Part shown: positions 1 through 33,214 of the stretch, one piece after another
How the letters are laid out: every line of letters begins with the position of its first letter
Position numbering within the stretch: the stretch's first letter is position 1
From: a virus
Virus record (IMG/VR): IMGVR_UViG_3300025132_000153
Coordinates: 1-33,214 of that record
Reading direction: 5' to 3' (one strand)
DNA length: 33,214 bases
The notes under the pieces: model-generated
The model's input: the letters and a program-made list of their open reading frames with translations, nothing else
Database searches by the model: none
What the model was told of the DNA's origin: nothing
Program-made: the position numbers and the translations under genes

Positions 1-44
1 TTCATTAGCTTGAATAAAATCAAAAACAAATCAAGAGGGTTATC

Positions 45-428
45 ATGGCGCATGGTGGGTTTAGGCCAAACGCTGGACGGAAAAAAGGATCATTAAACGC
101 AAAGACGCAAAAAATAGCAGAGCGTTGCTTTGAGGAAGGCATAACGCCGTTAGAGTATATGCTCAACGTTATGCGCGATCCAACACAGGAATTTGATACT
201 CGCATGGATGCCGCTAAAAGTTGCGCTCCATATATGCATCCTAAATTAGCCAGCGTGGAACAGAAAGTTGAAGCAGAGGTAAACGGAACAATCTATGAAT
301 GGCTCACAGGAACAGTGGCAGACATTGGGCAAAGCGTGGCAGACGAATCCAGCGATGTTCGTGGAACAAGCGTTAGGGGCAACGCCAGAGATATGGCAAC
401 AGGAAGCACTGTTAAGTCTATGCACTAA
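45..428 (+). CDS. terS: Terminase small subunit (putative)
   Basis: A 127-aa protein that probably recognises phage DNA for packaging. Its N-terminus GGFRPNAGRKKG matches the basic GGxRxGAGRKKG opening common in small terminases. A helical segment follows (about residues 20-75). An SD-like AGAGGG lies upstream of the ATG. The last 45 residues are Gly/Ser/Thr-rich and lie entirely in the 134-base overlap with the large terminase gene, so that tail may be shaped by the other frame. Position directly before a clear large subunit supports the call. The family is too diverse for motif-level proof. Confidence 0.75.
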   Translation: MAHGGFRPNAGRKKGSLNAKTQKIAERCFEEGITPLEYMLNVMRDPTQEFDTRMDAAKSCAPYMHPKLASVEQKVEAEVNGTIYEWLTGTVADIGQSVADESSDVRGTSVRGNARDMATGSTVKSMH

Positions 429-1677
429 TGACCGCATAGCGGTACGGTCAGGACACGGCGTAGGAAAGTCAGCATTTAGTGCTTGGGCTATCCTTTGGTG
501 GATGTATACCAAATCACCAGCAAAGGTTGCTGTGACGGCTCCTACAAGCCACCAGCTACAAGATATTCTGTGGTCAGAACTTGCGACATGGCACAGGAAA
601 ATGCCCAAAGAGTTGCAAGAGTTATTTGAATTGACTGCAACACGATTTTATCTGAAAGCCCAGCCTGATACATCGTTTAGTGTGCCAAGGGTAAGCCGTC
701 CAGAGAAGCCAGAAGCATTCCAAGGTTTTCATAGTGACAACATGCTGTTTATCATCGATGAGGCATCTGGGGTCGATGATGTTATTTTTGAGGTCGGCCA
801 AGGAGCGATGTCAACCAAGGGCGCAAAGACGCTGATGGTGGGCAACCCGACAAGAACCAGCGGCTATTTTTACGATGCTTTTAACAGCCATAGATCAAAG
901 TGGTGGACAAAGCGTGTCAGTTGCGAAGACAGCACAAGGGTCGATCCATCGTTTATAGATGAAATGGCGTACAAATATGGCGTTGACAGTGCCATCTACG
1001 CTGTGCGTGTGCTTGGTGACTTCCCAGAACAGTCTGATGACGCAATTATTTCTTTATCGCTTTGTGAAGCGGCAATAAGGCGTGACGTTGATGTATTAGA
1101 AGGTCAGCCAACATGGGGCGTTGACGTTGCCAGATTTGGCGATGATGCAACGGCATTAGCAAAGCGCAAAAGGAACACATTGCTAGAACCTGTGAAAAGC
1201 TGGCGCAACAAATCTGTAACTCAAGTAGCAGGGATCATCATTGACGAATATTTGCAAACAGCAGTTTCAGAACGGCCTAATAAAATTTGCGTGGATAGCA
1301 TAGGCATTGGTGCTGGAGTGGTGGATATTTTGCAAGACGAAGACTTGCCAGCCGTTGGCATCAATGTGGCAGAGAGTCCTAGCGTTAGAGCAAGGTACAT
1401 GAGGCTAAGAGATGAACTTTGGTTTAGGGGCCGCGAATGGTTAGAAAGCCGCGACTGCAAGATGCCAGATGATGGCGATTTAATTGGCGAACTCACAGCC
1501 CCAAAATACCAAATGACAGCAAGTGGCAAAATACAAGTTGAGCCAAAGGACAAAACCAAACAGCGCATTGGTGGCTCACCTGACTTAGCTGATGCGTTTC
1601 TACTTACCTTTGCAAGCCCAGATCATAGGCCCAGTGAAGAACAATTTTACGAAACCGACTACTTTGAGGATAGCTAA
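295..1677 (+). CDS. terL: Terminase large subunit
   Basis: A 460-aa packaging motor, an ATPase joined to a nuclease that pumps DNA into the prohead through the portal and cuts it. Walker A is SGHGVGKS (residues 52-59) and Walker B with its catalytic Glu is LFIIDEAS (151-158). The C-terminal RNase H-like nuclease shows acidic residues at D277 (GVDVARFGDD), D334 (CVDSIGIGAG) and D430/D433 (GSPDLADAF). The start at 295 has only a distant AGAGGT; Met21 at 355 is an alternative, but the family usually has a short segment before WQQE, so the longer form is preferred. The gene overlaps the small-subunit gene by 134 bases. Confidence 0.95.
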   Translation: MNGSQEQWQTLGKAWQTNPAMFVEQALGATPEIWQQEALLSLCTNDRIAVRSGHGVGKSAFSAWAILWWMYTKSPAKVAVTAPTSHQLQDILWSELATWHRKMPKELQELFELTATRFYLKAQPDTSFSVPRVSRPEKPEAFQGFHSDNMLFIIDEASGVDDVIFEVGQGAMSTKGAKTLMVGNPTRTSGYFYDAFNSHRSKWWTKRVSCEDSTRVDPSFIDEMAYKYGVDSAIYAVRVLGDFPEQSDDAIISLSLCEAAIRRDVDVLEGQPTWGVDVARFGDDATALAKRKRNTLLEPVKSWRNKSVTQVAGIIIDEYLQTAVSERPNKICVDSIGIGAGVVDILQDEDLPAVGINVAESPSVRARYMRLRDELWFRGREWLESRDCKMPDDGDLIGELTAPKYQMTASGKIQVEPKDKTKQRIGGSPDLADAFLLTFASPDHRPSEEQFYETDYFEDS

Positions 1678-1719
1678 ATGTACGGAAAGAAAAAAGGCAA
1701 AGGCGGCAAAAAGAAATGA
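1678..1719 (+). CDS. 13-residue lysine/glycine micro-protein
   Basis: A tiny reading frame encoding 13 residues, seven Lys and four Gly after Met-Tyr. It is preceded by a well-placed SD, GAGGA at 1666-1670, seven bases before the ATG. Its stop overlaps the next start as ATGA. The ribosome site and the coupling argue that it is translated. It could be a small basic DNA- or RNA-binding peptide, or serve mainly to couple translation of the next gene. Function unknown. Confidence 0.5.
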   Translation: MYGKKKGKGGKKK

Positions 1720-1892
1720 CGCAAACAGTGATAAGTTGGCAGAGCGTTGTCTTGGAAGCTGACCGCGATTTCTATGAGAAGTCACGAAGGCCGTGGGTGT
1801 ACAAGTTTGGCAAGCCAAGCAATGCAACCGATAGTCATGGCCGTGGGCGTTATGTGATCCAAGGCGAGGCCGCACCAAGTCAGCCCAAATGA
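1716..1892 (+). CDS. Small hypothetical protein (58 aa)
   Basis: A 58-aa protein coupled on both sides: its ATG overlaps the stop of the 13-residue ORF, and its TGA overlaps the ATG of the next gene at 1889. It is Trp/Tyr/Arg-rich in the middle (RRPWVYKFGKP) with a Gly/Arg turn-rich end. I do not recognise a family. Lying between the terminase and portal genes, it may be an accessory to packaging or head assembly. Confidence 0.6.
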   Translation: MTQTVISWQSVVLEADRDFYEKSRRPWVYKFGKPSNATDSHGRGRYVIQGEAAPSQPK

Positions 1893-2233
1893 CAGAAAAT
1901 ATTAACGTCTATCGTGACACAGCAAAGATGCCTACGCCTGATGAGGTAAACATGGCATCTAGGGCCGCCGCAACACTTGACAGCCATTACAAGGGTTACA
2001 AGTGGCAAGTGGCGTTAAGAGATGGCATTGCTATTGTTCGCAATCAAGCACTATCGCCAGATCATGGCTATTTCATCAATCTCAGCCAAGAGCCTGATTT
2101 TGAGAAGGCTGTAATGAGGGCTGGCGGTGAGATATTAGAGCGATCAAAAATAGCACGAAACAGATTTGATTTATCAGCTTACGCCGATGCGGCAGATAAA
2201 GCATTTCACAATATTGGTAGCAGACCAGAATAA
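1889..2233 (+). CDS. Hypothetical protein between terminase and portal (114 aa)
   Basis: A 114-aa soluble protein with no signal peptide or membrane segment. It has an N-terminal helix around residues 17-35, a short strand-like segment (WQVALRDGIAIVRN, 39-52) and a helical C-terminal third. It starts within the stop codon of the preceding small gene, so it is probably translationally coupled. Unrecognised. Its position suggests a late, packaging-linked role, but nothing in the sequence proves that. Confidence 0.65.
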   Translation: MTENINVYRDTAKMPTPDEVNMASRAAATLDSHYKGYKWQVALRDGIAIVRNQALSPDHGYFINLSQEPDFEKAVMRAGGEILERSKIARNRFDLSAYADAADKAFHNIGSRPE

Positions 2234-2245
2234 AGTGAGAAGCCA

Positions 2246-4366
2246 ATGCGTATTACAGATGGTGACGCTGATTCCAAATTGATGGATTACGATGCTGACC
2301 AAGACGAAGTAACGATGGATTCAGAAGACGATACCGATTGGCTTGATCTGGCAAAAAACTGTTATGACACTGCGATTGATTATGTGCAGTCTAGCCACAG
2401 GGATGACTGGGAACGATCCATCAACCTGTTCAACAACGAACATCCGTCTGGCTCAAAATACAACTCAGACGCATTTAAAAGACGCTCACGGCTCTTTAGG
2501 CCAAAAATACGATCTTATATAAGGAAAAACGAAGCAACGACTGCACAGGCGTTTTTTAGCACTCAGGACGTTGTTAATATTTCGCCACAAAATGATAACG
2601 ATAAACAGCAATTAGCGTCAGCGGCGATTATTCAAGAATTATTAAACTATCGACTGCAAAAAACGATACCATGGTTTCGCACTGTTATTGGGGCAAGACA
2701 GACAGCGGACATCTATGGCATCACTGCCGCCAAGATTTATTGGAAATATCAGGAAGCAGAAGACGGCGAACAGCCTGTGATGGATGAAATGGATATGCCA
2801 ATCATCAATCAGGACGGCGATCTGGAAGTTGAGCCACGCATGGTTGTGGTGGAAGACAGGCCAGCGATAGAACCTATCGAGCCAGAAAATATTTTGTTTG
2901 ATCCAGCGTCAGATTGGCTAGACCCAGTAAATAGCAGTCCATACCTTATCGTCAGACGGCCAATGTTTGCCATTGATGTTAAGGCGATGATGACAACAGA
3001 TAACCCGAAAAGCGGTCAGCCAGCTTGGAAAGAGTTGGATGATGCAACGCTGAAAATGGGCCAAGAAATGGACGAAACAAACCTTGATGATGCAAGGCAT
3101 TTGTTTGATGGGCCAGACAGAACATCTAGCGATGCGCCAATAGACGATTATGAGGTTCTATTTGTGCATGAGAATTTCGTTAAGCGTGGGGAAACGGATT
3201 ATCAATATTACACACTAGCAACAGCCGCATTGCTTACTGATCCTGTGCCAGTGTCAGAAATCTATCTGCATTGTAAAAACGGTGATCGTCCTGTTGTGGT
3301 TGGCTTTAGTAATGTTGAAGCGTTTAAGCCGTATCCATCTAGCCGTGTTGAGATGCTTGGCAGTCTACAGCAAGAGGCAAACGACTTAGCAAACCTACGC
3401 ATGGACGCATTGAAGTTTAGCCTAACGCCAATGGTTAAGGTGCGGCGTGGCAACAAAGCACTTGTGCCAGCGTTGACGAACAGATCACCAGCTAAAGTTA
3501 TCACAATGGATGATCCAGCCACAGACGTTGTGGAAATGGCTCCACCACCAGTAAACAGTCAGGCTTATGCGGAGCAAGACCGTATCAATGCAGATTTTGA
3601 TGATCTGGCTGGCAATTTTAGCGGTGGTTCTGTTAGCAGTAACAGGCGCATGAATGAAACTGTTGGCGGTATGCACTTGCTATCTGGTGAAAGCAACTTG
3701 CTAACAGAATATGACTTGCGTGTATTCTCAGAAACGTTTGTTGAGCCTGTGTTACGTCAAATGGTGCATCTAGAGCAAGCGTATGAAACGGACGCTGTGA
3801 TCTTAGCAATCGCGGCAGAGAAAGCAGACTTGTTTCAAAAGTATGGCATCAACCAGATTACAGACGATCTATTGCAGGGCGAGTTGACAGTAACGGTTAA
3901 CGTTGGTGTTGGCGGTACTGATCCAATGATGCAGGGCCGCAAGTTCTTGATGGCGATACAATCGTTTCAACAGCTTGTCGCGCCACTTGTGCAAGTTTAT
4001 GGCCCTAACGTCCTAGAAACATCTGGCGTACAAGAAATAGCAAAAGAGTTATTTGGCAAAGCTGGTTATAAAGACGGTCAACGGTTCTTAAACTTTAAAA
4101 ATGAGCAAGGTGATGATCCAAGAATTGCCCAGTTGCAAGCGCAGATAGGACAATTAGGACAGGCATTGAAAGCCACACAAGGCCAGCTACAAGACAAGAA
4201 CCTTGATAGACAAATCAAGATGGCAGAAGCCCAGATGAAGGGCCAGATGGACGTTAAGAAAGCTGAAATGGACGTACAAGGCAAAGCCGCACTTGCAGAG
4301 CAAAACTTTAAACTTGATTTAGCAAGGGCGCAGTTGTTACCGACTAAAAACGTCAATGTGATGTAA
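2246..4366 (+). CDS. Portal protein
   Basis: A 706-aa protein forming the ring at the capsid vertex through which DNA enters and leaves, and to which terminase and then the adaptor dock. The N-terminus is acidic. The segment RSRLFRPKIRSYIRKNE (about residues 80-96) is typical of large P22/SU10-style portals. A proline-rich stretch follows near 205-225 (RPAIEPIEPENILFDP), then a Met/Gln-rich helical C-terminus (about 620-690) predicted to form the barrel or coiled coil. Its size fits podoviral portals rather than the shorter HK97 type. Its stop overlaps the next start as TAATG. Confidence 0.9.
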   Translation: MRITDGDADSKLMDYDADQDEVTMDSEDDTDWLDLAKNCYDTAIDYVQSSHRDDWERSINLFNNEHPSGSKYNSDAFKRRSRLFRPKIRSYIRKNEATTAQAFFSTQDVVNISPQNDNDKQQLASAAIIQELLNYRLQKTIPWFRTVIGARQTADIYGITAAKIYWKYQEAEDGEQPVMDEMDMPIINQDGDLEVEPRMVVVEDRPAIEPIEPENILFDPASDWLDPVNSSPYLIVRRPMFAIDVKAMMTTDNPKSGQPAWKELDDATLKMGQEMDETNLDDARHLFDGPDRTSSDAPIDDYEVLFVHENFVKRGETDYQYYTLATAALLTDPVPVSEIYLHCKNGDRPVVVGFSNVEAFKPYPSSRVEMLGSLQQEANDLANLRMDALKFSLTPMVKVRRGNKALVPALTNRSPAKVITMDDPATDVVEMAPPPVNSQAYAEQDRINADFDDLAGNFSGGSVSSNRRMNETVGGMHLLSGESNLLTEYDLRVFSETFVEPVLRQMVHLEQAYETDAVILAIAAEKADLFQKYGINQITDDLLQGELTVTVNVGVGGTDPMMQGRKFLMAIQSFQQLVAPLVQVYGPNVLETSGVQEIAKELFGKAGYKDGQRFLNFKNEQGDDPRIAQLQAQIGQLGQALKATQGQLQDKNLDRQIKMAEAQMKGQMDVKKAEMDVQGKAALAEQNFKLDLARAQLLPTKNVNVM

Positions 4367-5784
4367 TGGCTGAGTTGCCGCCGCTTGCTCAAGTACAACA
4401 AAGGCAATTAGTGCCTTACAATAATGCAGGGCAAGTGCCAATAGCTGGAGTCAATGGCGGTGGTGAACTTGCTACGTTGGCGCAAGCAATTGGGCAAGGA
4501 GCCACAAGTATAGCGCAAGGCTTTGAACCGTCCACAATGGCTATGCGGTATCAAAACGCAATGAATTACGCACCTATGAGCAACACAGAGCGTTTGCTTA
4601 CAATTATGCCAGCCGCCGATATTATTGGTGGCGGTTTTTTGGCAGGGGCAAAAGTTCCACGAAACGCATTAGCTTCTAATGCTGTTAGGCGTGAGGGTGC
4701 AGAGACATTGCCAGAAGTTGAAGAAATTATAGCTTATCATGGTTCGCCGCATAACTTTGACAAGTTCCAAATGGATAAACTTGGGACAGGCGAAGGGGCG
4801 CAAGCATACGGTCATGGGTTGTATTTCGCTGATTTAGAAAAAGTGGCTGGTGAATATGAAAAAGCATTAACCCCAAGAGATTTAGATTACGAAGAATGGT
4901 TAATGGGGAAATACAAACAAGCGGAGAATGCTCAAGATTATAATAGGTTAGATATGTATGAAAGAGCGTTGTTGCACGATAAACCGTCAGATTTTAGAAG
5001 CATTGCAGATGATGCAGATTATGATGATGATTACAGAGCGTTGGCATCTGAAGTAGCAGATGAGATTGAAGAATATGGGCCTAAGTTTGGGGCAACGTAC
5101 AAAGTATCAATCCAATCAAAACTAGATGATATGTTAGATTATGATGCTCCTATTTCTGAACAAAGTGAAAAAGTGCAAAGAGCGTGGGAGAAATTAGCAA
5201 AAAGTAAAATAGGGAAAAGGGCCAAGCATGTTTTCACTGATATACAAAATGCTGATGGTACGTTTTCCCCTGTTGGAAATGATTTCTTGCGTGTCTTTTC
5301 TGAAGGATTTGAAGACGTAAATAAAATTGATATGACAGATTATAAACAGCATGTTTCAAATTACAGAAAAGCCGCAACCGAATTTTTGAAAAAAGAAGGA
5401 ATAACAGGCATTAATTATTTGGACGGTAATTCAAGGGGCTTGCCTTACGAAATAAAATTGTCCACTAAACAAGGGCCATATGATACAGAAAAAATCACAG
5501 CAAGTTCCAAAAAACAAGCGGAGCAATTAGCCAGCGAGTACAAAGAAAAAGGATTTGGGGCAGAAGTCGTAAAAACTGGCACACATAATTACGTTGTTTT
5601 TGATGAAAACCTGATAAAGATTTTAGCCAAATATGGCATTGTTGGCGGTGTAGGGTTAGCCGCCGCAAACGAATTTAGTTCACCAGCACAAGCAGATAGC
5701 TACCCTAACTATATGCCGCCACAGGCTCCAGAATTAGACGCTAACCCTGTGCAACCAAGAACAATGCGTCCAAATGAGGCATAA
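4366..5784 (+). CDS. PARP-like ADP-ribosyltransferase (ART-PolyVal type)
   Basis: A 472-aa protein with the recognisable phage polyvalent-protein ART signature: AYHGSPHNFDKF (residues 123-134) holds H125, and YGHGLYFAD (148-156) holds Y153, matching the PARP pattern HGS...GKGIYFAD. The third motif, NYVVFDENLIKIL (408-420), corresponds to EYIVYD in PARP1, but the catalytic Glu position is N408, as in many mono-ADP-ribosylating enzymes. Before it sits GINYLDGNSRG (348-358). Small hydrophobic segments occur near residues 85-94 and 424-434. It probably transfers ADP-ribose from NAD+ to a host target. Sitting between the portal and scaffold genes, it may be packaged and injected (inference). The central part, 4850-5640, is visibly AT-richer than its neighbours. 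Confidence 0.8.
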   Translation: MAELPPLAQVQQRQLVPYNNAGQVPIAGVNGGGELATLAQAIGQGATSIAQGFEPSTMAMRYQNAMNYAPMSNTERLLTIMPAADIIGGGFLAGAKVPRNALASNAVRREGAETLPEVEEIIAYHGSPHNFDKFQMDKLGTGEGAQAYGHGLYFADLEKVAGEYEKALTPRDLDYEEWLMGKYKQAENAQDYNRLDMYERALLHDKPSDFRSIADDADYDDDYRALASEVADEIEEYGPKFGATYKVSIQSKLDDMLDYDAPISEQSEKVQRAWEKLAKSKIGKRAKHVFTDIQNADGTFSPVGNDFLRVFSEGFEDVNKIDMTDYKQHVSNYRKAATEFLKKEGITGINYLDGNSRGLPYEIKLSTKQGPYDTEKITASSKKQAEQLASEYKEKGFGAEVVKTGTHNYVVFDENLIKILAKYGIVGGVGLAAANEFSSPAQADSYPNYMPPQAPELDANPVQPRTMRPNEA

Positions 5785-6074
5785 TGACAGTTGACGATGA
5801 TTTACTAGCATTAGCTAAACTTGGTTTAGATGTTGAAGCAGAGTTAAACACACCATTATTTAAATACGTTCTGGGCCGCATGGTAGAGCGTGTAGATGAC
5901 CTAAAGGACAAGCTGGTAGATTTAGACCCAGAGGAAGAAACATCAAAGATAAGACGCATACAAGCAGAGATACAACGCTTTAGCTGTATGCAAGAAGACA
6001 TCGAGCAAATCGTTAATGATGGCAGACAGGCGCATCGTGAAATGCTTGACAAGGAACAGATCACCGATCTGTAG
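5784..6074 (+). CDS. Small helical protein before scaffold (96 aa)
   Basis: A 96-aa, highly charged, probably all-helical protein with heptad-like Leu/Val/Ile spacing from about residue 25 to 85 (KYVLGRMVERVDDLKDKLVD). Its ATG lies in the TAATG junction with the ADP-ribosyltransferase gene. No membrane segment or enzyme motif is seen. Position between portal-side genes and the scaffold suggests a head-assembly helper. Not recognised as a named family. Confidence 0.65.
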   Translation: MTVDDDLLALAKLGLDVEAELNTPLFKYVLGRMVERVDDLKDKLVDLDPEEETSKIRRIQAEIQRFSCMQEDIEQIVNDGRQAHREMLDKEQITDL

Positions 6075-6108
6075 GCTGATAGCCTAAACACCAACCCAAG
6101 GAAAAAAT

Positions 6109-7215
6109 ATGTCAATGGAGGAAACTACCCTCAGTAATGAGGATGTCGAACCAGACGTAAAGGAGTCAGAAACTACGGCTCCTGAGTATGACGTTTCCGC
6201 AAATCCAAGAGATGCAATCGAGGATGAATTAGCGGCAAAACGTCTAAACGAAATTGAGAGCGAGTCAGATGGCGAGTTCTCAGAAGCCCAAGATGATGAA
6301 GAATTGCAAGCCGATAGCGAAACCGAAAGCCCACCCAGAGATGGACGGCAAGAAGTGCGCGACTCTAAGCCAGCAACAGAATCAAGTTCGACAGGCGATC
6401 AATCGCGGAAACTCAAGTTAGTCGTAAATGGCGAAACTAAAGAGTTAACCGAAGCGGAAGTAATAGCCCTAGCGCAGAAATCAGATTCCGCTGACAGACG
6501 TTTCCAAGATGCGGCGGCGGCTTTGCGTCAAGCTAATGAAATGAAAGTTCAGCTTGAACAGCAACAGCAAGCACCACAGGAAGCAGTACAGCAACAACCA
6601 CAACAGGCATCTACCACTGATGATGATGCTCTTGTGCAAGCGTTGATGTATGGCGAGGAAGCTGACGTTAGGAATGTGGTTGCAACATTGCGAAATGGCA
6701 ATAATGGTCAACAAGCATCCCCCCAACAAATGGCGATGATGGCGGCTAAAATTGCACAGGAGCAACTTGCACAGCAACAGGTACTTGCCAATGCTTTGGA
6801 AGAATACCCTGAGGTCAAGAATGATCCGATACTGCAACAAGTTGCAAGTCGGTTCTATTTGGATGAGGTCAAGCAAGACTTAATGAATTTAGGATATACG
6901 GAACAACAACTGAATGCCGCTGATGTCAAAGGATGGAATGAGCGTCATGCAGAGGCCAGAAGAAAAAACTATGGCTCCGTTAGATCGTATGACCAACTTT
7001 TAAGGACTGCTGGTGCTAAAGCCAGAGATTGGAAAACAGGGGGTTCAGCAACACCAACTGATGGCCTAGCTGAAAAGCAAAGTCGTAAAGCTGGCGTGGC
7101 AAAACAACCGCGATCAATTAGTGCGGCAACTCCCAATCGGGGAGAACCTAGACCTCTAACTCAAGCGGATATTATCCGCGAAGAAAGAGAGGCTAGGAAT
7201 TTGCCAGTTTATTAA
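6109..7215 (+). CDS. Scaffolding protein (putative)
   Basis: A 368-aa protein placed directly before the major capsid gene, where scaffolds normally sit. Residues 1-95 are strongly acidic and disordered. Residues 100-127 form a compact segment (LKLVVNGETKELTEAEVIAL). A Gln-rich helix follows (about 135-168), then more helix. The last 60 residues are basic (AEKQSRKAGVAKQPRS region), as expected for a capsid-binding end. The acidic/helical/basic layout is the basis of the call, since scaffolds diverge rapidly. SD-like AAGGAAAAA precedes the ATG. Confidence 0.75.
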   Translation: MSMEETTLSNEDVEPDVKESETTAPEYDVSANPRDAIEDELAAKRLNEIESESDGEFSEAQDDEELQADSETESPPRDGRQEVRDSKPATESSSTGDQSRKLKLVVNGETKELTEAEVIALAQKSDSADRRFQDAAAALRQANEMKVQLEQQQQAPQEAVQQQPQQASTTDDDALVQALMYGEEADVRNVVATLRNGNNGQQASPQQMAMMAAKIAQEQLAQQQVLANALEEYPEVKNDPILQQVASRFYLDEVKQDLMNLGYTEQQLNAADVKGWNERHAEARRKNYGSVRSYDQLLRTAGAKARDWKTGGSATPTDGLAEKQSRKAGVAKQPRSISAATPNRGEPRPLTQADIIREEREARNLPVY

Positions 7216-7238
7216 CGCCAATTTAGGAGGCTACAAAA

Positions 7239-8198
7239 ATGGCTGGACAATTATGGTCTACCAACGCTAAAGGCGGTTATTTGTATGCTGACGAACTGAG
7301 TTCAGTTCTACGCATGGAAGTTCGCGCGTCTACGAAATTCCGTCAGTTCTGTGATGCCAAGGATTTTTCTGATAAGGGACTCCACAACGGTAGCAGTGTG
7401 ACATGGAATGTATACAGCAAGATGGCAACGAAAGGCGCACAGCTTGTTGAAACTACTGCAATGCCAGAGACTAACTTTACCATTGCACAAGCAACCGCAA
7501 CAGTTACTGAATGGGGCAACACTGTTCCTTTCACCAGCCTTACGGATTACTTTGGTAAACACTCTGTAACGGAAGTCACCAGAAACGTACTTTCACGCGA
7601 TTGCCGTGAGGTGCTAGACAGTGAAGCAGAGTCAAAATTCAAATTGACTAAGCTAAAATATGTTGCAACTGGTGCGGCCGCTTCAACAGGTACGCTTTAC
7701 GTCAATGGTACGGCTACTGGTAACAACAACATTGCTCTTAACAAGGCTCACGTTCGTAAGATTAGTGATCTGATGAAAGAGCGTAACATCCCTGCATATC
7801 AAAGCGATGATTACATTGCTATTGCAAGGCCAACGACTTTCAGAGACTTGAAAGACGAGCTAGAGCAAATTGACCAATATACCGTTACTGGTTATCGCAA
7901 GATTACCAATGGCGAAGTTGGCCGCTTTGAAGCAGTGCGCTTTGTAGAGCAAACTCAAGTCCTAGCTGGTAATGCTAGAGATGCAACTGGCTGGACTACT
8001 GGTAAATCTGATTGGTGCTATTTCTTTGGTGCTGATACGGTTGCAGAGGTCATCTCAATGGCTCCAGAAATCAGAGGGAAAATCCCAACTGATTATGGTC
8101 GTTCAATGGGTATGGGCTGGTATGCTCTGGAAGGCTTTGGTCTTGTTCATTCCGATGCAACAAACGCTCGAATTGTCGAGTGGGCATCTGCCGCTTAA
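7239..8198 (+). CDS. Major capsid protein (N4-gp56-like family)
   Basis: A 319-aa coat protein that self-assembles into the icosahedral shell around the scaffold. The N-terminal pattern (LWSTNAKGGYLYADELS, then KFRQFCDAKDFSDKGLHNG) and the IARPTTFRDLKDELEQI segment look like the N4-gp56 coat-protein family with an HK97 fold. The perfect SD AGGAGG at 7225-7230, the strongest seen in the window, fits a protein needed in hundreds of copies. It follows the scaffold with a 23-base gap and is followed by a small coupled gene and a terminator. Confidence 0.9.
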   Translation: MAGQLWSTNAKGGYLYADELSSVLRMEVRASTKFRQFCDAKDFSDKGLHNGSSVTWNVYSKMATKGAQLVETTAMPETNFTIAQATATVTEWGNTVPFTSLTDYFGKHSVTEVTRNVLSRDCREVLDSEAESKFKLTKLKYVATGAAASTGTLYVNGTATGNNNIALNKAHVRKISDLMKERNIPAYQSDDYIAIARPTTFRDLKDELEQIDQYTVTGYRKITNGEVGRFEAVRFVEQTQVLAGNARDATGWTTGKSDWCYFFGADTVAEVISMAPEIRGKIPTDYGRSMGMGWYALEGFGLVHSDATNARIVEWASAA

Positions 8199-8210
8199 AG
8201 GAGGATTAGC

Positions 8211-8393
8211 ATGGCAATATTAAGACAATCTGGTCGTGGCAAAACCACCATTATGGAGGCTTGCCCACCTGAGAATGCTTCTACTGCTGGCACAATGCCA
8301 GATAAAAGCAATATTAAATTTGCTGGAGTTGCTGACAAAACGCCTTATGGCTCTATGGCAACAAAAGCCAAAATGACTTACAGCGGTAAGTAA
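8211..8393 (+). CDS. Small capsid-linked hypothetical protein (60 aa)
   Basis: A 60-aa, Ser/Thr/Ala/Lys-rich protein with no hydrophobic segment, starting 12 bases after the capsid gene stop with a strong SD (AAGGAGG). Directly after its stop lies the terminator, so it is the last gene of the head operon and is probably made at a level close to the coat protein. That suggests a capsid decoration or cement protein, but I recognise no family. Confidence 0.65.
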   Translation: MAILRQSGRGKTTIMEACPPENASTAGTMPDKSNIKFAGVADKTPYGSMATKAKMTYSGK

Positions 8394-8399
8394 CAGAAA

Positions 8400-8430
8400 A
8401 GGGGCTGGTTAATTCCAGCCCCTGATCTTT
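8400..8430. terminator. Bidirectional Rho-independent terminator between convergent operons
   Basis: A stem GGGGCTGG (8401-8408) pairs perfectly with CCAGCCCC (8415-8422) across a six-base loop. An outer A-T pair joins 8400 and 8423. It is followed by GATCTTTTCT on the + strand and preceded by AGAAAA, which reads as TTTTCT on the minus strand. It therefore can end both the rightward head operon and the leftward cassette whose last stop is at 8443. Confidence 0.9.
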
Positions 8431-8442
8431 TCTAATTTGTTT

Positions 8443-8766
8443 TTATTTAAAAATTTCTACAAGGTTTTCATCAAAGTATCGATGTACTACTGGTCGAGGG
8501 GCAGGTCTTTCAATTTTTTGTTCTCTAAAATTATATAACTCCACTGGGCTTCCATACCCAGCTTTTTCAAAAAAAGCGTTAACAGGAGCAACTGATTCTT
8601 TGGCAAGCATATTCCAAACAAAATTGTAAATTTCTTTTCTTGGCATTTTCTTTACGTCTTGCCCATTTACTGGATTAAACCATTGCTTATCTGGATTAGC
8701 TTTTTCTAAATATTCTCTAATTTTTTTGTCATCAACTTCAACTGTGTAATGCACATGAATTTTCAT
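8443..8766 (-). CDS. Leftward cassette gene 4, hypothetical (107 aa)
   Basis: The open frame extends further upstream, but the start is placed at the ATG at 8764-8766 because AAAAGGAAT lies just before it, embedded in the 3' end of the preceding gene, with one base between that gene's TAA and this ATG. The 107-aa product begins with a strand-like MKIHVHYTVEVDD and continues with charged helices. It is soluble. Not recognised. Last gene of the four-gene leftward cassette, reading into the shared terminator. Confidence 0.65.
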   Translation of the reverse strand: MKIHVHYTVEVDDKKIREYLEKANPDKQWFNPVNGQDVKKMPRKEIYNFVWNMLAKESVAPVNAFFEKAGYGSPVELYNFREQKIERPAPRPVVHRYFDENLVEIFK

Positions 8767-8767
8767 A

Positions 8768-9004
8768 TTAATTCCTTTTAATAGAAAGTTTAATGTCGTT
8801 TTTATTGGCGGCGTAAAATTCCTCAATTTCATTCCATGTAACTTTACCGCAAGGGTCAGAATGCCCAATGGTTTTTTTGAGCGAACCAAAGTGATTATCG
8901 AAAATACAAAAATATTCATCAAACCAAAGTGTTGATCGTCTGTACTGCTTGGCCGCTGTGCTGTGGTGCTTAACTGCATCTTTGAATGTTTCAAAACTAG
9001 TCAT
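8768..9004 (-). CDS. Leftward cassette gene 3, hypothetical (78 aa)
   Basis: The start at 9002-9004 is set by the SD TTGGAG in the 46-bp repeat; the longer in-frame reading would translate the repeat hairpin. The 78-aa product is aromatic- and charge-rich (WFDEYFCIFDNHFGSL, about residues 27-42). No known domain is recognised. Its 5' flank from SD to ATGAC is identical to that of the gene starting at 9368, so the two should share translation control. Confidence 0.65.
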   Translation of the reverse strand: MTSFETFKDAVKHHSTAAKQYRRSTLWFDEYFCIFDNHFGSLKKTIGHSDPCGKVTWNEIEEFYAANKNDIKLSIKRN

Positions 9005-9045
9005 ATCAATCTCCAAAAGGAGGGGCCTAAGCCCCTGTTGGTTAA
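9000..9045 (-). repeat. 46-bp direct repeat, copy 1: intergenic stop-hairpin-SD-start module
   Basis: A perfect 46-bp match to 9364-9409. Read on the minus strand it contains, in order: the TAA stop of the upstream gene, a hairpin AGGGGC-TTAG-GCCCCT, a T-rich run CCTTTT, the SD TTGGAG, and the ATGAC start of the downstream gene. CTCCTTTTGGAG inside it can form a second, competing hairpin covering the SD. It probably acts as attenuator or terminator plus ribosome site. Confidence 0.9.
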
Positions 9046-9368
9046 TCATTTTTTAATATCGATCTCCGTAATCCGAAAGACTGGATTCCACTCCCATCAA
9101 TATCTACTTCATCGGACTCATCCCCTTCCCAGATCGTGTTGCTCCAACGCTTCTCTAACTGGCGAATAATGACGGTGTATATTTCTTCCTCTTCCAGACC
9201 TCTTTCTCCAAGCGTATCAAATAATTCTTTTACGCCGTCAAACGCATCCTGTTCTAACGCCCCTACAGAGTACCTTGTCCATTTGCCAAAATTTTTACCG
9301 AAAAAAATATCGAGGATATTATTGACGTTATTAAATTTCCAAAAGTGTTCATAAGTTGGGTGTGTCAT
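9042..9368 (-). CDS. Leftward cassette gene 2, hypothetical (108 aa)
   Basis: The start is placed at the ATG at 9366-9368 inside repeat copy 2, with SD TTGGAG. The 108-aa acidic protein has an aromatic N-terminal part (HFWKFNNVNNILDIFFG, about 8-24), a helical middle rich in Glu (GLEEEEIYTVIIRQLEKRW) and an acidic turn near 81-91. Its stop lies in repeat copy 1. Unrecognised. Convergent small ORFs on the + strand here are shadows. Confidence 0.65.
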   Translation of the reverse strand: MTHPTYEHFWKFNNVNNILDIFFGKNFGKWTRYSVGALEQDAFDGVKELFDTLGERGLEEEEIYTVIIRQLEKRWSNTIWEGDESDEVDIDGSGIQSFGLRRSILKND

Positions 9369-9409
9369 ATCAATCTCCAAAAGGAGGGGCCTAAGCCCCT
9401 GTTGGTTAA
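9364..9409 (-). repeat. 46-bp direct repeat, copy 2: intergenic stop-hairpin-SD-start module
   Basis: Identical over 46 bp to 9000-9045 and with the same placement: it supplies the TAA of the upstream gene (9406-9408) and the SD and ATGAC start of the downstream gene (9366-9368). Flanking coding sequence is not conserved between the two copies, so the unit is the junction itself. A diverged version of just the SD-to-ATG part precedes the first cassette gene at 9724-9741. Confidence 0.9.
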
Positions 9410-9726
9410 ATACAAAAAAATCCACGCTGTGCAAAGAAGCCCCAGTAAGTGCCGTTCTGTAATCGTGTCATATAATCATTCATCATAAACACAGGGGTAT
9501 AACGTCCTGATGAGGGCAATTTTACAATTAGGTGTTTCATGCCAATGTTAACGTTATTGAATGTGTCAAAGTCGTTGCCCTCTTTTTCTGCAACGGCAGA
9601 TGCGCGGTCATAAGTCGCATAAGTTTTTACGCTAGACTTGTTTTCAACAATTCGCGCCTCAATGCGCGGTACTAAATTGCCTAGAAAGTTGCCGCCGATT
9701 TCGTTGGTGTTTTCTAAAGTGTTCAT
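9406..9726 (-). CDS. Leftward cassette gene 1, hypothetical (106 aa)
   Basis: First gene after the leftward promoter. The ATG at 9724-9726 has SD TTTGGAGAAATTGAT before it; the frame is open further upstream but that part would cover the promoter. The 106-aa product has an N-terminal amphipathic part, a charged middle (VRIEARIVENK type) and an aromatic C-terminus (NGTYWGFFAQRGFFCI). Its stop is in repeat copy 2. No family recognised. Confidence 0.65.
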   Translation of the reverse strand: MNTLENTNEIGGNFLGNLVPRIEARIVENKSSVKTYATYDRASAVAEKEGNDFDTFNNVNIGMKHLIVKLPSSGRYTPVFMMNDYMTRLQNGTYWGFFAQRGFFCI

Positions 9727-9759
9727 ATCAATTTCTCCAAATAAATAATCAATAAACAA

Positions 9760-9788
9760 CATATATGCTGTTTCTAGCATACAGTCAA
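9760..9788 (-). promoter_or_regulatory. Leftward sigma70-type promoter of the four-gene cassette
   Basis: On the minus strand TTGACT (9783-9788) is separated by exactly 17 bases from TATATG (9760-9765), close to the TTGACA/TATAAT consensus. It lies 34 bases upstream of the first cassette start. The spacer contains an inverted repeat, so the promoter is probably repressible. It is among the strongest promoter-like sequences seen in the window. Confidence 0.75.
9764..9781. promoter_or_regulatory. Candidate operator, inverted repeat in the promoter spacer
   Basis: TATGCT (9764-9769) and AGCATA (9776-9781) are perfect 6-bp inverted arms around GTTTCT, filling the spacer between the -10 and -35 boxes. 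A dimeric repressor bound here would block the cassette promoter. It differs from the palindromes of the 31 kb control region, so a different regulator, possibly from the host, is implied. Confidence 0.5.
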
Positions 9789-9795
9789 GAGGAAA

Positions 9796-11157
9796 ATGCA
9801 AAAAAAAATACAAAATCCAAAATGGTTTTCTGTGCCATTTACTCGCGGTAAAGTGATGCAGATTGGCGGTGATGCCGCGCTGTTTAATCACTGGAAAAAA
9901 ACAGGTGATGTTAGCATTATAAAAGACGGCGCATTAGATGCTCTGGTTATATGCGGCGAAGAAATACCAGCTAATAATTCACCAGCCGAATGGGAAAGAG
10001 TTGTTAAAGCTGACGGCAATATTGTTTTTATAAATTCCGACTCAAACGAAGCGGAGCAAAACGCAAAACATCTCTGGCCTGATATGGTCGTTGCTAAAAA
10101 ACGATACGGCTTATTGGTGATGAGCAAAAATAAAGAACTGGCTGAAAAGCCAAAACCTAAAAATTCCTGTTTGGTTATTCGATATGGCGCATGGGGCGAT
10201 CAGATAATTTGCGCTGGTGTATTTCCTTTACTAAAAGAGCAAGGCCACCACATCACATTGAACTGCCAAACACCACAGGACATTATCAACGCAACCAACC
10301 CTCATGTTGATGAAATGATGGTGCAAGATCGAGATCAGGTTGATAACGATGATCTGCTAGAATACTGGAATGCGATAGCAACAGAATACGACAAGGTAAT
10401 TAATTTAAGCGAAAGCATAGAAGGCGAATTATTATTATCGTCTGATAGCGCAAAATTTTTCTGGCCGCAGAGCGCAAGGCATAAATTGTTTAATGCGAAC
10501 TATATGGAGCGGACACATGATGTTGCTGGCGTTAAACATAATTTTTCTCGATCCGTATTCTATGCAACAAGTGATGAGAGGGCGAAAGCCGAAGAAATAC
10601 GGCAAAGGTTTAACGCGCCGTTAATCTGCTGGGCAGTAGCTGGTTCTGCCGTCCATAAATGGTATCCGCATATGGGCAAGGTGCTGGCAAAGCTGTTAGC
10701 AGAGACAGACGCATATATCATGCTAATGGGCGATGATGAGGCAATCCCATTGCAAGATAGCGCGATTGCAGAAGCACAGGGAATATACGGCGATGTAAGC
10801 CGTATAGCGGCTCAATGCGGTACGTTGCCGATGCGTGGGAGCATGGCGATAGCAGATACGGCAGACGTTGTTGTAGGGCCAGAAACAGGGCTTCTAAACG
10901 CTGTTGGCAGAAGTAAAAACCATAAGGTTGTGTTGGTTAGCCATAGCGGTAAAGAACAGCTAACGAAACACTGGATTAATGCAAAGGAAATACTGCCAGA
11001 GAAAGCCCCATGCTTTCCATGTCACAGGTTGCACTTTTCTTTTGAGCATTGCTCTAAGGACGAAACAACAGGCGCATCACTCTGTAATGCGGTTATTGAG
11101 CCAGAAACAATATTTAAGGCTATAAAAAATGGATTACACAAATCTAGTAGCAAGTAA
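9796..11157 (+). CDS. Glycosyltransferase family 9-like protein with methyltransferase-like N-terminus
   Basis: A 453-aa protein. Residues about 126-445 resemble the heptosyltransferase family GT9: SCLVIRYGAWGDQIICAGVFP (124-144, the LIIRxGAxGD loop), a Rossmann-like half near 277-315 (ICWAVAGSAVHKWYP) and VVVGPETGLLNAVG (358-371), equivalent to the nucleotide-sugar site. Cys406, Cys409, Cys419 and Cys430 may bind metal or form disulfides. Residues 20-110 (DALVICGEEIP...EWERVVKADGNIVFI) look like a decayed class I methyltransferase. It probably glycosylates a virion protein or host surface sugar. SD AGAGGA precedes the ATG, and the gene overlaps the adaptor gene by 29 bases. Confidence 0.75.
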   Translation: MQKKIQNPKWFSVPFTRGKVMQIGGDAALFNHWKKTGDVSIIKDGALDALVICGEEIPANNSPAEWERVVKADGNIVFINSDSNEAEQNAKHLWPDMVVAKKRYGLLVMSKNKELAEKPKPKNSCLVIRYGAWGDQIICAGVFPLLKEQGHHITLNCQTPQDIINATNPHVDEMMVQDRDQVDNDDLLEYWNAIATEYDKVINLSESIEGELLLSSDSAKFFWPQSARHKLFNANYMERTHDVAGVKHNFSRSVFYATSDERAKAEEIRQRFNAPLICWAVAGSAVHKWYPHMGKVLAKLLAETDAYIMLMGDDEAIPLQDSAIAEAQGIYGDVSRIAAQCGTLPMRGSMAIADTADVVVGPETGLLNAVGRSKNHKVVLVSHSGKEQLTKHWINAKEILPEKAPCFPCHRLHFSFEHCSKDETTGASLCNAVIEPETIFKAIKNGLHKSSSK

Positions 11158-11758
11158 AACGACAGACGGCTCTATACAGAACTGGGTGAACAACGACTCC
11201 TTTTCTGCAACGACTGTATTAAGCGAAGCAGAGGATTGGATTTTCCGCAGATTGCGTGTGCGTGAAATGCTGTCAATTGCAACTGGCAATATGGTTGTTG
11301 GGCAAGACTATATAGCAGTGCCTAGCAACTTTGTAGCGTCACGCTCATTCTATTACAGTGGCACAGAAAAGGTTGAGATCAAGCACAGCACACTAGATGC
11401 GATAGAGGCGGCACGATCCTATGACGCAAGTGGAAACGTTAGCCAAGGCAAGCCAACAACGTTTTATGTTGATAGCACAAATGCCTATTTCCCAATTGCG
11501 CCTAACGCAACTTTTCCGTATCGCTGGCGATACTATGCACAGCCCACAGCATTAGGGCCGTCTAATACAACCAATTTTTTGACAAACCAAAGCCCACGCC
11601 TATTGCGGTGCATTTGCTTGGCAATGGCGAATGAATTTTTAAAACAGGATAGCGATAAACTGTATTGGTTACGATTAGCAGAGGGCGAGATAGAAACATT
11701 GCATGTCGCTGACGATGAAGTGCGTTGGGATTTAGACGTTTCAGTTGTGGTAACATGA
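11129..11758 (+). CDS. Head-to-tail adaptor (SU10 adaptor-like)
   Basis: A 209-aa protein that should form the ring between portal and tail nozzle. The opening MDYTNLVASKTTDGSIQNWV, the following AEDWIFRRLRVREM (about residues 34-47) and the C-terminal helix SPRLLRCICLAMANEFLKQD (about 154-173) fit the SU10-type adaptor family. It starts inside the end of the glycosyltransferase gene, 29 bases before its stop, indicating one transcript. This marks the beginning of the tail gene block. Confidence 0.8.
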   Translation: MDYTNLVASKTTDGSIQNWVNNDSFSATTVLSEAEDWIFRRLRVREMLSIATGNMVVGQDYIAVPSNFVASRSFYYSGTEKVEIKHSTLDAIEAARSYDASGNVSQGKPTTFYVDSTNAYFPIAPNATFPYRWRYYAQPTALGPSNTTNFLTNQSPRLLRCICLAMANEFLKQDSDKLYWLRLAEGEIETLHVADDEVRWDLDVSVVVT

Positions 11759-11759
11759 C

Positions 11760-12119
11760 ATGGCCCAACTTCCTGTTGAGCAAGCAGTCCAAGACCTTGA
11801 AAACAAAAAAAGAGACAGGCTCCCAGTCGTTTCAGACTTGGCGGCGCAATCTCTCACAGCGTCAGGCAGTACCGCGACAGATGCCGCTGACATCAACGCA
11901 ACGCTTGTCCTTATCACAACGGCTGGAAGCGGTAGCGGAGTTAAGTTACCGTTGGCATATGAAGGTAGCTTTATTTGCATACGAAATAGTGGTGCAAATA
12001 CCGCTACGGTTTATTGCCAAACTAACGAAACAGTAAACGGTTCAGCAACCACAACAATTGCCGCATCGACTAGCAAAATGTTTTTTGCGCCATCACCAAC
12101 AACTTGGTTTACAATTTAG
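11760..12119 (+). CDS. Virion-associated beta-rich protein (putative, 119 aa)
   Basis: A 119-aa protein with a helical N-terminus (about 1-35) and a beta-rich, Thr/Ala/Gly-rich remainder ending in a pattern seen in small phage tail or head-fibre proteins (GVKLPLAYEGSFICIRNSG, then TVYCQTNETVNGS). It starts directly after the adaptor stop and ends ten bases before the fibre gene, separated by an AGGAG SD. It is likely structural, perhaps a connector for the fibre. No exact family can be named. Confidence 0.6.
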   Translation: MAQLPVEQAVQDLENKKRDRLPVVSDLAAQSLTASGSTATDAADINATLVLITTAGSGSGVKLPLAYEGSFICIRNSGANTATVYCQTNETVNGSATTTIAASTSKMFFAPSPTTWFTI

Positions 12120-12128
12120 GAGCAACCA

Positions 12129-13817
12129 ATGGCTTCAACACCATCAGATAGGCTAGGGCTACGGCTCATTGGCACTGGCGATTTTCAAGACACTTGGGGA
12201 TCAGAATTAAACAGCGACACGCTTAACCTGATAGATGAGGGTATAGCTGGCGTTGAGACAATTGCGCTAAGTGGTGACGTAACGCTTTCGACAACACAGT
12301 ATGTCAGCAATCAGTCACGCAATAGGGTTTTACGATTTACAAATAATAGCTTGTCTGGAACGCCAACAGTAACGTTGCCATCGACAGAGCGTTTTTACAT
12401 TATTCATAATGCGCTTGGCGGCACATACGGCATAACGTTTTCAAACGGTTCTGCAACCGTATCAGTGGCGGCAAATATCACCACAGCTTTAATCTGGCAA
12501 ACTGGGTCTGTTTTATACGGCATTGATCTAGCGACAGGCGCAGACGTTGCCACAGTAGCCCCACAGGTGACAAATGGGAACATAGCGTCAATAGCCGCGC
12601 AGATAGCTAATAGCAATATTCCAAACCTTGCGGCATCTGCGGTTATAACTTCTATGAATGCGCTTTCTCCGCAAGCAGTGCGCGATGATATGGCGTTGCT
12701 TGCAGTGGCAGATGTAATTGATGATATGGCTTTGTTAGCAGTGCCAGACGTTATTAGTGATATGAATACGCTTGCTGTTCCAGACGTTATTTCCGACATA
12801 AATACGTTGGCAACGCCTGATGTGGTTTCCGATCTCAATACGTTAGCAACGCCTGATATTGTCGCAGATATGAATGCGCTGGCGGTTACTGATGTTTTGG
12901 CAGATATGGCGGCATTAGCTGAAACAGATGTGCTTGCAGATATGGCAACGTTAGCTGTGCCAGATATAATATCTGACATGAATACGTTGGCAGTGGCAGA
13001 CGTAATAAGTGACATGAATACGCTGGCAACGGCAGACATCGTTTCTGACATGAATACTTTGGCAAATGCTGACGTAATAAGTGACATGAATACATTAGCT
13101 AGTGCAGATATTGTTAATGACATGAATACGCTTGCTGTGCCTGACGTAATAAGTGACATGAACACATTGGCTAGTGCTGACATCGTTAATGACATGAATG
13201 TTTTAGGCACTGCCGCAAACGTTACTCATATGGCTACATTGGCTGATATTCAAGACGGCACAGTAGCAACAAACGCAATAACAATCGCCGCAACTAATTC
13301 AAATAACATAACCGATTATTCTAAAACATACCTTGGGCCTAAATCATCTGCCCCGACACAACGCAATGATGGTACGGCTTTGCAAGCTGGTGACTTAGTG
13401 TTCAGAACAGACACCGACCAGATGCAAGTGAGAAATGCGGCTAACAATGCTTGGGCTACGGTTGCTGTAACAGCCTCAAACTTCCTAACAGTGTCAAATA
13501 ATCTTTCGGACTTGGCATCAGCATCGACCGCCAGAACCAATTTAAATCTTGGCTCTATTGCCACACAAGCATCAAACAGCGTTTCAATAACAGGCGGTGC
13601 AATATCTGGCATTACAGATTTGGCGGTTGCAGACGGCGGTACTGGCGTAGGTACACACACTCAATACGGAGTTCTTGTCGGGGCTGGAACTGGTGCGGTT
13701 CATTCAACGGCGGCTGGAACGGCTGGACAAGTTTTAACTGCTCAAGCTGGGGCGAACCCAATCTGGGCAAATGCCGCAAGTGGCTATTCGTTCGCAACCC
13801 AGTTTAAATTTAGTTAG
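12129..13817 (+). CDS. Tail fibre protein with 12-residue repeats
   Basis: A 562-aa fibre. Residues 1-140 form the virion-attachment part (SDRLGLRLIGTGDFQDTWGS start). Residues 186-365 are 15 tandem 12-residue repeats of type SDMNTLAVPDVI, probably a trimeric coiled or helical shaft. The C-terminal part has fibre-type modules: NLSDLASASTARTNLNLGS (about 458-476) and VADGGTGVGTHTQYG (about 500-514), ending in aromatic residues. SD AGGAGC precedes the ATG. It probably forms part of the host-binding apparatus together with the next two genes. Confidence 0.85.
   Translation: MASTPSDRLGLRLIGTGDFQDTWGSELNSDTLNLIDEGIAGVETIALSGDVTLSTTQYVSNQSRNRVLRFTNNSLSGTPTVTLPSTERFYIIHNALGGTYGITFSNGSATVSVAANITTALIWQTGSVLYGIDLATGADVATVAPQVTNGNIASIAAQIANSNIPNLAASAVITSMNALSPQAVRDDMALLAVADVIDDMALLAVPDVISDMNTLAVPDVISDINTLATPDVVSDLNTLATPDIVADMNALAVTDVLADMAALAETDVLADMATLAVPDIISDMNTLAVADVISDMNTLATADIVSDMNTLANADVISDMNTLASADIVNDMNTLAVPDVISDMNTLASADIVNDMNVLGTAANVTHMATLADIQDGTVATNAITIAATNSNNITDYSKTYLGPKSSAPTQRNDGTALQAGDLVFRTDTDQMQVRNAANNAWATVAVTASNFLTVSNNLSDLASASTARTNLNLGSIATQASNSVSITGGAISGITDLAVADGGTGVGTHTQYGVLVGAGTGAVHSTAAGTAGQVLTAQAGANPIWANAASGYSFATQFKFS
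12684..13223 (+). repeat. Fifteen tandem 36-bp coding repeats in the fibre gene
   Basis: Fifteen units of 36 bp, each encoding a variant of S-D-M-N-T-L-A-x-x-D-V/I-V/I, without spacers, plus a degenerate sixteenth (THMATLAD). Third-codon positions and some residues vary, so copies have diverged, but pairs such as units 12 and 14 (both SDMNTLASADIV) are identical in protein and suggest recent duplication. Such arrays expand and contract by recombination and set shaft length. Confidence 0.9.
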
Positions 13818-13826
13818 GAGCATAAA

Positions 13827-15578
13827 ATGGCAGACAGAATTAAACAGATTGCATTCAAAGAATTTACACCGTCAGAACTACAGGCTGGAACACCTTTTAA
13901 TGTTCAAACAGGAGCAACTGATGCTTATGTTGTTAAGTCAATTGAGACAACTCAAAAAATTGATACAGCGGAAGGGGCGATAACCGCTACAGCTTCAGTT
14001 GGGCTAACGAGTGATTTCAACAATGGAAAATATGTGTCGCTTGGAAATGTTGCTAAACAGGGTAAAGTTGGTCAAACAGGAAATGTTATAGTTGATGCTA
14101 ATTCAACTTTGAGCATTAGACCAACGGCAAAAACAATTACTTTTAAAGATACTCATATTGAAAGATTAGCATATGTAAGTACTTCAAGCGCAACACAATT
14201 AAGGCAAAAAACGCCCACCGTAAACGGTGCATCTGAAGCCGCTGAATCGCCAACAACAGTCGGTACAACTTCGATGGGAACAAACTTTACTGGCGCTAGT
14301 TTTACTGGGGCGGTAGCAAATCAATTTATGGTATTTACTGAAAATACAAAATATTCCCCTACCAAAAAATTAGCTATTGCTAAAATTTCAGACGGCAATA
14401 GTTCAAATCTAATTAAAATATCTGATTACGATGGGACAACAAACTATATTAATAATACTAATGGTGGCAGTAGACAATTTGATTTTGATGGTCGATTTAT
14501 TTTCAATAATTGGGGCGGCCAACAGGCAGGTGTTTATGATACCAAAGCCCCAGCTTCAGTTACTATGGCAAATGGATCAACGCAAAGTCGCGCATTAACA
14601 TCAGGGCCAAATCATTTTTACCTTAGATACACATCTTCGGCTGGCGGTGCTATTACGTTAGGCGGCAACTCAACGTACCCGAGATGCTTTGTTACTTATT
14701 TTTCAGATGTTGGAAAACGTTATTTGTTTGTGTCAAATAATTATCAAGATGGGTTTCACTTATTTGAACTTCCAGATTATGATGATAGTGACTCTGGTGG
14801 CGGTGCTTATGCTAGCTCGAATGTCGCCGATGTTCCTACGTCTGCCTACTATCAGTTAGGGCATCGTAGCAATAATCAACAACAAAACATGGGGCCAACC
14901 CCCAACGGATCAACAAACCACTTTAATGCAAGCTATGTTTTGAACAACTATATGGGTGCTGGAACTGGTCACTCATGGATTATCGGAACGAGCGCGGCAA
15001 GCACAACTAAGCGCATATTGATTTTTCAAAATGGTACAAACAGCACTTCAACAAACCGATTATATTTTATGTGGGCTGATTTTGGTACAATAAGCACTAC
15101 AGACCCAAATCAGGGCGGGGGTCAAAACGAAGCATATAGTATTAGCAAGGCAGAACTGGCGAGTGAATGTGGTTGGGCCACCAGCGCAAGCTGGGCAGAC
15201 GAAGGTAGCGGTAGACTTGCTTATATTGATGCCGCATCATTTGGCACATTAACAGGATCAGGGGCAAGGTGGGACCCAAATAGCCGATTTGTTCTTGATC
15301 AAGACGTTTTATATTTCACAAATCGAATGGCTCACGGCACAGGGGAAGGCCCAGTCGTTGCTTGGAATCTAAAAACAAATGTTGTTACAGCCCCGATTAC
15401 TTGGGCTGAATATGACGATTCAAGCGGAACTAATTTAGCAAACCCAGATAACAAAAATTGGCATGGCCATATGCAGTATTTGCTAACTCCAACCACAGCA
15501 GAGATAAATGCCAGAACTTATACAAAAGCACCAGCATTAACGGTTCGCATATCTGGCGTTCACGAAGACCGCTCATAG
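13827..15578 (+). CDS. Tail fibre/spike-like structural protein (583 aa)
   Basis: A 583-aa beta-rich protein, rich in Gly, Ser, Thr and Asn, typical of phage fibre or spike subunits. No coiled-coil repeat is visible. The central region has repeated aromatic-Gly turns (FDGRFIFNNWGGQQ; YLFVSNNYQDGFHLFELPDYD) that could be propeller blades. The last 60 residues are rich in His/Trp (NWHGHMQYLL). It begins nine bases after the fibre gene with SD AGGAG. A receptor-binding or surface-exposed tail role is inferred from composition and position. No enzyme motif is recognised. Confidence 0.6.
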   Translation: MADRIKQIAFKEFTPSELQAGTPFNVQTGATDAYVVKSIETTQKIDTAEGAITATASVGLTSDFNNGKYVSLGNVAKQGKVGQTGNVIVDANSTLSIRPTAKTITFKDTHIERLAYVSTSSATQLRQKTPTVNGASEAAESPTTVGTTSMGTNFTGASFTGAVANQFMVFTENTKYSPTKKLAIAKISDGNSSNLIKISDYDGTTNYINNTNGGSRQFDFDGRFIFNNWGGQQAGVYDTKAPASVTMANGSTQSRALTSGPNHFYLRYTSSAGGAITLGGNSTYPRCFVTYFSDVGKRYLFVSNNYQDGFHLFELPDYDDSDSGGGAYASSNVADVPTSAYYQLGHRSNNQQQNMGPTPNGSTNHFNASYVLNNYMGAGTGHSWIIGTSAASTTKRILIFQNGTNSTSTNRLYFMWADFGTISTTDPNQGGGQNEAYSISKAELASECGWATSASWADEGSGRLAYIDAASFGTLTGSGARWDPNSRFVLDQDVLYFTNRMAHGTGEGPVVAWNLKTNVVTAPITWAEYDDSSGTNLANPDNKNWHGHMQYLLTPTTAEINARTYTKAPALTVRISGVHEDRS

Positions 15579-15587
15579 GAGATAGCT

Positions 15588-16220
15588 ATGCTGACAGATG
15601 GTTTATTCAACAAAGAAATTCCTTCGCCAAGCACTAGTGGAAATGTTTTAACTAGTGATGGAAACCACTGGGTATCTCAAGCGGCGGCTGGTGGCGGTTC
15701 AATGAACCTGATCCAAAGCGTTAGTATAAGTGCCGGCGATACAACCGCCACAGTAACAGGAATGAACAGCACCTATGACAGATTTGTTATTATGGGGAGC
15801 CAAATAAGAATACAAGGTGGTGCATCACAGATACGAGTAACACGCGAGGTAGGTAGTGCTTACACAATGAGTGCCAGATACAGCCAATTTAATTTTCAAA
15901 GCAATACATCAAGTATTTCTAATAGCAATCAAAATGGCTCAGATCAAGCATTTGTTATAATAGGCCAAAGTTTAGATGGCACTAACGCTAATAGTACTAC
16001 GATGTTTGAATTTCATGTAGATAAACCAAGTGATACGTCTCTTAATAAATTGTATTCTTATAATCTACGCAGTGTTATTGCGACAGACCCCTACTTAAAA
16101 CAATCCACAGGGGTAATTTACGATCAAACAACCTCTGCTGTTACAGGTATTCGTTTTTATCCAAACACTGGATCATTTTTAGGCGGGGCCATTCGTTTGT
16201 ACGGCATAAGTAATAGTTAG
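15588..16220 (+). CDS. Distal tail fibre / receptor-binding protein (putative, 210 aa)
   Basis: A 210-aa protein. Its N-terminus (STSGNVLTSDGNHWVSQAAAGGG) repeats the T-x-G-x-V-L-T-x-x-G...W linker motif also found at the end of the 12129 fibre. The rest is a beta-sandwich-like domain ending in GGAIRLYGISNS, an ending common in phage receptor-binding domains. It probably forms the distal tip of a fibre. It lies between the large spike-like gene and the chaperone gene, as receptor-binding genes often do. Confidence 0.65.
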   Translation: MLTDGLFNKEIPSPSTSGNVLTSDGNHWVSQAAAGGGSMNLIQSVSISAGDTTATVTGMNSTYDRFVIMGSQIRIQGGASQIRVTREVGSAYTMSARYSQFNFQSNTSSISNSNQNGSDQAFVIIGQSLDGTNANSTTMFEFHVDKPSDTSLNKLYSYNLRSVIATDPYLKQSTGVIYDQTTSAVTGIRFYPNTGSFLGGAIRLYGISNS

Positions 16221-16229
16221 GGAAATATT

Positions 16230-16583
16230 ATGACAAGATATCATGCGACAGCCAGTGGAAGAAAGGCTTTTACCGAAGAGGAAGAAACAGAGCGAGATGC
16301 AGAGGAAGCGCAAGTAATTAAAGAACAGGAAGAATGGGAAGCTGGCGCGAGTGATCGAGCCAAAGCCGAAGTTAGGGCAGAGCGTGACAGCCGTTTAGCA
16401 TCTACCGATTGGACAGCATCATCAGATCTAAAGATGTCAGACGAAATGAAAGCTTATCGTCAAGCCTTGCGTGATGTTCCAGCCCAAGAAAAATTTCCAG
16501 AAGTTACATGGCCTGAGTTTACTGCTTTGCCTCTGGCTCCTGTTGAAGAAACGACAGAAGAAACTACGGAAGAGTCGGAGTAA
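16230..16583 (+). CDS. Tail fibre assembly chaperone (Phage_tail_APC-like)
   Basis: A 117-aa protein with a Glu-rich, probably coiled N-terminal half and a conserved C-terminal motif: RAERDSRLASTDWTASSDLK (about 49-68), then AYRQALRDVP (75-84) and FPEVTWPEF (89-97). This RxxxLxxTDWT...YRQALRDxP...FPxxxWP pattern is the Phage_tail_APC family, which assists fibre folding. Placement right after fibre genes agrees. The acidic Thr/Glu tail has near-repeats (EETTEETTEE). Confidence 0.8.
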   Translation: MTRYHATASGRKAFTEEEETERDAEEAQVIKEQEEWEAGASDRAKAEVRAERDSRLASTDWTASSDLKMSDEMKAYRQALRDVPAQEKFPEVTWPEFTALPLAPVEETTEETTEESE

Positions 16584-16589
16584 CAGCTT

Positions 16590-18683
16590 ATGCCGTTAGT
16601 CGCAATACAGCCACAAGCTGGAACAGTAAAAGACGCATCTGAGTATAGCGTTAGCAGTTATGTGGATAGCGAAAAAATACGGTTTCGATCTGTTCAAGGT
16701 GCTGGCGCACAACCGCAAACTATCGGCGGTTGGGAATTAAAATGCACCGACACAGTATTAGGTAAGGTGCGTGGCGCACACCAATGGCGTGACAACCAAA
16801 GCAACAGTTACTTAGCTATTGGCAGTCATCGTAAATTAATGGTTGAGCGCGGAGATAACGTTTGGGACATAACTCCTTGCGAGGCTCCAGCATCTTTACC
16901 TAACAACCCTGTCAGCGTAACCAATAATGAAACGTCAACAACCATCACAACAACAGGTAGCCATTATCTAACAATTGGCACATTTGTTTATATCACTGGT
17001 CTGACGGCAACAGGCGGTGTAACGGTTGGCGGTGGCAGTGGTAGCTTTGCAAGCAATCCGTTTGCTACAACGTCAGGCAGTACCATTGTGCAAGTTACGC
17101 TTTCAGCGCATGGTTTAAAGCGTGGTGATTTCGTAACAATAAGCGGTGTCAGTGGCGCACAGAACGGCATACCTGATAGCGAACTGAACGCACAGCATTC
17201 TGTTTATGTTACCAGCAGTTCACAGTTTTTTATTGAGATAACAACGCCAGCTACATCTAGCGGAGCAACAGGCGGTACGCCAGCCTATGTTGCTTATAAG
17301 CAAGCAGAAGTGGTTACAGTGCCATCTGCCACAACGTTCACGATAACAACGGCGCAGGGCAGTTCTACAGCCACAGGCGGCGGTAACAGCGGCAGTATAA
17401 TAATAGAATTGGAAGCTGGGTTAGAAAGCAGTACGGCGCAAGCTGGCTACGGTACTGGTAGTTTTGGAATGGGGGTATATGGCAGTGGGGGGGAGATTGC
17501 TACTACATATGACGCTCGCATTTGGTGCTTGGAAAACTACGGTGAGGATTTGGTTGCTGTGCCGCGAGGTGGCAGTCTTTACCGTTGGCAGTTAAACAGG
17601 AGCCAGAGGGCGGCGGTTAATGCCGCAACCGATTGTCCTACAAAAATTAATTTTATGACGGTAACGCCAGAGCAATATTTAATGCTTGGCGGTTGTGATG
17701 ACGGCACAGGGTTTGATGGCTTGCTAGTTATCTGGGCGGCGCAAGCACAAGGATTTACAACTGGGGACTGGACAGCAAAGGCAACGAACACTAGCAGATC
17801 ATTGCGGCTAGGTGCTGGCTCACACATACAGAGCATGATTCCATCATCGTTTGTTACTGTTGTTATGACAGACAGTTCGATGCACCAGCTAAGATTTTTG
17901 AAAGATACTGTATTTATCTACAGTCAAGACCTAGTGGCTAACGTTGGCATCATGGGGCCAAACGCTTGGGCGAAAGATAGCCAGACAGGTGGTTTAATGT
18001 TTCTGTCAGCTAACTGGCAGTTTTACACTTTTTTAAGTGGTCAGCTTCAAGCAGTGCCTTGTCCTGTGCGTGATTTTATCAGGGATGCCGTTGTCACAGG
18101 AACACAGCAAAGCAAGATAGTTGGCACAGGGATCAGTCAATATGGCGAAGGCTGGTTTTTCTACCCAGCTTCAAATCTGGAAGTAAACAAATACGTTATA
18201 TATAGCTTTCAAACACAAACATGGGCTACAGGAACTTTTAACCGCACTTATGCTTTAGACGGCGCAACGTTTATTTACCCAATAATGTTTGACTACACAT
18301 ACGGCTCAGAGAATGCACAAATCTGGTTGCATGAAAAAGGCAATTCAGCACAAGGCGATGCGTTTGAAAGCTGGATAGAGGCATCACCAGTTGACTTAAA
18401 TGTTGAGGGCGAAGGCGAGGTTACTATGGATGTTAGCGGGATCGTTCCTGACTTTCAAAGCCTATCCGCTGGCGGTGAATTGTATTTGCTAACGAAAGAC
18501 AAACCTAATTCAACAGAGGTTGTGAATGGGCCTTTTGCGATTGGCCCAACGACTGAGCGTGTTGATGTAAGAGTGACAGGCCGACAACTAGGTTGGAAAT
18601 TTGTTCGCAATGGTGCGCCAAATACTTGGAGATTAGGCAAAATGAGATTTGACATAAACGCAAGTGGCGGTAGGAGAAATTAA
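16590..18683 (+). CDS. Tail nozzle/hub-like protein (697 aa)
   Basis: A 697-aa beta-rich protein. Its opening (MPLVAIQPQAGTVKDASEYS, then EKIRFRSVQG...GGWE) is typical of phage stabilisation/nozzle proteins in the P22 gp10 / T7 gp12 style, where many DxIRFRxGxPEKxGGWE-like openings occur. Residues about 105-275 form an insertion of repeated Thr/Gly-rich beta modules. The C-terminal 400 residues show propeller-like Trp/Gly turns. It should form the tube below the adaptor through which DNA leaves. The size is close to that of T7 gp12. Confidence 0.7.
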   Translation: MPLVAIQPQAGTVKDASEYSVSSYVDSEKIRFRSVQGAGAQPQTIGGWELKCTDTVLGKVRGAHQWRDNQSNSYLAIGSHRKLMVERGDNVWDITPCEAPASLPNNPVSVTNNETSTTITTTGSHYLTIGTFVYITGLTATGGVTVGGGSGSFASNPFATTSGSTIVQVTLSAHGLKRGDFVTISGVSGAQNGIPDSELNAQHSVYVTSSSQFFIEITTPATSSGATGGTPAYVAYKQAEVVTVPSATTFTITTAQGSSTATGGGNSGSIIIELEAGLESSTAQAGYGTGSFGMGVYGSGGEIATTYDARIWCLENYGEDLVAVPRGGSLYRWQLNRSQRAAVNAATDCPTKINFMTVTPEQYLMLGGCDDGTGFDGLLVIWAAQAQGFTTGDWTAKATNTSRSLRLGAGSHIQSMIPSSFVTVVMTDSSMHQLRFLKDTVFIYSQDLVANVGIMGPNAWAKDSQTGGLMFLSANWQFYTFLSGQLQAVPCPVRDFIRDAVVTGTQQSKIVGTGISQYGEGWFFYPASNLEVNKYVIYSFQTQTWATGTFNRTYALDGATFIYPIMFDYTYGSENAQIWLHEKGNSAQGDAFESWIEASPVDLNVEGEGEVTMDVSGIVPDFQSLSAGGELYLLTKDKPNSTEVVNGPFAIGPTTERVDVRVTGRQLGWKFVRNGAPNTWRLGKMRFDINASGGRRN

Positions 18684-18684
18684 T

Positions 18685-19260
18685 ATGGCACAATACCAAG
18701 GTTTACCACCAGTAGATCAAATTATTGGATTTAATACGGCAGGGCCAGCCCCAGTTAACCCTGTTCAAAATCAATTTCAATATTTTACAGATAGTCAGGG
18801 AAATCCAATAAGCGCGGTAAATGCTGGGGATGCTACTGCTAATTTTGGTAACTTTGGCGGCAACCCTCTCAATTACGGTCAGACAGCCGCTTACACAGGG
18901 CCAAGCGGCCCAACTGATAGCCCAACAATGGCCTCGCCTTTGCCAGCTATAGAGGAAGCGGTTGCATCTGCCGATCCACTTGGGGCATATGACATAGGCG
19001 ATTTAGTACAATTAAATAACGCCGCACAAAAGGGCCGTCCATACGCTAATGTTGATGTTTTCAAAATGTTTGAGCGAATGGAAGACGGCACATATAACCC
19101 GCGAGAAAATGCCAGTGGTGGCGGTGCTTATGCAAACATTATGTATCGCGGCGGTGTGCCTTTGCATCAATCTTTAAAGGAAGATGGCACAGAGTTAGGC
19201 AAGCAAGCCGCAATGATGCAAGCCATGAACCAGTTTGAACTTGTTGATGATTTTGTATGA
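18685..19260 (+). CDS. Virion-associated hypothetical protein (191 aa)
   Basis: The start is set at 18685, not at 18664, because TAGGAGAAA (18671-18679) is an ideal SD for it and the upstream gene stops at 18683. The 191-aa product has a Pro/Gly/Asn-rich, disordered N-terminal 90 residues and a helical C-terminal part. No hydrophobic segment is present. It lies at the start of the internal/ejection protein block and its stop overlaps the next start (ATGA), so it is probably a minor virion protein. Confidence 0.6.
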   Translation: MAQYQGLPPVDQIIGFNTAGPAPVNPVQNQFQYFTDSQGNPISAVNAGDATANFGNFGGNPLNYGQTAAYTGPSGPTDSPTMASPLPAIEEAVASADPLGAYDIGDLVQLNNAAQKGRPYANVDVFKMFERMEDGTYNPRENASGGGAYANIMYRGGVPLHQSLKEDGTELGKQAAMMQAMNQFELVDDFV

Positions 19261-19658
19261 TTAGATTAGACGGCGATAGTCTAAGAAAAGCATGGCCTCA
19301 ACTAAGGCCAATGATTGAAAAAGCCAGAAAAAAATCAGGCTGTACTGATCCTTTTATTATAGAGGATATTTACCACCAGTGCATGATTCAAGATACCTTC
19401 TGCTATGTGACAGGTGAAGGCCCACGCATTGATGGCGTTTTATTTCTACGGCCAGTAAATAATTTTGGCGAAAGTGAATTGCATATCTGGATTGGGACAT
19501 TTCAGCGTCCAGCGCAATTATCAGATCATATAGAATTTGTTGAAGGTTTAGGACGGCATATTAAGGCGAAACGCATAACCTGTTTATCGCCTAGAATGTT
19601 TGACAAAATGTGGCCTAATTCCAAGGCCGTTAGTAAGCGATTTGAAAAGGAGTTATAA
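19257..19658 (+). CDS. Hypothetical protein, possible GNAT-like fold (133 aa)
   Basis: A 133-aa alpha/beta protein. Size, order of elements (N-terminal helices, then FCYVTGEGPRIDGVLFLRPV, ELHIWIGTF, helix, RITCLSPR, terminal helix) and location among the ejection protein genes recall the small GNAT-like protein found beside internal virion proteins in T7-like phages (gp13). No clear acetyl-CoA loop is visible, so activity is doubtful. Start and stop are coupled to its neighbours. Confidence 0.45.
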   Translation: MIRLDGDSLRKAWPQLRPMIEKARKKSGCTDPFIIEDIYHQCMIQDTFCYVTGEGPRIDGVLFLRPVNNFGESELHIWIGTFQRPAQLSDHIEFVEGLGRHIKAKRITCLSPRMFDKMWPNSKAVSKRFEKEL

Positions 19659-19660
19659 TT

Positions 19661-20002
19661 ATGAGTGGCGGTTCACAGACAACATCATCAACGGTAAAGT
19701 TAGACCCGAAATTGCAAGCCTTAGTTGACAATATTTTAGACTATGGTGGGCAAGCTATGGAGCGACCATTCCCAAAATATAACTTGCCACGAATAGCATC
19801 GTTCACACCAGATCAATTAGCTGGCTTTGATATGACAAGGCAAAACATTGGAACGTATCAGCCAGCCATGAACCAAGCAATGAACACGATGGCAAGGTTT
19901 GCACAAGGGCCACGCATACAAGGCTCTAGCGTACAGAATGGAATGCCTACAACGCAAAGAGCAACGGCTATGCAAATGCCAACGTTGCCGCCATTACCTT
20001 AG
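19661..20002 (+). CDS. Internal virion protein, N-terminal half (putative, 113 aa)
   Basis: A 113-aa protein with LDPKLQALVDNILDYGGQAM (residues 14-33), YNLPRIASFTPDQLAGFDM and a Met-rich helix. In comparable phages, as I recall them, this type of segment is the N-terminus of one larger protein whose C-terminal half looks like residues 122-290 of the next gene. Here it ends in a Pro-rich tail (QMPTLPPLP) and a stop, and translation restarts after 15 bases with SD AGGGGGGAG. It is probably packaged or ejected. Confidence 0.55.
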   Translation: MSGGSQTTSSTVKLDPKLQALVDNILDYGGQAMERPFPKYNLPRIASFTPDQLAGFDMTRQNIGTYQPAMNQAMNTMARFAQGPRIQGSSVQNGMPTTQRATAMQMPTLPPLP

Positions 20003-20017
20003 GGGGGAGTTGCTTAG

Positions 20018-21187
20018 ATGGCAATAGAAGACAATTTTAACCGTCAAAATCTAATAGACAATTTTGATGAGCAAGCCTACCTAGATTTGTACGGCGATGT
20101 TGCAACCGCAATAGCTGATCCTAACAATGCTTTCACCATAGCGGCAGATGCAGACGCAGATGGTGACGGTCAAATAACTGGACTCGATCATTATTTGATA
20201 CATGGGTTTCAAGAGGGGCGGCAAGCACCATTAATCAGCACAACGCCACCACGACCGCCAGTTGTTGATTACACGCCAGCCGCACCACAGCCTGTTTACA
20301 GTCCTGATCCAGTGCCAACGGCAGAAACAATTCCATTTGCGCCGCCGCCTTTAGCACCAATAGATATGAATGTTGTTGAGGGTGCTGACTTAGCAGAAAA
20401 CTATTTTAACCCCTATCAGACAGCCGTTTTAGACGCATACACCGACCAGTTTACTAACGCCTTAAACCAAGCCCAATTATCAAACAATGCGCTTGCTACG
20501 GCGGCTGGTGCGTTTGGTGGAAGCGGTCAGGGCGTAGCTTCTGCGCTCACAAACGAAGCGGCTATGCGAACCTATGGGGAAGACGTAGCTAAAATTTTAC
20601 AGCAGGGTTTTGACACGGCAAATACGTTCGGCGCACAGGACGCAAGCCAGTATAACGATATGACAGGGCTTGGCGCACAGCTTCAATTACAAGGCGCAAG
20701 TGTCTTGCCAAGTGCGGCATCTACGCAAACTGATCTGCAAAATAACGATGTTCAGAACTTGTTAAACATAGGCGGCGCACAACAGAATTTAGGGCAACAG
20801 AGCCTTGATTTAGCGTATGACGATTTCATCAAAGAATGGCAGTATCCGCTTGATATGCTTGGTTTTGGAGCAAGCCTTGCCTCTGGCGTCCCAACTGGCA
20901 CGACGACGATTGGCAAAACCCCTCGCGACACGGCTGGTAAAATGTCTGGTGCTGGTAGCATGATGCAAGGCGGTGCGGCACTAGCTGGCAAACCTTGCTG
21001 GGTTGCTAGGGCAGTATATGGAGAGCGAAACCCACAATGGTTATTATTTAGAGATTGGTTGTTTAATAACGCTCCTAAGTGGCTGTTAAACACCTACCTT
21101 GCTTATGGTGAGCGTGTTGCTGAGTACATAAAAGACAAGCCAAGCATTAAACGCATTATTAAATTCTTTATGGATAAGGTGATTTAA
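20018..21187 (+). CDS. Internal/ejection protein with calcium-loop N-terminus and CFI-box-like C-terminus
   Basis: A 389-aa protein with three parts. Residues 14-70 form a DVA...HYxxxGxxEGR repeat domain with an inserted EF-hand/dockerin-type loop, DADGDGQITGLD (46-57). A Pro-rich linker (70-115) follows. Residues 120-290 are an Ala/Gln/Asn-rich helical ejection-protein region (NPYQTAVLDAYTDQF; TAAGAFGGSGQG). Residues 325-389 are a separate basic/aromatic domain (CWVARAVYGERNPQWLLFRDW) resembling CFI-box C-terminal domains found in many marine phage virion proteins. The role is probably in the ejected core, with the calcium loop perhaps acting outside the cell. Confidence 0.65.
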   Translation: MAIEDNFNRQNLIDNFDEQAYLDLYGDVATAIADPNNAFTIAADADADGDGQITGLDHYLIHGFQEGRQAPLISTTPPRPPVVDYTPAAPQPVYSPDPVPTAETIPFAPPPLAPIDMNVVEGADLAENYFNPYQTAVLDAYTDQFTNALNQAQLSNNALATAAGAFGGSGQGVASALTNEAAMRTYGEDVAKILQQGFDTANTFGAQDASQYNDMTGLGAQLQLQGASVLPSAASTQTDLQNNDVQNLLNIGGAQQNLGQQSLDLAYDDFIKEWQYPLDMLGFGASLASGVPTGTTTIGKTPRDTAGKMSGAGSMMQGGAALAGKPCWVARAVYGERNPQWLLFRDWLFNNAPKWLLNTYLAYGERVAEYIKDKPSIKRIIKFFMDKVI

Positions 21188-21188
21188 C

Positions 21189-22634
21189 ATGGCAATTCGT
21201 GTAAATGTGCCACAGCGGCAAGGTGGTCGAGGCTTGCAGATAAATCCAATTCAAGCAAGAGGACGGCAGTTACAAGCGGCGGCTCCAGCCCCACCAAAAC
21301 AGGATTGGTCAGCCGTTGGCAAAAGCATGATGGGCTTGGCAGACCAAATAAAAGAAAGCCGTCAGAAAGCCAATAGAGCCAAGTTAGTGCAAAGCCTTGT
21401 TGCTGGTGATGATGCAACGGAAGCCGATGCGTTTGATGCACCAGCACCAATGACACCAACTATGCAAACAGCAGAGGCAACTGGGTTGATGGCAGAGGCA
21501 GATGCTTTCGATGAAACACCAGCACCACCAACGCCTATTGCGCCAGCTACACCAACCCCAAGCGCATTAAGTCAACTTAATATGCCAGATAAAGCAAAAA
21601 CCATGTTTAAAGAATTGGTTAATTCTGGCGATACTGATGGCGCATATAAAATAGCTATGGCTTTTGCTATGAAGCCCGCAAAAGAATATACGTTGAGCGA
21701 AGGACAGCGTGTTACGGACGCAAAAGGCAAGGTAATAGCAGAAGGCGCACCAAAAACTTTTGCGCCAACAAAGTTAACTAAGCCAACAATTCTTTATGAC
21801 AAAACCTTAAAACAAAATAGAGCCGTCACAGTAGAAGAACAAAGAACAAATCCAACTAACTTTACAAAAGCAAGTGATCCGTCTGCATTAGTAAGCCCTG
21901 ATGGCACAGTAAATGAAACGGCAGTAGAAGCTGAATCAAAAGTAGCAAGAGCAGGTCGCGCTGGCCCGAAAGAAAAGCAAGATATTGAAATAGCTAAAAA
22001 TGCGGCTACTGAATTTAAAGATATAAGAGCGCAAGCTAGAGGCGCACGAAAAACTTTTAACCAAATGGTGGGAATAGGTAGTGCATTAGATAGGCTGGCA
22101 GATGTTGAAGGCACAACAGGCGTAGGAAGGGAGGAATTATCTAAAGTTAAAAGTTTTTTAAATACTGTTTTAGGCGAAGGAACGTTTGATGAAAGTGTTA
22201 TTGCCAGCGAGGAATTAGTAATTGTTGAAGGTGGCAAGATCGCAATGACCTTTATTGAGCAAACCAAAGGCGCAATTACAGAGCGTGAAAATGCTATGTT
22301 TAAATCTTTTGCGCCAAATTTAACAAAAACCCCACAAGGAAATAGGTTAATAATTGCATACGCAAAAGCGTCAGCAGAGGCGCAAATGGAAGCTAGTAGA
22401 TTAGCGAGTCAATATAGGGCTGAAAAAGGCACATTTGATGATGGATTTGATGCTTATTTAGAGACTAACATGATTCCATACCAACAACGATTAGATGGTT
22501 TGATTGCGGAAGCAAGAAACATGAGTGGCGGCATGACCCCAGCAGAAAGTGCAATGGGCGGCGGCAATAACAATACTAACAATGTTGTAAATAATGCTTT
22601 GAGTATTGTACGCCGCAATCAAGTAAATCAATAA
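21189..22634 (+). CDS. Internal virion/ejection protein (481 aa)
   Basis: A 481-aa, mostly helical protein: basic N-terminus, a Pro/Ala-rich spacer (about 90-130, two TEADAFD/AEADAFD-like repeats), and a conserved-looking C-terminal block about 345-430 (MTFIEQTKGAITERENAMF, then PNLTKTPQGNRLIIAYAKAS). That block is a pattern I associate with podoviral internal proteins. The last 30 residues are Asn/Gly-rich. It starts one base after the preceding stop. It is predicted to be packed in the capsid and ejected to help DNA cross the envelope. Confidence 0.65.
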   Translation: MAIRVNVPQRQGGRGLQINPIQARGRQLQAAAPAPPKQDWSAVGKSMMGLADQIKESRQKANRAKLVQSLVAGDDATEADAFDAPAPMTPTMQTAEATGLMAEADAFDETPAPPTPIAPATPTPSALSQLNMPDKAKTMFKELVNSGDTDGAYKIAMAFAMKPAKEYTLSEGQRVTDAKGKVIAEGAPKTFAPTKLTKPTILYDKTLKQNRAVTVEEQRTNPTNFTKASDPSALVSPDGTVNETAVEAESKVARAGRAGPKEKQDIEIAKNAATEFKDIRAQARGARKTFNQMVGIGSALDRLADVEGTTGVGREELSKVKSFLNTVLGEGTFDESVIASEELVIVEGGKIAMTFIEQTKGAITERENAMFKSFAPNLTKTPQGNRLIIAYAKASAEAQMEASRLASQYRAEKGTFDDGFDAYLETNMIPYQQRLDGLIAEARNMSGGMTPAESAMGGGNNNTNNVVNNALSIVRRNQVNQ

Positions 22635-22650
22635 ATTAAGGAATCTAAAC

Positions 22651-25041
22651 ATGGCATTATCGCAACAAGAACAAAGCGATTTAAAAGAATTGTCAGAATG
22701 GATTGTTAAACATAAAAAAAACGGTAAAAGTTTAGACAATCCTGATTTTATTCAAGTTGAAAAAGCATTTAACCAACTTTATGATAAGTCGCTTGTTTCA
22801 ACCCAACCACAACCGCAACAACCAGCGTTACCAGAACAAGGCGTTGAGGCTGGAATGCAACGGTTGCAAGACGCAACAAAAACAGGGGCGAATTATTTAG
22901 GCCAAGCGTATGATGCAACCAAGAACTTTTTTACTGGTGATGATGTAACTGAATTTAAAGACGCACCAGAGTTGCCAGCGTTTATGACCCCTAAAGGCGT
23001 TTCATCTGCAAGAATGGCTTTAGCTAGGGGCGATCTAGGAAAGTTAGAAATATTAGAGGAATCAACTGGCGAGAATTTTAATTCTAAAGCAGATCAATTT
23101 GGAAACATTTACGTTGATATAACGCCTCAACAATCTGAAAAATATGGCATTGAGCCAAGGCGATATTATTTAAACAAAGCTGGCGCATCTGGACAAGATT
23201 TTGAAGACTTAACAACAACTGGTGCTATTGAAGGTGCAGTTATGGCTCCGCTTATGAAATTTGGCGGTAAAATTGCTGGGCCAGTTGGGTCTATGTTAAT
23301 GGCTGGGGTTGGCGGTGCTGGCGGTAGCGTTGTGCAAGACAATCTAGCGGCTGGGGCTGGTTCTAAGCGTGGTATAGATATACAAAATGCGTTGCTTTCT
23401 GGTGCTTTTGGGATTGGTGGTGATTTAGCTGGCAGATTGCTTGCCCCTGTTTTTAGGCGGCTTTTTAAATCTAATGATATAACGCCAGAAGGTAGAATCT
23501 CTGAGAAAGCGCAAGATACTTTAGACAGGATGGGTGTTGATACTGATCAAGTTACGCCAGAATGGGCAAAACAATTTATAGAAGCACAAAAAGTATTAGA
23601 TACGCCAGAAGCGGCCGCATATGCTAATGCTGAAAGTTTACCTGTTCCTGTTAAATTAACTCGCGGTGATGTTTCAAGAAATATAGAGGATATGCGAGTA
23701 GAACAAAACGCTAGAAGGGGAAATTTAGGCCCAGATGCTGGTGAAATAATGAACAGAGTTAGGACGGAACAAAACGAACAAATTTTAGCAAACCAGCAAG
23801 CAATAACAAATCAAATGGGAACTGGTAAAGAGTTAGCCCCAAATCAAGGCGTTGCTAATGTTGGCAAAATATTAGAAGAACAGGCAACAAGGTTGAAGGC
23901 AAAAGGTTCAGCCGCATATAAAATTGCTTCTGAGGCTGGCGCAAATTTAAAATCGGCTGGCGTAAAAAACTTTTTAAATACAGCTAAACAAACATTGAAA
24001 AAAGAGTTCCCAAGTTCATCACGGCGTAACGAAGTTAATGCTGAAATTAATGAATTGTTAAACGATTTACCGCAAATGGATTTCATCACTAACAAGGCTG
24101 GGCAGACAACTGATAATTTTATAGAGGCAAATAGACTTGAAGCATTCCGTCAGGACTTATTGGCTATACAAAGAGGGTTGCCAGAGGGTAGCCCACAAAA
24201 ACCTGTTTTTGGCAGTTTGATAAATCAATTAGATGATTTTACAGAGGGCGCATTTGACGCAGGGCTTGTAACAGGTGATACAGCCGCTTTAGAAAAATTT
24301 AAACAAGCGCGAGGAATTTGGCGTAAGTTAAGAACTAAATATGAAGGTAAAGAAGCAGGTAAAATCTATGACATAATACAAGCGGTTCGCAATGGCGATG
24401 CAAACGCAAACGTTGCAAACATTATTTTTGATGCTCAAGCAATTGGAATGAAAAAAGGAGCGTTGCAAGCAGTCAAAAAAATGAAAGAAATATTAGGGGC
24501 AGATAGCGAAGCGTTTAAAAATTTAAAAGAGGATGCGGTATTGCGTTTGTTTAATTCTAATACAAAAGGCAATCAATTAGGTCAAAACATGGAAACAATG
24601 TTTAGTGGCAATAAATTTGCAACGTCTGTTAATGCGGCGATGAAAGATGCGCCAGAATTAATGAAAGAAATTTTTACAAAAGAAGAATTAGCATTAATAA
24701 ATCAGTTTAAGAGTGTTACTCAAAGGGCAACAAATCTCCGCAACGAAATAGTCAGCCCTAACTCTGGCGATGCGCCATTGCAGTTTATGAGGGAATTTTT
24801 ATCAAGAGCGGGAGGGCCATTCGGACGAATAGCGCAAGGGCTAACATCAAAAACTATTGGTGGCCTCACAAGGGCAAGTGACATAAATAAGTTAAATAGA
24901 GGCATTGATGTTCCTTTAGCGGTAACGCCAGAACCTAGTGTTCTACCGCCAATTAGTGCTGTGACGGCGGCATCTTCACAACGGCCTGAGAATACTGAAG
25001 CCATAAGAAAAAACCAATTAATGCGAGGGTTGTCGCAATAA
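22651..25041 (+). CDS. Large internal/ejection protein (796 aa)
   Basis: A 796-aa protein, the largest in the window and last of the virion block. The N-terminal 50 residues are helical, followed by a Pro/Gln linker, a globular part (100-180), then a Gly/Ala-rich hydrophobic stretch (191-237) able to insert into membrane, and a second one near 245-270. The remaining 500 residues are helical and Gln/Lys-rich. Small Gly-zipper segments plus long helices suit an ejectosome subunit that forms a channel through the cell envelope. No lytic transglycosylase motif was found. Confidence 0.65.
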   Translation: MALSQQEQSDLKELSEWIVKHKKNGKSLDNPDFIQVEKAFNQLYDKSLVSTQPQPQQPALPEQGVEAGMQRLQDATKTGANYLGQAYDATKNFFTGDDVTEFKDAPELPAFMTPKGVSSARMALARGDLGKLEILEESTGENFNSKADQFGNIYVDITPQQSEKYGIEPRRYYLNKAGASGQDFEDLTTTGAIEGAVMAPLMKFGGKIAGPVGSMLMAGVGGAGGSVVQDNLAAGAGSKRGIDIQNALLSGAFGIGGDLAGRLLAPVFRRLFKSNDITPEGRISEKAQDTLDRMGVDTDQVTPEWAKQFIEAQKVLDTPEAAAYANAESLPVPVKLTRGDVSRNIEDMRVEQNARRGNLGPDAGEIMNRVRTEQNEQILANQQAITNQMGTGKELAPNQGVANVGKILEEQATRLKAKGSAAYKIASEAGANLKSAGVKNFLNTAKQTLKKEFPSSSRRNEVNAEINELLNDLPQMDFITNKAGQTTDNFIEANRLEAFRQDLLAIQRGLPEGSPQKPVFGSLINQLDDFTEGAFDAGLVTGDTAALEKFKQARGIWRKLRTKYEGKEAGKIYDIIQAVRNGDANANVANIIFDAQAIGMKKGALQAVKKMKEILGADSEAFKNLKEDAVLRLFNSNTKGNQLGQNMETMFSGNKFATSVNAAMKDAPELMKEIFTKEELALINQFKSVTQRATNLRNEIVSPNSGDAPLQFMREFLSRAGGPFGRIAQGLTSKTIGGLTRASDINKLNRGIDVPLAVTPEPSVLPPISAVTAASSQRPENTEAIRKNQLMRGLSQ

Positions 25042-25138
25042 GGCAGTAAACGCCAAATTTAATATAAATTATTGACAGTATAATACCGCCTATTGTGTGG
25101 GCTAAAAACACCGATAGCCAATCTCGCCAGTTTTGCAT
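24953..25138 (-). CDS. Possible antisense small membrane protein (61 aa)
   Basis: A 61-aa minus-strand frame with two hydrophobic helices (about 8-26 and 30-48) after MQNWRDWLSVFLAHT. It fills a 129-base gap that is unusually long for this genome and overlaps the 3' end of the 796-aa gene by 89 bases. Against it: no clear SD, opposite orientation to all neighbours, and AT-rich antisense DNA often reads as membrane-like. It is kept as a possibility only. Confidence 0.25.
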   Translation of the reverse strand: MQNWRDWLSVFLAHTIGGIILSIIYIKFGVYCLIATTLALIGFFLWLQYSQAVVKMPPSQH

Positions 25139-25170
25139 CCAGAATCATAGCAAGGAAAAGGGGAAAAGCA

Positions 25171-25452
25171 ATGTTTCGTTTTGCTGTTGGATTGCTGTGT
25201 TTTCTGTTCGCCCACAACGCAAATGCCCAGCCTATCCAATGTGAAAAATTTGCACAGCTTCATAGCGAGTTGGAAAGCAAGCATGTTGAAAAGCCAATCT
25301 GGAAAGGCAAGTCAAAAAGAGGACATATAATTATTATTTATATGGGAGAACATGGCGGCTGGACGGCTTTAATGCTCAAAAACGATCAGATGGCTTGTCC
25401 GTTGGATGCTGGGCATAGCGGCAGTTATGCCAAACGTGGCAAGCAAACATGA
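25171..25452 (+). CDS. Secreted two-cysteine protein in lysis region (93 aa)
   Basis: The start is placed at 25171 (SD AAGGGGAAAAG, followed directly by a signal peptide) rather than further upstream. Residues 1-19 (MFRFAVGLLCFLFAHNANA) form a signal peptide with a likely cut after Ala. The mature part has a Cys pair (CEKF near 24, MACPL near 79) around a GGWTALML strand. I recall this Cys-helix...GxTWT...CxxxxG layout from small periplasmic proteins near phage lysis genes. Its activity is unknown. Confidence 0.65.
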   Translation: MFRFAVGLLCFLFAHNANAQPIQCEKFAQLHSELESKHVEKPIWKGKSKRGHIIIIYMGEHGGWTALMLKNDQMACPLDAGHSGSYAKRGKQT

Positions 25453-25661
25453 TGACACCAGAGGAGCGCGACAGATTAGCAAAAGCGGAGCAAGCGATTG
25501 CAGATATGCGCGAAGATATTTCAGCAATTAGAAAAGACACAACACAGCTTACCAAGGCATTAAATATGAGTCGTGGTGGTTTTTGGGTTGCTCTTAGATT
25601 TGGCGGCTTACTAGTTCTCATATCAGGAGCAATCGCATGGCTGATAGAAACAATGAGGTAA
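25449..25661 (+). CDS. XhlA-like small membrane protein, holin accessory (70 aa)
   Basis: A 70-aa protein: a charged coiled-coil N-terminal half (RDRLAKAEQAIADMREDIS) and one C-terminal membrane helix (about 47-66, FGGLLVLISGAIAWLIE). This soluble-coil plus single C-terminal helix layout matches XhlA-type holin-associated proteins. The start is at a double ATG overlapping the previous stop (25449 or 25452). Its 3' end overlaps the nuclease gene by 25 bases. Confidence 0.6.
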   Translation: MMTPEERDRLAKAEQAIADMREDISAIRKDTTQLTKALNMSRGGFWVALRFGGLLVLISGAIAWLIETMR

Positions 25662-25963
25662 ATAAGGGCAGTTATCTTAATCACCGTGTTGGGCAGTGGG
25701 CCGAATATAAAGCCGCCGCCTTTTTAACTAGGCGCAAATTTGAAGTTTATTTTCATACTGGCGCACAGTCGATTTGCGATTTGGTAGCAATCAAACGCAA
25801 AGGTGTACGGCTAATAACGCATTTAATTGAAGTTAAATTTCATTCTTTAGAAACCGAATCAAATCACAAAAATTTACGACCAGATCAAAAAAAGTATGGC
25901 GTAAAACTTTTGGTCGTTAGTTCTGACGGCACAATATCCCCTCATTTTGTATTGGAGAAATAA
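25637..25963 (+). CDS. PD-(D/E)XK nuclease, Holliday-resolvase-like (108 aa)
   Basis: A 108-aa protein with the catalytic pattern of the fold: E23 (GQWAEYKAAAFL), D48 (ICDLVAIKRKG) and E65-V-K67 (HLIEVKFHS), then a C-terminal strand and helix (LLVVSSDGTISPHFV). It is likely a structure-specific endonuclease that resolves branched DNA before packaging, or degrades DNA. Its place among lysis genes is unusual but is seen in phages with scattered small nucleases. SD AGGAGC at 25624-25629. Confidence 0.7.
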   Translation: MADRNNEVNKGSYLNHRVGQWAEYKAAAFLTRRKFEVYFHTGAQSICDLVAIKRKGVRLITHLIEVKFHSLETESNHKNLRPDQKKYGVKLLVVSSDGTISPHFVLEK

Positions 25964-26175
25964 TGGAAGTTCAGTTGATTGGCGATAGCTACAAATCACC
26001 ATCTTCAAATGAAACAACTACGAACGTTTGGACAACAGTTGATGGCGATAATGTTGTCATGCACACGCAAGCACGAAAATTCATTTTAAGCGGCGATCAG
26101 GCAGAACAATTAAGTATGTACCTTGCCGCCTGTGTTTTAGATGTAAGGAGAAAGAAAAATGCAAGCAATTTGTGA
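25963..26175 (+). CDS. Small hypothetical protein (70 aa)
   Basis: A 70-aa soluble protein starting in a TAATG junction with the nuclease gene. It has a short beta-rich N-terminal two thirds (WTTVDGDNVVMHTQARKFIL) and a C-terminal helix ending in a basic cluster RRKK. No family recognised. Its 3' end overlaps the next small gene by 17 bases. Confidence 0.55.
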   Translation: MEVQLIGDSYKSPSSNETTTNVWTTVDGDNVVMHTQARKFILSGDQAEQLSMYLAACVLDVRRKKNASNL

Positions 26176-26290
26176 GTTGTTAGGTACGGCAAAAAAATGG
26201 TTTAGCCGCCAACCAAAGATGGCGCAAATAACTATGGTTGCCTTGGTTGCGTTTGCAATAATTGCCTACGCAATGAGTTTCGCAACATGA
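26159..26290 (+). CDS. Single-span membrane peptide (43 aa)
   Basis: A 43-aa reading frame with SD AAGGAG about eight bases upstream. The first 20 residues are mixed and basic (KKWFSRQPKMA); residues 21-40 form a hydrophobic helix (MAQITMVALVAFAIIAYAMS). Its TGA overlaps the ATG of the EF-hand protein at 26287. It is probably a holin-region membrane protein; function not known. Confidence 0.6.
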   Translation: MQAICELLGTAKKWFSRQPKMAQITMVALVAFAIIAYAMSFAT

Positions 26291-26562
26291 CACCTATTAG
26301 GAATGCCGATCTTAATCACGATGGGGTGGTAGACGCTACTGAGTTGGCGGCAGTCGATCAACACAACAAGCTAGAAGCCCAAACAAGGGTAGCAGTAGCA
26401 AGTTTCATTATTATGGTAGCATTTGCGGCAGTGTTAATTTCTGGACTTATTCCTGAGTCACGCATTGTTAGCCTTGGCCCATTGATATCAACGTTATTTA
26501 TAGCCAAAGCTGGTATTGTGGGAGCATGGTACGGCATGACAGGCTATATGTCGCGCAAGTAA
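26287..26562 (+). CDS. EF-hand membrane protein, holin-like (91 aa)
   Basis: A 91-aa protein with a complete 12-residue EF-hand loop near its N-terminus, DLNHDGVVDATE (residues 8-19), with D8, N10, D12, D16 and E19 in the ligand positions. Two membrane helices follow (about 33-53 and 62-84). It sits between a single-span peptide and a three-helix holin-like gene, with coupled starts. It may sense calcium, so lysis or membrane insertion could depend on Ca2+ (inference). EF-hand plus membrane layouts are known in marine phage proteins, as I recall. Confidence 0.65.
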   Translation: MTPIRNADLNHDGVVDATELAAVDQHNKLEAQTRVAVASFIIMVAFAAVLISGLIPESRIVSLGPLISTLFIAKAGIVGAWYGMTGYMSRK

Positions 26563-27026
26563 TGGATATACTTGGTAGCCTTGTTGGTGCGGCATCTGGG
26601 GGCTTGCTGGGCGTAGCTGGTTCATTAATTGGCAAGGTAGCTGGTTATTTTGAATTAAAACAAAAGATGGAATTTGAGGAAATTAAAAACCAGCATTCAC
26701 TTGCGTTAATGGATAAAAAAGCTGAACTGCAAAAAATGGCACAAGATGGTCAGTTTCAGTTAACCAGCTTAGAAACAGATAGCGCAAATCTTATCGGGTC
26801 TTACAAGCATGACGCATCATATGGCGAAACATATAAATGGGCATCGTCCCTGTTGCGTTTTGTGCGCCCATTTTTAACTTTTAGCGTCATTGGTGTTTTT
26901 GTTTTTGTTTATTACAAAGCCGATGAGTTTGGTGACGTTAACACCATACAGCGTATGTCTAATGAAATTTGTTTTTTAGCCAGCACTTGTTTGTCTTGGT
27001 GGTTTGCAGACAGGAGCCGTAAATGA
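26562..27026 (+). CDS. Holin-like protein, GTA 3TM-type (putative, 154 aa)
   Basis: The start is placed at 26562 in the TAATG junction, giving 154 aa. An N-terminal Gly-rich helix (ILGSLVGAASGGLLGVAGSL, about 3-22) is followed by a long coiled helix (about 30-75), then RFVRPFLTFSVIGVFVFVYY (about 97-116) and a third hydrophobic helix (about 131-147). Three hydrophobic segments with the W..S..RP motif before the second suggest the holin family of gene transfer agents (GTA_holin_3TM). It probably makes the pore for the adjacent lysozyme. Confidence 0.6.
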   Translation: MDILGSLVGAASGGLLGVAGSLIGKVAGYFELKQKMEFEEIKNQHSLALMDKKAELQKMAQDGQFQLTSLETDSANLIGSYKHDASYGETYKWASSLLRFVRPFLTFSVIGVFVFVYYKADEFGDVNTIQRMSNEICFLASTCLSWWFADRSRK

Positions 27027-27436
27027 ACATAGAAACCGTCAAAGAAATGCTTATTGCAAATGAGGGTATGATTTTGCATTCGTATAAAGATCACCTTGGC
27101 CTCGATACGATTGGGGTTGGACGATTGATACATGAGGGCAAAGGCGGCTTAACAGAAGAGGAAGCAAAGTATCTGTTGGAGAATGACATCGGCAGAGTAA
27201 TAGACAGACTTGATAGAAACTTTCCTTGGTGGCGTGATCTTAGCGAAAACAGACAGCATGTAATGATTGATTTAAGTTTCAATCTAGGAAACCGATTATC
27301 CAAATTTGTAAATTTTTTAAGCAGTTTAGAGGCTGGCAATTATGAGGCGGCAAGTGAACATTTACTTGATAGCAAATATGCGCGGCAAGTAACTAACAGG
27401 GCGAATAGAAACGCAGAGCTAATTCGTGGGGGATAA
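27023..27436 (+). CDS. Endolysin, T4-type lysozyme (GH24)
   Basis: A 137-aa muramidase. The catalytic triad E14, D23, T29 has the same spacing as T4 lysozyme (E11, D20, T26): NEG at 13-15, YKD at 21-23 and TIGVGR at 29-34. The later segment NRQHVMIDLSFNLG (about 76-89) matches the conserved NQxAxxDxxFNxG region. No signal peptide is present, so export depends on a holin. It overlaps the holin-like gene by four bases and is somewhat shorter than T4 lysozyme (164 aa). Confidence 0.9.
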   Translation: MNIETVKEMLIANEGMILHSYKDHLGLDTIGVGRLIHEGKGGLTEEEAKYLLENDIGRVIDRLDRNFPWWRDLSENRQHVMIDLSFNLGNRLSKFVNFLSSLEAGNYEAASEHLLDSKYARQVTNRANRNAELIRGG

Positions 27437-27437
27437 G

Positions 27438-27611
27438 ATGGCTGACGCAACATTGCTCGATATTTTTAATGCCATCTGGCCTGTGTTGGTCGCTGTGACG
27501 GCGGCGATAGTGCTTTTTGCCAAGGCTTTTAATCGCTTAGACGTATTAGAGGAAAAAGTAAAAACGCTTTTTGATTTGTTTAATGCAATGCGTGATCGAG
27601 ACAGCAAATGA
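27438..27611 (+). CDS. Small membrane protein, lysis accessory (57 aa)
   Basis: The start is placed at ATG 27438 just after the lysozyme stop, with SD GGGGGAT; a GTG at 27426 is an alternative. The 57-aa product has one membrane helix (about 12-32, WPVLVAVTAAIVLFAKAF) and a C-terminal coiled coil (LDVLEEKVKTLFDLF). This is the mirror image of the XhlA-like protein at 25449. A holin-accessory or spanin-like role is inferred from position. Confidence 0.6.
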   Translation: MADATLLDIFNAIWPVLVAVTAAIVLFAKAFNRLDVLEEKVKTLFDLFNAMRDRDSK

Positions 27612-27672
27612 TTTACGTTTATCTTATATCGTGAATTACCACAGACGTTATTACGAAAGAAAAACTTACATC

Positions 27673-27807
27673 ATGGAAAAAGAAATTAATGAGCGTTGTG
27701 AGTGTGATTGCGACAATTGCGTAGAGTGTAATTGCGATCCTAATGTTTGCCGTTGCAAGGGCCATATCCCTGTTGACAGTGAAAGCAATCTAAATCAGTC
27801 TAAATAA
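27673..27807 (+). CDS. Cysteine-rich metallothionein-like protein (44 aa)
   Basis: A 44-aa protein with eight cysteines in twenty residues: C9, C11, C13, C16, C19, C21, C26, C28, plus H31. Repeated Cys-X-Cys and Cys-X2-Cys spacing with no aromatics is the hallmark of metallothioneins, so it probably binds several zinc or copper ions in the cytoplasm. The SD is weak (AAGAAAAA) and the frame is open upstream, so the start is not certain. Its 3' end overlaps the convergent HTH gene by 13 bases. It could instead be a disulfide-rich or zinc-finger peptide. Confidence 0.6.
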   Translation: MEKEINERCECDCDNCVECNCDPNVCRCKGHIPVDSESNLNQSK

Positions 27808-27890
27808 GGCCTTACTAATTTGTCAAATGTAGCAACGTCCATATCACAGTATTTTGCGGCACTTTTTAACTTAATCCAGCGTGGTTGCAT
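27795..27890 (-). CDS. Minimal helix-turn-helix protein (31 aa)
   Basis: A 31-aa minus-strand frame starting at 27888-27890 with SD AGGA eight bases upstream. MQPRWIKLKSAAKYCDMDVA, then TFDKLVRPYLD, matches the first half of AlpA/excisionase-type or MerR-like HTH modules (W..L..AA.Y...s..TF...v). It stops before the usual wing. It is probably the last gene of the leftward early operon. It may be a true small DNA-binding peptide or a remnant. Confidence 0.5.
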   Translation of the reverse strand: MQPRWIKLKSAAKYCDMDVATFDKLVRPYLD

Positions 27891-27955
27891 TTTTCTGATC
27901 CTGATAATGCCAAATGATTTTTAAATGTCTTTCGATGCAATCATTAAAGTATTTA

Positions 27956-28264
27956 TCACTGATTGTTTCTTTTTCTGCCTTTATAATTCGGAATTGCTGG
28001 ATTTTGCGACCGATCATACAAAGCCGATTTTTCAGTGAGTGATAGCGAGAAATAAGGGCGTGGTTTATCTGGATGCTCTTTTCTTTTAGTCCAGACTTGA
28101 TGCCAGTCTTCTGTAATTTTAACCGTTGCCATAACATGAGTCCCTTGGTCAAAATCATATCGCGCCTTTCTCAATTTGCCATTTTCTTTTGCTGACCATC
28201 CATCTTTTTCTGTTTCAGCTTTTTGGTCAGCCACTAATTTCCATTGATGTTCAACGTTTTTCAT
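27956..28264 (-). CDS. Small hypothetical protein, leftward operon (102 aa)
   Basis: The start is placed at ATG 28262-28264, in an ATGA overlap with the tiny gene upstream, not at 28318. The 102-aa protein is basic and Trp/Lys-rich (HQWKLVADQKAETEKDGWSA; WHQVWTKRKEHPDKPRPYF). It has no membrane segment or recognised domain. A second open frame with plausible-looking composition overlaps it (27871-28158) but lacks a convincing start, so this frame is preferred. Confidence 0.55.
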   Translation of the reverse strand: MKNVEHQWKLVADQKAETEKDGWSAKENGKLRKARYDFDQGTHVMATVKITEDWHQVWTKRKEHPDKPRPYFSLSLTEKSALYDRSQNPAIPNYKGRKRNNQ

Positions 28265-28353
28265 AGGCCAGCTATTGCCACCATGCCTTGAAAGATGCCA
28301 ACTATCGTTAGGCCGCACATCACAACCAGCACAAAAAAATCAATTGTTTTCAC
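28261..28353 (-). CDS. GTG-started single-span membrane peptide (30 aa)
   Basis: A 30-aa frame starting at GTG 28351-28353 with SD AAAGGAAAG six bases upstream, located inside the end of the preceding gene. Its stop overlaps the next ATG as ATGA. Residues 5-28 are one hydrophobic helix ([19 protein letters not shown]). Coupling on both sides and a clear SD favour real translation. Function unknown. Confidence 0.5.
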   Translation of the reverse strand: MKTIDFFVLVVMCGLTIVGIFQGMVAIAGL

Positions 28354-28483
28354 GAATCTTTCCTTTCTTTACTACTGCCTCTAATGTTTTCAAATGCCAC
28401 GCCAAACTTTCCAGCGTAGTTTCATCTGCCTTGCCAATTTCTTTGACAAGTTGTTTCCTCAAATCAAAAAGGGATTTCGTCAT
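28340..28483 (-). CDS. Small helical protein after ssb (47 aa)
   Basis: A 47-aa charged helical protein ([20 protein letters not shown], then [18 protein letters not shown]). It starts 20 bases inside the end of ssb in another frame and ends after the GTG start of the next tiny gene. It has no strong SD, so translation probably depends on coupling to ssb. It resembles in style the 40-aa protein at 30987-31109 ([15 protein letters not shown] vs NWTLERLAIIEREID). Family unknown. Confidence 0.5.
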
Positions 28484-28919
28484 CTAATTCATTTGGTGCG
28501 CCGTTTATTGGCCCATCATCTAATTTCTTTAATGCTGGCGGCTGATAACTTTCAACGGCGGCATCTGCTTTATTGCCAAGCATCGTTAATTCGCCTCTGT
28601 AGCGTTGCAACACAACCTCTGTGGTGTATTTCTCAACGCCGTCTTTGCCAGTCCATTTTCGGGTTTGTAATTGCCCCTCTATGTAAACCGTAGACCCTTT
28701 TCTCAAATATTGTTCGGCTGTTCTTCCCAACGCTTCATTAAAGATAACGACACGATGCCATTCTGTTTTTTCGTTGCGCTCACCACTATTTTTATCTTTC
28801 CAGATTTCGCTAGTGGCTAACGACAACTGCACAATTTTGCCGCCATCGTCCATTGTGCGTACTTCTGGATCACGCCCTAAATTACCCACCAACGTTACTT
28901 TATTTACACTTCCAGCCAT
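28464..28919 (-). CDS. ssb: Single-stranded DNA-binding protein
   Basis: A 151-aa bacterial-type SSB: OB-fold starting [16 protein letters not shown] (residues 6-21), the conserved [21 protein letters not shown] segment (about 51-71) and [16 protein letters not shown] (74-89). A short disordered linker leads to the acidic tip DDEIPF, which recruits DNA repair and replication partners. It coats single strands during phage replication and works with the annealing protein encoded upstream in the same operon. Its start overlaps the stop of the preceding gene by one base. Confidence 0.95.
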
Positions 28920-29107
28920 TATTTTTTTCCTCTCATAGCCCTTTTAATTTTGGTTTCGTATAAGCCTTTTAACCATTTGGTTTGTTTCATGCTGGCATCC
29001 AGCTTTGCACAGCGTTTGACCGCTTCCGTAAATGCTTTGTCTAGATCACGCTTATTTGTTGCGCCGTTTATTGCATTCGCCAAATCAAGATATTGTTCTT
29101 CTGTCAT
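28919..29107 (-). CDS. Small basic hypothetical protein (62 aa)
   Basis: A 62-aa, Lys/Ala-rich helical protein between the annealing protein and SSB genes, immediately adjoining the first (no gap) and overlapping the second by one base. The C-terminus is strongly basic ([13 protein letters not shown]). No family recognised. Co-location suggests a DNA recombination accessory. Confidence 0.6.
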
Positions 29108-29803
29108 TCATTCTGCCGCCTGTGCTGGGATTTGAAATTCTTGTGCAAGTTCTTTAAATTTTGCCACAAATTGCTTTTTGTCATCGTTTGACAAACCAGC
29201 AAATTCGCCAGAACCTTTGATAGCTTCTTTATTACTTATTAATGCTTCAAGATTTTGCGCTTGCGACAACTGAGTGCATAGCGTGTCTAATACAGAAATA
29301 GGTTTTTGCTCTAATTGTGCCTTAACGGTTTTTGCCTCTGGCGTTGGTTCTGGTTCTTTTATGGCATCGTCTGATCTGCGCTGTGCCGCTTCTGCTTCAC
29401 TATCAGTTAATGCAATTTCACTTTCAGAATAGAAAAACCCTTGTAAATTTAACGCCTCTAAAATTGCGCGATCTACGGCTCTTTTATATGCCATCATAGC
29501 TGGGTAAGCATTTTTGTTATTTGCTGGGTCTGCCTCTGCGACAGAGCAATAGGTTTGCTTGTCTTTAGTTTCCACCATAACAAAACAAATGCTTTTGTTA
29601 CGTTCTGCAAAAAAATCTAACTTAACACTTTCTGGCACGACTCTAATTTGCTGTAAGCCAGCAATCTGTTTTAAATATTTGTGTTTGACTATGTTCATGC
29701 CGCTTTGTTTGTGGTTCCAAGTGGCCTCTCTAATATCAACGCTGTCAGGCAAATATTGTTGTAGCCGCGCATCTGCACTGCTTAATGGTGTGTTTTTAGC
29801 CAT
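29108..29803 (-). CDS. Single-strand annealing protein (Rad52/Erf-like recombinase, putative)
   Basis: A 231-aa protein. The N-terminal core includes WNHKQSGMNIVKHKYLKQIA (about 29-48), a beta segment SICFVMVETKDKQTYCSVAEAD (about 71-92), then NAYPAMMAYKRAVDRAILEAL (about 98-118) and FFYSESE. The YPAMMAYKRAxDRxxL...YSExE pattern is one I recall from phage single-strand annealing proteins. The C-terminal part is a Pro/Glu linker plus a helical domain. It works with the exonuclease upstream, overlapping it by eight bases, to repair or circularise phage DNA. Confidence 0.7.
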   Translation of the reverse strand: MAKNTPLSSADARLQQYLPDSVDIREATWNHKQSGMNIVKHKYLKQIAGLQQIRVVPESVKLDFFAERNKSICFVMVETKDKQTYCSVAEADPANNKNAYPAMMAYKRAVDRAILEALNLQGFFYSESEIALTDSEAEAAQRRSDDAIKEPEPTPEAKTVKAQLEQKPISVLDTLCTQLSQAQNLEALISNKEAIKGSGEFAGLSNDDKKQFVAKFKELAQEFQIPAQAAE

Positions 29804-30722
29804 GCCGCACCTTTGCTTTCTTTTCCTTAAACATTATGTGACCAGCACGATTGCGCTCCATCCAAAGGGTTGCACAGCCAGCCCTTTGCGCGGTTTCTGG
29901 CATAAATGCTTTTGCATTTTTTTTCACAATTTCATGCGCTGTGTGGTCAATTTTTGTTTTTAAATATTCCTCACGAAAAACAGACCATTCAATAGCAGTG
30001 TTTGATCCAAAATTGTCCTCATTGGATTCATCCCAATCTAGGATTTCTGTGGCCGCAACTTTTTGCTTGGTGATTTCTTCTGCCGCTGTGTGCGGTGGCT
30101 CAATATCATTTATTACAAAATGAACATATTGTTGAAGCTCTTTGAATATTTCCATTTGCCGTAATGGTTGGGCTTCAATTTCTATTTTATCCCAATATGA
30201 ATTTCCGTATATTACAGACAATTCAGATCGTTTGACTTCAACGCCTAACGCTGATGATGCGGCAAACATTTGCATTTGCATTTGTGGCTCATAACGCTCA
30301 ATGAACTTGTTGCGGTTAAAGCCGCCAGAATAGTTGTTAATGTTAGTATGCTTGCAGTCTACCAGCACGATTTCAGCGGTTGTAGGATCAGCATAAACCC
30401 TGTCAGGGTGCGTGTTTAACCAAGGATAGTTACGGTGCTGAAACTCAATTTCTGGCTTATCCCTCCAGATTTTTTTCCATTGCGTCATGTCAGCAAATTC
30501 AATGCCTGTTTGTTTTTCATACCAACTTGCATTAAACTCTTCTGTAAACGATCCTAATTGTACCGCCAATTTATTTGACAAATCCTCTGGCTGTTGACGG
30601 CCTGTGTCTACTAACCATTCTTGGTACATTCCATTGTCTTTGTGGTAATGTATTGCCGCATATTTTGTCGCGCCTACCGTAAAATTTTTAGGCGTTTCAA
30701 TGCGCTCAAAAGGGCCAAGCAT
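29796..30722 (-). CDS. Recombination exonuclease (YqaJ/lambda-exo type)
   Basis: A 308-aa protein with the PD-(D/E)XK exonuclease layout: E61/E62 in GSFTEEFNASWYEKQTG (about 58-74), D107 in NTHPDRVYAD, and the core D122-C-K124 in EIVLVDCKHTN, where Asp replaces the more usual Glu of ExK. A Gln/Met-rich helix (YEPQMQMQMFAAS, about 144-156) matches the conserved Q of YqaJ enzymes. It would resect 5' ends to give single strands for the annealing protein. The start is the ATG in the TGATG junction; a GTG three bases upstream is possible. Confidence 0.8.
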   Translation of the reverse strand: MLGPFERIETPKNFTVGATKYAAIHYHKDNGMYQEWLVDTGRQQPEDLSNKLAVQLGSFTEEFNASWYEKQTGIEFADMTQWKKIWRDKPEIEFQHRNYPWLNTHPDRVYADPTTAEIVLVDCKHTNINNYSGGFNRNKFIERYEPQMQMQMFAASSALGVEVKRSELSVIYGNSYWDKIEIEAQPLRQMEIFKELQQYVHFVINDIEPPHTAAEEITKQKVAATEILDWDESNEDNFGSNTAIEWSVFREEYLKTKIDHTAHEIVKKNAKAFMPETAQRAGCATLWMERNRAGHIMFKEKKAKVRHG

Positions 30723-30904
30723 CACAGATACCCTTTTAGCTGTAGGTATCGAGTGCTTTCTTTATCCATGCCAACTTGTTTTAATTTGTGAGCAACACAG
30801 TGAGCGTCATTCCAGCTTTCATAACTGCCGTTGTTTTTGTGCAGTTGGTCTAAATCCGCTTTATCATTGCCAGCTAACCAAGCATCTGTAAGTGTTTTTT
30901 GCAT
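30722..30904 (-). CDS. Small hypothetical protein heading the recombination operon (60 aa)
   Basis: A 60-aa charged, helical protein (AGNDKADLDQLHKNNGSYES). The SD TTTGGAGT precedes the ATG and forms one arm of an inverted repeat with 30935-30942. It is the first gene after the internal leftward promoter and its stop overlaps the exonuclease start. Family unknown. Confidence 0.65.
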   Translation of the reverse strand: MQKTLTDAWLAGNDKADLDQLHKNNGSYESWNDAHCVAHKLKQVGMDKESTRYLQLKGYL

Positions 30905-30909
30905 AAAAA

Positions 30910-30942
30910 GACTCCAAAAATTGATATATACACATTGGAGTC
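30910..30942 (-). promoter_or_regulatory. Inverted repeat able to mask the SD of the 60-aa gene
   Basis: GACTCCAA (30910-30917) and TTGGAGTC (30935-30942) are perfect 8-bp inverted arms. In a leftward transcript that begins upstream, the distal arm would pair with the SD TTGGAGTC and hide it. A transcript from the internal promoter should begin near 30932 and lack most of the first arm. Confidence 0.6.
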
Positions 30943-30967
30943 TAAATTACATGATGTAATTTTGCAA
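30939..30967 (-). promoter_or_regulatory. Leftward early promoter with operator in spacer (PL-like)
   Basis: On the minus strand TTGCAA (30962-30967) is followed after 17 bases by TAGACT (30939-30944), a moderate sigma70 match. The spacer consists of the palindromic operator, so binding there should shut the promoter. It would drive the 60-aa gene, exonuclease, annealing protein and ssb. Confidence 0.55.
30944..30962. promoter_or_regulatory. Operator OL, perfect 19-bp palindrome
   Basis: AAATTACATGATGTAATTT is a perfect inverted repeat with 9-bp arms around a central G. Related sites recur at 31314-31332, 31358-31372 and 31396-31410, around the divergent repressor-like genes, which makes it a probable binding site for one of them. 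Confidence 0.75.
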
Positions 30968-30986
30968 ACAAAATAATAATTACAGA

Positions 30987-31109
30987 TCAGTTTTTTTCTT
31001 TAAAAAAAAGGTCGATTTCTCTTTCGATAATAGCTAAACGCTCTAATGTCCAATTATCAGGAGCGTCATTTTTGAGGTCAGCTATAGCGTTTTTGAGATT
31101 TTCAGACAT
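30987..31109 (-). CDS. Small acidic helical protein (40 aa)
   Basis: A 40-aa frame starting at 31107-31109 with SD AAGGAA six bases upstream. The product is mostly charged helix (SENLKNAIADLKNDAPDN; LERLAIIEREIDLFF). It follows the truncated XRE gene after 25 bases, so both probably share a leftward transcript. Unrecognised; perhaps an antirepressor-like or adaptor peptide, but nothing shows this. Confidence 0.55.
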   Translation of the reverse strand: MSENLKNAIADLKNDAPDNWTLERLAIIEREIDLFFKEKN

Positions 31110-31134
31110 GCAATATTCCTTTCCGAATCATAGA

Positions 31135-31290
31135 TTACGACAGGAAATAAAAATGGTTTGGCACAAGTGAAATTTCTGCCGCTACTTGCGTTTGGGATAA
31201 ATCGTGAGTACGCCGCAATCTATATAAGCGAACACCTGTTGATTTATTTATCTCTTGAATCTGTTGAGTTATCTGGTCTTTGGTTAGCAT
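31135..31290 (-). CDS. Truncated XRE/CI-like repressor (51 aa)
   Basis: A 51-aa protein with an excellent SD (AGAGGGGG) before ATG 31288-31290. Residues 20-40 (VRLYRLRRTHDLSQTQVAAEI) are the first two helices of an XRE helix-turn-helix, and SLVPNHFYFLS (41-51) aligns with the recognition helix. The protein stops there, lacking the last helices and any dimerisation or cleavage domain of a normal CI repressor. It lies where lambda carries cI, between the leftward and rightward operators. It may be a decayed repressor or a minimal DNA-binding protein. Confidence 0.6.
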   Translation of the reverse strand: MLTKDQITQQIQEINKSTGVRLYRLRRTHDLSQTQVAAEISLVPNHFYFLS

Positions 31291-31313
31291 TTTGCCCCCT
31301 CTTGATTCTGCTT

Positions 31314-31332
31314 AAATTACTTTCTGTAATTT
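31314..31332. promoter_or_regulatory. Operator OR1, variant palindrome
   Basis: AAATTACTTTCTGTAATTT keeps both 7-base arms (AAATTAC/GTAATTT) of OL with a different five-base centre. It lies between the divergent XRE and YdaS-like genes, 23 bases upstream of the XRE start, where bound protein would block leftward transcription. Confidence 0.7.
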
Positions 31333-31348
31333 GTAAATAAAAAAATGC

Positions 31349-31375
31349 TTGGCAAATGTTCCGTGATGTAATAAT
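31349..31375 (+). promoter_or_regulatory. Rightward early promoter, probably giving a leaderless transcript
   Basis: TTGGCA (31349-31354) is a good -35. AATAAT (31370-31375) is a good -10 but the spacer is short (15); TAATCA (31372-31377) gives 17. Either predicts a start at about 31382-31384, on the ATG itself. No SD precedes that ATG, as with the lambda cI message from PRM. The OR2 site overlaps the promoter. Confidence 0.45.
31358..31372. promoter_or_regulatory. Operator OR2, degenerate site in the rightward promoter
   Basis: GTTCCGTGATGTAAT matches the 15-base core ATTACATGATGTAAT at 12 positions, with one intact half-site (TGATGTAAT). It lies between the -35 and -10 of the rightward promoter. 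Its weaker match suggests lower affinity than OL. Confidence 0.55.
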
Positions 31376-31383
31376 CAATATGT

Positions 31384-31614
31384 ATGGAATCATTAAATAC
31401 ATCATGTAATAATGGGCTGGCTAATAAGGTGGTTAAGGAGTTAGGCGGCGTAACTGCGCTGGCAAAACTTATGTCTTTAAGTCAGTCAGCGGTTAGTCAT
31501 TGGCTGGTTCGCGGTGTTCCAAAAAATTACATGGTGAGAAACAAGTTAGCAGAATTATTGGAAAAAAAATTAGTTAATCCTGACCGTTTAATTAAGGAAT
31601 TGCGCGATGGCTAA
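31384..31614 (+). CDS. YdaS/Cro-like transcriptional regulator (76 aa)
   Basis: A 76-aa HTH protein: ANKVVKELGGVTALAKLMSL (about 13-32), then SQSAVSHWLVRGVPKNY (33-49) fits YdaS/Cro-type regulators (LGG...LAK.L..SQSAVSxWxxRGVP). It should bind the palindromes around its own promoter and the leftward one. There is no SD before the ATG. One operator copy (31396-31410) lies inside its first codons. It heads the rightward early operon and overlaps the next gene by eight bases. Confidence 0.75.
   Translation: MESLNTSCNNGLANKVVKELGGVTALAKLMSLSQSAVSHWLVRGVPKNYMVRNKLAELLEKKLVNPDRLIKELRDG
31396..31410. promoter_or_regulatory. Operator OR3 inside the start of the regulator gene
   Basis: AATACATCATGTAAT matches the 15-base core (minus-strand reading) with one mismatch. 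It is just downstream of the predicted transcription start and overlaps codons 5-9 of the YdaS-like gene, a typical position for autorepression by roadblock. Confidence 0.65.
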
Positions 31615-31927
31615 AAGCAAAGCGGCGCGGCTTGGATATGCTGACGAAATGAAAGTGCGTGACCAGCTTATTGCATTTGGCATAGATGCGGTTCGGGTAG
31701 ATCGTAGGTTGGGCCAATTAGGTGCAGACCAATCTTGTGATTTGCTTTTGAAATATCCCAATGGTCAGGAAAAGCCTCTTGAGCAAAAGCGAGTCAAAGG
31801 CGGTTTTAAGACTATTAGAAAATGGTTGGACGGTGCGCCGTCTGGTGCGTTGCTGACGGTGACTGAACCCAACAAGCCGACATTGATTATATCAACCTTA
31901 GATACGCATGGGGATTTGATAAAATGA
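31607..31927 (+). CDS. PD-(D/E)XK nuclease-like protein (106 aa)
   Basis: A 106-aa protein with E14 (GYADEMKVRDQL), R30-V-D, D45 (SCDLLLKYPNG) and E59-Q-K61 (LEQKRVKGGF), then a C-terminal FKTIRKWLDG helix and beta strands. This layout matches a phage Holliday-junction-resolvase-like family of the PD-(D/E)XK fold. It is distinct in sequence from the nuclease at 25637. In the rightward early operon it may act in replication-linked recombination. SD AAGGAA lies upstream; its stop overlaps the next start. Confidence 0.65.
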   Translation: MAKSKAARLGYADEMKVRDQLIAFGIDAVRVDRRLGQLGADQSCDLLLKYPNGQEKPLEQKRVKGGFKTIRKWLDGAPSGALLTVTEPNKPTLIISTLDTHGDLIK

Positions 31928-32766
31928 TATTTGCCATTCGTGATCTCAGAGGCGTGACGGCAACGGAAAAGCTGGTGTTGTTTGCATTGGCTTCACACCT
32001 TCCTAACATTCGAGTTGGACAGACACGATTGGCAGAAGAAACAGGGGTTAGTAGAGAAACAATAAGCCGTTGTATTCGAGCGTTGGTTGCAAAGAAAATT
32101 ATAGAAAAAGATGAAGGCAAAAATCGAATTTTAACTATTAAATTTTTGCTACAGCAAGACGGTAGGGTTGTGACAGAGGATCACAATGGTTGTGACACAG
32201 GATCACAACTAGTTGTGACAGAGGATCACATAAAGAATCAATTAAAGATTCAAGATAAGAATATAAATAAAAAACAAAAAAATTATTTAGAAGAATTTGA
32301 CCAGTTTTACAAAAAGTATCCAGAAAAAAAGGGCGATAAAGCATTAGCAAAAAATCGGTTTATACAAGCTAGAAAATCTGGAGCTACTTTTGAAAAAATT
32401 ATGCACGATTTGGAATGTTACATAAGCACCAAGCCAGAATGGAAAAGTTGGGCATATTGCCCCTCATGGTTCAAGCAGATGATGGAAGACAAAAAATGGA
32501 GAGAAGAGATTTATGCAAATGTCAAATTTGACAAGCAACTTAACGCTATCGAAACATTAAAAAAATCTTGGCAGAATAGATCGGCAAATATGACAGAAAC
32601 CTCTTTAGTAATTGAACAAAGAAGAATTGATGCGGCTTGGAAAGAGGCAACTGATGAACAGAAACAGGAGTTAAGAGAACTAGCCCCAGAAGGCGTAAAT
32701 CTCCCAAAGTTTGAATCGACAGTCGTGCATTTTAAAACAACCCCAAGCATGAGGGCTGTTCAATGA
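31924..32766 (+). CDS. Replication initiator with winged helix (lambda O-like role)
   Basis: A 280-aa protein. Residues 10-62 form a winged helix-turn-helix (TATEKLVLFALASHL; QTRLAEETGVSRETISRCI; LVAKKIIEK). Residues 63-122 are a linker encoded by the iterons and an AT-rich tract. Residues 123-192 form a domain seen in phage replication proteins (FDQFYKKYPEKKGDKALAKN; PSWFKQMMEDKKW). It should bind the iterons within its own gene and open the origin, recruiting the host helicase. The C-terminus is helical and charged. It overlaps both neighbours by four bases. Confidence 0.75.
   Translation: MIFAIRDLRGVTATEKLVLFALASHLPNIRVGQTRLAEETGVSRETISRCIRALVAKKIIEKDEGKNRILTIKFLLQQDGRVVTEDHNGCDTGSQLVVTEDHIKNQLKIQDKNINKKQKNYLEEFDQFYKKYPEKKGDKALAKNRFIQARKSGATFEKIMHDLECYISTKPEWKSWAYCPSWFKQMMEDKKWREEIYANVKFDKQLNAIETLKKSWQNRSANMTETSLVIEQRRIDAAWKEATDEQKQELRELAPEGVNLPKFESTVVHFKTTPSMRAVQ
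32168..32231 (+). repeat. Three iterons of a putative replication origin
   Basis: TTGTGACAGAGGATCACAA at 32168-32186, TTGTGACACAGGATCACAA at 32190-32208 and TTGTGACAGAGGATCACAT at 32213-32231. Each is an inverted repeat (TTGTGA/TCACAA), with start-to-start spacing of 22 and 23 bases, about two helical turns. Spacing not divisible by three shows that the repeat is kept at the DNA level, not for the protein. Confidence 0.85.
32232..32290. other. AT-rich tract beside the iterons, candidate unwinding element
   Basis: Only eight of the 59 bases are G or C, with A-runs (AAATAAAAAACAAAAAAATT). Directly next to the iterons, as in lambda ori, it is the likely site of strand opening. On the protein level it encodes a Lys/Asn/Gln linker. 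Confidence 0.65.
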
Positions 32767-33214
32767 GGGTAAATATTTTTCCAGCGGTAGGAAAAGAACA
32801 GGCAAGGTTAAGGGTTTACATTTTTAACATTGCAAAACCAATTGTTGATATGCCGTTGCCGCAAAATACGATAGCACGATTGATAAAAGAATTGGCGGCA
32901 GAAATAAAACCTGTTGAGGAAGAAAAGCAGGACAAACAAATTTACACAACAATTTCAGATCAGCAAGTTTTCGACAAATTTAAAGAGTTGGTGGCGCAAG
33001 AATTTGACATAGAGAAACCTGACATAATGGGCAAAAGAAGGCATAGAGATTTTGTTATTCCAAGACATGTTTTAACCTATCTTGCTGAAGAATTTTGCAT
33101 AGGCTGGTCGATACCTACTATTGGCAGAAAAATGAATAGAGATCATACAACTATTCTTTATTCGGTTAATAAAATTAAAGAACAGCTACAAATAGACCAC
33201 CATCTAAATGAGCG
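32763..33214 (+). CDS. DnaA domain IV-like DNA-binding protein (partial, cut by window end)
   Basis: An open frame of 150 codons without stop before the window ends. Residues about 95-140 match DnaA domain IV: IPRHVLTYLAEEFCIGWS, then IPTIGRKMNRDHTTILYSVN, the RDHTT signature that contacts the DnaA box. The preceding 90 residues carry no Walker motifs, so the ATPase domain of DnaA is absent. It follows the initiator gene with an ATGA overlap. It may guide the phage origin to, or away from, host DnaA boxes. Confidence 0.8.
   Translation, partial: MRVNIFPAVGKEQARLRVYIFNIAKPIVDMPLPQNTIARLIKELAAEIKPVEEEKQDKQIYTTISDQQVFDKFKELVAQEFDIEKPDIMGKRRHRDFVIPRHVLTYLAEEFCIGWSIPTIGRKMNRDHTTILYSVNKIKEQLQIDHHLNE

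Follow-up and report, generated by a model that had tools for sequence, protein, structure and literature searches.

The DNA analysed here (the window, a stretch of 33,214 nucleotides from a virus) in all likelihood carries what is left of a lambda-type immunity region: the repressor and the integrase have been deleted and the Cro circuit kept, which would make the phage a naturally virulent derivative. Compared with its close temperate relatives the window has lost both functions, with remnants left in place, and the loss is evidenced by two stubs. The temperate ancestor is proposed to have encoded a small XRE repressor and a divergent Cro of the YdaS/P22 type, both using common TTAC-N5-GTAA operators at three promoters, namely the leftward promoter (PL) of the recombination operon and those of the repressor and cro genes. 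The repressor would then have been lost to one deletion and the integrase to another. Given these two deletions the phage is very probably obligately lytic, and the remaining Cro protein and operators would most likely keep early transcription at PL and PR in check.

Operators and promoters of the control region

The leftward recombination operon starts with a 60-aa ORF (30722–30904, minus strand; called as an ORF, its flanking DNA aligning with relatives) and includes a gene for a YqaJ/RecE-like exonuclease (29799–30725, minus strand; PF09588 at 5e-8, above the cut-off, and phrog_434). On the other side of PL lie a conserved 40-aa ORF (30987–31109, minus strand; its translation is 90% identical in contig L034), an XRE repressor relic, the YdaS/P22-Cro-like gene and, 3' of the latter, a conserved 106-aa ORF (31607–31927, plus strand). 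The window also carries a head-tail portal of the phrog_1216 type. A 472-aa ORF at 4366–5784, with only weak PHROG matches, is missing from the otherwise collinear related contig G002.

The four related palindromes reported in the initial annotation are confirmed by sequence comparison as a real, conserved set of putative operators, which share the motif TTAC-N5-GTAA (positions of operators and junctions are given without strand). The OL operator, AAATTACATGATGTAATTT at 30944–30962, is perfectly symmetric around an unpaired central G, and its core TTACATGATGTAA (30947–30959) is centred in the PL spacer. The remaining three sites, located by motif search, are TTACTTTCTGTAA at 31317–31329 in the putative repressor promoter, TTCCGTGATGTAA at 31359–31371 in the putative cro promoter, and ATACATCATGTAA at 31397–31409 within the start of the cro-like ORF. 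A half-degenerate fifth candidate, TTACGACAGGAAA (31135–31147), precedes the 40-aa ORF and adjoins a -10-like TATGAT. Between 30901 and 31450 there are five sites that depart from the half-sites at no more than one position, against 0.30 expected (P ~0.0002). Across the whole window the loose motif occurs 25 times against 25.6 expected, i.e. there is no genome-wide enrichment, and the motif is consequently local to the control region. Taken singly, AAATTACATGATGTAATTT is weak evidence, given that a perfect palindrome as long turns up somewhere in 18 of 60 dinucleotide-shuffled versions of the whole window; shuffling the control region alone gave a palindrome of this length in 25 of 2000 cases. 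A lone one-mismatch copy, TTACATCATGGAA, is found at 27666–27678 near the junction of the integrase deletion; it is absent from G002 and possibly due to chance.

The putative PL (30939–30967, minus strand) consists of a -35 hexamer TTGCAA (30962–30967), a 17-bp spacer and a -10 hexamer TAGACT (30939–30944), matches the consensus at 8 of 12 positions and has identical geometry in all lineages. At the PL of every lineage, as well as at a further promoter found in the close relatives (see below), the hexamers have the form TTGnnn and TAnnnT, with 8–9 of 12 consensus matches, and the 17 bp between them carry the 13-bp core in the middle (2+13+2); the background for this score is that ~1% of positions in the control region reach at least 8. 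The putative repressor promoter combines a -35 TTTACA (31332–31337) with a weak -10 TAAGCA (31309–31314) and has TTACTTTCTGTAA inside it, and the putative cro promoter, read by eye as TTGGCA (31349–31354) and AATAAT (31370–31375), likewise contains TTCCGTGATGTAA. A generic promoter scan gave nothing above shuffle level. As the operators lie inside the promoters, and centrally in the spacer at PL, a bound dimer would block RNA polymerase. An inverted repeat, AGACTCCAA / TTGGAGTCT, is present at 30911–30944 between the leftward -10 and the ribosome-binding site; its upstream arm overlaps the -10 and may thus not be transcribed. The pair TAGACTCCA ... TTTTTGGAG is common to the leftward promoter of the window and the further operator-bearing promoter of the relatives.

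Conservation of the operators in related contigs

The control region is present in eight other contigs. Four of these (L004, L006, L007 and L008) are close relatives with core proteins 90–99% identical to those of the window (exonuclease 90–96%, portal 96–99% where present), and four (L019, L038, L039 and L040) form a more distant sister lineage with a portal 77–80% identical. L004 and L006 look identical in the control region, as do L007 and L008. Independent sampling is small, with roughly two different temperate sequences and two different lineages lacking the repressor. An additional contig, L005, stops before the operators.

The check proposed alongside the original description, a search for the same palindrome at homologous promoters, found the motif in 8/8 related contigs, and this conservation provides the strongest support for the palindromes as putative operators. 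In all four close relatives the PL site occupies the equivalent position and reads TTACTTCAAGTAA where the window has TTACATGATGTAA; positions 5 and 9 are altered together, so that symmetry is preserved in both half-sites. The same contigs carry TTACTTTTTGTAA before the repressor gene and ACACTTATTGTAA before cro, at the places of TTACTTTCTGTAA and TTCCGTGATGTAA, respectively. In relatives the fifth candidate site reads TTACNNNNNGAAA, and ATACATCATGTAA is without counterpart. The four close relatives (4/4) also share a further operator copy (TTACTAAAAGTAA or TTACTTCTAGTAA) at another promoter, ~4–5 kb to the cro side, followed by a TAGACTCCA leader as at PL; the contig of the window stops short of this promoter. 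In the sister lineage the recombination operon and cro are directly divergent with one TTAC-N5-GTAA operator in common, and in L038–L040 a second site, with one mismatch, also lies between these divergent promoters. A reading of the palindromes as chance features or sites for a host regulator, for which the lack of genome-wide enrichment and the long palindromes of the whole-window shuffles could be cited, is very unlikely in the face of the local enrichment, the conserved position with symmetric substitution, the fixed promoter geometry and the additional operator that the relatives carry at a different promoter.

Searches beyond this group were less productive. Megablast against isolated phages gave no matches, and a portal search of bacterial genomes returned only the L019 phage contig in a Halobacteriovorax MAG and no prophage. 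The whole phage contig concerned (PBIO01000021.1, 34,887 bp; L019/L031) is binned in that MAG, albeit binning does not prove the host. Three candidates were set aside. Contig L009, picked up with the Cro protein, is unrelated and represents a chance peptide match. Phage C72C1 (TerL 52%) resembles the window in layout, with a single HTH gene and an annotation that lacks an integrase, but the HTH protein seems dissimilar, and a TTAC-N5-GTAA site could not be clearly made out. Pelagibacter phage Hodr gave a distant exonuclease match, and its annotation shows no obvious common control region.

Truncation of the repressor gene

The divergent arrangement of XRE-like and cro-like genes described initially is present as a layout; the XRE gene itself (31135–31290, minus strand), however, is a relic of 51 codons, which matches the first 46 residues of an intact 99-aa protein and then runs into FYFLS and a stop. 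Over these 46 residues, 24 positions are identical in all three sequences compared. The stub ends inside the helix-turn-helix and is missing the recognition helix; it falls below all Pfam cut-offs, whereas the intact protein of L006 exceeds three Pfam HTH cut-offs. The four close relatives have the intact 99-aa repressor followed by a 258–267-aa ORF and then by the 40-aa ORF. Alignment and junction sequences place the junction of a ~1.0-kb deletion at 31148–31153 in the window, and the missing DNA extends from the recognition helix as far as the region before the 40-aa ORF, i.e. the rest of the repressor and the 267-aa ORF. The latter (3712–4515 in L006, 3' of the repressor) has no Pfam or PADLOC match and is a candidate lysogeny-related gene. 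OL and the nearest OR site are 1,354 bp apart in L006, as compared to the ~470-bp layout of the window. Thus, the compact arrangement that had been described as miniature is indeed there, but it is the product of the 1.0-kb deletion. The control regions of L019, L038, L039 and L040 contain no repressor gene. Measured against a functional CI/Cro region of the lambda type, the window has the operators and lacks an intact repressor.

Deletion of the integrase

In agreement with the earlier observation that no integrase was visible, neither a tyrosine integrase (PF00589) nor a serine recombinase (PF00239) was found in the window. A tyrosine integrase is present in 4/4 close relatives and went undetected in all repressor-less contigs (the window, L019, L038, L039 and L040, of which L039 and L040 are partial, which bears on the missing integrase). 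In G002 the integrase and a small 75-aa upstream gene, which has no Pfam match and may be an excisionase by position only, form the distal end of the leftward operon. The alignment of the window with G002 leaps from 10454 to 11845 in G002, to sequence past the integrase, and the resulting 1.39-kb deletion joins at ~27805–27811 through a GGCC microhomology. A 31-codon stub of the small gene upstream of the integrase is retained at 27795–27890 (minus strand), as seen from the junction sequences and the stub translation. The absence of the integrase is consequently the result of a second deletion; the part of G002 that corresponds to the gap between the two ends of the window contig contains no integrase.

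Both deletions rest on a single metagenome contig, and k-mers spanning the two junctions occur in no other viral contig. An assembly artefact, i.e. a temperate phage whose repressor and integrase segments were left out by the assembler, would account for these junctions being confined to one contig from a metagenome assembly. It would nevertheless need two separate skips, both falling exactly at lysogeny genes; each junction is clean and has a short microhomology, and the sister lineage is likewise without both functions. We consider such an artefact improbable. Even less probable is that the region functions as a miniature lambda-like switch in which both HTH proteins are active. The divergent gene order and the operators at both promoters would fit it, whereas the XRE protein stops inside the HTH, without the recognition helix found in the intact relatives, and the integrase is deleted. 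In combination, the XRE relic, the deletion-made compactness and the deleted integrase reveal that the window is not a working miniature lambda switch. Of the lambda OL/OR logic initially proposed, the operators and a lambda-like ancestry (OL at the recombination operon, OR sites between repressor and cro) find support in the relatives, and at most the Cro half would operate.

A possible series from temperate to lytic forms

The virulent derivative preferred here belongs to a group that might tentatively be arranged as a series, from an intact region (OL, two OR sites and the further operator-bearing promoter) via the recently broken one of the window to a collapsed, repressor-free Cro circuit. 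In the collapsed form, on the same tentative reading, one or two operators would lie between divergent early promoters, and in an obligately lytic phage the timing of early genes would be left to Cro on its own. A single marine-type phage group would contain such a natural series, leading from temperate forms to apparently lytic ones. If Cro and its operators outlast the repressor, lytic phages of this kind should still be silenced in cells lysogenic for a related temperate phage with a repressor that recognises these operators. The window also serves as a warning that what looks like a compact "mini-switch" in a phage from a metagenome can be the scar of a deletion.

The likeness to lambda and P22 (CI or c2, Cro, OL, OR) lies in the divergent repressor and cro genes, the palindromic, mutually related operators of PL and of the repressor and cro promoters and, in the relatives of the window, a leftward operon with the integrase at its far end. 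Conversely, the window has a repressor stub, a deleted integrase, a single PL operator and a 13-bp core, and even the intact repressor of the relatives is just 99 aa long, without a C-terminal protease-type domain. Loss of lysogeny by this route has a precedent in mycobacteriophage D29 (Cluster A), which is obligately lytic via a repressor-gene deletion among otherwise temperate phages (PMC6550527), but phage and repressor are unrelated to those described here, and Cluster A uses a stoperator system rather than Cro/OL/OR. The kind of event is hence already known from D29, and the interesting part is the intact, broken and collapsed forms within one phage group.

The Cro-like protein

The 76-aa YdaS/P22-Cro-like protein (31384–31614, plus strand) matches phrog_8008 at 1.4e-9 and, by profile, solved Cro proteins (PDB 3bd1 at 5e-6, PDB 1rzs at 0.007). 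Against Pfam it scores 28.6 bits for PF15943 (cut-off 30) and 25.8 bits for PF14549 (cut-off 30.2), below both thresholds but with significant E-values of ~1e-6 to 1e-5, which points to a divergent relative of the YdaS/P22 Cro family. The predicted structure is an all-helical HTH (pLDDT 85). In a fold search, Xfaso 1 Cro (3bd1) ranks first with TM-scores of 0.62/0.71, but the Foldseek E-value is just 0.11 and the identity 28%; P22 Cro (1rzs) is the other profile-similar protein. Relative to the close relatives, Cro is 55% and the repressor stub 47% identical, as compared to 90–96% for the flanking exonuclease and 92–93% for the 106-aa ORF. The immunity allele of the window thus differs from theirs, which fits its changed operator. 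Querying with the truncated repressor yielded neither an intact copy nor a relative with the same allele.

The Cro-like protein is probably the only remaining user of the sites, and the best indirect evidence for its using them is that the sister lineage has kept the operator without a repressor. A YdaS-type protein likewise occupies the Cro position in prophage CP-933P of E. coli O157:H7 (PaaR2/YdaS/YdaT), where YdaS plays the part of Cro at palindromes that cover both promoters and a PL-like promoter also occurs (PMC8630535). CP-933P differs in its intact CI analogue and in having four 18-bp operator repeats with the half-site GTTTAGTAA (PMC8630535), and no YdaT (CII-like) gene was identified in the window. 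Finally, the cro-like gene is without a clear ribosome-binding site in both the window (31370–31384) and L019 (4786–4799), and its ATG follows the putative -10 by a few bases, which suggests a leaderless or nearly leaderless cro mRNA.
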